Assembly: GCA_002261195.1 (NCBI GenBank)
Contig: MVBO01000025.1
Location: forward strand, 62,001 to 126,000
Origin: Bifiguratus adelaidae
Taxonomy: Eukaryota > Mucoromycota > Endogonomycetes > Endogonales
DNA length: 64,000 nucleotides
Direction of reading: 5' to 3'
This document shows, in pieces, positions 1 to 64,000 of the stretch. The notes under the pieces were generated by a model, which saw only the letters and a list, made by a program, of their open reading frames with translations, was not told the origin of the DNA and ran no database searches. The translations under genes and the position numbers were made by a program. Position 1 is the first letter of the stretch. Each line of letters starts with the position of its first letter.

Positions 1-1
1 C

Positions 2-76
2 AACCTAGGTCCCAAGCTCGGATGGGCTCTTTTGATCTTCTTTTTCCCTATCATTGGTCTCGTCATCTATTTGTAA
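2..76 (+). CDS. 3' end of a small membrane protein (PLDc_N-like), partial
   Basis: Only the last exon enters the window. Frame 2 reads about 24 residues, ending in a hydrophobic segment (GWALLIFFFPIIGLVIYL) and a TAA stop at 74-76. A Gly-Trp-Ala-Leu start followed by a PIIG-x-x-IYL membrane segment resembles the short PLDc_N (cardiolipin-synthase N-terminal) transmembrane domain of small bacterial and fungal membrane proteins. The rest of the gene is outside the window, so the family is a guess from one helix. Confidence 0.4.
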   Translation, partial: NLGPKLGWALLIFFFPIIGLVIYL

Positions 77-376
77 GTGCTAGTCTCGGTGTGTTGATCG
101 CCGCTGTCGTTTGGTGGCGTGCAATGTCTAAACCTACATTTTGTAGCCTCTTCTCTGATCGTCACGAGTACAACGGCTCTCAATATCAAGCCTTGCCTTG
201 AGATTGACTATAATGGCCTTTAGTTGAAAGTTTTTGTAGTCGTGGATTATCGCCACAATGGTCAGTGTAAATTGCGACATGAGGATTTGTGATGTTAAAT
301 ATATGAGATGAAAGGTGTATCTTACAGTGATGGTATCTCCCACTTCTAGCCAATCTTTATATATTGCATCTAAAGC

Positions 377-1576
377 TTAACTTGCGTGCTCTTTTGCGTA
401 TTCTACAAACTGCTCCAAAGGTTGCATGAGTCCACCGTGCAGTTACTGGCACGTATTGACAGCTTACCTCATCGATGAGCACGGGCCAAGCACCCTCTGG
501 GTCGTACTTGCTAAAATCATCGCCAATCTGGTTGATAAAGTCCAACAACTACATGGGCAGATGTCAGCTTGATCATGGCAAGCATTGGGGTAAGCCAAGT
601 CTTACCAAATTCCACGTATCTCTTGGGATTGCCTTCTTGTGCTCTTCCTGTGTGGGAACGACTCGATCAGCTCTGCAAAGGACTATCGAAACTCACATCA
701 GACTCACCTCCACAAATTGTAACCAAAGATCGAGATATTTGAATCGATCTCGGAGCAATATCTTCCACAGCTCGATCGCAAATTCCAGGGCTGCGGACTA
801 TCTTCAGAGTCATCATTCAAAGCGATCCGTCATACACTTACATAAACTCTTTTGTCCGGGATTCCGGCCGTATTTGAAGGCAAATGAATACACCTCTTTG
901 AACATTAAATCATCACGTAGACTATCGCGCAATGCTGGTATAGCTTGCTTTTGCTTTTCTACCGTATCCGCGCTACGACAACGGTGAACAAGCGATCCAT
1001 CTACCTAATGACGGTCATACGCACCTTAGAGTCGTCCAACCATGCACAAAGCCATGCCGCGTAAACTCTCCCATTTTCTCGGCTCCCAAGTGATAAGACA
1101 GAGCGTAAAATACCGGGTCCTCGGGTGTCAACTCGAGATCTTCGCACATTTTTTCCACACCTTCGAACCCGATGACATCGATATCGGCATCTAGCGGATA
1201 GTGTGATCAGCACGAAACCATCCAACCTTGCGCTTACCCTTATACTGCTCAAACATGGCCTTCAGCTTCTTTTGATCCACATTGCGCGTAGAAACACTGC
1301 CGCGTCCAAAGGTCTCGTTCGAATGGGATCCGAAATAGGCTTCGGTGGCTAGTCCCGTATTCCAAGCGTACTCCTTGAGCATGCGAATAGCCTGCTTCTC
1401 GCTGGATGATTCTGGTGGTTAACGCAGGACCATGGTTGTCTGGCATGGCTCACCTGGCTTGCGTGAAATCCTGGAATTGGCTCACCTTTTCCTTTTGAGA
1501 TGATTTCAGGGAATTCTAGACACCATGTCGATAAGTAGCGAAAGCAACAGGGATTTGATGGTACCTCGCTCACCAT
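377..1576 (-). CDS. DCN1: DCN1-like cullin neddylation protein
   Basis: Scaffold E3 that helps the E2 Ubc12 attach NEDD8 to cullins. Nine exons: 1574-1576, 1454-1515, 1238-1401, 1025-1190, 842-972, 708-790, 606-647, 468-548, 377-409; 254 residues, the usual length. The N-terminus reads [20 protein letters not shown], the classic UBA-like start of DCN1, and the end contains [18 protein letters not shown], the signature of the PONY/DCUN1 domain that binds the cullin WHB domain. The start codon is alone in exon 1 (ATG followed directly by gtgagc); homology of exon 2 to the DCN1 N-terminus supports that choice. CUL4, a natural client, starts 3.7 kb downstream on the other strand. Confidence 0.93.
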
Positions 1577-2002
1577 GTCTCAAGTTACAAGCCGGAAATG
1601 ATGACTGCGGCAATTGCCGGTATAAGTGTAGCGTATAGAACGGCGCGTTGTGTCGCGTGACTTGTGACCCACGATTATTTGATGTGGAAAAGCTATATCG
1701 TTGACTCTTTGAGCATTGATCCATTCTCATGCGTATGAAGGGGATAGAGTATGATCAGCAAAGGTCAATGATCTTCTAACGAATGTACGTAAATGGCAGG
1801 ATCACTCATGGGTATTGACAAGGTTACGTTTCTGATGCTGTGTGTATGGATTGAATTTATTTTGACATACTATACAAAACTCCAACAGAGCATTCCTCCA
1901 ATGCCGGCATGCATAGTGATGCTACCACTTTGATGGTAAGTCAACTTGCAAGACGAAAAGGTAGGTAGACGTCAAAGTCCTGATAGAAGGCAAAGATTGC
2001 AT
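1577..2002 (-). other. Intergenic stretch between RPS29 and DCN1
   Basis: About 430 bp between the RPS29 stop and the DCN1 start codon, both on the minus strand. It must hold the 3' end of RPS29 and the DCN1 promoter. Short open frames here match nothing I know and carry no recognisable domain. I see no RNA gene or repeat. Confidence 0.5.
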
Positions 2003-2717
2003 TTATCGCAACTATAAAGAAGAAATGTCAGCATGTGCATGCGTCGATGGCGATGATAGCAAATTCATGAAGAGAGCATAGTGAAGGACGGTCATAGTGT
2101 GAACAGCGATCGCTTGCACATCCCAACCGCTAGTATCGCCATGGATGTAACGTCTACTCACCTTTTGGAAACCAATATCGGCGTGATATTCACGGAAGCA
2201 TTGACGGCAGATATCAAGGTTGTACTTGCGGATCAAACCAGCTTGATGAGCGCAGACACGGCTATAAAGAGAATGATATATGAGTATACCAGTTCAAAAC
2301 AACCGCGCGTGAAGCATCAAGGAGGTGGTTGGTCTCCTTGAGGTATGTTCGAGGGCAGCAATGGATCACTAAGTGAGCATCGGGTAGAAAAGGTGGACCA
2401 GAGATGCACGACACTGGCAGTTTGCCGAGTGCCTCCTGGATTATCTCGTCACTGCGCTTTACCACCTCATACTCAATTAACCCTCTCATTGCTGCGATTG
2501 ACTGGCGTACTACTGTTTCAGCAATTGCCGTATAAGCTCTTATGGGTGTATAGTCACCAACCAGATCGCCGCGAGCCGACAAACAAGCTGAAGAAGCCAT
2601 CCCCTCAATCCAACGATCAAACCCTCCCATGCCAATCATCTGCCCAACGACTTACCATTGGCGAGATCCCTTGCCAAACTTCCGAGGACGTGAGTACCAA
2701 ACGTTTTCGTGACCCAT
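2003..2717 (-). CDS. RPS29: 40S ribosomal protein S29 (uS14)
   Basis: Small zinc-binding protein of the 40S head. Three exons: 2656-2717 ([20 protein letters not shown]), 2162-2261 and a nine-base last exon 2003-2011 coding Leu-Arg-stop. The 56-residue product has the standard length and keeps the two CxxC pairs (CRVC and CRQC) of the uS14 zinc finger, plus [18 protein letters not shown]. The usual SHPR near the N-terminus is SRPR here. Both introns (394 and 150 nt) are far longer than the 45-60 nt typical of neighbouring genes, as is common for ribosomal protein genes and for hosts of snoRNAs. Confidence 0.95.
2047..2142 (-). other. Inverted repeat in RPS29 intron 2 (possible structured RNA)
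   Basis: Within the 150-nt second intron of RPS29, 2047-2060 and 2129-2142 are inverted copies matching at 12 of 14 positions, enclosing 68 nt. This could close a hairpin of about 96 nt in the spliced-out RNA. Ribosomal protein introns often carry snoRNAs, but I find no clear C/D (RUGAUGA/CUGA) pair at the stem and no convincing H/ACA layout, so this is only a candidate. Confidence 0.25.
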
Positions 2718-2860
2718 GTTGTAAAGTTGTTAGTCTTGTGATGGCAGAACAGACAACAAGAAGAGAAAGATCGAATTGCGGCTTAGAAAGTTCATTTGTG
2801 TGTGTGTGGCTTAGATCTCTGGGTTAGGGTAAAATAATGATGACGCAAGCAAATGGCAAT

Positions 2861-5127
2861 TTATGGGACAGCTTCAGACAATTGGCTAGAAGGAGCGGAT
2901 TGTAGGGATGGCAGTCCAGGGGATGCTGACCGACTTGAAGGTGTCGGACTGGAAACATTCAGATCCTTGATCATGCTTCCTGCGCGATTATCGGTTGCAT
3001 TGCGTTGATGGAAGCTACGGGCTCGCTTTTCATCTATTGGAATCGTGAGATAATGTTGAATTAGGGTATGTAAATTCGGTAGTGTATGTCGAATGTCAAT
3101 GGCTCGTATCCCTTGGGAATTCATGAGCTAACCAAGAGTTAATTAGATTCATGAGGTGAAACCGACATCCTTACTTGTTCAATGTCCTTGTTTAACAAGA
3201 ACACTCCATATTCGGTCCGAGATTTATCAACCCCTTTGGTATATAAGGGCCAACTAGGATGATTAATAAGCGACGTGATTGAAACACGACAATGTCGACT
3301 CACTGGACATCTCCACTTTCGGAACCTATCGTGAGCAAGTCTGTCAGAAAACTTTTGCTGCCCATAGGGGTGATTGGGTATCTCAGGTTCTCGCCAATGT
3401 AATACGCAATCATGCTTGTTAGATGCGCTGTATATCCTAAAGCTGTATCTGACTCTTGAAATGAGGGTGACGATGTTACTGGGACTTGAGGCGGTGGATT
3501 ACTGGTAAATGATCGAGATGGGTTTGAACCGATAGATGGTAGTGGCAGAGAGCGGATTAAATACATGTCAGATTCAGGATCCTAATGTTTCCCTCAGCTT
3601 TGCGTGATCAACCTAAGCTTCGCGTTTGCACTTACAACCGCAATAGGATAAATGCTGAAGAGATCGGCGATGAGTTCGCGCCTTCGAGAGAGTAGAAGTC
3701 CCATGATCTTGGATTCCATGCTTTCATTCTTCCGAAGAATCTCTAGATTGTGAGGAAGATCATTTCGCAGAGCATCTTGGTAACGCATGGTGGACTCGGT
3801 CAGATTCTGCCGCCGTTGTTTAACCGCCTCTTTTCGCTCCGCAATCTGCGCTTTGAGTTGACGCACTTGTTGCTTTTCTCGGGCCTGAAGGTGCTGCAGG
3901 TGCCTCAAGTTGGATTTGCGCTGGTCCAACTCTCGGACCTAAAAGCGCTTGCATGAATTTATGAACAGTGCCAATAGCAGCGATACTTACGGATTGTGAG
4001 TGTGACTTTGATAACATTTCCTCAATCTTGAGACAAATCTCGGATCCTGACTTTTGTGTATCTGAAATCACTTTTTGGGTGGTATTGATGCTAATGGAGC
4101 GAGTACCTAATCAGTTTTGGCATCCACGTGCAGATAGGTAACATACCGCATGACATCGTTGTACCGGTATGAGCGCTTTGACACTGAATCTTTGAGCGAA
4201 CGGGAAGGTGTAAGGCCAGGCTCAAGCTAAATTGGCTTCGGTGAACCACGAGAAGAAGGCACTTGTGCATTGCTTACAATGGTATCCTGACATCCATACA
4301 AGCCATCAGCCAACTCCAAAAGAATGGTGTTACTCTTACAGGTGGACGTAAAGTGATTCAACTATCGACAATGGTAAGCACCACATGTCATAGATACCAG
4401 CAACTCACATCTTTGGCGAGATAGACCAACCCGGATAGATGAACATCCCATTGTATCCTGAGTTGCGCAAACTCTGGAATGGCAGCTGATGGTGATATTT
4501 TGTTGCATTCTTTGTGCTTGCAACTCCACACTTCTACGATGAAACGATCGATACTAAGATCGACCCATTGTTGGTATAGGGCAGTTGGTAGAACATCGAA
4601 GCTGGGATTGATGGTGTTGTATGTACACGTATCGCTGACAAAGAAAGGGCATGTCCAAGGCGCAGCGTCGCTTTCGGGTGGTAATCGTATAGTGAGAAAG
4701 GTATCAACCATGGAATGTGAATGACTTTCGGATATCTTGGGAACTATGTCGGATGGAGCTTCTTGACGTGACTCGTTTGCCGGCGCGCGACGATCAATGC
4801 CTGTACTAGAATTAGATTTCATCATTGCTGTCGACCAAGCTCGATCAATTTTGCTGCCATAGGATGCCAGGTTGAGTTGCGAGCTGTCACTAGCATGCCA
4901 GGACCGACTCTTTTTTGCGTGAGTTTCTCCGAGTTTGGACGAGCGTGGAGCGTGCGCTCCCTCTTCTCCGAACTTTTGCGCATCTGAATAAGCAGCGAAA
5001 ACGTTGCGCGCGTGAATTGCTTTCAAGTGCCGTAGCTTCCTCTAGAATATCGTCACTATACCTGCTTTCATCACTCTAGACTTACCCTTGTCGGTGGTAT
5101 CACCCCGCAGGGTTGTGTCCACTCCAT
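2861..5127 (-). CDS. UVRAG: UVRAG/Vps38-like subunit of the class III PI3-kinase complex
   Basis: Subunit of the Vps34 complex II that makes PI3P in endosomal and autophagic trafficking. Nine exons (5086-5127, 4409-5041, 4278-4361, 4147-4226, 3991-4090, 3636-3938, 3304-3581, 3175-3253, 2861-3127) give 621 residues. The order matches UVRAG: a basic RKLRHLKAIHARN start, a long variable stretch, a C2-like region with FFVSDTCTYNTINPSF, the motif LELADGLYG, a coiled coil in exons 5-6, then LFSIYPI, ALGYTAHLTSMIAYYIG and YGVFLLNKDIEQL, with RHTLPNLHTL near the end. The start at 5127 was chosen because it joins in phase to RKLRHLKAIHARN. A Ser/Pro-rich tail closes the protein. Confidence 0.88.
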
Positions 5128-5279
5128 GCCTACAAAAGCATGAGCGTGACGTGCAAGTGGGGCAAATTGTATCGCGGGCTATTTGAGCCTTTATGAGCTT
5201 GAACGGCGGACAGCGAGGTAGGGGTCGGTGCGGTCTGTGGCGATAAGCGACTTGCTCTACTTGGTGCTCAGACCTGTTA
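5128..5279. promoter_or_regulatory. Shared divergent promoter of UVRAG and CUL4
   Basis: Only about 150 bp separate the two chosen start codons, which point away from each other, so both promoters must overlap here or run into the opposing gene. No clear TATA box is visible. An N-terminally extended UVRAG would reach even further into this gap, so the exact UVRAG start is the least certain point. Confidence 0.45.
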
Positions 5280-8200
5280 ATGTATGCATCACTAGGCTCT
5301 AGTAAGAAAAGAAAACAAGCCTCAGTTCCTAGCAATCAAACCACTCTCAACTTCTCGGCTTCGGCTGGCCGTCTCAAGCACCCGGATAAAGACTTGGAAA
5401 CGCGTCGGTCTTACGATCCTTCAGTCAAAAAACAGAAGCATAGCGACAACTCGTACCCGCTTTCCCACGACACTGAACGCAAAGATAAAGCAAAAGACGA
5501 TTCCGATATGTTCAACTTCCCTCCTCCCGACCACCCAAAACATCCAGATAACCTTCGCGCTAGCAAGGGAAAAGGTGTAGACTATGGAAGCAATAGTTTT
5601 CAGCCATCGATGGACACTTTGCTGGCAAACGATAGGCGAACATCCATCGGTGGCATACAGATCGGTACTCCTGCAAATGATGGGATCATGGGAACCTCCA
5701 ATGCGATGAGACGACCATCCTCGAACGAAAATGACATAAGACGTGTCAGCCTAAGTGGAGGCGGAAAAGGGACGATCTCGGCCGTTGGCAAGCAAGCACC
5801 GAAAACGTTGGTGATCAAAAACTTTAAAGGTAAGTCAATCTCGCGAGACGTCCCGATATCCTGCACTTATTGGATTATATCTTGCAGTCAAACCGAAACT
5901 TCCGGAGAATTACTTTGATACCACCTGGGCAAAGCTCAAAAACGCTGTCAAGGCAATACAGGACTCCCGACCTGTTGGAGAATCTCTAGAGTTCCTATAC
6001 AAATCATGCGAGAATCTCTGTGCGCACAAGATGGGATCCAAGCTATATACACTGCTACATGTAGAGTTTGAGTCCCATATTCAAGCAATTGCGGATGGGT
6101 TACGAAAGTAAGTTGAAGACTAAAATGCTTCAGAGCTACTGCTAACGCGGCGGCCCATGTGCAAAGAAATGATGCGACTGAAGAGGCTTACTTGGTAGCC
6201 GTAAATGCTTGCTGGACGGCTCATTGTTCACAGACGGTATGATCAACGCGTTGTATTTCTCTACGCAGCTAATTTCGGTACAGATGTGGATCAGAAGCAT
6301 ATTCCTGGTTCTCGATCGTACTTATGTGTTGCAGTCCGGCGAGCGATCTCTATGGTATATATAGGTTCACTAGATGATAGGTTGAAGATCTAATATAATG
6401 TCACAAGGGATATGGGTTTGCAACTCTTCCGACAAACAGTGTTAGAAGCCAACGATATCCAGTACAAGACTCTCAATGGCATTTCGGAACTGATCAGCAA
6501 AGAGCGGAAGGGTGAGGCCATCCAACGCCCTCTTCTCAAATCGGTTTTGCGTATGTTCGTCGACCTTCAGCTATATTCTTCAACGTTTGAGCCTCGATTT
6601 ATGGACGAAACGCGGGCGTTCTATATGCTTGAAGGTGAACAGCTAATAGAGACTATGGACACCCGCGAGTATTTGCATCACGTTGATACAAGGCTGAGAG
6701 AAGAGAATGAACGATGCGACTATTATCTAGACAGGAGAAGCAAGGCGCGGCTGACAAAGACACTGGAGGACGAGCTTATCGCGCGACACATCACGACCGT
6801 ATTGGAGAAAGGTAAATGTCAAATAGATGAAGTGGATATCTTGCTGACTATGTCTTAGGGTTTGAGGATCTGATGCAGATAAATGCAAAGGCAGACCTGG
6901 CCTTATTGTACACACTAGCATCTCGAGTGGCCTCACTAGATTTGTTGCGGAAAAGTTTTGGTGCATACATCAAGGTAAGCCTCCCCAACACTACTTGACA
7001 CGAAGCGCTGACGTTTTCATGCCGTAGAAATCTGGTACAAGCATCGTGGCTGATCCCTCGCGAGACCCTACCATGGTGGATGATTTACTTGCGTTCAAGG
7101 CCAAGATGGACGAGATTTTGATTGAATCGTTTCAGCACAATGGAGACTTTGCTCAATCACTCAAAGAGAGTTTTGAAAGCTTCATCAACACACGCCAAAA
7201 CAAGCCGGCAGAAATGATAGGTGAGCAGCCATTGTTACTATAGGTACGATTCGCTAAACGTTTACATAGCCAAATACCTGGATTCAAAACTCAAGTCAAG
7301 CAACAAGGTCAGTATACATGCTTGTCTATTGCTGTCTCATACCGACTATATTCCGACAGGATGTGGCCGATGACTCCTTTGACCGCGTTTTGGATCAAGT
7401 ATTGATATTGTTCAGATACATCCAAGGCATGGCATCTGTTCTTCCCCTTGTCGTGATACTTACTGCACATTCAGGGAAAGATATGTTTGAAGCATTCTAC
7501 AAGAAAGATCTCGCAAAACGGCTGCTTATGGGTCGAAGTTCCTCATTCGATGCAGAGAAGAGCGTCCTTGCAAAGTTGAAAACAGGTACGTAAAACGAGA
7601 AGGGCAATGCAGCAGCTGATCTGCTTGACATGTTTATAGAATGTGGTCCTGGTTTTACGAGCAAGCTAGAAGGCATGTTCAAGGATATAGATGTTTCGAG
7701 AGATATCATGACGTCTTTCAAGGTTAGGCGCCCTTTTTGGCCATCCGACAGTCGCTTACATCCTTTGTCACAGGCATCCAAGGGGCATGAGGAGATTCAA
7801 GATCTGGAATTGTACGTCAACGTCCTCACTCAAGGTTATTGGCCTACCTATCCACCTACAGAAGTGGCCTTGCCAGTAAAGGTACTGTACAAATAGCATT
7901 CAATAGCGCGATGCGGAGTTTAACTCGCAGCACTGCCAGATGGCGAGATATCAGGAAACTTTCAAGAATTTTTATCTCGGCAAGCACAATGGACGTCGCT
8001 TGATGTGGCAAAATTCCTTGGGACATTGCCAAGTGAGAGCACGGTTCCCCAAGGTAGATAACATGGGACGAGCGTGGAGAGCACGCTCAAAGCAATTTTA
8101 TTGTAGGGTCAGAAAGAGTTGTCGGTCAGTTTGTTCCAGGCGGTCGTTCTCCTGCTTTTCAACGATGAATCGAAGGAAAGGATCTCTTATAAGGAAATCA

Positions 8201-8801
8201 AGGAGCAAAGCAATATTGGTAAGCCTGTGGAACTTAAGTGCAAACTTTCCTCACTAATGTGTTGTGCGCAATTAGAGGAGAAAGAACTGAAGCGGATATT
8301 GCAATCACTTGCTTGCGGAAAGGCTCGCGTGCTCACAAAGCATCCAAAGGGACGCGATGTGGAAGATACCGACGAGTTCTCGTTCAATGCTGAATTCGAG
8401 AACAAGCTGACCAGAATCAAGATTAATACCATCCTACTCAAGGAAACCCAAGAAGAACAGATTAATACGACGGAGAAGGTCTTCCAAGATCGACAATACC
8501 AGGTACGGCCAGGCATTATATGTGAAGCCTTTTATCTGACCATAAATTCTAGGTGGACGCCGCAATCGTTCGTATCATGAAAACACGCAAGACACTCAGT
8601 CACACGATGCTTTTGACTGAGCTGTTTGATCAATTGCGATTCACAGTGAAGGTAGGCAGCTTGATCTCTATATCCGTTAGCCATTGCTAAGGTATAAATT
8701 CTCAGGCATCTGATCTCAAGAAGCGAATCGAGTCGTTAATTGATAGAGAATACATGGAACGTGATGAGGATGATCCAAGCTTGTACAAATATCTGGCGTG
8801 A
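5280..8801 (+). CDS. CUL4: Cullin 4 scaffold of CRL4 ubiquitin ligases
   Basis: Scaffold that links DDB1 substrate receptors to the RING protein. Seventeen exons: 5280-5829, 5888-6107, 6167-6236, 6284-6354, 6408-6811, 6859-6974, 7028-7220, 7270-7307, 7360-7426, 7475-7585, 7640-7722, 7774-7875, 7931-8053, 8107-8218, 8276-8502, 8553-8651, 8706-8801; 893 residues. A low-complexity N-terminal extension of about 180 residues precedes [16 protein letters not shown], then [63 protein letters not shown] and the neddylation segment [11 protein letters not shown], with the WHB end [10 protein letters not shown]. Intron 9 (7427-7474) has a GC donor. It and intron 14 (8219-8275) are multiples of three without stops, so unspliced forms stay in frame. 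Confidence 0.92.
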
Positions 8802-8950
8802 GCAAAACAAGAGAGAAGTGGAACAACAATGGCCGCATCGCAATCTTATAAACAGATTGGTGACGTCATCAAATTGCTGCGCCCTGTCAATATTTCATGT
8901 CCCAGACGGACTTTGTGCGGGCTGTCGCTTGATCCCAACCAGTATTGACG

Positions 8951-11900
8951 ATGAGTGGGCAAGTCTTTGCTTACTCGTCTGCACCGCTGCGGCGGGTGGA
9001 AGCTGTACAGTTCGGGATCTTGTCACCGGAGGAGATTGTACGTGTTCCTTCATGCCACCCGCGCCTCTCGGTGCATTGGTGGCAAACACGAAGCGGATTG
9101 CAGATTGACTGATCTTTACCGTTGGTTTCGTCTTTACAGAAAGCAATGTCCGTTGCGAAGGTTGAACACCCGGAACTGTACGATGACGCTGGACACAAGC
9201 CCAAGATTGGTGGTTTGCTTGATCCTCGCATGGGAACCATTGACCGTAACTACAAGTGCCAAACTTGTGGCGAAGGCATGTCAGAGTGTTCTGGTCATTT
9301 TGGTCACATCGAACTGGCGAAGCCTATCCTTCATATCGGTTAGTATACGCGCTTCGGGTCGTTGTCAAGCGTGGCCTAGGTGGCTCATGACCTCATTGCA
9401 GGATTCCTTCCAAAGATCAAGAAGATCCTGGAATGCGTTTGTTACTATTGCTCGAAGCTAAAAGCTGACGATGTAAGAGTCTGCGAAGCTGTAGCTGTGC
9501 GGAAACGAGTCTGATCACCGCTCGATATAGAGCAACCCCCAGTTTGCGCGAGCGCGCAGAATACGCGATCCCAAAGTGCGTTTAAAGGCCGTTTGGGATA
9601 TTTGCTCCAAAAAGATGGTTTGCGAGGGTGGCGATGACATGCAGGTCGATTCAGGAATGAACGGCGACATTGATCACAAAAGCCACGGTGGCTGTGGACA
9701 CAAGCAACCCACGATTAGAAAAGACGGTCTAAAGCTGTATGCAAACTTTAAGGCCGGCACTAGCGGAGATGTTAGTATCCAGCTCTCGGGCATCATCTTC
9801 GCTCTCGTGCTGAATTTTATCTTCTGTAGGAATCGGCCCAGGAAGGCAGAGTCCCTCTCAGTGCCTTGAAAGTTCTACAACTCTTTAAAAATATTTCCGA
9901 CCAAGATATCAGGGATATGGGTCTCTCAGAAGAATATGCCAGACCGGAGTGGATGCTCATTACAGTGCTACCTGTTCCACCGCCACCTGTTAGGCCAAGC
10001 ATTCAAATGGATGGCACGAGTCGGGGAGAAGATGACTTAACCCATAAGCTTTCCGATATTCTGAAGGCGAATGCCAATCTGCGTAGAAGTGAAGCTGATG
10101 GCGCTCCAAACTTGATTGTTCAAGATTACGAGCAGCTGTTACAGGTACTATACACCTGGACATTGCCTGATTGAGGTCTTAGCTCACTCTTGATTTTCCC
10201 AGTTTCATGTCGCCACTTACATGGACAATGAAATTGCCGGCCAACCGCAGGCTCTTCAAAAGTCCGGCAGACCTGTAAGTTAACTTAAGAGTTTTTCATG
10301 TTGTTTGTGCTCAACACGACTGTGATGTGTCGGAACAGTTGAAATCTATCCGTGCCCGTCTCAAGGGTAAAGAAGGCCGTATCCGTGGCAATCTTATGGG
10401 CAAGCGTGTAGATTTCTCCGCCCGTACTGTCATCACTGGTGATCCCAATCTCATGGTGGATGAAGTCGGTGTTCCAAGGAGTATTGCTCGGAACCTCACA
10501 TATCCAGAGATTGTTACACCTTACAACATCGACCGGTTGCAACAGTTAGTCCATAACGGCCCCACTGAACATCCCGGAGCAAAATACGTTATTAGAGATA
10601 CCGGTGAACGTATCGATCTGCGATATCACAAAGGTGCCGCTGACATACCGCTTCACTGGGGTTATAAAGTAGAACGACACATTAATGATGGTGACATTGT
10701 CATTTTCAATCGTCAGCCTTCACTCCACAAAATGTCCATGATGGGTCATCGCGTACGAGTTATGCCTTACTCGACGTTCCGGCTCAATCTGTCAGTCACC
10801 ACACCCTACAATGCCGATTTTGACGGTGACGAGATGAACCTTCATGTGCCCCAATCTGCCGAAACTCGCGCCGAAGTGCAAGAGATTTGTATGGTACCAA
10901 AGCAGATCGTCTCGCCACAATCAAACAAACCTGTGATGGGCATCGTTCAAGACACTCTCGCGGGTATCAGAAAGTTCACCAAACGTGATTGCTTCCTGTC
11001 CAAAGAGTTGGTCATGAACATCGTTATGTGGATTCCCGAGTGGGACGGTTTTCTGCCAGCACCTGCTATCATCAAACCCAAGCCCATGTGGACCGGCAAA
11101 CAGATCTTGAGCATGATCATCCCGAAGGGTATCAACTGTGAGACCACCCATTCCACTCATCCGGATGGAGAAACCACGTGGATCTCGCCAGGCGACACTC
11201 GTGTTTTCATCGAGAACGGTGAGATTCTTTGTGGAATCATTTGCAAAAAGACAGTCGGTACTTCAAGTGGAGGTCTAGTTCACACAATCCTCAACGAGCA
11301 AGGTCCGGAAGCAGCCAAGAACTTTCTGAGTGGCACGCAAACCTTGGTCAATTACTGGCTCCTTCAAAATGGCTTTAGTATCGGTATTGGTGATACCATT
11401 GCCGATCGCGAAACAATGGAGCATATCACAAATATTATCAATGGTGCCAAAGCTCGCGTACAGGAAGTCATTTTGGCCGCTCAACAGGACAAGCTCGAGA
11501 ATGAGCCGGGAATGACCATTAGAGAATCTTTCGAGTCAAAAGTCAACGTTGCGCTGAACAAGGCTGGTGCCGATGCTGGTAAAACTGTACAAAATGCCCT
11601 TCGCGACGACAACAACATCAAGCAAATGGTAGTGGCCGGTTCAAAAGGTTCGTTCATCAACGTATCTCAAATGGCGGCCTGCGTCGGACAGCAAAACGTT
11701 GAGGGAAAGCGTATTCCTTACGGATTCAAGTTCCGTACCTTGCCACATTTCACCAAGGATGATTACAGTCCCGAGAGTAAAGGCTTTGTGGAAAACTCGT
11801 ATCTGCGTGGCCTCACACCCCAGGAATTCTTTTTTCACGCTATGGGTGGTCGTGAAGGTAAAGCTGCATAACTAGATTTGGGTCAAGTAACAGCGTACTG

Positions 11901-14638
11901 ATTTTCGCATTTTAGGTCTCATTGATACGGCTGTCAAGACTGCTGAGACGGGTTATATCCAACGTCGTCTTGTGAAGGCTCTTGAGGACGTCATGGTTAA
12001 ATACGATGGTACCGTGCGAAATTCTTTGGGCGATATCGTACAATTTTGTTATGGAGAAGATGGAATGGATGCTTGCTTCGTTGAGAAGCAAAAGCTACCA
12101 TCTCTCAATTGCACGAACGAGGAGTTTGATCAGTGCTACCGTGTGGATGTCATGGAGACGGGAGGGGGTCTGAGCAAGAATGCCGTCAACTACAACATCA
12201 TTAAGGAGATTGAAGGCAATGAGGAGGTACAAGCCATTCTTGACGCAGAATATCGTCAGCTTGCCGAAGAGCGAAGCCTCCTTCGAGAATTCATCTTCAC
12301 GACTGGCGAGGACAAATGGCCACTGCCAACGAATCTGCAAAGACTTGTAACCAACGCCCAACAGATCTTCCACATTGATCGCCGCAAGCCAAGTGATTTG
12401 CATCCTTCGCATATCGTGCAATCGGTGAAGGAGTTGTCCGAGAGATTGACCGTGGTGCGGGGAAGCGACAAGATCAGTTACGAGGCTCAAAGCAACGCTA
12501 CTTTGCTCTTCCAAATCCTTCTGCGTTCAACTTTCTCGGCCAAGCGGGTTCTCGACGAATTCCATCTGGACAAGAAGTCTTTCGAATGGCTTTTGGGAGA
12601 AGTTGAATCTCGTTTCTTGATGTCGATAGTAGCACCTGGTGAGATGGTGGGCACCATTGCCGCACAATCTATTGGTGAACCGGCGACCCAGATGACCTTG
12701 AATACTTTCCATTATGCTGGTGTGTCTTCCAAGAACGTTACTCTTGGTGTTCCTCGTTTGAAGGAAATCATCAACGTAGCCAAAAATATTAAGACGCCTC
12801 GGTTGACGGTTTGGTTGACCCCGGAGCGCGCTCGCAACATCCAACTTGCGAAGGAAGTCCAAGTGTCTCTGGAGCACACTACCTTGCAGAAAGTTACCGC
12901 CGCTAGTGAAATCCATTACGATCCGGATCCTCGAAATACCATTATTGAAGAGGATGAAGAATTTGTGTCGACCTACTATGCTCTGGAAGAGGATACATCG
13001 CCGGTAGTAACTCAAGTCTCTCCATGGTTGCTGAGGCTGGAGCTTAACCGTGTGATGATGATCGACAAGCGCCTCGACATTACAGAAGTCGTTGCCAAGA
13101 TTTCGGAAGACTTTCGCAACGATCTCCACGTCATTGGCTCCGATGAAAACTCAGAGAAGCTGGTTATTCGTTGTCGTATCATGCTCAATGATGAGGACAA
13201 AGAGGCCGAGGACGCCGACGATGCTCAGACTGAGGATGTGTTTCTGCGGAAACTTGAAGCAAACATGCTCAGCTCCATCGGTCTTCGCGGTATACCAAAT
13301 ATCAAGAAGGTGTACATTGTCGAAAGAAAGGAGAGCCGAGCTCAACCGGATGGCAAATTCAAAGTCTTCGAAGAATGGGGACTGGACACCGATGGTATCA
13401 ACCTCCAAGAAGTACTCAGTCGAGAGGGTGTTGATTCCCGGAAGACGTACTCAAACAACACGGTAGAGATCATGGAAGTTCTGGGAATCGAAGCGACCAG
13501 AATGGCATTGCTTAAGGAGCTTCGCAATGTCATTGAGTTCGGTGGTTCATATGTCAATTATCGTCATCTATCCCTGCTTTGCGATGTCATGACGACCAAG
13601 GGCCATCTGATGGCTATCACACGACATGGTATCAATCGTGGTGAAACGGGAGCGCTCATGCGATGTTCTTTCGAAGAGACGGTTGAAATCCTCATGGAGG
13701 CTGCAGCCGTGGGCGAGCTCGACGTTTGTAAGGGTGTTGCTGATAACATCATCCTCGGACAAATGGCCCCACTTGGTACCGGTGAATTTGACGTGCTTCT
13801 GGATGAGGACATGCTCAAACATGTTGTCATCGATCATCGCGCAGCCATGGAGGCTCAAACCATGAGAATGAACGGCATGATGGCCTCTCCATACCACGAC
13901 GGCGGCATGACGCCTAGCGCGATGACTCCTTACGACATGCGGTCACCCGCGTATGCAGATTTCTCGCATCCAGGATCACCTGTCGAAGCTGTGTTCTCCC
14001 CATTGGTGCAACCAGGAGGCTCGTCACCAATTGCGGTTGGAGATGCATGGTCTGGCGGGGTCAGCCCATTCGCTCCTACCAGTCCCGGATATTCTCCTAC
14101 CTCGCCCGGGTACTCGCCAGCTAGTCCATCGTATGCTGCTTCTCCTGGCTACTCGCCTGCATCTCCTTCGTACAGTCCTACGTCTCCTTCGTACTCGCCG
14201 ACGTCGCCATCGTACTCGCCGACCTCTCCGTCCTATTCCCCCACGTCGCCGTCGTACTCTCCAACTTCTCCTTCCTACTCGCCGACGTCGCCTTCTTACT
14301 CTCCGACGTCCCCATCCTACTCGCCGACGTCTCCTTCGTATTCACCGACGTCTCCTTCGTACTCTCCAACATCTCCATCTTACTCTCCAACATCTCCTTC
14401 CTACTCTCCTACATCTCCTTCCTACTCGCCTACGTCGCCATCTTATTCGCCTACTTCTCCATCCTACTCCCCTACCTCTCCATCCTACTCTCCCACATCT
14501 CCTTCGTATTCTCCCACCTCACCGTCTTACTCTCCGACGTCTCCATCTTATTCTCCCACATCTCCATCTTATTCTCCAACTTCCCCATCCTATTCTCCCA
14601 CGTCTCCCTCCTACTCTCCCACATCTCCCAAGTGGTAA
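8951..14638 (+). CDS. RPB1: RNA polymerase II largest subunit RPB1
   Basis: Catalytic subunit of Pol II. Eight exons (8951-9037, 9140-9338, 9402-9472, 9531-9770, 9830-10144, 10203-10274, 10339-11857, 11916-14638) encode 1741 residues. It starts [16 protein letters not shown], followed by the clamp zinc motif [17 protein letters not shown], the [20 protein letters not shown] core, and the Mg-binding [10 protein letters not shown] loop (Asp 488, 490, 492). Later come the bridge and trigger regions around [20 protein letters not shown], and the C-terminal domain of YSPTSPS heptads ending in Lys-Trp-stop. The start lies only 150 bp past the CUL4 stop on the same strand, so the promoter is very short or sits within CUL4. 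Confidence 0.98.
14171..14632 (+). repeat. RPB1 CTD heptad repeat array
   Basis: Exactly 22 consecutive 21-nt units code for YSPTSPS (the last is YSPTSPK), residues 1587-1740. Before them lie looser units ([14 protein letters not shown], a shortened [13 protein letters not shown]). Synonymous codons vary between units although the protein is uniform, which points to selection on the heptad rather than very recent DNA expansion. Confidence 0.97.
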
Positions 14639-14684
14639 AGAGAGGAGAAGAACATGCAGAATACATAGTATGGATAGGCAATTA

Positions 14685-14690
14685 AATAAA
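14685..14690 (+). terminator. Polyadenylation signal of RPB1
   Basis: AATAAA lies about 47 nt after the RPB1 stop in an A/T-rich stretch, the expected place for a cleavage signal. Confidence 0.55.
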
Positions 14691-14920
14691 CATTAAAACG
14701 AGTGCAATCTTGCTTGAGTGACTTTATCTAAAACATGCGGATAAGATCATCCAACGACATCTCGACTCGAACGTCCGAATGAAAGTGGATGTGTCAGCCA
14801 AACACGTGGAGGTGCAAAAGTACATACGCAAGCACTTCCTCGTCACCCAATCAAATTGCTTTAAATTCCGTCATTTCGCACACTTTGGACTCCGTCGTCT
14901 CTTCACTTTTATTTTCCCTA

Positions 14921-15518
14921 ATGGCTGCTATTGTGATCCCTCCCGAGTATGGCTATGTAAGTGGATGATCGACCTCAGGATAATAGTCGCTGATAACGTT
15001 TAGGTTATTGCCAGTGGTCTCGCTTCCGCGGTGGCCGTCTTCTACCTTGGTGTCCGAGTGGCTCCTGCTCGTAAGGCTGCCGGTGTTCCTTATCCTTTCC
15101 GTAAGTCATATCTACCACGATGTTCTGCTGTATGCATCCTAATGTTGTCTAGTGTATGCTACCAAGGAGGAATGTGAGAAAGATCACAAGAAGATGATCT
15201 TCAACTGCTACCAACGAGCCCACCAAGTATGTCTTTTTTCCTTGCGTTCGATCACTCTGATTATTAATTAATTCCTTCTTCTAGAACACTCTCGAGACCT
15301 ACCCTATCTTCTTGGTCTCTCTCTTCACTGGAGGTCTTGGATACCCTGTCGCCTCAGCTGCCCTTGGTGCTCTCTGGATACTTGGCCGTCTCGTGTACGC
15401 CTTTGGCTACAGCACTGGCCAGCCTGCTAAGCGCAACCGTGGTGCCTTTGCTTACCTTGGTCTCCTCGGTCTCTGGATCACTTCCGGCATGACCGCTTAC
15501 AAGATGCTGCAATTGTAA
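14921..15518 (+). CDS. MGST3: Microsomal glutathione S-transferase 3-like (MAPEG)
   Basis: Membrane-bound glutathione transferase/peroxidase of the MAPEG family, expected in ER or outer mitochondrial membrane. Four exons: 14921-14956, 15004-15100, 15153-15226, 15285-15518; 146 residues, normal for the family. Recognised by IFNCYQRAHQNTLETYP (the glutathione-contacting helix region of MGST3/FLAP/LTC4S), LGRLVYAFGYSTGQP and four hydrophobic segments. An AATAAA at 15582-15587 follows the stop. The tail lacks the Cys-rich end of animal MGST3. Confidence 0.9.
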
Positions 15519-15797
15519 AGCGTCTGCACCGCGGCTAGGTTTTATCCAGTGATTACGATGCCCATTAAAAATGAACGGGACAATAAAAGCCTAGTCCTCT
15601 GTTTTTTTTTCCATTCATATACTCCTCGTACCGGTATGCAGTCTTGCATCTCATTTTGTGCACCATCACTATGAATAAGCAACGTCCCCAGTACCCGCTT
15701 TTCAGGCCGTCGTCCAAGAACCCGGTTGCAGGTCAGCGTCTTTGTCAGCCAAGGCTAATTAATCAGAATTGCCAAATATGTGACGACGTTGCCAGGC

Positions 15798-15803
15798 TAT
15801 AAA
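15798..15803 (+). promoter_or_regulatory. TATA box of quinone oxidoreductase 1
   Basis: TATAAA begins 46 bp before the start codon of the first oxidoreductase. The two downstream copies have a TATA-like site at almost the same distance (37 and 44 bp), so the promoter was probably duplicated with the gene. Confidence 0.5.
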
Positions 15804-15843
15804 GCAGGCTCCGCCTTTATCTCACCCTCATCGACACAACATC

Positions 15844-16871
15844 ATGGGCAAGCAAGCGATCCTTGATAAACCAGGTGACGAAGACTCTTTTCGCATCGTT
15901 GACGTTCCGATTCCTACTTCTGGCAAGGATCAAGTGGTCATTCATGTCGAGTACTCGGGCATCAATTGGATTGATACGCTCATGCGCTCGGGTGAGCTGC
16001 AATTGATGCCTTTTCCTCTCGTGCTTGGATGCGAGGCTTCTGGGGTAATTCATAGTGTAGGCGAAGGGGTTAAGGATTTTGCAGTGGGTGACAAGGTGGT
16101 AGCCTACGCTTGGGTAAGCGGTGTGTTTGAAGAGATTGGAGAAACTCAATGCGATTCTAGGGAGCTTACACCGAATACGTTGTCTCAGATGCCTGGTGTG
16201 TTTTCAAACTGGACACATTGTCGCCTAGACTCGCGGCGGCTGCCCTCATCAATGGTTTTACAGCCCAATATCTGATCACGCAGGGTTTTGCTCTTTCAGC
16301 TGGTCAAGTCGTTGTGGTGCCCGCTGCGGCCGGAGGTACTGGTGGCTGGGTAGCGCAGCTCGCACATCATGCTGGAGCGGTGGTTGTGGGCACCGTAAGT
16401 TCTCAAGACAAGGTCGAAACGGCCAAGAAGCTCGGGGTCGATCATGTCATTGTGACCCATCGCACCGAATTCGATGGGCTGAAGGCCAAAGTAGCCGAAC
16501 TCACGAATGGACAAGGCGCTGAAACTGTGATTGAGGCTATCGGTGGCTCCATGCTGGATCTCCATCTTTCGCTGGTTAAACCAGGAGGCACCGTTGTCAA
16601 CTACGGTGACATGGGTGGATCCTTTAATCCAGAAACAGCCAGAAAACAGGCGGCGCAAGCTGGAAAGACCTTTGAACAGGTCGGACTATCCGCCACGATT
16701 CAAAGCCGTGAGCAGTTGTTACCTATTGTTCAACCTGTCATGGATCTCTTGAACTCTGGCAAAGCAGTGATCAACATTTACGAAGAATACGCATTAGAGG
16801 AAGTTGGACAAGCTCATAGGGATCTAAGCTCACGCAAAACGACCGGTAAACTCTTGTTGCGTCTGATGTGA
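15844..16871 (+). CDS. Zeta-crystallin-type NADPH:quinone oxidoreductase, copy 1
   Basis: Medium-chain dehydrogenase/reductase expected to reduce quinones or enones with NADPH in the cytosol. Two exons (15844-16113, 16161-16871), 326 residues, typical length. It shows the GroES-like half (VEYSGINWIDTLMRSGE, LGCEASGVIHSVGEGV, VGDKVVAYAW) and the Rossmann half with VVPAAAGGTGGWVAQLAHHAGA, the nucleotide-binding Gly-rich loop of this subfamily. No zinc ligands are visible, as expected for QOR. The intron falls right after YAW in all three tandem copies, so it predates the triplication. Confidence 0.93.
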
Positions 16872-17197
16872 GCGTGATGGTTAGAAAGCTTTAGGATTGT
16901 CGCAGATTTATTCTCTTGTCATGGATGCCAATGTCTTTTGATACAATGGAATCTGATTTATTGTAGTAGCGCACTGATTTACACGACGTGGATACGCCTC
17001 AATGGCCATATTTCTCTCCTTGTAGATGGACTGCATGTACACAAAGCCTCGATAGCGAGTCGACGTCTACTCTTTCCCAATGTGTGCTATGTCGCGGTGT
17101 TAGCGGACGTGGACTCTGCCTTGTCGGATCGGCCAGATTCTGCCGAAGCGAAAACGTCTGTCTATTCAACATGTGTTCCTTCGCGGGTTGTCAGACT

Positions 17198-17203
17198 TAT
17201 ATA
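17198..17203 (+). promoter_or_regulatory. TATA-like box of quinone oxidoreductase 2
   Basis: TATATA lies 37 bp before the start codon, in the position seen in the sister copies. Confidence 0.4.
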
Positions 17204-17234
17204 CGTTGGTGGTGTGCCCCCTTTGTCCCTTAAT

Positions 17235-18264
17235 ATGACCACAGGCAAAGTTGCGCTTCTCAACGGACCTGGCGACGAGTCCGCCTTCGTTATCGAAGAG
17301 GTTCCTATCCCCTCGCCAGGCAAGGGGCAAGTGGTCGTTCGTATACAGTATGCGGGCGTCAACTTTATGGATACACAAGTACGGTCCGGCGAAACCAAGG
17401 TCATGCCCTTCCCACTCGTGGTAGGCTATGAAAGTGCCGGTATTGTGCACAGCGTCGGTGAAGGAGTGACCGGCTTTGCCGTAGGCGACAAGGTGATGTC
17501 GTATGCTTGGGTAAGTTAAGCGCGTAGCTCGGGCGTGAGCTCACCATGGACCTCAGGGAGCCTACGCAGAGTATTTACTCGCGGACGCGCAACGCGTCAT
17601 CAAGCTGGACGCGATATCGCCAAAGATGGCAGCTTCCACCATGATCAACGGTTGCACAGCGCAGTATCTGATCACGCAAGGGTTCCCTGTCAGACATGGT
17701 CAAGTGATTGTTGTCAACACTGCGGCTGGTGGCACAGGTGGCTGGATCTCGCAGATGGCTCATCACGCGGGAGCCATCATTATTGGCACGGTGAGCTCGC
17801 AGGACAAGGTCGAGACAGCCAAGAAGCTCAGGGTGGATCATGTCATTGTGACACACCGCACCGAATTCGATGGGCTTAAAGCAAAGGTTGCCGAACTCAC
17901 AAATAGACAGGGTGTGGAAGTGGTCTTTGACGCCGTCGGCGGCAGCATGTTGGATGTCAATCTGGCTTTGCTAAAGCCTGGAGGCACGATCGTGAATTAC
18001 GGTAAACTCGGCGGAAACTTTGAACTGGAAGAAGCTCAAAAGGTTGCCGAGCAAGCTGGGAAGATATACAAGCGCGACGGCTTGATGGGGCTCAACAGTA
18101 CGGAAACACTTATGACGTTAATGAAACCTGTCATCAATCTTATCAATTCGGGCAAAGCTGTGGTCAACATCTACAAGCAGTACCCCTTGGAACAAGTGGG
18201 ACAGGCACACAAGGACCTGACCTCGCGTAGCACCATGGGAAAATTGTTGTTGTGCATGTTGTAG
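17235..18264 (+). CDS. Zeta-crystallin-type NADPH:quinone oxidoreductase, copy 2
   Basis: Tandem paralogue of copy 1 with the same strand, the same single intron (17511-17556) and 327 residues in two exons (17235-17510, 17557-18264). The Gly-rich cofactor loop (NTAAGGTGGWISQMAHHAGA) is intact. The stretch DHVIVTHRTEFDGLKAKVAE is identical to copy 1 at protein level and nearly so in DNA, more alike than the flanks, which could reflect gene conversion. Small differences such as Gly to Arg after KKL and NRQG for NGQG are specific to this copy. Confidence 0.92.
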
Positions 18265-18649
18265 ACTAGAGCATAGCGGAATAGACGATCAGTCTGGGTA
18301 TGGATGACATTTTTGATATCTCATTATCGAACATTGACCCAATTGAATGCGGTTCACGCACCAATGCTCAAGCTTACACCATAAAGCCGCGAGTTCTCTT
18401 TGTCCATGCTACGGAAGAATGCCTTGTGAACCAAGGTGATCGCCGCACCAATAAATGAAAGTGTTTTTCACTTAATTGCCATTCGTATCCGTATACGTAT
18501 GCCCATGCCTGCCCACAATTATTGCGCAGTCGCATGCGCTACGACCAGCTCACGATTAGTCAGCCATGCATCGGCGCGGTTTTGACGGCTCCAAAGCAGC
18601 CATTTCTTTAATTTGTAACAGCCCTAGACACGTGAACGACGCGCTCGCA

Positions 18650-18655
18650 TATAAA
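18650..18655 (+). promoter_or_regulatory. TATA box of quinone oxidoreductase 3
   Basis: TATAAA starts 44 bp upstream of the ATG of the third, broken copy. The promoter element has survived although the coding region has not. Confidence 0.4.
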
Positions 18656-18693
18656 GGTGTTCGCGCATGTTGACCTCGGAATAGTAAGACACC

Positions 18694-19715
18694 ATGAAAG
18701 TGGCACTCCTCGAGCAACCTGGCGATGAAACTGCCTTCAAGATCAAGATCAAGGACATACCCATCCCCACACCAGGAAAAGACCAAGTGGTCATCCGTCT
18801 CGAATATTCCGGTATCAATTACATCGATACCACAATGCGAGCCGGAAAATTGCCAGGAACATCTTTTCCCATTGTTTTGGGATGCGAAGGTGCTGGTGCG
18901 GTGCACAAGGTTGGGGAGGGAGTGACGGATTTGGCTGTGGGTGATCCAGTTGTCGTTTACGCCTTTGTAAGTTTGAAGCGGCAATGTCAAGTCCATACTC
19001 ACACCATTTAGGGCACCTATGGAGAGTATCTCTTGACTGATTCCTGGCGTGTGTTCAAGTTGGACAAGACATCTACCAAGATAGCCGCAGCGACATTAAT
19101 CAATGCTTGTACAGCTCAATTTCTGGTGCATGAAGTGTTTCAAATCAAGGAAGGTCAAGTCGTCGTGGTAAACACGGCCGCTGGGTAGCGCAGCTAGCGC
19201 ATTATGCAGGAGGCATCGTGATTGGTACGGTCAGCTCACAAGACAAGATTCAAGTAGCGCAGGCATTTGGTGTCGATCATGTCGTGGTCACCAACCGCAC
19301 CGATTTTGATGGACTCAAGGCTTAAGTTGCCGAACTCACAAATGGACAAGGCGCCGAAGCCGTCTTCGATGCTGTCGGTGGGCCCTTGTTGGATGTCAAT
19401 TTGTCCCTGATCAAGCCGGGAGGTGTCCTTGTCAATTATGGTTCATTGGGCGGCCCGCTGGACGTGGATGAAGCCAAAGTAACTGCTCAACAGGTCGGCA
19501 AGGACTTCAAGCGCGTCGGACTAGGCGTCACTATTACCAATCGCGAACTTATGTTGCCAATTTACAAACCGGTGAAGGATTACATGGATTCAGGAAAAGC
19601 CGTGGTCAACATTTATAGGGAATATTCTTTGGAGGAAATTGGTCAAGCTCATTTGGATTTGGTCTCCCGAGGCACCACTGGCAAACTCTTGGTGCGCTTG
19701 GCCGGAACGGGGTAA
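18694..19715 (+). pseudogene. Zeta-crystallin-type quinone oxidoreductase, copy 3, disrupted
   Basis: Third tandem copy with the same exon layout (18694-18966, then from 19012). Two independent breaks are visible. Around 19179-19182 the DNA for the Gly-rich NADPH loop is missing: the sequence jumps from the NTAAG codons to WVAQLAHYAG, which by comparison with copy 1 is a 13-nt loss causing a frameshift. Farther on, the codon matching Lys in DGLKAKVAE is TAA (19323-19325). The remaining halves are still clearly alignable, so decay is recent. With the cofactor loop gone, no active enzyme can be made. Confidence 0.9.
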
Positions 19716-19923
19716 CAAGAACACATTATATATCATCATATTTCGAAATTACACCCTGGACTGGATCTCTATCTCACCGTCCCCTGTTTAGTCACCTTCT
19801 AATTGGACCCGTGCAAAAAGCAAACAAAAAGCGTTGCGTGAAAGTCTATTAAATCATATGCAAATGCGAGTCTTTGAACGCTCTATAAACATCTAACTTT
19901 ATACATTCAACCCCGTATATACA

Positions 19924-21212
19924 CTACGGATCCACCAAATACCGCAAAATGTCCGACAAGCTGACGATGCCTTTGAGCTTGTTGTCACCATCAATCACGA
20001 TGAGTCGATACACTTTTCGCTTCCGTATAATGGCAAATATTGATGCAAGAGTATCATTGAGCGTGCATGTATGGACGCCGGGGTAATCCTACGAGCAGAC
20101 ACGTGAGTTAGGGTATGAGTGAGCGCGATCCAACGGTGTGATACATACAGCAGGGCGGGCTTGAAGGGCCTGACCGACGGGTATATCAAGTTCGTGATAT
20201 TTTTGGGATCTTGCGATACTCATGACATCCACGGTTTCGTACACGTTGAGTACGGCACCTAAAAATACAAAGATTGAGTCGAGTTGTTTTGCGTTGGCAT
20301 AAGCATTCTCACCTCGATCATCAACAATGGGTACCGAACTAATCTTCCGTTCGACAAACATGTTGATCACCTGAATAACAGGCGTTGACAACTTTGCCGT
20401 AGCAAGATTCTCATAAATGCCTATCCTCAATTCACTCAACGGTTGCACGAGGCATCGTGTGTGCTTAAACTAGAACGAAACATGCACAGATGAGCACCTT
20501 GCGCGTAGAGAAAGGCCTTCTGTACCCACATTCATGGCAATGAATCGTAATATGCGATGTTGTGTCAAGACACTGGCAATCAACTCCTGTCCAGTTGCCG
20601 AATCTCGGTCGATGAGGGGTATACGATGACTTCGGCTCTCCACAAGAAGTTTGCAAGCGTCATAGAGTGTACTCATGGGATGTATGGATAACAGCTGCCG
20701 TGGAGGAGCACCAATCGTCTTTTCCACCATGCGCATATGCTGTATTTGAAAGGTGTCAATGTCTTGTAATGCGGATTCAACGGAGGAATGCGTGTAGTAG
20801 TATTGGATGAGATTGATGAAGTCGGAAACAGTGAGCATGCCAGCGAAATGATGAGCTTCCGCATCCCATAAAGGTGCCGAGACAACACCTAAGTACGCAA
20901 CCAATGGTTAGCTCTGTCGTTTGGACTATAGGCAAAACGTCTTCGTACTGCAGACACTGTACCATTCTGCATCATGACCGCAAGCGCCTTTTTGACCAGT
21001 AGTTTTGTGTCCAATACAATGAGCCGGTAGCTGACAGGGAGTACATCGTAACTGGAGTTTTCCTTGAGGAACGTCTTCATCAATCGCTGTACTGCATCCT
21101 TAGAGGGCCGATCCCGTGAAATGTCCGTTGCCATGTTTCCCTGCAATGAGGGACTGTCCAACTCGGCTTCCCAGTGAGGAAAAGGCACATCTTGCTGAGG
21201 CGTGACGGACAT
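19924..21212 (-). CDS. SNF4: AMPK/SNF1 complex gamma subunit (CBS-domain protein)
   Basis: Nucleotide-sensing regulatory subunit of the SNF1/AMPK kinase. Five exons (20963-21212, 20530-20888, 20313-20469, 20149-20258, 19924-20088) give 346 residues. Four CBS repeats in tandem can be followed: SYDVLPVSYRLIVLDTKLLV, APLWDAEAHHFAGMLTVSDF, the SHRIPLIDRDSATGQELIAS repeat, RKISSVPIVDDRG, and the last repeat VYRLIVIDGDNKLKGIVSLS leading to DILRYLV. Order and spacing match the yeast Snf4 / mammalian gamma family. It is convergent with the dead QOR copy. Confidence 0.94.
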
Positions 21213-21282
21213 ATTTGTGGTCTTGTATGCTTATCACCCGCAAGTCGCGCCTCTGGTGGGCGATAACGATGAACACGTGATT

Positions 21283-23048
21283 TTATTGCTCGCTCCATCC
21301 CATGGTGCTCATGCGCTTTAGCCAAGTGGAGGAGGATTTTGGGTCTTTATCCTGCATCATGGAAGTATGGCGACGCAGACGACGAGCTTCTGCTGCATCG
21401 GATGGAGATATTACTGGTTGAGTGTTTGTACTACGATAACGAGTGGAGGATGTGCGTTTTGGGGTCGATGGTGACAGGAACTTTGGGTCCTCTTCATTCG
21501 GTTCGGGATCTCCTTTTGGTGCACGGTTCCACAATGATAAGTTGATGGGGGAGGCAACCGTCTGTCTTCGTTGGACTTTGGTGGCCTTGTCATCGACTTG
21601 CAGGCCATTTTCGGCTTTGACATCATCTCGACGGGCTGAAGGTGAGAGCTTGGTTGGTTCTCTAGAGCGTTCAGGGCTATCAATACTCAGGATAGCTTCA
21701 AGAGACTTGTTTTCCATAATGCGTATGAGGATTTTGTTGATGTAAAGTGTAAGAGCCTTGTTTTCGTCCTGCAGTTTCTTATTTTCTTCTTTGATTTCTA
21801 TATGAGAGCATTGAGCATTGAAAAGTGGTGGCGAGTTGCGTGCGTCGTTTCCCTTACTTGTGGTATCTTCGATACTTTGACGTTCGCCGAGGATGTCCAA
21901 TTCGGCCGCCAGGTTCAGTCCTTTGGAACTCCGCAATTGCTCCCCCGTTTCCTTGCGCGACATGCTGGCCTGCACACAGTGTATGAATTCCGGTCCCTTT
22001 CCGCACTGTTGACTCGCCTACCTGTGTAAGACTATCCAATGAGAACTCTCCGCTCATGGTCCTTTCTTGCAACAATAATTGATAGCTCTCATTATCTTCC
22101 TGCAGACCGAGGCAAACGCTCTTGACATTGGCCAATTCTTGTTCAAGCTGTTCGATACGCTGCGCTTGCTCTTGAATCTGCGTCAATTGATCATTGGACA
22201 AGAGCTTTGTACTCTCCAGATCCTTGGTCAACTTTTCAATCGTCTTATTGCTGGCTCCGTTTGCCTGATGGGATACAGGTGCGACGGAGTAAGAGTCGCT
22301 GCGATCCTCTCTGGAAATGTCGAGTGCGGACGCTGAAGTCGCCAGATCGGCTACAAATACGACTGCGATAAGAACAAAAGAATATCGGTAGGTCTTATAC
22401 CCACCATCAATATCAAAGTAGATTTCGCCTTTACGGTAACTCTCCTGACGTCTTCTCGCAGCTGGACTCTTTTGGTTGGTGAATTGCTTGAGATGCTCCC
22501 GTAAATCCTGCTCCATTTTCTGCCATCGTGACTTTTCGTTTTCAAAATGACGTGTCTAGCCAAAAACTATAAGCAATGTCGCCCAAAAGGCTGAGGAAAT
22601 GACGGTTCACCTCATCGGCAAGCTTAGTTTCCAAGTCACTGTTTGCCTTCATTGCGACTGTCAATTCTTTCTGCAAACGTGCCACGTCCTCTGTCTGAGA
22701 GTACAGCTGTGTCTCTAAGCGTGTCGTGTGCGTGTCTGCGTAGTCAAAATCATGCTGAAGGGATTTGTGACGCTACATCAAAGTCAGTAGGGAAATTGAA
22801 CCGAAACCGTGCTTTCAACCCACGTTTAGAAGCTGTTGCAATTGATCTGCCAGCTGGCTAGATGTCTCTCGTTCTTCCTGCAAGCGACCCAAAGCCTGGG
22901 AAAGAAGAAAGCGCGTGGTCAGCCTCGTAGTGAGGTCGATCTATAATCTACCTGCCTCCATCTTCTCATCCTCCAAACATGTCAACTTGTGTTCTAAACC
23001 TTTGATGGCCTCAATGTACCGCTCTTGCGGTATTGATTCTCCGTTCAT
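21283..23048 (-). CDS. Coiled-coil protein of unknown function
   Basis: Seven exons (22956-23048, 22824-22895, 22611-22772, 22405-22555, 22022-22362, 21858-21969, 21283-21797) give 481 residues. Most of the protein is predicted coiled coil (GLEHKLTCLEDEKMEALGRL, IQEQAQRIEQLEQELANVK). Two conserved-looking blocks are LQEDNESYQLLLQERTMSGE and LQDENKALTLYINKILIRIM, which I associate with an uncharacterised fungal coiled-coil family sometimes labelled M-protein repeat. The tail is Ser/Arg-rich. Intron 1 needs a GC donor (gcaggt) to keep frame, and intron 4 is a stop-free 42-mer. No enzymatic domain is visible and I assign no function. Confidence 0.75.
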
Positions 23049-25039
23049 GGTGTATGATGTAGCAGGTATCTATGCCGCAACGGGCCAAGGGTATGATGTT
23101 GGGGTATATTGGGCACAGCGGCGTCTGAAGCGATGTCGTGCAGTAAATATGACTAGCTATGGCTAGTTTCAATATCGCATGAGAAAACACCGTCCTAGAT
23201 GAGTGATAGCGTTCAAGTTGGCACCAAGATGCAGTGAAAAGGCGACGACTCCCTGTGTGCGCTGTTCTCTGGGCTTCGGGCTCGGATGTGAACTATTGGT
23301 CTTCTCAAGACGCCTTTGGCTACTGAAGAAGTTAAATAACAATGAGCTCAGACCTGTGAATTGCAGTCGCGACAGCCGATGATGTCACTGCTCTGCGGTC
23401 GCGTTCAATAGCAAGACGGTGCGTTGAACTTTGTCAACGCATGCACATGTCCAAATAAGGAAACTTTTGATTCAACCACCTACGACACGTCCTGTTTGCA
23501 CCAGTTGCGCGCATTGAACGAGGGCGCAGAGACAGGCATCTGCCGCTGGGATTAGCTTTGAGAAATCATCGCATTGACAAGGTTTCTCCTATCTTCTTTA
23601 ATTGGTATGTTCCGGTTTACGTTGTCAGGACCTTCAAGGAACGTTGCCTATCACAGCCAATTTTCCCACACCATGCAAACTTCTGAATAAAGACAATAAC
23701 ATTCGCGTCGCCATGGTAAGCATCCCGAATACCTCAAAATGGACATCAAGTGGAGGCAGAGGCGACTCCTATTTCGTGATCTGGGCGTTCAACCCTAACC
23801 CAGAAATATTGAGCGCTGATTGGTTCCGGCTATGTATCGGCCCGGCCGCTACAGGAAATCGACCAAATTGCTTCCGTTGAGAACCTTGTCACCTATGACT
23901 GAGGAAAACGAATCAGGAGCGCATTCTACAAGGGACACGCAAAGAAGTAATAAACTCGGGCGGAAACGGGTATGACCATGCACCATTTAGCCGAGTTTTA
24001 CTCTTGCACCGGAGTAATTCGTGACAAATGTTCGGCAAAATGCTCCTGCACATTACGTGAACAATTCAACCCATTGACGTGTGCAATCGTGATTGGCATC
24101 TGATCAGAACCTTGTGTGATGACTTGTAGCCATCACAAATCAGTTCACCTAGAGGTGCATGAGGCTGTGAACCAGAGAATGCCAAGGTTCTTGTCATCCT
24201 CGAAACTTTGAGACATGTTCCGAAGAAGGTTTCTCATCGTTTAGAGATGCGGCTCAGCTAGAACCGCATGCTACTGCTGTGCTGATGCAAAAATAAGTCC
24301 TTAGCAACACACGTGAGGCTGAGGCGTGATGCGCAACCGGCTAGGTTGAATTCAATGCCAAGCGTGTTTACCGAGAAAGGTCTCGAACAATCTATCTTCG
24401 CCAAACGGCGCAAAAAAAAATAATGTCCTAAGCGCACACAGACTAGTTGCATGCATGCGTCGTCAAACTTCATGCGCGAGCGCATCGGTAACGTGTAACT
24501 ACACCTGCATCGGCAACGGCCTTAACCGGCCGTGCCGAAGACAATGTCAATCACCTAAGCGCTCATCAAATTAAGTCAATGCGATTGGTCACCCACCATC
24601 GTCCAATCAGATGGCGCTAATTTCACTATTTTCGGTCGAGGCGCAGGCAAGTGATCTCACCAAATTTGGTAAATCGACTCATCCTAAAATATGAGTTCCT
24701 TTTTCACAACCTTGTATATAGTCTGAACAAAGAGTGAAAGGCACTCTGTTTCTGTTCCCTTCTTCAACTCTCTTTTGCATACTTGCGCTCTTTCAGTTTC
24801 GTGTTACTTTGACTTGCGCATCTACTACAGCCTTGCTTTAACACAGCCCGGCTATACTATTTCTACCTTGTATTAGACCGGCAAAACGCAACCCGCACTC
24901 TTTTCCGTAACTCTCTTTGTGTGAAAGGGTCGGTATTAGCCGGAACTAGGACAAGACGCAACCCCGACGCAACTATCAGCTAACGGGCAGTACTACCGAA
25001 CACCATCAACCGGTTCTCACTTCTCCCATCGAGCATTCC
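23049..25039. other. Gene-poor 2-kb spacer
   Basis: Between the start of the coiled-coil gene and the start of the first cyclin. Open frames here are short and show no family motif. I see no tRNA, no repeat and no transposon end. The 3' part (about 24,700-25,039) has a TATATA near 24,715 and long CT-rich runs, as expected for the cyclin promoter and leader. Confidence 0.5.
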
Positions 25040-26835
25040 ATGCTCTTTATTGACCGCGCACAAAATGTTGATACGACATCGTACTCGGCCAACCTAAACA
25101 GCGCTTTTAGCCTAGTTTCAGCCTTGCAATCCAATGCCAAGGAAACCTCGGTCGCTGCCGGATCCAATGCTTTACCATCCTTTCCGATTCGTACCAAGGC
25201 ACCAAGCGACCCGTTTCTTTATTCACTCGCCACTTCAAAAACACTGCCTCGCCACGACACTACTCACTCCACGTCAGCGTCTCTACTTCCTCACGACAAG
25301 CTCGATCTCCGTCGACCATCTGAACCTTCCCCTTTTGGAAGTCGCCGTTCCCGCTCTTCCGGCTACCCGCATGTGACAGTCAAGCCATCTGTCTCACACA
25401 CGTCAATGAGTCAGAGCAACAAGTGCTCAACTATTAAGACGAATTCATCTCAGGGACAAGCACCAAGCATCTATGTGGATGTTCTGATTGGTAAGTCGTC
25501 ATTCTGCATGGTTCTTTTCGCTTGAGTGTGGCGACACAATACCTAGAACTCGTACGGGTCCCGTTAGCTTCAATCTCCGAGCTTGCTGCGGCACACCGAA
25601 TGATCGGATGACCCTTACTGAGTTCTAGCGTGAATTTGTGTTCGCCACCATCGAGCTTGCCAGATCATTGCCACACCCTACTATGGGCGACTCACATTGA
25701 CTGCTCGCGTGTTCACGCTGCGGCGGCGAAATTCGTGGTCGTCAATATTCGGGTGCTGCGTGGATGCTAGGCTTTTGGGTTTTCGTCTTTGTCGATAGTG
25801 TGGTGATTCTAACCGAGTATGCGTTTGCGTTCACTTCATGCAGAGATTGCATCGCAAATCATCAATTCCATCTGGCACCATCCCGACATTCACAGGTTGC
25901 GAGCAAAGTCAGCGACCGCCTCCGCCACGGGTATGGCCGCGCATGCTGCCAAACTAGTGCCTCTTCGTCAATACATTCAAGAGGTTCTGCGGAGAAGCAA
26001 GACGACCTATGCCACATTGCAAGTCGCGCTCTTCTACCTGTACCGTATCAAATCTATGGTGATTGAGCGCCTTACCAAGTTCTTTGGAGGCGCTCGCGAC
26101 GCCTCTGCGACTCCAGACGATTATCTTTTATGCTGCGGACGCCGGGTCTTTTTGGCGGCTCTTATCGTCGCCTCAAAATTTCTTCAAGATCGCAATTTCA
26201 AGAACCATGCTTGGGCCAAGATTGCCGGACTTGACGTGTCCGAGGTCAATCGCACCGAACGCCTCTTTCTGCAAATTATTGATTACCGCACCTTTATTCA
26301 AAAGGAGACATTTGACAAGTGGGTCAGCCTCGTCAATGGCTGCGTAGGCGCCGTCTTGAAGGATTGGGCTGAGAAGAGGCGATTGCAATCTGGCTTTGAA
26401 GCATCCACTGTTTCGACACTCCCTGCCGAGACAGGTGTTCAGTGCACGGGAAAAACCACCATGGATGGTATGCCTCACGCTACTATCCCAGACCAGGCGC
26501 AGCCCCACTTCATGGCGCAATGTCCTCGCGAACGCCGCTTGTCTGGCTTCCGCTCCGTGCGTGGTTATCCTACACCTTCTCCGGTGTCTCCGGTGCCGCG
26601 CATCACAACGACAACGCTTGAGCAACCAACCGTCTCGCTTCAAGCGCCAAAATTGCAGGCGCACAACTTGACCCCACCGAACGCGCCGATATCTCAGTCG
26701 CTCTCGACGCCTGATTCTACGCCAGGTCTCTACGACGACCTGACTTTGTCGCCATCACCTTCACCAAACAAGCGAAAGGCAAGCGATCAAGCAACAGACT
26801 CAAACAAGCACTTCAAGTACTCTACATCGATATAG
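25040..26835 (+). CDS. PHO80/PCL-type cyclin
   Basis: Cyclin partner of a Pho85-class CDK. Two exons (25040-25490, 25844-26835), 480 residues. The N-terminal 150 residues are Ser/Thr-rich and disordered. The cyclin box follows at about 155-290: EIASQIINSIWHH, the RRSKTTYATLQVALFYLYRI signature, VFLAALIVASKFLQDRNF, KNHAWAKIAGLDVSEVNRTE and a final helix. The Pro/Ser-rich tail has many SP/TP sites (STPDSTPGLYDDLTLSPSPS) that a CDK could phosphorylate. The intron is 353 nt, about seven times the local norm. A second, shorter cyclin of the same class lies 5.9 kb on. Confidence 0.88.
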
Positions 26836-27165
26836 ACTACCCGGTACGGCTGTATCATATCTTCTTGTATTTGTACCGGTTTATCTGGTATACCCCACCT
26901 TTTGCTCTCAATCGAGCAATCAAACGCCTTTATACTTTTAGGCAGTTGATTTTGGATGATTCTTGTGCACATGTAGACGTACTGTATGTACATATCCAAC
27001 CTTTTACAATACTATTAATCTTCATCCCTTTTAATGCTGCACTCACTCATCGATCCATGTGTTGTTTCAAGTCTAGTGATTGATGCTACTGTAATATATA
27101 TTTAGCAAAGGCCATCGCCATTGCCTTGCCGCTTGATGATGCTCTACTAGAGTCGTTCTCAACGC

Positions 27166-27875
27166 TCACCGCCGCCGATTACCCTTCTTTTGCACAAGTT
27201 CGAATCCATCCTCATCTATGATTGGCGCTTGCGGCTCCTTGGCAGGCTTCGTCGTCATATCCATATCCATGTCCATATCCTCGCCATCATCGTCCTCGTC
27301 ATCATCATCATTGCCCGGTGCTTCAGTGACGGCTGTTTTTTGACCGGATCGTCTCGCAGCTATCGCGGCCATTTCTTCCACACCGCTATAGTTGCCATGA
27401 AGACATTCATGATAGATTCGCATAATATGTTTGGCAATCTGCAAGGCATGATATTAATTGTGCGTGCGGCAAGCATGGCCTGCATCAACAACGTACTGGC
27501 TCTGCTGAATCGTCCTCAAGTAAGGTATCAAATTCCTCAGACATGTAATCGGTCAAGTAATCGGCCACGGTGTCGTATTCGATGGTTTTACGGGCTAAAC
27601 ATTGCGTGAGCAGAATGAAGCGACCAAACAAATGAACGAGTCAAGGTCACCAGCCATCCTACGGATGCGCTCTGACGCTCAATGGAGTATGACCGAGATT
27701 CTGCTTGTTACTTACTTTGCACAATATAATCCTTCAGTTCGGTCACGAGAGCGTCTCGTTTCGCTTCACTGTCCATACCTCCCCACTGGTGCTCCACCGC
27801 AATCCTCATGGCTGGCCATGACTGTAGAATATAAGTCAATCCCTGTGTAAATGCCACCTCATTCGGGTGTGCCAT
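27166..27875 (-). CDS. TSR2: Pre-rRNA processing protein TSR2
   Basis: Escortin that delivers eS26 (Rps26) to pre-40S particles. Three exons (27716-27875, 27497-27594, 27166-27438), 176 residues. Exon 1 reads FTQGLTYILQSWPAMRIAVE then HQWGGMDSEAKRDALVTEL, the conserved WGG region of TSR2; exon 2 reads DTVADYLTDYMSEEFDTLLE. Exon 3 carries an Asp/Glu run, a (MD)4 repeat and the terminal signature DEDGFELVQKKG followed by basic residues. Divergent from GYP7 with 336 bp between start codons. Confidence 0.9.
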
Positions 27876-28211
27876 GTTGATCTGCGTAAGAAAGAAGAAA
27901 AAGTTGTGACTCGCAACTTTCGGTTGAGGTCATTCGTTTGGTGCGCTTGAATCACTCTTGCATACTATGGGTGGAGGACCACACCCAGAGGAGACTGGAA
28001 TACGTCTAGAGAGTGGAGTAGTCAAGGTGGGTGAAGGAAGTCCTGAGCGACACAAGGTTGTCGAGACTCGCTAGCCTTGGCACCGTGCAGTTGTGCGCCA
28101 AGGTGACACTGCAAAGGTGGCCAAGGACCATGGACTGGTGTATTCTAGCTTGCCCTCTGGCATATCGTGCTCCATACTTATATGTGCTTGTGCTGTCTCT
28201 AGGCATTGGAC

Positions 28212-31139
28212 ATGGATAATCCACGGAATTCGGCCATCCTTCTATTTGCCGAGCCTGGACATCTTGTCACCGAACAGTCTCGGACGAGTGGATGGTTTTG
28301 CATCATTGAGCAGGTGAGTGTGCTCCAGCTTGGCATTCTTTGGCCGTCGTTGCTTAACCATGCTGTATTTTAGGAGTTTCAGCGCGGCATCGGCTTTATT
28401 CCTGGTTATGAGACATCGGATACCGTCAAAACAGCCCTTGCCAAGGCTCGAGCATTGTCTAAACAAGTGGCCACCCAGCAGCCGCTAAAGCAGAAGCCAC
28501 AAGGTAGTCAAACGCTTGCAGTCGTTGCCACGCATGATGCTCATGTTGTCGGCCTAGAAATAACGATACCCGTTAGCGTTAGCGGAAATGTCACTACAGC
28601 GTCAAATACAATCTCAAACTTCATCACACTCAAATCTGTCAAAACGATTACCCTCTCGAAATTGGTCAAGGAATGCAAGAGCAGAATAGATGTGGAAGCT
28701 GATGTGTCGACCAACAACAGACATCTTGTGGTTGAATACGATACCCTGACGTCAGAAGACGACAAGCTCGGTGTAGGTCAACGAATCGTACAGTTTCTGG
28801 GGCACTACATTACGATGTATCGGTAGGGGCTCTGATCTCGTTGCATGGGATCGAGAACGTCCAGAGGCTAAATTTAGTTCTTTAGTGATCCTTCGCATGC
28901 TAATGTATATCTTGCGAATGATGCCGCCGCTCAAGAGACGTCGCCGAATCTGGATGTGCCCATGAAGCAATCCTCAGCCTCTGTTACTTCGAATACATCT
29001 CCTGCCACATCTCGACCAGCCAGCGCAGTTTCGGGAAGGGATGAGGCGCAGTTTCCGACGGCTGACTCTAGATCGAATCGTGCCGGATCCAGTTTCGTCT
29101 ACTCTACACCAATGATACATCCGGCCGCGGGTATTGGCGCGACTCCTGTTCTCGTTCCGACACGTTCCGATGGGCAGACCGCACTACCCTTCGAGCCGCT
29201 GGTGTCGGTAGGTGTACTTGCGCATGGTAAGTCGCCCAGGCGCTAATTTGTACGATCAGGTGGTAAAGGAAGCTCGTTGGAATGTCCTTGAAAGCTTTTC
29301 CAAGATTACGCGATTTACAAAGGAGACCGCAGGTACACATCTCATTTGCACGAGTCTTTTGTTTTGATATTCGACTAATGATACTTGCGGTAGCCCATCT
29401 CATGGAATCGCCACTTGCGCGTCCCCTCGTGCCGTTATTGCCCCCAGAAATGCAAGTCATGCTGCGTAATGAGACGCTCAAGCAAACAATGGACGATTAT
29501 GATTCCATGCGTGTCTATCTTGCCAAATGGGCGCAGAGCCTACAGACGGAAAGTGCTAGACAGCAGGATGAAGCTACTCGCTACAATCGTGTCGGTATTT
29601 GGGGTTTTGCCGACGGTTGGGACGACGATGATGCAGTGGACGTACTTGCTGTGCTGGCGAGTGATCATGAAGGCATTCCCACGCACACTCGGCAAGAGCC
29701 ACTGAACGCCGAAGAGTGGCTGCGCTCATTCGATTCACGTACCGGACAATTGTCGGTGGGAGAGCCACATATTCGCGAGTCCATCTTTCGCGGCGGCGTG
29801 GAGTCTGACATTCGTGTAGAGGTGTGGAAGTTTATGCTTGGTGTCTATACGTGGGAGATGGATGCGGAGGAACGAGAAGCGACTCGGCGTAGCAAAGTGT
29901 AAGTGTTGCGCAAGTCATTGTCGGTTCGACGGTAGGGCTCATCGCTCCCTGATCCATAGCGAGCAATATTGGGAGCTAAAGAATGAATGGTTTTCGTCAC
30001 CGGAGTTGCAGTCGACAGATGAGTTTGCGGAACAAAAGCATCGCATCGGTAAGTGTGTGTATTCTTCTTGCATACACCGTGAACGCTAACGGATCGCTTT
30101 ATTTCTGGTCAGAAGAAAAGGACGTCCATCGCACGGATAGACTCGTACCTATCTATGAACCAGAGGACATGCCCAACCCGAATCCCAACATGGTGGGTGG
30201 AACGAATAGAAATTTAGAGTCTCTTAAAGACATCTTGGTTACCTACAATCGCTACAACCCCGAGCTGGGTGAGTTTTGAAGGTCCGAATGGGTCATCAAT
30301 CTACTAAATGTTGCCATTAGGATATGTGCAGGGTATGAGCGATCTGCTTGCTCCACTTTTCGAAGTTATGGGAGATGAAGCAATGGCGTTTTGGTGCTTT
30401 GTCGGCTTTATGGAGCGTGTGGTAGGTGTATTCCAATGAACGGTGATGGTTGTTTTCTAAGGCGTTGCAAACCTTGTAGCAAGGCAACTTTTATCGTGAT
30501 CAATCGGGCATGCATCGACAGCTGACAACTTTGAACGAACTACTACAGTTCATGGATCCAAAGCTATCAAAGCATCTTGAGAAAGCCGACTCGTCCAATC
30601 TCTTCTTCTGCTTCAGGTGGTTGCTCGTTGTCTTCAAGAGAGAGTTTCCCTTTGAGCAAGTCAAGCGATTATGGGAGATTTTGTGGAGCGATTACATTAC
30701 CGACGAGTTCCATCTCTTTGTTGCCCTTGCTATCCTTGACCACCACAGGGAGGTGATCATGGACCATTTGATACAGTTTGATGAGATTCTCAAGGTAAGA
30801 AGCAAATGTTTGAGCGCATGTATGAACACGAGTGTCTCACATCATCGTCTGTAGTATATAAATGACTTGTCCATGACCATTAATCTCGAGGAAACTCTAC
30901 AACGCGCCGAGATCCTCTTTTACCAGTTCCGACGCCGTATGCAGGTAGTTGAAGAGCAAAGATCCGACCTCGCTGAACAACGACAGCGAGTGACTGGAGA
31001 TATGGTCGCGATCCAGAAAATCGACGCCGAATTGCAACGATTGCCTAGAATCACGGAGCATTTACGTCGTCTGGACGGTCGCCAGGGGGTTAATGATAAT
31101 GACCAAACCAAGGACGACGGATTACGGAAGAGAGCGTGA
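28212..31139 (+). CDS. GYP7: GYP7/TBC1D15-type Rab GTPase-activating protein
   Basis: Rab-GAP acting on Ypt7/Rab7-class GTPases in vacuole and endosome traffic. Ten exons (28212-28313, 28374-28822, 28886-29207, 29260-29332, 29394-29898, 29960-30048, 30113-30268, 30321-30421, 30480-30794, 30855-31139), 798 residues. The N-terminal half has the Rab-binding/DUF3548-like region (SGWFCIIEQEFQRGIGFIPG) and a Ser-rich linker. The TBC domain follows with both catalytic fingers: Arg in KDVHRTDR and Gln in GYVQGM. Also seen are FRGGVESDIRVEVWKFMLG at the domain start and FCFRWLLVVFKREF. A short coiled coil ends the protein. Confidence 0.93.
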
Positions 31140-32689
31140 AGCAACTGTACATAGTGAAGCATCTGCATACTATACAATATGGCCAAAATAGGTCTGACCG
31201 AGAGCAGTAATCCTTAATCAGCAATGTGAGTGTTATGATATGACGTAAAAAGGAAGTACCAACAATTGGTCTGGGTAGCGGCCCCGCGTATCTCCTGCAA
31301 GCACCATCTGACTTGTTCATACATTCCCCCAAAACATGCGCGCCTCGGCCAGACGGAAATCCAAAACAGAAGAGTATCAGCCGTCGTGCAGCATGCGAGC
31401 GTGTCAGCTGCTGCCGATCAGCTTATGCTTCGATTGCCTTCCGCCTATTTCCCCAAAGCTGGTACTGGCCACATCGAAACAAAAGGAAGGTGAACGCCAA
31501 CAGCACGCGGTCGAACGACCATGCCGACCTGACATTTCCTAAAAAGGCATAAATACTAAGTTGTGACGTCGACAAAAGACCACGCGGTTCAGCGTCCACC
31601 AGGATCTACTAGTGCGGATATGCACCCGCGGCTGTACGAACCGTTGGCGTACCAGTCGCACTTATCGTTCAGATTGAAAAAGTGGTGAAAAGAGTCTGCG
31701 TGTCTTTAGCGCACGTTTGTCACCTTCCTTATGAGATCGCGCATCGCATCCAGTACGCACAAACACTCCGCCACTGAGCGTATCGTCAGTGTGGATATGG
31801 CGACATCGTCACGCGGCCGGGCCGAAATGAATAGTGGAGAATCATTTGTAACTATATCAGGCAGCCCGCATAAGGGACACAAGGGCCTAGACCTTTCATT
31901 TTCGGGGGCTGAGAATCGCACAGTATGCAGCCCGTATCTCTTAACCGTGTGCGTGCGGATAGAGTGGCCGATGTATAACCTTACTAGGCGTCTGCTGCAT
32001 GACGAGAGGCCGTATACGTATGGCTACGTTAGTCATCTACCCAACTGGTGCAAAACGCCGCTTTCCCAAGTTTTCCCATGCAAGTTCTTCGGGTGTTAGA
32101 TCGGAAATGAAATATAATAAATGTTGTCTGCACACCACCTTGTCTAATCCTTCATCTGTCGGATGAGCCTACTCATGTGAGATTGAGTATCATTCAGGGA
32201 GAAATCGCCTGATTGGGGGAGATGCGCGTTGAAACGCATGCTCGCGCCGCTCAAAATGGGAATGATCACGCTGAACGGTCATTTCTAGTTGCCATATTCG
32301 TTCAAAAAAGTACAGGTCGTTTTGGCATGCTTCATTGTACGTGAGCGCGTGGGTCGTGCAAGTGTTACCCACAACCATCACTATGCGCTCAAGACCCCTT
32401 CCACCACCCCCCAAAACGGTGACACGAATATTTTCAGGACGATGCATAGGTCCGCGTGATGTGCAATATCTTATTGCTACCATACGGGGGCGGAAAGTGT
32501 CAAAAAAAAAGTGCCCTGATTCTGCACGTACAGTCCAGGGGGGACATTCCCAGACAAGGGTATAAAGTGAGGACACTTTCTACCTTATGTCATATTCTGT
32601 CGATACTTTCTAGCTTACTCGTTAGTCATTATAAACTCTTGCACTTCCGCCCCTGTACGAGCGAAGTACTTTTACCCTGTTCTACCGCC
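31140..32689. other. Gene-poor 1.5-kb spacer
   Basis: No coding region I can support lies between GYP7 and the second cyclin. The longest open frames (31731-32099 plus, 32190-32576 minus) show no motif, no initiator context and no splice partners. A TATA-like stretch and a run of A residues (about 32,500) precede the cyclin. Confidence 0.5.
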
Positions 32690-33229
32690 ATGGACTTTAC
32701 GAATTCAAGTAGTGAAAGTCCACAGGCGCACCTTGCTATTCGAAGTCCGGAACTTTTGATATCTTTTACTGCTTCGCGCAGTGACAACCTTTTGGAGTGT
32801 TCAAAGCATCCTCTACCCTACCATCACCACCTTCCCAACCTCGAGCGATTCATCTCCGACATATTCCACAAGACACACTTGTCACCCTGCGTCTCCGTTA
32901 TCGCACTAATATATCTGGAGCGCTTAAAGAGTATGTTGCCAGAAAGAGCGAGAGGCGAATTCGACACTCCCTACAAGGTCTTTTTGGCGTCTATCCTTGT
33001 TGCGTCAAAGTTCTGCGAAGACGTTGGTCTTACGAATCGCGTTATATCAGAAATGACTCGCGGTCTCTACACGATACAACAACTGAACGCCATGGAACGC
33101 TCATTCCTCTACCTCATCAAATACAACCTTAAAGTCGATTACAACGACGTTGACAACTTTGTTCAACGCTACGGTGACCAATTAGATCTCGAGTGGCAGA
33201 GGGAAATGATGGAACGCTGTACATGCTGA
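32690..33229 (+). CDS. Short PHO80-type cyclin
   Basis: Single-exon cyclin of 179 residues, partner of a Pho85-like CDK and probably linked to phosphate or nutrient signalling. The cyclin box starts at about residue 45: LERFISDIFHKTHLSPCVSV, ALIYLERLK, PYKVFLASILVASKFCEDVG, NRVISEMTRGLYTIQQLNAM and ERSFLYLIKYNL. The frame is open upstream, but the ATG at 32690 sits in a good context (gccATGg) right before the likely N-terminus. No intron, unlike the longer cyclin at 25-27 kb. Confidence 0.88.
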   Translation: MDFTNSSSESPQAHLAIRSPELLISFTASRSDNLLECSKHPLPYHHHLPNLERFISDIFHKTHLSPCVSVIALIYLERLKSMLPERARGEFDTPYKVFLASILVASKFCEDVGLTNRVISEMTRGLYTIQQLNAMERSFLYLIKYNLKVDYNDVDNFVQRYGDQLDLEWQREMMERCTC

Positions 33230-33757
33230 GCGCTGGACCGATTCCATTCCACCTTGCAATTTGCGATGGTGCGACAACTCCCCCTTATCTCGATACCCTG
33301 TAACACCAGGAAGTGTATATACCACTTTTCTTTTCCTCGCTGGCATGATGCTCAAAAGATGTATAGTAGGCTTGTTATTCACACTTGTATTATCCATGGA
33401 GTTGATGCTCATGCGATAAGCAAGCGCATTCATAGATGCCAGACCACCAAAAAGAAAAAAGTGTCATGCTTACTCAATAAAATTTACGTTGTCAATTCTT
33501 CATTACTCTTCTTTCATCTTAAAACATTCACCTGTCAAAGTTAAAAGTACGTGAACCCCCTTCCTTGTCTTTTAAATGGATTGACATTGCCCCACCACCC
33601 CTCAATGGCTTGCCCATTCAACCCCCCATTTTGTCACGTTAGAATAGGCTCCAATGGTGCCTTCAATTTTGCTGACGTCACATGGTTAACCCCTAACCCT
33701 ATCGGAAGCGTTGATTCAATTTTTTTGTTGACGACTTTGCACTGACTTGTCCACAAC
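33230..33757. other. Spacer before PHB1
   Basis: About 530 bp, A/T- and C-rich, with no supported gene. Near 33,690 there is a short run resembling a telomere repeat unit (two CCCTAA-like copies), too short to mean anything. Confidence 0.4.
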
Positions 33758-34697
33758 ATGGCCACGGTACTTAGTACGATCGCGAAATGGGCTATTCCCA
33801 TTGGCGCTACTGTCTCTCTTGCGCAAGGTGCCATGTATGATGGTAAGTTGATTGCACTGCGGCGATATTTTTGGTTATGATTGCCGGGATCGACTTACGT
33901 TGGACATAGTACAAGGTGGATACCGTGCGGTTATTTTCGATCGTATTCAGGGTGTAAAGCCTGTCTCTGTCGGTGAAGGTACTCACTTCCTCGTGCCTTG
34001 GCTCCAACGAGCTGTTCAGTTTGACGTCCGCACAAAACCCCGCAACATCAGCACCACGACCGGATCTAAAGACATGCAGATGGTGTCACTCACTCTCCGT
34101 GTCCTTCACCGACCGGAAGTCGCTCAGTTGCCCGTCATTTATCAGAATCTAGGACAAGATTACGATGAACGTGTCTTGCCTTCGATTGGAAACGAAGTGT
34201 TGAAGTCTATTGTGGCGCAATTCGATGCCTCCGAATTGATCACGCAAAGAGAGGTCGTTTCGTCTCGCATTCGTGAGGATTTGTTGAAGAGAGCTCGGGA
34301 GTTCAATATTGAGCTGGAGGATGTTTCAATAGTAAGCAGGTGGATATTGCGTTGGGAACGCTTAAACTCATAACGTTCGCAGACACACATGACTTTCGGT
34401 AAAGAATTCACCAACGCTGTCGAACAAAAGCAGATTGCTCAACAGGAAGCTGAGCGAGCCAAGTTCATTGTCGAAAAGGCCGAGCAAGAGAAGAAAGCTG
34501 CCGTTATCCGAGCCGAAGGTGATGCTACCGCTGCAAACCTTATTTCCGCATCTCTTGAGAAGGCCGGTGAGGGTCTTGTTGAGTTCCGTCGTATTGAAGC
34601 ATCTCGTGACATAGCCAACACCTTGGCTCAATCACGTAATGTCACATATCTCCCAAGTGGCAATGGAAGCAACATGCTCCTCAACCTAGGTGTGTAA
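33758..34697 (+). CDS. PHB1: Prohibitin 1
   Basis: Subunit of the ring-shaped prohibitin complex in the mitochondrial inner membrane. Three exons (33758-33842, 33910-34331, 34383-34697), 273 residues, standard length. The N-terminal hydrophobic anchor ([19 protein letters not shown]) precedes the SPFH/PHB domain: [64 protein letters not shown], then [20 protein letters not shown] and the coiled-coil AEKAEQE-like region. All motifs are intact. Confidence 0.96.
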
Positions 34698-34974
34698 AGT
34701 AGCAAACAGATGTCGTTGGACAACCCTTTTGCCGGTGGGCATAGTGTTCGTCACCCTGCATAGCATGTAGTTAAAAACTTAGAAGTCAATATCATGGTAG
34801 AGCTCGGAAGGCTCCTATAACCATCATAACTGGTGGACAGTTGATGTCCCCACGCATGCGGCTCGAATTCGACAATGTATTACATGATATTTTCGGCTTC
34901 TAATTGTCATCAATGATATATATATATATATACAACGTGAATCAGATGTTTGCACGACGGTTCTTGAATCATGC

Positions 34975-37272
34975 TTAGGCTCGCGACTCCTCGACTTCTT
35001 GTGCAGTCGTCTTTTCGTCGGCCGCAGGCGTAATTTCGTCGTCAGATGATTCTTCATCCTCAGCATACGAAGGCGCCTTTTTGGCCCACTCAACAGCGGC
35101 AGGAGGCACCAATAAATTCAAGGCCCAGAAAGCCAAGCCGGACATGAGAAATCCAATCATCCATGCCATATTGAACAGTTGAGTAAGACCCACGGTAACC
35201 GTGACATTGGTGTCCACGGTGGCAATGAAGCCGGGAAGAAGTGGCACCACTGGAGGCCATCGCGTGAGCGTTGCACATGCAGAGGAGAATTACATACCTC
35301 CAATGAGCCAAGCGGCAAAAGCTCGCCAATTGATTCCAAAATTGTACCAATAAACGCTGCTCTTGTTGCCCAGGTACATGTCAGGGACATTGATACGTTG
35401 ACCGAGAACGCAAAAATAGTTGAAGACCATGATACCGGTGACGGGACCTAGATGATGGCAGACAAAGCATGACTATAGGCCCAAGTGAAGCTCTCATCGA
35501 CGTGTACGTACCAAGGAAGACAGAGTAAGCGGAGAGAACGTTCAAGAATGTGTTGGCGCTACTCAGAAAATACCTGGATGGAGCGTCAACAAGCATTCAA
35601 ATTACGCTCAAGGCAGTCATACCATGGGCAAAGAGCAATAGCAGACAAGCCAACAATATAAGCACCACGAAGTTGAGAAATGTATCGGGGCAGTAAGCCG
35701 CTCAGGTCAAAGGACCCAGGCACAATGTTGGCCATATTGATACCGAGCTGACCGAGAATGAATGCAAGTGAGACAAAGAAGGCACCTGCACGAGCTCCCG
35801 GTTGACCATCAGCCTGGAAGGCGGAAATGACGACATTTGGATCCCACATCAACTGGATGAAAGGTCAGACATGAACTATGTTGCATGGCATCACAGCAAT
35901 CTTACGGGTTGATCAGGGTATATCTGCTGACAGGCGGCTATGCAAGGAAAATGTGAGGGACTTGTTTGAAGTAGACGTTGTGTTCTACTAACTTACCAGC
36001 AACGAGAATGCCAAAAAGAGCGACAACAACATTGATGATGGGAGATGTGACCAATTGAGGATAGAATTGATCCGAGGGACGACGCGCATACCGCGAGGTA
36101 TCGGGGGTGTTGACAATACCAGCAGAGATGCCACCGACAGCCGCGGAAATTGCAAATACAAAGGACCAACCGAGATCGGAGCTATCTAGGCTGCTTTGTT
36201 GATAGATCAATCCGCCTAAACCCTTGGATTTGGTCACTGCCCTATAGATGTCGTCAGAACTGGGGTTTAGTCTGCGAATATGCCCAAAACATACCAGATA
36301 AGAAGGATTAACATGCCGGCGGGGCAGCAGATGATTTGGCATAAAAAGAGCCAGCGAAGCCGATGCAATGGAAGTCAGGCAAAGCACCTAATTACCCTGT
36401 CAATGGTGCTGTCAATCGTTGACCTCCGTGGCTTACAATTGCAGGGCCCAAAAGAGGCAGAACGCAATGAAGACTTGTGTGGTCAGCCCGCTCGACTCGG
36501 GAAAGACATTTTGCATGTTTGCAAACTGAGGTGCCAATGCAGTGATCAAATTGCTAGTAGTGTATCTCAGTGTCTCTGCTTTCTCCGCGTACACATGAAC
36601 AAGTCTACTTACACGACAGATTCAGCTCCAAAGTAGGTTTGCGTTGCCGTCCAGATAAAGGTAAGGATGACCCGATTGAGGATCGGCCAGTAAGCTCCAT
36701 TGATACCCCAGACCACTATCCAGTATTGAGTATATTTTGCACGAAGCAAGAGATGAAAATCTTACCTCTACTGTAGGCAGGATAGTTGATATGATAGGTG
36801 GCACTAGCCACGCCATTGAAAGCACTGGCGATACCAGCGATCAAGTAACCAATAAACACCGCAATGAGCGCTTGCCTGGGAAATTGAGCGTGAGAATCTC
36901 GGATACACCCCTAGCCTTCCCGTGTCAAAGCTTACCACCAGACCAACCCTAGTGCAATCATTGAACTTCCTGTGGTCCATCCCGCTAATTCTACCGTGAG
37001 TCCTCGAGAACACAAAAATTGAGACATCTGTACTGATCTCACTTACAAATGTTGGCAGCTATGAAGACGAAGTCGACAATATCACTACAAGATCATGACA
37101 GCTAGATCCCCAAAAACATACCACCCGAACATGTATATGCAATGTAATTGATCGTCGTCCAATTTCTCTTTTCTTTGGGCAGTGGTAAAATGTCCTCATT
37201 TGCAAACCGAGTAGCCGCTTCTCCACCATCCGAAACTCGGATCTTTTCATCCAGACGTTGCAAAAAGCCCAT
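34975..37272 (-). CDS. NCS1-family nucleobase/ureide permease with one in-frame stop
   Basis: Membrane symporter of the NCS1 family (uracil, allantoin, purines, cytosine). Thirteen exons: 37122-37272, 37047-37058, 36936-36984, 36766-36875, 36613-36715, 36437-36553, 36295-36387, 35997-36241, 35906-35937, 35623-35852, 35512-35573, 35298-35447, 34975-35249; 543 codons. Family marks are NWTTINYIAY, GWTTGSSMIALGLVWWQALI, NGVASATYHINYPAYSR, VVWGINGAYWPILNR and GIVNTPDTSRYARRPSDQF. Exon 2 is only 12 nt. All phases close, yet codon 185 (36375-36377) is TGA, inside a segment that otherwise reads on in frame (LPLHRLRWLFLC). Neighbours in purine breakdown suggest a ureide or purine substrate. It is either a very young pseudogene or a sequence error. 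Confidence 0.82.
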
Positions 37273-37930
37273 GCTTGCCAAAGGATGAGCAGGAGATGTG
37301 AGAAGTTCTCCCTACTTAACAATACAAAGAACCCTCTTTTCTGATGTCACGTTGGACCATTGTGGCGTTCTTACGACGGTCGCACCGCGTCCATGAAAAT
37401 GTAGATATCGTGGATTCTTGACGGTTATCGTTCCTGGGTCCAATGCCAATGTTCTTTTTATGGTATAGGCCGACAACGCGAGCGACATGCGATTCCTATT
37501 CTGGTAACCTCGATAGCGTCCACCTTATCCAAGAGGGTCTGCCCGCCAATTGTGCCCATGGTGGCAAAGAGAGCGACAGGCATGATTGATCTGAGATGCC
37601 TCAAGCCAGCCACTTTAGCGTTGATGGACAAGCCGGGTTTATATCGCTTTATGTAACAGTTTGCAGGCATTGACAAGTGATAGTGATGGGCATCTCAGTG
37701 TAGGCATGATACATGGTATCCCCGGATGTACATAGATCCGTAAGCGGTGACCATGTGAGGTTGGTGTGCGGACAACGAGTCCGGACTATTGGTGACCATT
37801 GTGGTGATATGCCAATTACGGTATTTTCTCACGGTTAGGACAGACAAGATGAAGGTTAGCGGACACGCCGACGGACAGATTTTTTGTCTTTGTCTCATAA
37901 AGCTTGCGACTGAGACTAGGCCGATAAGAC
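37273..37930. promoter_or_regulatory. Divergent promoter region of permease and hydantoinase
   Basis: 658 bp between two start codons facing away from each other. GATA cores are common here, and four fit the fungal HGATAR consensus for nitrogen GATA factors (near 37424, 37511, 37679 and 37922). About two are expected by chance, so the excess is mild. Known biology: fungal purine-use genes are controlled by GATA activators under nitrogen limitation. No other gene is visible. Confidence 0.4.
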
Positions 37931-40900
37931 ATGGGAAGTATAGGGCAAGACAAAAAGTATCGTATCGGCATTGACGTGGGTGAGTAGAGGCTGTAGATTA
38001 CAAGAAGGCGACGTGTTGACAACATTCAGGCGGCACAAACACCGATGGTGCCTTGCTCGATTGCACGCTTGCACATCGGCCGGTCGACAGCATTATTGCA
38101 TTCCACAAGACGCCGACGACGCCAAATGTCACTGAAGGCATCAAGACGGCGATTGAACAGGTGCTCAGCCAGGGCAACATTGACAGCAACGAAGTTTTGA
38201 GCGTGACGATCGGGACCACTCACTTCATCAACGCCGTGATCGAAGCGGATGCACGACGGCTTGCAAAGGTAGCTGTGCTGCGACTTTGTGGACCTTACAC
38301 CAAGGTGTTGCCACCCTTTTGTGATCTTCCCGAACCACTCAAGAGCCTGATCTATGGGTATCAGGCCATGTTAAGCGGCGGTTTTGAAGGTATGTTGGCA
38401 TGGTGTTTGTTGTTCCGTTTCGCTGATCCCTCATCTAGTCGATGGCCGCGAGATTGCCGGTATCGATGAGCAAGAAGTGATTCGTCATTGCGAGATTATC
38501 GCGAATTTAAAGGATGTCCGAAACATTGTGATTTGCGGTGTATTCTCGCCCTTGGACGCTACTGGAGCACATGAAAAGCGGGTCGCTACCATTGTCAGCA
38601 ACTTTTTCAAAATGGCAAACATGGAGGCCAACGTGGTCTGCTCTAATGATGGTATGTAGAGGCTACAGCTGCACACATCGAGCTGATCATTTTCTGTAGT
38701 CGGGCATATTGGACTCTTGGAGCGTGAGAACGCATCGATTCTCAACGCGGCTATTCTCCCCTTCGCCCGCAAGACCATTCGGGGATTCCATAGAGCCATG
38801 AAGTCCCTCAACTTGACCTGCCCATTGTATCTCACCCAGAACGACGGTACACTCACGGATGCCTACAATGCTGCAAGACTCCCCATCCGAACCTTCTCCT
38901 CGGGTGCTACGAACAGCATGCGCGGTGCTGCATACTTGACAGGCGCTAGCTTGCGTAAACCGGGCGAAACTGCCGAGACCATGGTAATTATCGACATTGG
39001 CGGAACCACAACCGACGTGGGTGCATTGTTGCCTTCGGGATTTCCCAGACAAGCCGCGTCCTTTGTAGACATCAATGGCATCCGTACCAACTTTGCCATG
39101 CCTGACGTGGTCAGTATCGGCTTAGGTGGTGGATCAAAGGTGCGCGAGCATCCTGATGGGCACGTCACGGTCGGGCCCGATTCAGTGGGTAATGCCCTAT
39201 TGTGGGATGCGCTCGTTTTTGGTGGAAATGTGTTGACAACCACGGATGTGGCGGTGCGCGGTGGTGTCCAGGATGTGGGAGACGCCAACAAGGTCGGCCA
39301 CCTTACCGAGAACCTCTGCGTCATGGCCCAAGCTCAAATCACGCGTCTTTTGGAGAAAGTTATTGACAAGATGAAGACTTCCAAGCAAGATATTGATGTT
39401 GTCTTGGTAGGAGGAGGAACTATTGTCGCTCCAAGCAAGCTGTCTGGTGTTTCCAAAGTGCTCGTTCCCAAATATGCCACCGTCGCCAACGCTGTCGGTG
39501 CGGCGATTGCCAAAGTAAGTGGAATGTAATAGTCCAAGGAATTGATGTATTCATATTGGCATAGGTTGCTGGCGATGTGGACACCATCAAGATTTTGCAA
39601 GATATTCCATTGAAGGAAGCTGTAGCCGAAGCCAAGGAAACCGCTATCAAGAACGCTATTCAGAATGGTGCCAATCCCGAGACTGTATCCATTGTGGAGG
39701 TAGATCACATCCCCTTGGCTTACGTAACCAACAAGGCGACCAGGATCATCGTCAAGGCCGCTGGAGATTTGGATCTCTTAGCTGTGCCTGTTACGACGGA
39801 TTTTGAGTACGAGGATGTGGACCATGAGGATGATGGGGAGAAGGTCGTTGCTGAACGAGTGGAGCAAGCCTCATTCGACCCAGTCGAATATCGGCCACAT
39901 ATTGATCCAAAGACCAGAGAATGGATTGTAAGCGAAGTTGATGTAGAGTGGATTGCGGAAGGTTGCGGTAAGTCTTGCAATAGACATCTAGACAGGCGCC
40001 TTATCACCCTTCATCAGGTATTCTCGGTACCGGCGGAGGTGGCGGTACGTACGAGCCTTTTGTGGCCTGTCGAAATGCTATTCGAGACGGCAAAGTGTTG
40101 AAGATCATTGACGTCGCCGATATCAAGGACGACCAATATGTGCCTGATACCGGATACATGGGATCTCCCTCGGTCGGAAACGAAAAGTTACCGTCCGGTA
40201 CGGAAGCTGCGGCAGCTCTGGAATGTATCATGCAGTACACCGGCCTGCGCGACAGTATCGTCGGTCTCATTTCAGCCGAGATTGGAGGCGGAAATGGTGT
40301 GTGGCCCATTCTGGTTGCCAGCTTATTTGGCTTACCCGCTCTGGACGCCGATTGGATTGGCCGAGCCTATCCCAACCTGTGGATGATGACGCCTGTTCTC
40401 TATGGACATTCCATCCATCCTTGCGCTCAGAGCGACGCTCGAGGCAACACGTTACTCATGACATCCGCCAGCTCCCCCTACATGGTCGAAGATGTTCACC
40501 GCGCAATCTGCACAGAGTTTGGAGCAAAGGGAGCGGTGACCAGCAAACCATTCTCAGGAAAGGTGGTCAAAGATCTGTCCATATGGCGCACTCTATCTCA
40601 AGCCTGGTGGTTGGGACGCGCTGTGAGCATTGCTCGCTTGCAGAACTCGAGTATTGTTGCTTCCATCTTGGCCGAATCGCCCGGGAAGGTCCTCTTTGTC
40701 GGCAAAATCATTGATGTTCAACGAGAAGTCATTGCAGGCTTCACGAGAGGCAAAGTGGTGATGGCCGGATTGGATCGTGACGAGTTGGATGGATTGGAAG
40801 ACGTGGCGACCCAAGAGTACAGCAAAGAAGACACGCTGACTATCCCCTTCCAGAATGAAAACATTTACGCCGAACTTGGTCGTCTGGATGGGCAAACCAG

Positions 40901-41207
40901 CATTCTCGCTAGCTGCCCTGATTTAATCACGGTCTTGGATGCGCAGAATGGTGTGGCATTGGGAACGCCAGAATATCGTTATGGGCTTCGCGTCATTGTT
41001 CTTGGCATGGTGTGTTCGCCTCACTGGAGGACCGAGATGGGACTTAAGTGCGGTGGCAGTGGTGCTTTTGGGTAAGTCGCAGGACACGCGGATCTATTCT
41101 CCCCAGCATTAATCCGTGTTTTGTTCAGATACAACAACATCAAGTATACGCCTCTAGGAGATTATCAGGCGCCAAAGAGTGTCATTGAGACTTACTTGTC
41201 TGCCTAA
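37931..41207 (+). CDS. Hydantoinase A/oxoprolinase family protein with DUF917 domain
   Basis: Seven exons (37931-37979, 38030-38389, 38439-38651, 38700-39514, 39565-39967, 40018-41071, 41129-41207), 990 residues. The first half is the HyuA-type ATPase-fold ring hydrolase: IGIDVGGTNTDGALLDCT, VTIGTTHFINAVIEADARRL, VIIDIGGTTTDVGALLPSGF and VLVGGGTIVAPSKL. The second half is a DUF917 domain, starting about GILGTGGGGGTYEPFVACRN and running through YRYGLRVIVLG. The family opens hydantoin or oxoproline rings with ATP; the substrate of the DUF917 fusion is not established. Allantoin is itself a hydantoin and this gene sits amid ureide-pathway genes, so a role there is a reasonable inference. It is not the eukaryotic 5-oxoprolinase OPLAH, which has HyuB instead of DUF917. 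Confidence 0.9.
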
Positions 41208-41363
41208 ATACAATTAATAGAGCTAGTAACGCGGTTTGGCAGCGCGTTTTACAATTACACAGCACATAGACAACACAATCTCGCGCACATGTACACATTG
41301 GACGCAGTGAAAAGGGAGAAGAGTGCTCATACAATATACCGTCATCCTTTGCCTTCCAGTCTA

Positions 41364-42023
41364 TCACCATTCAACCTCAATCCCCACGGTGCCGTCTCGG
41401 GTTTCTTGACAATCCTCGTCTGGCACTCCATTCTCAAAGACCAGTACCGTAAAATCAATGTCTTGTCCGCCGACAACCACCATCGGATGATGCCAAATCC
41501 CAGGCGAATAGGAGACGCCTTGTCGTGTATGTGCATAAAAAGCCTTGAGGCTACTCAGGTCGGGCGGAGCACCTGCTTTGCTGTTGTCCGGTAAGGCGAC
41601 AATCACCAGGTAGCCGCGATCATCGGTGCCAATGGACCCACCCATGGGCGAGAAGAGTTGTGTGGAGTAGGGATGGCGTTCCAATAACCGCGTTGTAAAG
41701 ACTTGCCCATCGTTGACGAGTGATTGGCATCGAAAGACGCAGAGATTGGGTTTGGCGGGTTTCAGAGAAGAGGCGGTACCGGAGGGTGAGCGGGCATTGA
41801 TGAGATTGACGAGGTAATTGGATTTTTGAGCGGTGCCTTGGTTCGCGGCCGTCACGCCGTTGGATGGGTCGGATTGTGCTTGGATGACAGAACCGAAAGG
41901 TGCATAGGCTTCACGAGTCAAGGGTATTGCTTTGATTCTGATCAGGCTTGAGGAAAGATCTGTAGGATAAGGATGAAATGTAAATGTATTTCCGTGAATG
42001 ACGGTACCATGAACAGTGCACAT
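41364..42023 (-). CDS. DAL3: Ureidoglycolate lyase
   Basis: Splits ureidoglycolate to glyoxylate and urea, the last step of allantoin use. As a single open frame it codes 219 residues. The family is recognised by IKAIPLTREAYAPFGSVIQ near the N-terminus, the HPYSTQLFSPMGG region, and the cupin-like end PGIWHHPMVVVGGQDIDF. The true N-terminus is open to question: the first 21 residues look unrelated to the family, and an acceptor at 41959/41960 would splice this domain in phase to the allantoicase just upstream. Separated from the allantoicase stop by only 64 nt. Convergent with the hydantoinase gene. Confidence 0.9.
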   Translation of the reverse strand: MCTVHGTVIHGNTFTFHPYPTDLSSSLIRIKAIPLTREAYAPFGSVIQAQSDPSNGVTAANQGTAQKSNYLVNLINARSPSGTASSLKPAKPNLCVFRCQSLVNDGQVFTTRLLERHPYSTQLFSPMGGSIGTDDRGYLVIVALPDNSKAGAPPDLSSLKAFYAHTRQGVSYSPGIWHHPMVVVGGQDIDFTVLVFENGVPDEDCQETRDGTVGIEVEW

Positions 42024-42087
42024 CTAATGAATCAGAGGTTCTATGTGAAAATGAAGCGGCCCTCTGATTCAAAGAATTAAGGCGTAC

Positions 42088-43502
42088 TTAGACATTACCA
42101 TTGACTCCGATGGTTTCGGGCACACGGATACCCAGGAGACGCAGACGCTTCACTCCACCGTCAGGGAAAATTCGGATACGCGCATGCGTAAACACCTTGT
42201 CTTGCACAAGTGAATCGAAATAGTGCTGATGATCCGCTTGCGGATAGAGCATTTCGGTCAATGGGAGCCATTCAGCATCGGCCGGCGGCACTTCCTAGAT
42301 TACCATGGTCAACACAGGATGGTCCATGCTGCTGCAAACCTCGTACCTCGCTCGAGTTGGTGGCTTCGACAATAGCGCGATTAGGATAGTTGCCCTTAAA
42401 GTCCTTGGTATCGATTTCTCCCTTGATCAATCGACCTTTGGCACCAAGCTTGACGACGACAAAGTCTTCATGACCAGGAGTGCGAGAACGCTTGGTCTCC
42501 CAGCCATCTCCCATGTTCACACCACGTCCAGGATTCAGAATGTTGCCGCCAACACCATAATGTTGATCAGAGACCTGAACCGCACGGCCTTCGTTACCAA
42601 TGAAGGCAAGATCGACCAATTGTCTGCAAGTAAGAACCCAAAAGTCAGCCGCTTGCGTTAAAAAACACAGGTTATACATACTGTGGGTCTTTGGGCCAGA
42701 CGGCACGCACGGATCCCCATACTCGAAAGCGCGCGATACCTCCATCAGGATAGTTGTTCAACCGAACATGTGTAAACACGCCATGCTTGGCGACCCAGTC
42801 CTCACTCAGGACAAAGGTTTGAGGCTTTGTAGGCTCTAGATCCACTGTTGGCAAGAGCTCGTGCCATTTGACATCATCAGCTTCAATGTCTCCTTCCGGG
42901 CAAAATGCAGCATCGACGGAAGCACGCGGTGCATTGTTACCCGTAAAGTGAGAGGTATCAATGGTAAATCCTCGCAGGATACCGGCAAATCCCAGTTTGA
43001 CGATAGCCCAGTCGTAAGTCTGATTGTGTCGCTTGGTTTCCCAACCATCCATCCATGCACCGCGGTCTAGCCATAGCGTCTAAGGCATTGCCGTACCGTT
43101 GTTGCTAGCACTTACCAGTAAATCGATTCGGGCATGACACCGCGGGATGCGGTTGGATCATGTTTTCAGCTTCGGCGAAGAACTCATCAGTGAATGCAAT
43201 GATCTGCGCTCCTGTCAGAGCATTGGCAAGATCTTAACAAGTCGAGATTAGTCTCCGAGTTCCCGAGACAACCCAAATATCACTATCCGTCACCTACCGA
43301 CGCAACTCGCCAACGGAGACGATTTAAAAGCATCCTCCTCAATCCTCTTGGCAGCCTCCTTGGGGACGCGACTCTTGACCTCGACCGGAGGCTTTCCCGT
43401 GCGACCAACGTTGTGAGGTGTGACCTTCTTGATAGCGGGATCGGCCGGCGCGGAAGGCGTATTTGAGGCAAAGGCGTTGGATACCAGACCGGCAACAGTC
43501 AT
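42088..43502 (-). CDS. DAL2: Allantoicase
   Basis: Hydrolyses allantoate to ureidoglycolate and urea. Five exons (43298-43502, 43116-43232, 42682-43066, 42347-42623, 42088-42294), 396 residues. The two related allantoicase repeats are clear, each with the GDGWETKR-type motif: DRGAWMDGWETKRHNQTYDW and GVNMGDGWETKRSRTPGHED, and each ending in a HARIRIFPDGG or HVRLNNYPDGG strand. About 70 residues precede the usual start (ANALTGAQIIAFTDEFFAEA), longer than typical. The leader contains a (CT)12 run on the sense strand. Exon 5 may instead end at 42099 and splice to the lyase (see findings). Confidence 0.93.
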
Positions 43503-43522
43503 CCTATGGACAGTAAACAGCA

Positions 43523-43546
43523 AGAGAGAGAGAGAGAGAGAGAGAG
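43523..43546 (+). repeat. (AG)12 microsatellite
   Basis: Twelve AG dinucleotides, 20 bp upstream of the allantoicase start codon. Read on the gene strand it is a (CT)12 tract in the presumed leader or promoter. It is probably variable between strains. Confidence 0.9.
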
Positions 43547-43779
43547 TTAAGAGAGAATCAGACCTGTGCTGAGCCTTCAACCCGGCGTTCTACGTTTTAT
43601 ACCTTATCACCAGAACACCTCCCAACAGTCACACGCCGGGAGCTTAAATGTCTTTACGTTGTCGACATTGGATCATTGTTGGATGGAATGACGCGACACG
43701 GATCAATTGCGGTACCTGGATACGCACTAGAGTAGCATCATGGACAGCGTGGATGATGGAACTGGACAAGATGGGCCAT

Positions 43780-44416
43780 TTATTGCATTTTCCGCAAACG
43801 ATCACTGGCAATCAACATCATATCTCGCAGACCGCGCGCTAATTCTGCTTCCCGCACGGCTTGACGCTCTTGTTCTGGGATCTGACGGATGCTGTCAAGG
43901 TGCTGTTGGAGGATGGGCACAATGGCAGACTTTGGACGGCCATTGACAAAGATGACAAATTTGAAGTGATAGAGAGATTCGTATTCCTGAAGCATAACAA
44001 GCGTCAGCAGGCGTCTGAACGGGTTATGCAAGATGATGAATGACATCTACCTGATTGAGACGCGCCAACGAGTCAAGGATGTCTTGATCTTCCGACGCCC
44101 CTCCGCCGCTTTGCTCCCTCTGGCTCGCTGCGCTCAAACCCTTGGTCTCGCCTATCCTTGGGTGCGCGTTGATTACTCGTATGAGCTCATCTTTATTAAG
44201 CTCGCTGTTGATGACAGAGGATGTCTCTGAGGTTAAGGCGACCCCACATAGTTGAGCAGACTTCTCAATCAAGCTTTGGTACGAATCAAACGGCCGAGCT
44301 TGATACAGTTTGGCAGCCAACGGAGGCGCAGGTTCAAAGAGGTCATGTATAGCTTGGCTAAACTCTGCTTGATTCAACGTGTTTAGTTCTTGAATGGAAG
44401 GTAGCCTTTGTGACAT
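43780..44416 (-). CDS. OHCU decarboxylase (urate pathway)
   Basis: Converts 2-oxo-4-hydroxy-4-carboxy-5-ureidoimidazoline to S-allantoin, the step after urate oxidase and HIU hydrolase. Two exons (44051-44416, 43780-43986), 190 residues. It shows the family motifs LNTLNQAEFSQAIHDLFEPA, the catalytic-loop His in RVINAHPRIGE, and YESLYHFKFVIFVNGRPKSA with a QERQAVREAEL helix near the end. The start at 44416 fits the usual N-terminus; an upstream ATG at 44521 is possible. The C-terminus (LRKMQ) is not a peroxisomal PTS1. Third ureide-pathway gene in a row on this strand. Confidence 0.92.
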
Positions 44417-44738
44417 GGTGAAGACCGGAAGGAAAGAAGGTTGAAAGGTACCGGAAGTGAGACGAAAAGTGGGACCCGAAATTGGAAATTCCCCGCCAAT
44501 CTCAGGCGAAGCCAAAGGCAATGTTCTATGGTTGAGAACAGGCTATTGTAACCATGCGCACGTTATGCGTTGGAGACAGCTGCATCATTTACCCCATTAT
44601 TGTACCAGGGCGCATGTTGTCGCTTGAAAAACACAGGGCGAAGTTAAAAAACCTAATGTACATCCGCCTATTGCATATAGAAACAATGCATTTTCTGCAT
44701 CAAGACAATGTCGGATCTCATGCGACATGGTTTCGCTG
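44417..44738. other. Spacer upstream of OHCU decarboxylase
   Basis: About 320 bp holding the OHCU decarboxylase promoter and the 3' end of the next minus-strand gene. I see no gene in it. A plus-strand open frame that crosses it (44554-45048) is a shadow of the spliced gene on the other strand. Confidence 0.45.
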
Positions 44739-45547
44739 TTACATTAGTATTATATACACAAATGCAGCGACCGTCAGAAGTCTTAGAATGACTGCAAAGT
44801 CGTGGCCAATTTCAGATCTGCTCTGCGCCGGAATGAGGTGCAAGGCATACGCCGAGTTGAGCTGTAAAATATCAGGTCAAAGTCGTTGTACTCTGCAAAC
44901 CACATACCTGATAGTCTGGCAATGCTTTCTTGTCGTAGAGAGCGTCAGCATCGGTCTGGTAGGAAATATTTGGTTTAAAGGTATCATGCTTTCTTGCGGC
45001 ACATATGCACTCGTTTCAGACATCACTGGGCTGGTCATTCAGCATTGAAGCAAGGCTATACAGCCAATTCCATCCACATACCACAAATACTTTGACAAAG
45101 CCAGCCCATGAAGGCCACTTCTTCCTCCAAAACCATTGCACATGTCTGAGCCCAGGAAGTACAGTAATCCATCTCTGCCTATAAAGCCATGGTATGAGGC
45201 ATTACACCTTCACAAGCCATGCCTCTCCTGCTCACCTTGAATTCCACGTATTCATCCTGGAGACGAGCCTTTTCAATCAGCTGCGCTCGTAAAACACGGT
45301 CGCTCTGGGATACGAGCGCCTGTATTGCCGGCAAGACATCGTCCACCTTCTGAGGCCTTGTTTCAAGCCAGTGGAATTGCGCCCTTGTGTTGCCCAGCGT
45401 GCGCACTCTACTTACAATCAGGGTATAACATGCGCTACCAAGAATTACATCGTGGATGGAATTATCTCCGAGAGCATCAATCGCTTTCGTATTTTGGGTT
45501 AGGGCATATGTGGAAGCGTACGCGCTCACAAGCCGTCTATCGTACAT
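44739..45547 (-). CDS. Unknown small protein with C-terminal membrane anchor
   Basis: I do not recognise the family. A five-exon model keeps phase throughout: 45416-45547, 45236-45349, 45082-45174, 44908-44988, 44739-44861; 180 residues. The middle has a charged helical stretch (RVLRAQLIEKARLQDEYVEF) followed by an aromatic, basic segment (HVQWFWRKKWPSWAGFVKVF). The last exon ends LRLLTVAAFVYIILM-stop, which looks like a tail anchor or final transmembrane helix. The acceptors of exons 3 and 4 were picked because alternatives hit stops; exon 4 could also start 21 nt farther upstream in frame. It begins only 40 bp after the stop of the FHA gene. Confidence 0.55.
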
Positions 45548-45587
45548 TCGACCTCTCTCTCGATATATATACACACGCGAACCCCAT

Positions 45588-46465
45588 CTATTCATCCACG
45601 CGACCATCACACAGTACCACGTACTCCCGCGTACTCTCGCCAAATTTCAAGACATCCTTGACTTTGAGTTCAACGTACCGCGATTCTGGGATACGTTCTC
45701 CGTTGATGTGCGTCCCATTCGTGGACTCTAGATCGATAAGAAATGGTCTAAGCGTCATTAGCAAATGATTTCAATTGTCCATGATGATTTACTTACTTTA
45801 TGTGCTTTCCCACCTGCATCGTCTCTTCATCCTTTTCAATGATTTGTCGAAACTGAATGACAGCGTGTTGTTTCGAGCATGAAGGATGATCTATGGGTAC
45901 ATCTGCAACCTACCACGCTTATCAGTTGGGTGCATGCGTCATAAAGGACTTACTTGTCGATCTCGACCAAAAAGATAGGCACTCTGTCGATGAATGTGCA
46001 GCACATCTATTCAGCACATTGTCTCAATCCTGGTGCTCACAGCCTGTATAAGATGCGCTTACCTAGTTGTTTATCCCCCTTGAAAACGTATAGCCGCCAC
46101 CGTTCGTTAGGCTTGCGCGCTTCAGGCGGCTCATTGTACTTTACAAAGACGCCCTTGACCGTATTCGTTTCTTGAGCAAGCGCACCCGACAACCCAAAGT
46201 TTGGCTTCTCCTTGTCTTCTTCCGGTATCTCTGGTTCCTTGTCTTGTTCTGGTCGGCCCCATGTCATTCTGGGAGGTCGATCGTTGCCTCTGTTGCGGCG
46301 AGGTGACAGATCGCGGCGTGGGCGATTGTCTTGTCGAGGTGAACGTGATGTCGCTCGCCGGCGATAACCGTCCCGTTCTCGCCGTTTTGGTGACGCCGAG
46401 CGTGATCTTGACCGATACCTCGAAGTTCGCGGCAAAGGCGACCGCATTGTCTGTCCTTCGTCCAT
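45588..46465 (-). CDS. FHA-domain splicing-associated protein (SNIP1/PML1/DAWDLE-like)
   Basis: Nuclear FHA protein related to yeast Pml1 (RES complex, pre-mRNA retention and splicing) and SNIP1. Four exons (46063-46465, 45954-46006, 45797-45909, 45588-45747), 242 residues. An Arg/Ser-rich N-terminus (SRYRSRSRSASPKRRERDGY) precedes NERWRLYVFKG, typical just before this FHA type. The FHA core shows YLFGRDRQVADVPIDHPSCS, KQHAVIQFR and LIDLESTNGTHINGERI, with the phosphothreonine-binding Arg, Ser and Asn residues in place. Gaps to both neighbours are 40-53 bp. Confidence 0.9.
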
Positions 46466-46518
46466 CGTGTGAAAAGTGTATAATTCTCTAATGGTATGAA
46501 GAAATGTACAAATTGCTT

Positions 46519-49110
46519 CTATGACATCTTGCCTTCCTCGTCGTTGGGAATAGTGACCAATAAGTGGCCATTGGCGCCTGATGCATTCCAATCATCCCTT
46601 TCAATCCATCCGGGATGCACAATGTTGCGGGATCGTTGTCGAATATGGCGAAGCATCGTCGGCGGTGTAGAGTGTCTGCCATGGCGTGAGCTTTCTGACG
46701 GTCCGTGTAGTCCGGCACCGACAGAGCCACCGGTGCGGCTGAGAATAATATTCCATACGATGGGAGTGACCAAGAGAGTTAGGCTTGTTACCGCCAGCAG
46801 GAGGTAATAGACTTCACGAGTGATAATACCGAGTTGTTTGGCGCGAGAGGCGAGCACAAAGGCGAATTCAGAGATTTGAGCCATACCGATGGCCATGATG
46901 GATGATTTGGCAATGTCGAATTGAAAGAGGACGAGTATGATGCAGGTAATGACGTATTTAAAGCCGACGACGGCCGCGGTGAGGGTCAAGAGGAGAATAG
47001 ACTCGGACATCAAAAAAGAAGGGTAGACATGCAAGCCAATGGAGGCAAAGAAGAGGCAGGCGAAAAGATCTCTGACGGGTTCAATGACGAGTATGGATGC
47101 CTCAAACATGGTTTTGCGAGAGCGTACAAGTAGCCCACCAACAAAGCAGCCCAATTCCATACCGAGGCCGAGGTTTTCAGAAATGACGAGCATGAGAAGG
47201 CAGGTGGCGATCGTACCGAGTAGCAAAAGCTCATGACTTTGCTCAACAGTTTTGGGGAGGATTCTGCGCAAGATCCATGGCACGCCGTAATGGAGAGCTC
47301 TACTCAATGCAAAAGAGATGGCTCCAAATAGGACCAGCGACAGGAGTGTTCGGCACACGGCAAAGAAGATTTCGAAGCCCGATTTGGTCAAGGTCGGCAT
47401 GACGGCCTACGCAAACAATGCTCTTAGCCGCATACGCTGGGAGTTTTCGTGTACCTACCAGCATCAAGCCCAGGAGGACATCCTGCATAATGAGTAGGCC
47501 ATACATGTGTTCAAGTTCTTCGAGTTTGACACACTTGACCACGACCGCCGTGCTCGACAAGGAAACACAAGCGCCAATAAAGATGGCTTCATTCATGGAT
47601 GCTCCGAGGAGCAGACCACCAGCCACAAATAGCAGGACCGACGCCAAAAGAATCAGGATGGCCCCACCAAAGGCTACCCTCCACATGGACCGTAGCTTGT
47701 CAATGGAGAACTCGATGCCCAAGACAAAGACGATAAACACGACACCGAGCTGCGCCAATGTTTCGGTTTGAATCAGTTCCTGCGACCGCGTCAATCACAC
47801 ACATTCATGTCCACAGTGTGCGCTTGTCCTACCTGAATGAGATTGTAGCCGGATGGGCCAAGTGCAACACCAGCCAGGATATACCCAAAGAAGGCTAAAA
47901 TTGAAAGTCAGAGGATCGAATTTCCATATGTACGATATCACCTACCGGGTAATCCAAGCGCATTCAATACCCAACCGAGGCCAAAGGAGACAATGACAAT
48001 TAAAATAAGGTCGTGAATAAAGCGAACGTCTATGGTGTGATCCATGAGCGGCCAATTTCCATGTCATTGCTTCCGCTGCTTACCTTCATAAAACACTGTG
48101 GTATCGAACGGACGGGTCAAGATATACTGATTGTTGTCCTGATCAATCAGCGTCACCAGTTCCCCTTCATTGGCAGCTTCCTTGCCACGAACATTCTTGT
48201 CCAGGGCCGCATTTCCACCGTGTTGGGCTCCATCCCCTCCTTCTCCACCCACTTTGACCACGGTTTCCAGAATGGCACCTTCGTGAGCTTGACCCTCAGA
48301 AAAGGGATTTTTCTTGTGCATGCCCTGTTCCAACTTGTCGGCCTGATGCCGTACTTCGGACAAGACATTGTCAATCAGGGCTTCAATGGCCTTATCATTT
48401 CCTGCCACAGGATGTGATTGGAGTGGATCCAAAGAAGACGTCTTGGCACCCTCCTCTCCGTCTTCGTCGGCCATTGGCTCCTCTATGGTATCATCCAGAT
48501 CTGCATCGTCCATCCTATCCAACATGTGCGCTCGTCGCTTCACCGAGAGTTGGAAGTTGGCTAACAACCGGATCGATTCGCTCTTGTAGTCGACGTCGTG
48601 ACGCAACGAGTGTTCCTTTGCATCGTTGGACCAACCTTCTGGATCCGACGTCATATGGTGTTCAACCACATTATTATACAATTGGAGCACACCTGTCGCT
48701 AGACCTTCGAGATCCTTGAAGTCTTCTAGTCGCGCCTTGAGAATGAGCGCCTCTTTGGCTCTAGCTCTAGGAGATTTGCTCTCGTCTCTCTCAGCTGATT
48801 GTCGTAGATGGGAAAGGAGGGATTTGTACGCATTGCCTCGCTGAAAGGTGGAAAAGACTTGATCAGAAGACGCGAATTGGCGGTTGTGGACGAGAGGATA
48901 GGAGGCGCGCTGAGTAGGAGGGAAGAGTTTGAGGGGTTAGCTTGACATATCAAAGCCATGGAGCACGGTGCCTGAACTCACGAGTTCAATGGTATCATTC
49001 TGGTTGGCGGGAGATGGCTGCTGAACGTCATCCTTGACCTCTTGAGCATTTGTTAAAGCACAGAGCACTAGCCATGGCCACGTGCAATGAAACAAGCAAG
49101 AGAATCTCAT
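46519..49110 (-). CDS. TMCO3-like K+(Na+)/H+ antiporter (CPA2 family)
   Basis: Cation/proton exchanger of the secretory or endosomal system. Six exons (48982-49110, 48084-48909, 47946-48029, 47833-47894, 47459-47779, 46519-47406), 769 residues. A signal peptide (MRFSCLFHCTWPWLVLCALT) leads into a roughly 290-residue lumenal, partly coiled-coil region with acidic and Gly-rich patches, then the membrane exchanger domain: LGLPAFFGYILAGVALGPSG, LGIEFSIDKLRSMWRVAFGG, FIGACVSLSSTAVVVKCVKL, LGLGMELGCFVGGLL and GMAQISEFAFVLASRA, about 12-13 helices. The layout (signal, lumenal domain, CPA2 exchanger) matches TMCO3 rather than bacterial KefC. There is a soluble tail of about 70 residues. Confidence 0.9.
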
Positions 49111-49166
49111 GAGATGGGCAGCATAGAGTAAATGACCACGAGAGCACAAGAGATGTGCAATTTGTT

Positions 49167-50387
49167 CTATTTGAGCGCCATCAAGGCCTCCGCGCAACTT
49201 TTGATGGCCGCAAAATAATGGCACAAGACAGCAACATCTGTAGTAGCATCCATGTCTCGCTTGAGCTGAGAGAGCTTTGTGAGCAAGCTATGTCGAGTAG
49301 CCTCGATAATGTCGGCATCTGTATCCTTGTATCCTATAATCTTGGAGTATGGTATATCTGGATCTGTGGACACGTGGATGATGAGTTGAGAGGGATCTGG
49401 CAACTGCATGCATGGAATGAGCGTGTACCAACCTTGGTTAAGCGTAGGTCGTACCTTTTCCTTATCGGTTGTTTCGTCCACCTTGATCTTCTTGGTTTGG
49501 GGAATGTGCGTCGAGGAGAGCTTGGCGGCGGTTTCATAGAGTCCCATGCGGTCATTGGTAGGGTCCTTTGAGACTGTTGTGGCTTGGGTCACTTGCGTGG
49601 AGGGGGTGGGTGTAGGTGCATTGCTTGTTTCGAGCTCTGAACCGGGGTCTGTAGGGTTAAATGTCTTTCCGCAAATGACGCATTGGATTTCCTTGTTTCT
49701 GTTTTGCACTAAGGGAATCTGTGGGTGGAAAGAGGGCGTATGAGCACGTTATGGATCCAAGGCATCGTGTGATACTTGCCCCGTAGCATGTCGGTGTAGG
49801 ACATATGTCATTGAGCATGGTCCATCCCACCATCATGCGCTCGCCAATAAGACGAGATCCTCGGGACGATTGCTCGCGTTTAAGGCTGGCCAGTTCTCTT
49901 TCTGACAGTTCTCGATTGTCCGACGTTGTTTTGCCGGTAGGAACCGGGACATAGGCATTGATGCGCGCTTGTATCCGTTCTGCTTCCTCGTCCGAGTCCG
50001 TCTCGGTGGTCGACGCCTCGTTGTCAGCAGCAGAAACCTCTGCGCGCGGGTGATGGTTGGGCGTTTCCAGTGCAGGTGTCGATGGGTTCGCGCTCGTGTT
50101 GCTCTGCGCGGCCTGTTTATCGTGAACAACACATAAGCGTATTGACCGATCTTTGGAACGCAACATGGGCACATTGCAACCAGGCACTGGACAATTCTCG
50201 TCGGTCAGGACCTAGGTTAAGCAATAAGTCGTCCGTCAACACATATGAGTCTCTTGCTTACCCATCCCTGTAGCAAATACTTGCCAATGAGTGCAATGGC
50301 CTCATCGTCGGTCATGGCTGGGTGATCCAATAAGGAAAGTGTTCCAAGATTGCGCAGACTTTTGGCTTGCGTTGTGCTTGTGCTCAT
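49167..50387 (-). CDS. Autoantigen p27/ZNRD2-domain protein
   Basis: Protein with two zinc domains of the Sjogren/scleroderma autoantigen 1 (p27, ZNRD2) type. Three exons (50262-50387, 49780-50211, 49167-49718), 369 residues. Domain 1: LIGKYLLQGWVLTDENCPVP then GCNVPMLRSKDRSIRLCVVH. Domain 2: IGERMMVGWTMLNDICPTPT then CYGIPLVQNRNKEIQCVICG, with four Cys as ligands. An acidic Ser/Thr linker lies between, and a helical C-terminal region (ATRHSLLTKLSQLKRDMDAT) follows. Intron 2 (49719-49779) has a GC donor in perfect context (gcaagt). The biochemical role of the family is not settled. Confidence 0.87.
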
Positions 50388-50634
50388 CCTACAGCAATTG
50401 TCTTCAATCATGAGATCCAATTAGGCGATAGTCATGTTACAAAGTGCACTCTATGGACAAGGAATCATTTAACCAAGCCTGAAGGGAAAGACTGACTTCT
50501 CAATCCTGATGATCTCTCCCCCGTAGTTATAGACAAAGGCCACAGTGTTGCATCTGGACTGGTCGGCAACGTCGTATACAGTGATTCAGTTTCAACCATA
50601 ATATGCACCATCTTCGCACCAGTTTGCATAGTCT

Positions 50635-51042
50635 TCATAATCCGAATTGGCCGAGATTACCAACGGGATCCCAGAATTCGCGAGCAATCATGCGTAAGTG
50701 TCGAAAGTAGTCTACAAACTTTAACAGGTCCTCGTCCCTTCCTTTTTGGCAAAGATGAACGTTTCGCCTTGCAGCGTCCTCGCGTCGGCAATGACAAGAT
50801 TCAATGGAGACGAAACGAGGCTTCATCGGGGGTAAAGTTGGCATATTGAGGACCCTCGAGAATGATGAGATGCGGGGACGCGGGGACGCTGGGAATTCGC
50901 CGTCGTCTATGAGAAGTCGAAGCTCTGTCCACCGGATGTCGTCGCTATAGTCGGTGCGCACGCAAACGGCGTTATCACCATCGTGTTTAGAGTTGGTCCA
51001 TGCGAGTATTTTCACGTTCTTGTTTTGCGAGTTGTCGGCCAT
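50635..51042 (-). pseudogene. Orphan gene copy A, frameshifted
   Basis: Reads MADNSQNKNVKILAW and then AVCVRTDYSDDIRWTELRLL, clearly related to copy B at 53.7 kb (MCVRTEYSDDVRWAEFKLLV). After LLIDD the homology continues in another frame (IILEGPQYANFTPDEASF), then a third (LVIADARTLQGETFIFAKKE), and returns to the first near LRMIAREFWDPVGNLGQ. So at least two or three frameshifts relative to the ancestor are visible unless undetected introns explain them. I do not recognise the family. It is the outer end of the left arm of an inverted duplication. Confidence 0.6.
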
Positions 51043-51199
51043 GTGAAGCAACGTAGGGAAGCGAGCTCGCGATGTTTGATATCATGTTCCTTTGATCGTC
51101 TTGCCGCAGTACTTGTCCCACGTGTCACGAACGTGTGATCATGTGGCTTTGATGTGCTGGGCATGAGTAGTAATACGTCAAGTCAACCCTTTAGTCAAA

Positions 51200-51540
51200 G
51201 ACAACACCTTGAGGTTTCTCAACCAAACGGTCTTGATGCGTTCATATGGCAGAGCTCCTCACGGACGCTTTAGGGTGGTATGGACGGTTCGGACCTCTTG
51301 CGGCCGCTCAGACACACTTGGAGACGGTTACGGCGGCTTACCGTCGCTTACAGGCGATTTCTCTTGGTTACGGTCGCTCAAGGTCTGTTATGGACACTTA
51401 GGGATGGTTACAGTGGCTAAGATTATCGTTATGGATTGCTTATGAGAACGCCTGACAGCCGGTGACGGACACTTCTGGACTGCGGGTCACCGTCCCTCCA
51501 CGGCTGTCATGGACAGTCAGACCCCTGGTGGCTACTTATG
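51200..51540 (+). repeat. Degenerate G/T-rich tandem motif region
   Basis: A run of imperfect units around GGTTACGGTCGCTTA (GACGGTTACGGCGGCTTA, CCGTCGCTTACAGGCG, GGTTACGGTCGCTCA, GGATGGTTACAGTGGCTA) with strong G/T bias on the plus strand. Unit length is irregular. It contains no gene and resembles a decayed minisatellite. Confidence 0.5.
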
Positions 51541-51589
51541 TTCCGTGCTGAGAAGTTTTGGTGTCGAGCCCGGTAAAAAATAAAAATTA

Positions 51590-52035
51590 AATTGCCCACA
51601 GGCAGGATCGAACTACCGACCTTCAGTTTACAAGACTGACGCACTACCACTGTGCTATGAGGGCGTTTGATTATCCGATAATATGGCTAGCAAAATACAT
51701 TCTAAAAATAGTTTGCAGCCCTAACCCTGAAGTTCTACAGTCACCTTCCAAATAAATGAGCAATTTTCGTGGCTGCAGAAAGCGGGTTTAAGTTGTCACA
51801 ATACCAGCAAATGCCCCAAGTTTACTTCAACCGCTCAAAAGCTGTAGGTGGTATGCAGTAATCTCCAGTAGCATTGGAATATGAGCCCTTTACCGTGGAG
51901 TTCATATCTTCTGATTAAAGAGGCAGAATCGAAAAACAGATATGCAAATCCGTTTCACATTCTTGGCTGACCATCTACGTGCAACACTTTATTGGCATTG
52001 GATGGCGTCTTGCCGTTTGCTCTTGAAGCGACATG
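51590..52035 (+). repeat. Left arm of a diverged inverted duplication
   Basis: This stretch is matched in reverse complement by 52939-53345. The best-kept block contains GGTTTAAGTTGTCACAATAC in both arms; further matches include ACCGTGGAGTTCATA, GGTTAG-GCTG(C/T)AAACT and the first half of the tRNA-Thr gene. Identity looks like 60-75 percent with small indels, judged by eye. Confidence 0.8.
51593..51664 (-). tRNA. tRNA-Thr (anticodon TGT)
   Basis: A 72-nt cloverleaf can be folded: D arm GCAC/GTGC, anticodon arm TCAGT-CTTGTAA-ACTGA with anticodon TGT, T arm GGTAG-TTCGATC-CTGCC, and discriminator A. The acceptor stem has one T:T mismatch (fifth pair). There is no intron. Downstream on the gene strand is a T-rich run (51,575-51,590) serving as Pol III terminator. 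A degenerate partial copy lies in the mirror position at 53,311. Confidence 0.88.
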
Positions 52036-52938
52036 TTGATACCTAGATACATTAGTTGGATCGGTAGCGATCGTGAGCCCATAATGATATAAACATGTAA
52101 TCAATCGGGTCAGGATGATAGCATCAGCAACAAGAGATAGCATAAGAGAAATAGCGAAAAAAGGAGAGAATCATCCCTAGTGTTGCTCTTGCAAATAGCT
52201 TGCTTGACTCGTATGAGGTAAGCGTATCCAATTTTTGTGCATGCTATGTATATGCCACGTATGCGACCTTCTATCGCGTGGCACTATTATATCTGAGTAT
52301 CTTTGATATGGAACTGCTATATTTCTGAGCCTTTGCTACACTTTCTGGACGATTGGCTATAACTGAGCACATTTTCATCTTTAATTGTTGCGAATTTACG
52401 CGACCTGATTAGTCAATGTCGTGAATGTTGACACCTTGCGTGTGGTCGAGAAAGCAAAACCTCTTTATCGTGACGCGCGGAACAACGTCTATCGAGCGGC
52501 ACCATTCTTTTCCTTGAGTCGACGTTGGTGTATGTTTGGCTTACCGGTCAAAGCAATCAAAGCAAAGTGGATAATTTTTGTATTGAATGAAGGCCACACT
52601 CATCAATGGAATCGGGAATGATCAATAGCAAAGCATGCGGAGGGAAATGGTGGCGGCCCATTTCCCAACAACTTTTATTTGATCCTTTGAAAAAGCTTTT
52701 CGTGATAAAGATGGGAGGAAATTAGTAGCACTATTTGTATTTATTTCTCATCCTTTAACGAGAATCGGTACTCACGATCTCGCATCCGCTTGGACTCTAT
52801 GGCTTAGCCACTGAAAGCCAAGTCCGGCTGGAACCGGTTCCGGCTTGGGTCTGCGAGGGTTCAACGTATGGTTCACGATGAACCTGTGGAGTGCTGTGAA
52901 GTCACCAGCGTCTAGTCGGGGTCTTCAAGATCTCAAGA
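52036..52938. other. Spacer between the inverted arms
   Basis: About 900 bp of A/T-rich DNA with no supported gene. A short plus-strand open frame (52421-52621) has no motif. Symmetry between the arms fades at both edges. Confidence 0.45.
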
Positions 52939-53345
52939 GATTGCATCAAGAGCATGTGGGAAGACCCCATCCAATTTAGATAAATTGTCGCACCTGCAGG
53001 ATTTGCCAAGAAGAGAAAGTGATTTGCAATCCGTGTTTTGTCAAATTTGGCTCTGGAATCTGAACGGGTATGAACTCCACGGTAAGGGCTGATAATTTCA
53101 ATGCTACTAGAGATTACCGCAGAGCATCTACAATGTTTGAGCAATTGCGGTAAACTTGGGACACTTGCTGGTATTGTGACAACTTAAACCTGCTTTCTGC
53201 AATCACGAAAAATACTCGTCCTTTGGAAAGCGGATGTACGAACCTCAGGGTTAGAGCTGTAAACTGCCTTTAGAACTAGGTTCTCTAGCCCAATTTCCAG
53301 GTAATGCATAGCCCTCATAACACAGTGATAGTGCATCATTGGCGT
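52939..53345 (-). repeat. Right arm of a diverged inverted duplication
   Basis: Reverse-complement partner of 51590-52035. Order of landmarks from centre to edge is the same on both sides: unique block, GGTTAG segment, tRNA-Thr sequence, orphan gene. On this side the tRNA has decayed. Confidence 0.8.
53311..53340 (+). pseudogene. tRNA-Thr relic
   Basis: GCCCTCATAACACAGTGATA and the next 10 nt match the 5' half (acceptor and D arm) of the intact tRNA-Thr at 51593-51664, with about four changes. The anticodon and T arms cannot be found. Its place mirrors the intact gene within the inverted duplication, so it is the lost sister copy rather than a random fragment. Confidence 0.7.
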
Positions 53346-53700
53346 TCGCAACCATGCGCTTCCTATGAAGTGATCAAAGTATATTATATCTAATTTAGTG
53401 TATTGTAAGCAAATGATCTGATAGCCTGAAATTGGATGTAATGGTTGCGACGATTCCGAGATGGGAATTGAAGATATACAAGTCGACCTAGGGTGAAGCT
53501 TGCGTTTCTTTGTTATGCGGCGCCTATTTCATGAGTGGCAACTTACACTATATGAGCGCAAAGTAGAGCAATACTTTTACTTGCCGACTGTACCTCTTTG
53601 GGTTGTGTGATTGCTCTATTGAATCAAAGCGTGGGGCGTCAAAAGGTGATGTCCGCGTGCCAAATCCGTGGAATGTAGGACACAATTGAAGACTATTCAC

Positions 53701-54170
53701 ATGTCTTCATGGCGATCAAAAAAGGACAAGGATACACTTTTGCAGTGGACGGAGGACGACTTCGATGGTGCTTGGACCATGTGCGTCCGCACAGAGTACA
53801 GCGATGATGTGAGATGGGCAGAATTCAAGTTACTCGTGGACGAATTTGATGCCATGATTATCTATTTCGAAGGAAGTCAGTATGCAGACCTGGGCTTGGA
53901 AGACTTATTTCAACGCTTGCGGTCCCGTCCCTTATTCCTCGCCCTTGCGGACTCCCGCACTACGCGAGACGAGACATTTGTTTCGCTGCGCGTGATTTCG
54001 ATTCCAATGCAAAGGACTCCTTAGATCCCTTTCGCAGCTTTTGCATCATTACTCACGAGCTCTGGGCACCAGTCAACAACCTTGGGACTGCCAACTCGGA
54101 TTTTGAGACCTTTGAGCTTGATTGCGTAGACGGTATACAATACGGGCTTCCACCACCGACGGCAAAGTAG
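53701..54170 (+). pseudogene. Orphan gene copy B, probable single frameshift
   Basis: Starts MSSWRSKKDKDTLLQWTEDD and runs through MCVRTEYSDDVRWAEFKLLV, IIYFEGSQYADLGLEDLFQR and LALADSRTTRDETFV. The open frame then stops at 54022-54024. Shifting one base near 53,983 continues homology to copy A: ARDFDSNAKDSLDPFRSF then CIITHELWAPVNNLG, to a TAG at 54168-54170. So it is one missing base from a longer frame of about 155 residues. The family is unknown to me. The protein is acidic and aromatic, with no signal peptide or membrane segment. Confidence 0.6.
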
Positions 54171-54657
54171 CTTCCCGGAGAGTGTGACTACATCCTTTGT
54201 TCGTGTCTTAATGTGTTACACATGCTATAAAGACACCCACCTTCTACACTTACTTGCTAAAACGGCTTTTCTGGCTTCCTCTAAGTTCTTGTCGAAGAAT
54301 ATTCCGTTTGACAGCTGGAAAGAAAAGAAGTATGCGATGTATGGCAGACGATTGTGGATTGGCAAGCGAATATTACTCTGCCCCGCTTGCGCTCAAGCTA
54401 CGCCTGGTTGTCTTGCACTTGCTTGTAAAGCAATGACACGGCGTCAAGCAATGTGTAGATATTAAGGCAAGCGAAGCGAATCCTGATCATATTGACGAAA
54501 GAAGCATACAGCATGTCTGCTCACGGTACCGACTTGGGGGTTCACTAGACGCTCGGAGCATGTGCCTACTGAGTTATTGCGTGACGCCGTATTAGACCGC
54601 GACACTTCTTCACTGATCAGTTCTTTTTGCCGAAGGGCCAGTTTACGAGCCGGCAGC
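54171..54657. other. Spacer upstream of the O-methyltransferase
   Basis: Nearly 490 bp with no supported gene. The methyltransferase frame is open from 54562, but its first ATGs give sequence unlike the family, so the leader is assumed to lie here. Confidence 0.4.
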
Positions 54658-55616
54658 ATGCTGCGACATAACAGCCTTGGCCGCACAGTCTGGCAGTCTA
54701 CACTACGCATCCCTCACATTCACTATGCGCATCGCGTTGCTGCCCGCAAGTCAGGTGAGGGAGACAGCAACGTCGAGTCAAACGATCTATACGAACGTTA
54801 CCTTACCTCTGTGACGTCGCCTACGCCTCCTATGCTCTCCAAACTCTCTCAGTTCACGGAGCAAAAGAGCAGGCGAAGCCATCAAATGGTGCACCCGTCT
54901 CAAGGTCGTCTGCTCTATCACCTTGTCCGTCTACAACAACCGCGCCGAATCTTGGAGATTGGCTGTTATACTGGATATTCAGCGATCTGGATGGCACTTG
55001 GACTGGGAGAGCAAGCTCTTTTAAAAGGCGAGCCACGGATATGGACTTGCGAAGTGGATGCAGATGCTGCTAGCATCGCCCAGGGAGCCTTCAAAGAGAA
55101 TGGAATACAAGACTTGATTGTCTTGAAACACGGCCCGGCAATTGAAAGGTAAGGCCGGGAATGTGACTTGTCGACACACTCACTTTTTGCAAAGCCTGCG
55201 TCAATTTCCGGTGGGCATGTCTGGTATACAGTTCGACTTTGTTTTTCTTGGTAAGTCCCCTCACGTTTGAATGAGCATGCCATTGACGCAACGTAGATGC
55301 TGACAAGTCCAACTACATCACATACTACTACACCATCATGAATCGAAACCTCCTTAGTCAACATGGAGTGATTATCGCAGATAACGGTAAGCAGGGTTGG
55401 CGGCAATTCACCACCCACAACCCACATTAAGGGCACCGTGTAGTTCTCTTTCGCGATGAAGTCTATCTAGACGAGCCCCCAGGAGCGACATCCAGGCATA
55501 TGCGCGCGTTTAATGAACATGTCGCCAATGATCCACGCGTGGAGCAAGTCGTGTTGCCCCTATTCGATGGCATATCAATCATTCAACGAAAGCAGAAGCT
55601 GCGATGCCCTCTATGA
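54658..55616 (+). CDS. CCoAOMT-like SAM-dependent O-methyltransferase
   Basis: Methyltransferase of the caffeoyl-CoA/catechol O-methyltransferase class (Methyltransf_3). Four exons (54658-55148, 55195-55250, 55297-55386, 55444-55616), 269 residues. Motif I is RRILEIGCYTGYSAIWMALG; the acidic SAM ribose contact follows in TCEVDADAAS; the metal-binding DADKSNYITYY and GVIIADNVLFRDEV segments are intact. The N-terminus (MLRHNSLGRTVWQSTLRIPH) is basic and could be a mitochondrial presequence. The start at 54658 was chosen to expose it; an in-frame ATG lies at 54562. Substrate unknown, typically a catechol or other vicinal diphenol. Confidence 0.9.
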
Positions 55617-55773
55617 CAATGCTTACGACGCAGAGCCGTAGACAAAACCTCTTCTTCATTATCAAATAATACAGTCATCTATCACATTTCCACACGGCCT
55701 ATTGTACATGATGACAAGTCTCTTTGGTATGCTGAATAAAAGTCTATCCTGCAAAGTACCTGTCTTGCGTTCC

Positions 55774-57240
55774 TCAATCAAGATCCTCTGGGAAGGTCCC
55801 CGGTAGTGTTTCCTCTCGCGGTTGACTTGCAGAGTTCGCGGTTGTACTCGTTCCGCTACTGCCTTGGTTTTGAGCTGAATTTGCGGCATTAAAAGGAGAG
55901 GTGCTGGCATTAGCACTATTTGAGCCGTCCTTGTCGTCGTGACCTGCCTTTTGCACTAAAGAATATCGGCTACCGAGAGATATTTAGCACCAGACTCGAT
56001 AAGCGCTTTAAGAATATTTACCAGACAGGACAGGTACCATTCACCTTCAGCCAAGGTTTTATGCACTCCTCGTGAAATTCGTGGTGACACGGCAATTGCG
56101 TTGTTTTGTCATCCAGCAAGAACTCATCTTTGCAAATCGCACATTCTGGGGACCGATCTAAGCTTCGCAGTCAGCCGTCTTGTAGAACATGCACGATTTG
56201 GCACTCACCTAGATCCGCTTGTGTTATTGTCCGACCAGGTAAATGCTCGATGGTTTCCTCAGATGCCGGTGGTGGTGCGTTTTCCCTGTTTGTCAAGAGT
56301 TGAGGAATTACGAAATCAACAATGCCCCCCCCCGCGGTGGCTACATACTGGTTATATTGCTCCATCATACGTGAGACTATATTGTCGAGAGCAGCCTGAC
56401 TACCAACATAATCACCAAGGTTCATATTCGGGTGTGGCGCTAGACCGAGCAGCTGGAAGAATGCCTCTAGTGGATGCCGTCCCTGCTGCTCGCCACTGGA
56501 GGTGTTATCAGAGCCAACATGTTCGGCTTCGTCCACGTTGTTCGATGCTCCGCCACTGTTGGAACAAACATAAATGTTAACGTAACCCTTGAAGTGACAT
56601 GTTGATGCATATATTCACCTGCTATCCCCAGTATTCCCCCATGTTCGACGAAAGACATAAGGTCTACCGCCAGCGCCTATGGTAGAGAACTCAAATGTGA
56701 CCCCACCCCCGCCGCTAAAGGCCCCACCGAAAGGACTAGAAGCTCGGTTGAAGGGAAACGCGCCAGGATTCCGCGTATTGTCGTTTCCACCTGATTCGGT
56801 AGAAATATTTGTGTTTGCATCTCCTTGTGGAGGACCTGCTCCGGAATCTGTCGAGAAACCTCCATCCTCCTGTTCTCCTGGTTGTCGAAAACTGGCGTCC
56901 ATACGACCGCCCAAGAGTTGCTGTAGAAAGAGTTGTACCAAGTCTTGGTTTCGGGTGATTCGGCCCGGATGTGAGAAAGGAAGGTCGCTCAGCCTCTCGT
57001 TGTCATACTCCTCCGCCAAAAGCTCAAACTCGTTGGCGTCTGAGCCTTCAATCTAACATGAACGAGATCCTTTTAGAGTCGCTGCGCATTTTAGGCCAAC
57101 ATTGAACTCACCTCTTCCACGAACTGCCCGTGACACATAGGACACGTGGGCTCCGGCGCCATAAGTGCGGCTACTTCGGCCTCGCATTGATGGCACCAGT
57201 ATGCAGGTTGAGCCCGGGGCGTTGGACTCCCTTCTGACAT
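55774..57240 (-). CDS. RNF126/RNF115-like RING-H2 ubiquitin ligase
   Basis: E3 ubiquitin ligase of the BCA2/RNF126 type, linked elsewhere to quality control of mislocalised membrane proteins. Five exons (57112-57240, 56619-57052, 56209-56555, 56022-56157, 55774-55969), 413 residues. The N-terminus has the zinc ribbon YWCHQCEAEV...CPMC. A long disordered, Gly/Ser-rich middle follows. The RING-H2 domain reads PECAICKDEFLLDDKTTQLP, CHHEFHEECIKPWL and CPVCR, with all eight ligands present; the last Cys is split by an intron. A region before the RING (IEHLPGRTITQADL) matches the family. The Gln/Ser/Asn-rich tail is short. Confidence 0.93.
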
Positions 57241-57524
57241 GTTGGAAGAGAAGTAGGGCGGAAAACGTTGCTGGCAATGATATCAAGTGCGTAGGTCACG
57301 TGACTATAACCAGAAAGCATTGTGTTTCGACCTAGCTTAGGTTGACCTTTGTTCCCTGCATCATCATACTATATTGGCTTTTAAGTGGCAACGACATGAG
57401 TGAAGTTCTCCTACTTGATCGGTCAATTGGAGGCAATCTGTAGCCAAGCCAAAGCGACCGTGGCAAGACCTTTCGGAACTGACCGTCTTAGGTCTGCCAG
57501 CCTCTCTGCGATCTCTGTCTTCCT

Positions 57525-57564
57525 ATGACGGCGCCTGGCACTCAAATTGCGGTTATCATTGTCG
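57525..57564 (+). pseudogene. Isolated first exon of a flavin-type gene (remnant)
   Basis: ATG at 57525 starts MTAPGTQIAVIIVG and meets a GT donor at 57565. This looks like the beginning of a Rossmann FAD/NAD fold (hydrophobic strand ending in VG, normally followed by GxxG). No downstream exon with the GPxGL-type continuation is present; the DNA runs through short open frames to 57,960 and then into the repeat tract. I read it as a truncated gene start, with low confidence. Confidence 0.25.
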
Positions 57565-58317
57565 GTTTGTACGTTTCCTCCTGCTCTACGGCAAACACGC
57601 TACGTCTACGCAAGTAGTGAAAGTCTGTCAGCTGGTTCTAGGTCAATGCGAACAACCGACCTCAAGTGGCCGCGGTGGAAGCGCCTAAAACAGTCATTAC
57701 GCCTGCCTTCCAGACAAGGCGTTATTGAAATTCCATTTGTCAGACTCAATATGGGCTCGACAATCAAGCTTATGGCTTTTGCTCGCTAACGGGACTGGAG
57801 TACCGAGCCTGCTTATGCTGATTCTTCAAGCGCAAGAGTCGTTTCCGGAACTCGATGGCGGCTTTCGTACTTCACTCAGCTATCAATTAAGCTACCTTAA
57901 GGGTCTTTGTAATCCCCTCTTGAACTTGCCATGCTAGAACCGGCCTTGGTTGCGATATTTCATTCCAATTTAGACTGTCTTGTCATGTGAGGCAGCTTTC
58001 TTCGTAGCAGCATGAGATGAATCTCACCGACCGAATCCGACGTTGAGACGATTCAAAACATATTAGCAATATTGGACGAGGTGTAGGCAAAGAATGCTCA
58101 CCATCTCATCAGTGATTAGATGCCTGAATACCTTGACGCTTCTCGGCAATTGGATCGAGGCATCGACCTCCTAGAGTTAAAGAGGTCTTACTGTAATATT
58201 GTAGCTGAAGGTCTGACTCTGAAAATTCGCTTAAAGATTTCGTCAGGTACAATATCCGTCATTGAGCAGAGCTGGGATCACAAAGAAAAGGAGAACCAAC
58301 GCTTCTCATATGAAATG
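57565..58317. other. Unassigned stretch before the heptamer tract
   Basis: About 750 bp with only short open frames (57547-57789, 57725-57937, 58120-58362 plus), none with a motif. It may contain further relics of the truncated gene. No transposon terminal repeat was seen. Confidence 0.35.
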
Positions 58318-59471
58318 TACTGTACTGTACATGTTTCTCATCCCGCTAACAAAATGTTATAGTAACTACATGCGTGTAACTCATATTTGGCCATGACAGC
58401 GAGAAGACCGTAAATTGTGATTAAAAGCCTCTAGTAAAATGATAGTGACAATCCGTTGTGTCTAAAAGGCCCTTGATACTGTGTTGCGGTCGCAAGAAAT
58501 AAGAATGATAATGTAGTACAGTGTTGAACGCTACTGTACTGTATACAGTAGAATGATATGGAATTGATGGAACTCTTTCGGTTACATTAAATTGTTGCTT
58601 GATATCGTCTTCCCTACAGTATTCTACGACTCGCAACTACGGGTTATTTGCGCAATTTGCTCAGTTTGATTGAGGTCGAGAAAATCGTTTACAGTCTTAC
58701 AGTATTGTACAATGGTACAGTATCACAAACTATGAGTTTACTACTGTATTTATAGAACTGTACTGTACCTCTGCAATCCAAACTTAAGGTAATATATACT
58801 GTACAGTACAGTCACATCTCTCAACAGATGGTTCACACTGTACTGTGCTGATTGATTACTGTAGCGCAATGGGAAACACACAGTATGTACTCTGTCCTAC
58901 AGTACGGTACCTTCTGTTTGCCTTGCCGAAGTTTCAGACTCCTTGACAAGGAAGGATCACTTTTTCTACTGTACAGTATATTCTGCGGTAGCCTGGTTAT
59001 AGTCCATTACAGTACTGTACACCAGATTAATGAACTTTTCTATTTTCTTGACCGTTCAGATTCGTGGCATCTGAGTGAGATGTGGTCATCTTTCATCTCA
59101 AGTCTCCGGACAGACGTCTCACCTACAGCACTGTACCTCAGGATGGCCTCAGATCTCAGCTGAATGATTAATCCATTTCCTTTCCAATTCTAGCTTACTG
59201 TACAGTATCTCAGTTGAGATACCATGAGCTGTCGAGAGATTTCGGCGCAGCTATTACAGTCACACTAACAACTAAGATAGCTTGCAGCAGTTGCTTGTTG
59301 CTCCATTCCCAACATAAAATCATTAAATTTCGCTCTTTACAATAAAAATTCCAGTTACTGTAGAAGGTACAGTAGAGTTAAACGTTTTGATCGTTGGAAA
59401 TACAGTACCGTACTGTACTGTAGGTTTGGATAAATTTATCCTCTGCTATTCGTGTAGCTGCTGTTACTGTA
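58318..59471. repeat. Cluster of 26 TAC(A/T)GTA heptamers
   Basis: Counted by eye on the plus strand: 26 copies of TACAGTA or TACTGTA (each the reverse complement of the other) in 1154 bp, against about 0.14 expected by chance. Copies often overlap by their TA, giving chains such as TACTGTACTGTA (58318-58329, 59411-59422) and TACTGTACAGTA (58797-58808, 58967-58978, 59196-59207). The DNA between copies is not itself repetitive. Three more occur at 61228-61239 and 61300-61306, beyond the transposon. The heptamer equals TA + CWG + TA, the classic Tc1-type excision scar. Confidence 0.9.
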
Positions 59472-59574
59472 TCTATGGAACCCGTTACGGTATTAACTTC
59501 GCATTATCCATACCGACACTCTGTAGGAAGGTCTACATCGTCAATACGCTTGAGGGTAAGCAACTGCACATGTA

Positions 59575-59790
59575 CAGTGGCAGTCAATAGCGTCCCAAGA
59601 ATTGCCTATTTTGACTTTGACGCGTAATTGCGTAACACCCGAAGCAAGTGGGGATTCCAAACTTCTATCAGCCATACATGTGTCCTTTGGCTATCATCTG
59701 CCTGAGTTTCAGCTTCTTAGCCCTTCTGGTGCCGTCACAATCAATGCTAGAAGGCCATAAATTCCTTGGGACAGTTTTGTCCCTGCGCGT
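59575..59790 (+). repeat. Left terminal inverted repeat of the Tc1 element
   Basis: Aligns in reverse complement with 60985-61187 at roughly 70-75 percent by eye. Best-kept blocks are GTCCCAAG-ATTGCCTA, TTTGGCTATCAT, and CTT-GACAGTTTTGTCCC. The two arms have diverged, so the element is not brand new. Confidence 0.8.
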
Positions 59791-59946
59791 CGGACAAATT
59801 TGGGAAGGCAAGAACTCCTTGTACACATACCATTGGCCAATGGCGTGCCTAGTGTAACATTTAGAGGGTACGCGCTATGTATATAAGCTTCAAAATCCCC
59901 AGAAGCCCCCCCAACTGTCGCTCCTGCAGCCAGTTTTGTTCAAACA

Positions 59947-60960
59947 ATGGGTCTCAGCAACGCCAAGGCAAACAACATCAAAATGCTCCACCAGAAAGGC
60001 TATTCTGTCCGCAAAATCGCATCCGAGACCGGTATTTCAAAGTCTACGGTACATCGGTATACCTCAAGCCTGCCTGATGGGCCGCCAATGAACGTCGGTG
60101 GGCGTCCAAAGGCCCTCGGCACCCGCGAAATTAACACCATACGCAAGCTGATCTGCAGCGGTGAACACGATAATGCGGCGGCAGTTTCTCGGTGCCTCGA
60201 GTCAGATTACCACCTGGCTGTCAGCCCAGCTACAGTTCGTCGGGCGCTGCGGTCAATTGGGCTCGTTTCAGCCATCAAAAAGAAGAAGCCTCTGCTCAGC
60301 AAGTAGCACCGACAAGACCGCTTAGACTTAACCGATCGGCATTGCGACTGGACTGTGAAGGATTTCAAGTCCATCTTGTGGTCGGACGAGACCAAAATCA
60401 ACTTTTGGGGTAGCGATGGCCGGCATTATGTATGGAAAGAGCCGGGAGAAAGCCTCAGTGATCGACTTGTTCAGCCTACGCTCAAACGCAACGGAGGACA
60501 TATCATGATCTGGGGCTCGTTTATGTTCCACGGCAGGGGCGATCGCGTTCACATCGAGAACACTATGAACGACCAAGTCTATTCTGTGATCCTGAAGGAG
60601 AATGTGCCTCAGTCTTTACGGTATCTCCGTCGAAATGTCTCGGAAATCATCTTCCAGCAAGACAATGATCCCAAACATACGTCGAAATTGGCACAAGATA
60701 CCATGGATGATATGAGTTTGGACGTTCTACTGTGGCCAACGCAATCCCCAGACCTCAATCCAATCGAACATTTGTGGGACTATCTCAAGAAAAGGCTCGC
60801 CAAGTACAACACAAGGGCATCGGGTGTTAAGGAACTTTGGGACCGGATACAGGTGGAATGGAGCAATATACCTGCCGATTTGTGTGCGAAGCTAGTATCT
60901 AGCATACCTGATAGAGTCCAAGCTGTAATTGCAGCAAAGGGGGGCTACACGAAATACTAA
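59947..60960 (+). pseudogene. Tc1-like transposase with one nonsense codon
   Basis: Two abutting open stretches share one frame: 59947-60306 (helix-turn-helix part, MGLSNAKANNIKMLHQKGYS, VRKIASETGISKSTVHRYTS, GGRPKALGTREINTIRKL) and 60307-60960 (catalytic part). The catalytic triad is WSDETKINF (first Asp), QQDNDPKHTS (second Asp) and PIEHLWDYLK (Glu), with 34 residues between the second Asp and Glu, so DD34E. The only break is TAG at 60304-60306, between the DNA-binding and catalytic halves; there are no frameshifts. Without that codon the frame would be 337 residues, normal for Tc1. Confidence 0.88.
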
Positions 60961-60984
60961 TAAATGGAGATTAAAGATTTCTGG

Positions 60985-61187
60985 TGGGTCGGGGACAAAA
61001 GTGTCTCAAGGAATGGCCCGTCCTCTAGGTTTAATTGTGACGGGACAAGAAGGTCTAGAAGCTGTAAACCGAGCATATGATAGCCAAAAAACAAGGCTAC
61101 ATACATTAGGAAGCTTTGGATGGTTGTTGCGCAATGGCTGGTTAAAGCCAAATTAGGCAATCCTTGGGACGGTTTTGATTGCCACTG
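60985..61187 (-). repeat. Right terminal inverted repeat of the Tc1 element
   Basis: Reverse complement of 59575-59790, ending in CCACTG followed by the TA duplication. It starts right after the transposase stop codon. Confidence 0.8.
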
Positions 61188-61189
61188 TA

Positions 61190-61559
61190 TAGGATTGGGC
61201 GTCAGAGTGTCCGAAAGAGGATATCTTTACAGTACAGTACTTTCTCGGTCAATTCCGTGAGTCCCAGCAGCTTTTTGCGTTCCAAAACAATAAAAGATGT
61301 ACAGTAGCACGCAGACCGGAGTCCCTCTTAATCAACCCTAGGGCCGTCCTACTTAATTAACTTCATCTCTGCTCAAGAAAGAAGACCCTTTTTCTCATCC
61401 CTTCAGCCTCGCCTTCTACAGTGATAGCGTCGGGCATACGGTATCCCCCGACCTTGATTTTTACTTGCACCCTTGAACCTTAGGCCATTTGTAACCCCTT
61501 GCGTTTGCATGCATGGTTACTTCGTATCGCTCGCAGTCACAAGACGACACTGACGCGAG
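61190..61559. other. Spacer between the Tc1 element and the retrotransposon
   Basis: Contains three further TAC(A/T)GTA heptamers (61228-61234, 61233-61239, 61300-61306). An LTR of the downstream gypsy element could end here, but without its partner LTR I cannot place it. Confidence 0.35.
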
Positions 61560-64000
61560 ACACACCAAGAACCTTTCGAAGATTTGCCCACCGAAAGACC
61601 TCAAGACATGGACCCATCAAATATGCAAAGCGTACTTCATGCCATTCCGGAGCACTTAGAGAGAATTAATGCAAGGATCACTTCTCTGGAGATCATGAAC
61701 CATAGAGACGAACCCTAGAGCAACACCCAAGGGAGAAACACCAAAAACATTTCTGCCTCTATGAATAGCCTAAAGCTGGATAATCCACCGATTTACAGAG
61801 GGCAAAGAACTGCAGCTGCCGTTGAAAACTGGTTGTGGCAAGTGGAGACGTACGCGGATCTTTATGCCTTAGGCGACAAGCTCACCCGTCAAACTTGCAA
61901 CGACACTACTGAGGGAGGAAGCGCAAACCTGGTGGAGGAACCATTTGCGAAACACGCCGGCTAGTCAACGTATTTATACCTGGGACAACATCTGCGACGG
62001 CTTGTAAGAAGAGTCCAAGCCGGCTATTAGCGAGCGAGCTATCCGCAACCGGTATATGCGACTGCAACAGACCGGCAGTTTCATCGATTATACGAACGAA
62101 TCGGGAGATCTTCTGCTTCTGCTCGGTAACATGGTGTCGCAACGAGATGCGTAGATATCCCTATCTAGATGGGTTTAAGACGGCGACCCGCGACCTGCAT
62201 CGAGGTCGTTGAAGACATTCGACGAGGCAAGCGTATGGCCACTAGGTTCCAAGCCGTTCTGCCAATTTCAACCGAAGCCCGCGAAGAGCGAGACCATATG
62301 GCGTAGCCATTTGTGCCCGCCTTTCGATACCATTAACGACTCTGTCGGTGGTGAAGTCCGCATGATCTTTGACAATATCAAGGTGTTGACTCCGCTTGGT
62401 CTGCAGGAGCGCCAGCGCTGTACGAATAGGTCTCTGCCTACGATGCCGCTCCCCACCGAAAACACAATCGCCGCGCCATACGACGACACCGCGCCTCAAT
62501 AACATCGAGGAATAACCCCCAGAAGAACAACCGGAGTCGGAAAACGACGATCGACAGTAGAAGTGGGAACATCTACTGTCAACAGTCAAGAAGTTCCCGA
62601 GAGCAGACACACCTCTGCGGCTTGGTCACCTTGGACAAGAAAGTACGGATACATCATCGACATTGTTCACAGTGCAGGGTTATCTCAACGGCTACTCCGC
62701 CCGCTTACTCATAGATAGCGGTGCGTCTAGTAACTTCGTTGACGAGAACTTTGTAACTAAAAGCAACGAAATGAACAAGTCTCTGAAACTTTATCCTGCA
62801 GTTGCCAAGTTGACGGATGGCTGAGAACGCAATATCGATGGGAAGTCAAACATTACACCATTAGAGTTGCCAATTATAAGGACGAGTTATCCTTCAATAT
62901 CTTCGGCCTCAGTAGCTACGATGCAATCCTCGGCAAAGCTTGGCTCAAAGGGATCACTCCCGAGATCGATTTAAGAAGACGTGATGCGATTCATACACAA
63001 TAGGGAAGCAGTAGAGACACGATCAGACGAGCATCCTTCGCAATAAGTCACACCGATTCAAGTCGTCGAAGAATATGTCCAAAGTTTTGAGCTAACCGTA
63101 GGCAACCTACAGGAGGAAGGCGCCTGTTTGGGGTCTTTGTAACGCCACCAAATGTAGAGGAAGAGCTGCCTCAAACCAGTGACAGCCACCCCAAGATGTC
63201 CGCCTTGCTACAAGAGTATGAGGAAACATTTCCTTCTGAATTGCCTGCGGGCTTACATCCTAGTCGGCCCAACTCCGATCATGAAATAGTGTTGGAACCA
63301 GCCACCACCCCGCAAGCGCGTTCGCCATACCAAACTTCCCTTAAGGAACTCGAAGCCTTACGTCAAGAAATCGACACAAGGTTGGCTAAAGGTTGGATCA
63401 GACCCACCTGCTCACCGTGGGCTGCGCCCATGTTATTCGTCAAGAAGCCGAATGGGACGCTGCGCCTTCGTCATGATTGCCGAATGCTAAACAAACACAG
63501 CGTCAGAAAGCGATATCCGTTAACTTTGATGCAAACGGCTGATTGACCTCGTTAAAGACGCTAATTTTCTCCACGCTGGACTTACATTCTGGACATGACA
63601 AGTTCGAGTGAAAGAAAGCGATACTCTGAAGACAGCGTTCAAGACACGCTACGGGTCAAACGAATGTTTAGTAATGCCGTTTGGATTAACGAACGCCAAC
63701 GACGTTTCAGGCGCTATTGAATCACTTGATCCGACCTTACCTTGATCAATTTGTGGTCATATACATTGACGACATCCTGGTGTTCTCGCGAAACGACGAG
63801 GAGCGTTTGGACCACCTACGGACAGTGTTTGAGATGCTAAAGAAGGAGAAGCTTTACGTCAAACGAAGCAAGTGTAAATTCTTTCAAAGAGGCCGTGCCA
63901 TACCTGGGACGTATTATTACTCGTGACGGCGTCAAAGTGGACGAGAACAAGGACCCAATCAATCAAAGAATGGCCGAGGCCTCGCAATGCGCACGAGATA
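61560..64000 (+). mobile_element. Decayed Ty3/gypsy retrotransposon, 5' part, runs off the window
   Basis: Gag-like start (SLKLDNPPIYRGQRTAAAVE then NWLWQVETYADLYALGDKL, about 61761-61950), an aspartic protease site (ARLLIDSGASSNFVDENF, about 62700-62755) and reverse transcriptase (63196-63926). Order gag-protease-RT is that of Ty3/gypsy. Stops and frameshifts interrupt every domain, so it is a dead copy. Integrase and the 3' LTR would lie beyond the end. Confidence 0.85.
63196..63926 (+). pseudogene. Ty3/gypsy reverse transcriptase, broken
   Basis: First block: SALLQEYEETFPSELPAGLH then EIDTRLAKGWIRPTCSPWAA and PMLFVKKPNGTLRLRHDCRM, stopped by TGA at about 63544. The second block resumes in another frame with [20 protein letters not shown] and then FVVIYIDDILVFSRNDEERL, where YIDD is the catalytic box. 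At least two frame changes and several stops separate them. Confidence 0.85.

Follow-up and report, generated by a model that had tools for sequence, protein, structure and literature searches.

TAC(A/T)GTA islands in Bifiguratus adelaidae as probable excision footprints of a Tc1/mariner transposon

What crowds a single seven-nucleotide sequence into little more than one kilobase of a fungal genome, close to a Tc1 element? The question arises at a locus of Bifiguratus adelaidae, which we take to belong to Mucoromycotina, in a genus presumably placed in the Endogonalean order. The window, that is, the whole 64-kb stretch that was analysed (C167:62001-126000), contains 36 copies of TACWGTA, whereas 100 dinucleotide shuffles gave 4.07 (sd 1.83) and never more than 8. 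The initial annotation had described a dense tract of this 7-mer, and its count proved exact: 26 copies lie within 1154 bp, where about 0.07 would be expected by scaling from the shuffles. Eleven have the form TACAGTA and 15 the form TACTGTA; the second is the reverse complement of the first, so they represent one 7-mer in two orientations. The TA-sharing chains that had also been described there are present as 7 pairs at a 5-nt offset. The tract is AT-rich, with a GC content of 0.395 versus 0.486 for the first 58 kb of the window, and only 6 heptamers occur in the rest of the window (~61 kb) outside 58189-61306. The features of the locus are collected in Table 1.

Table 1. Features at the heptamer-rich locus (window positions unless otherwise stated)
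Feature	Position	Strand	Details
Outlying heptamer, left edge of the island	58189..58195	.	
Putative scar tract	58318..59471	.	26 TAC(A/T)GTA, 7 TA-sharing pairs
Tc1/mariner element with target-site duplication	59573..61189	+	element 59575-61187; TA at 59573-59574 and 61188-61189
Transposase frame of the Tc1 element	59947..60960	+	HTH part 59947-60303; DDE_3 part 60355-60960
Three further heptamers (one chained pair), right of Tc1	61228..61306	.	
Decayed retroelement, read here as gypsy-type	61500..64000, on to ~L020:960	+	RVT_1 match C167:125696-125890 (= window 63696-63890)

The Tc1 element that had been claimed about 100 bp from the tract is indeed found there, with TA, CAGTGG...CCACTG and TA in this order. 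The TA duplication, the terminal inverted repeats (TIRs) and the HTH and DDE_3 domains (E=1.8e-15 for the latter) are all present; the TIRs begin CAGTGGCARTCAA, and their CAG tip agrees with the putative scar. An in-frame TAG at 60304-60306 indicates that this copy is broken and its transposase frame not intact. Past the window end the array continues with 55 heptamers in C167:127059-129885 (L020:1059-3885), and the whole island at the locus covers C167:120189-129885, or ~9.7 kb, interrupted by the Tc1 element, the decayed gypsy-type DNA and another Tc1 end. Gene-like frames flank this island on both sides; no open frame of at least 150 aa was found within window 56580-60355, and the island is probably gene-free. 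No heptamer was found inside the window's Tc1 element or in the gypsy debris at 61310-64000, and most scars at the locus therefore seem to be older than both insertions.

The genome assembly of the one strain searched (18.63 Mb, 286 contigs) shows how such tracts are distributed. TACWGTA as a whole is not in excess genome-wide (3077 copies versus 4433 of the reversed pattern), whereas the TA-sharing chains are, with 274 versus 21 two-unit and 40 versus 0 three-unit chains. Thirty contig stretches (148,129 bp), the island at the locus among them, were picked for bearing chains and read; owing to this selection they contain 1365 of the 3077 heptamers and 241 of the 274 chain pairs. Their dense parts comprise 41 segments (66,142 bp) with 1318 heptamers and 238 chain pairs, or ~20 heptamers per kb, versus ~0.09 per kb in the rest of the genome (1712 in ~18.48 Mb), a ratio of ~200-fold that is inflated by the choice of chain-bearing stretches. 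Even so, the islands stand out clearly from the remainder of the window with its 6 heptamers in ~61 kb. Scars would make up about 10% of the dense island DNA. We estimate 15-25 islands, apparently gene-free and also collecting gypsy debris; the number is loose because the assembly breaks at islands. Many islands end contigs and several others are internal to contigs; among the matches listed, no contig has two separated islands, and one 929-kb contig carries only a single isolated chain. Eleven of 17 RVT_1 matches lie in islands or within ~3 kb of them. A subtelomeric identity of the islands was rejected, as four telomere-like patterns gave no match in the 30 stretches and several islands are internal to contigs.

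The islands also have diverged repeats in common. A longer island-repeat query gave 34 listed matches, all on contigs with island signs, which on C209 consist only of a one-mismatch Tc1 end and on C76 of a single chain; the matches are 70-89% identical if the query's own copy and one match of 24 nt are set aside. A repeat of ~123 bp was noted at C167:128498-128620 (L020:2498-2620), which may be a piece of an LTR or a centromeric repeat.

These repeats were used as stand-in alleles. They are paralogues within one genome, not strains, and are mostly ~60-90% identical, a divergence at which single gaps can be misplaced. If heptamers arise by excision, empty alleles should lack exactly 5 nt, as the initial annotation had proposed, and paralogues show such states at a considerable share of the heptamers that could be tested. 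In all-against-all alignments, a paralogue exactly 5 nt shorter with the TA kept was found for 70 of 319 testable heptamers versus 8 of 203 other TANNNTA sites; counted in pairs, which are reciprocal and not independent, this state occurred 242 times versus 17. A second control of 772 TAC-starting non-motif sites gave 54 pairs with an exact 5-nt gap leaving TA. The other common states at heptamers, again in pairs, were a 4-nt gap (135), identity (119), substitution (114) and a 5-nt gap without TA (76). Distinct isolated insertions peaked at 5 nt (72 of 4 nt, 121 of 5 nt, 33 of 6 nt) and at 10 nt (5 of 9 nt, 21 of 10 nt, 9 of 11 nt), and 76 of the 121 5-nt and 17 of the 21 10-nt insertions overlapped a heptamer. 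Forty-nine of the 5-nt insertions can be written as TA-xxx-TA and 72 cannot; the inserted triplet was CAG in 24, CTG in 23 and CAA in 2, so that 47 of the 49 have CAG or CTG content.

The ~123-bp repeat gives a similar picture. It was aligned in 22 copies. The longer query had matched 34 places, of which 12 were omitted as partial, as belonging to another part of the query or as lying outside the read stretches. In this alignment, judged by eye, most of the 32 heptamers are 5- or 10-nt insertions at TAs that are plain in other copies. Collapsing the heptamers to TA raised the mean pairwise score from 60.7 to 67.6, with 184 of the 231 pairs better, 28 worse and 19 equal, whereas 30 control sets, in which 5 nt were deleted after other TAs, had a mean of 51.6 and a largest value of 54.2, all below the raw set.

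Heptamers fixed across divergent copies, which had been named in advance as evidence against excision, were partly seen. Among 164 heptamers with at least one informative paralogue, 86 had only filled or decayed counterparts, 43 only empty ones and 35 both; with at least two informative places (n=72), 18 were all empty, 17 mostly empty, 9 tied, 9 mostly filled and 19 all filled. In these counts a one-base variant of TA still passes as 'empty' and up to two mismatches as 'decayed', and informative places were binned by 20 nt, so that one copy may count more than once. Heptamers common to paralogues are what one would expect from duplication of already scarred copies or from repeated hits at hot TAs. 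Filled heptamers show no insertion by themselves; they include scars older than the repeat duplication, possibly hot-TA reuse and perhaps original sequence. The clearest insertions are four heptamers within Tc1-derived copies (C44:29828, C232:88104, C96:2718 and C139:121), for which there was no filled counterpart and 21, 16, 15 and 13 places, respectively, without the 5 nt (TA or a one-base variant). In up to four alignments viewed for each, the TA was kept at C44:29828 and was itself altered in some copies at C232:88104.

At the level of sequence, then, the alignments show heptamers occurring as +5-nt insertions, or +10-nt for chains, at TA with CAG or CTG content. The tract itself is not among these comparisons: a genome search with 58318-59471 returned only the tract, and the island alignments had no paralogue over it. 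The identity of its 26 heptamers is thus judged from the remainder of the island to which it belongs and from the other islands, and it is from these places that the central claim of the initial annotation, serial excision of a Tc1-type element, draws its support.

We regard the TAC(A/T)GTA heptamers as very probably (probability about 0.92) the excision footprints of a Tc1/mariner transposon with CAG-starting ends. Insertion at a TA would duplicate that TA, and excision would leave the two TAs separated by 3 nt from one tip, as TA-CAG-TA or TA-CTG-TA, for a gain of 5 nt per cycle; TAs of earlier scars, when reused, would produce overlapping chains, and local hopping combined with nuclear clustering of the islands would keep the element within them. 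The identical 7-mer, in both forms and at TA, is described as the canonical excision footprint of Sleeping Beauty (PMC3432063; PMC4378557).

Tc1-type excision by the resident family, with TIRs beginning CAGTGGCARTCAA, is the most likely origin of the heptamers. Of the 22 exact TIR ends (TACAGTGGCARTCAA) in the genome, 19 fall within the island stretches (148 kb); the remaining 3 are within 370 bp of contig starts, outside the 30 stretches. A heptamer distribution unrelated to Tc1 copies, which had been put forward as a possible refutation, was accordingly not borne out. Against this stand the 10 stretches without a TIR and a further 13 ends with one mismatch, which are scattered: 6 are inside the stretches and 7 outside them, and the control predicts ~5. 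It is also possible, if rather unlikely, that the heptamers are scars of another CAG-tipped Tc1/mariner element, either a lost family or short MITEs, with which the resident Tc1 is merely co-located. Ten of the 30 stretches have no TIR, the window's Tc1 has an in-frame stop, other DDE_3 families that have long open frames are located beyond the read stretches, and few exact TIR ends survive beside the 1318 scars of the dense segments. On the other hand, the tip of the resident family fits, and most of its exact ends are in islands. Within the stretches, scars outnumber exact ends by ~70 to 1 (1318 versus 19), which demands very frequent excision, element loss or the copying of scars along with repeats; in the last case there would have been fewer events than scars. 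Since other DDE_3 families exist outside the islands, the source family of the scars is one that we only infer. The DDE_3 matches outside the read islands are on C177, C134, C28, C43, C123, C154 and C200 and at C1:273611 and C207:380413, several of them with long open frames.

A centromere motif was our first hypothesis, and it was dropped because the paralogues showed 5-nt insertion units. In that reading, which we now consider highly improbable, copies of the heptamer arose by point mutation and selection and act as a box to which a protein binds at a centromere or silencer. The islands are AT-rich and apparently gene-free, hold most of the reverse-transcriptase matches and have many heptamers common to paralogues, and Malassezia has short regional centromeres of 3-5 kb with an enriched 12-bp motif (PMC7025860). 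However, heptamers look like insertions of 5-nt units at TA, even inside Tc1-derived copies, and neither the exact 5-nt TA-sharing nor ANNTANNT requires a box. Forms with one mismatch are over-represented whichever of the seven positions differs, none being protected, and transitions are highest at the six positions where the classes are comparable, indicating neutral decay of scars. Scars with one change are estimated by subtraction at roughly 400-430, some TACAGTG among these being possibly Tc1 tips. A programmed or host-domesticated excision, comparable to that of ciliate internal eliminated sequences and distinct from selfish hopping, would fit the very high scar-to-element ratio and the strong confinement, but it is very improbable, as elements remain inserted in the assembly and ordinary Tc1 behaviour suffices. 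Growth of a pentanucleotide microsatellite (TACAG)n by slippage, suggested by runs of up to 6 units with a 5-nt period, can practically be dismissed, since 882 of the 1080 runs in the dense segments are single units, neighbours in chains are oriented about at random (TT 66, TA 61, AA 60, AT 51; same 126, opposite 112), which slippage would not give, and Tandem Repeats Finder reported no tandem array in 50000-64000.

Under Tc1-type excision, the chains can be used to ask how often the TAs of scars are used again. The 238 chain pairs observed exceed the 158-174 (sd 10-12) of an urn model in which only original TAs are targets and fall below the 273-281 (sd 13-16) of a model that gives every TA, whether original or newly formed, the same chance. 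New scar TAs are thus reused, at a slightly below-average rate, and chains represent this reuse; a preference for scar TAs was rejected, the observed count lying below that of the uniform-TA urn. The initial annotation had envisaged a self-feeding hotspot. Its premise of reuse holds, but reuse does not rise above parity, and 1318 scars on 5007 TAs add only about one quarter more targets, so that the feedback, although real, is small and fails to explain the ~200-fold confinement.

The choice of target also resembles that of Sleeping Beauty, for which a bias to ANNTANNT is described (PMC2756404). This sequence was found at 148 of 1079 scarred TAs versus 272 of 3915 unscarred ones (13.7% versus 6.9%, P=2e-11), a modest effect, and scarred TAs have A at -3 and T at +3. 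Among the 19 TIR flanks, 5 have paralogue matches that reach the TA; those on C7 and C232 belong to scar chains. At C218:365223 (paralogues C29:2507 and C167:128356) and C96:244 (C128:3437), Tc1 sits where a paralogue is scarred; at C91:25811, the paralogue C44:31884 is scarred and 9 other places are not. For the TAs on C91, C96 and C218, 4 of 13 paralogous places are scarred; these are paralogues and not alleles, and the fraction is so close to the base rate of 22% of island TAs that the coincidence of Tc1 and scar serves as an illustration, not as proof.

The islands may be centromeres or similar heterochromatin. A CENP-C match was found at C38:22315, and a divergent H3-like gene at C243:15299-15757, besides three canonical H3 matches, is a candidate CENP-A to judge by its loop 1, which is long, and its RRIRG tail. 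Centromeres cluster in the nucleus. CENP-A is reported in the Endogonalean order (PMC9089191), and together with the CENP-C match and the candidate gene this makes a centromere identity plausible. Sleeping Beauty is described as hopping locally (PMC2756404); local hopping of this type and centromere clustering would keep an element in such islands. We propose tentatively, at somewhat less than even odds, that the islands are centromeres and that the Tc1 family is centromere-confined, circulating almost only among clustered centromeres. If so, dozens of hops could be counted from the scars of each island, and this record would itself have lengthened and reshaped centromeric DNA. Mucor has mosaic centromeres with a 41-bp motif (PMC9089191), and the islands are similar to those of Mucor and Malassezia in being gene-poor, AT-rich or transposon-rich and in having an over-represented short sequence. 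In the accessible text of these reports, however, the motifs are not presented as insertion scars, unlike the heptamers, and the islands here are putative centromeres. The case also shows that an over-represented short sequence in centromere-like DNA can reflect scarring rather than protein binding, a caution for centromere searches that rely on motifs.

As a rule, little trace remains of the past hops of DNA transposons. Here, more than 1300 intact footprints in few islands would form a readable record, which would permit target choice, scar reuse and scar decay to be measured in a natural genome and scars to be ordered relative to the Tc1 and gypsy insertions. Fungal Tc1/mariner elements, such as impala, have a TA target, TIRs and an HTH + DDE_3 transposase; the family described here is like them in all of these features and unlike them in being found almost only in islands. 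The footprints described in the accessible Sleeping Beauty reports followed engineered remobilisation, in contrast to the more than 1000 natural scars proposed here, in islands and in chains of up to six. This raises the question of what confines a TA-targeting element ~200-fold to islands. In an abstract-level literature search covering few subscription journals, and hence no proof of absence, we recognised no described excision-scar array, no described centromere motif of the heptamer sequence and no centromere or transposon study of B. adelaidae. Elsewhere in the window, tandem quinone-oxidoreductase-like genes lie at 16218-18264, and the protein from 17626-18261 matches another B. adelaidae paralogue with 46% identity.
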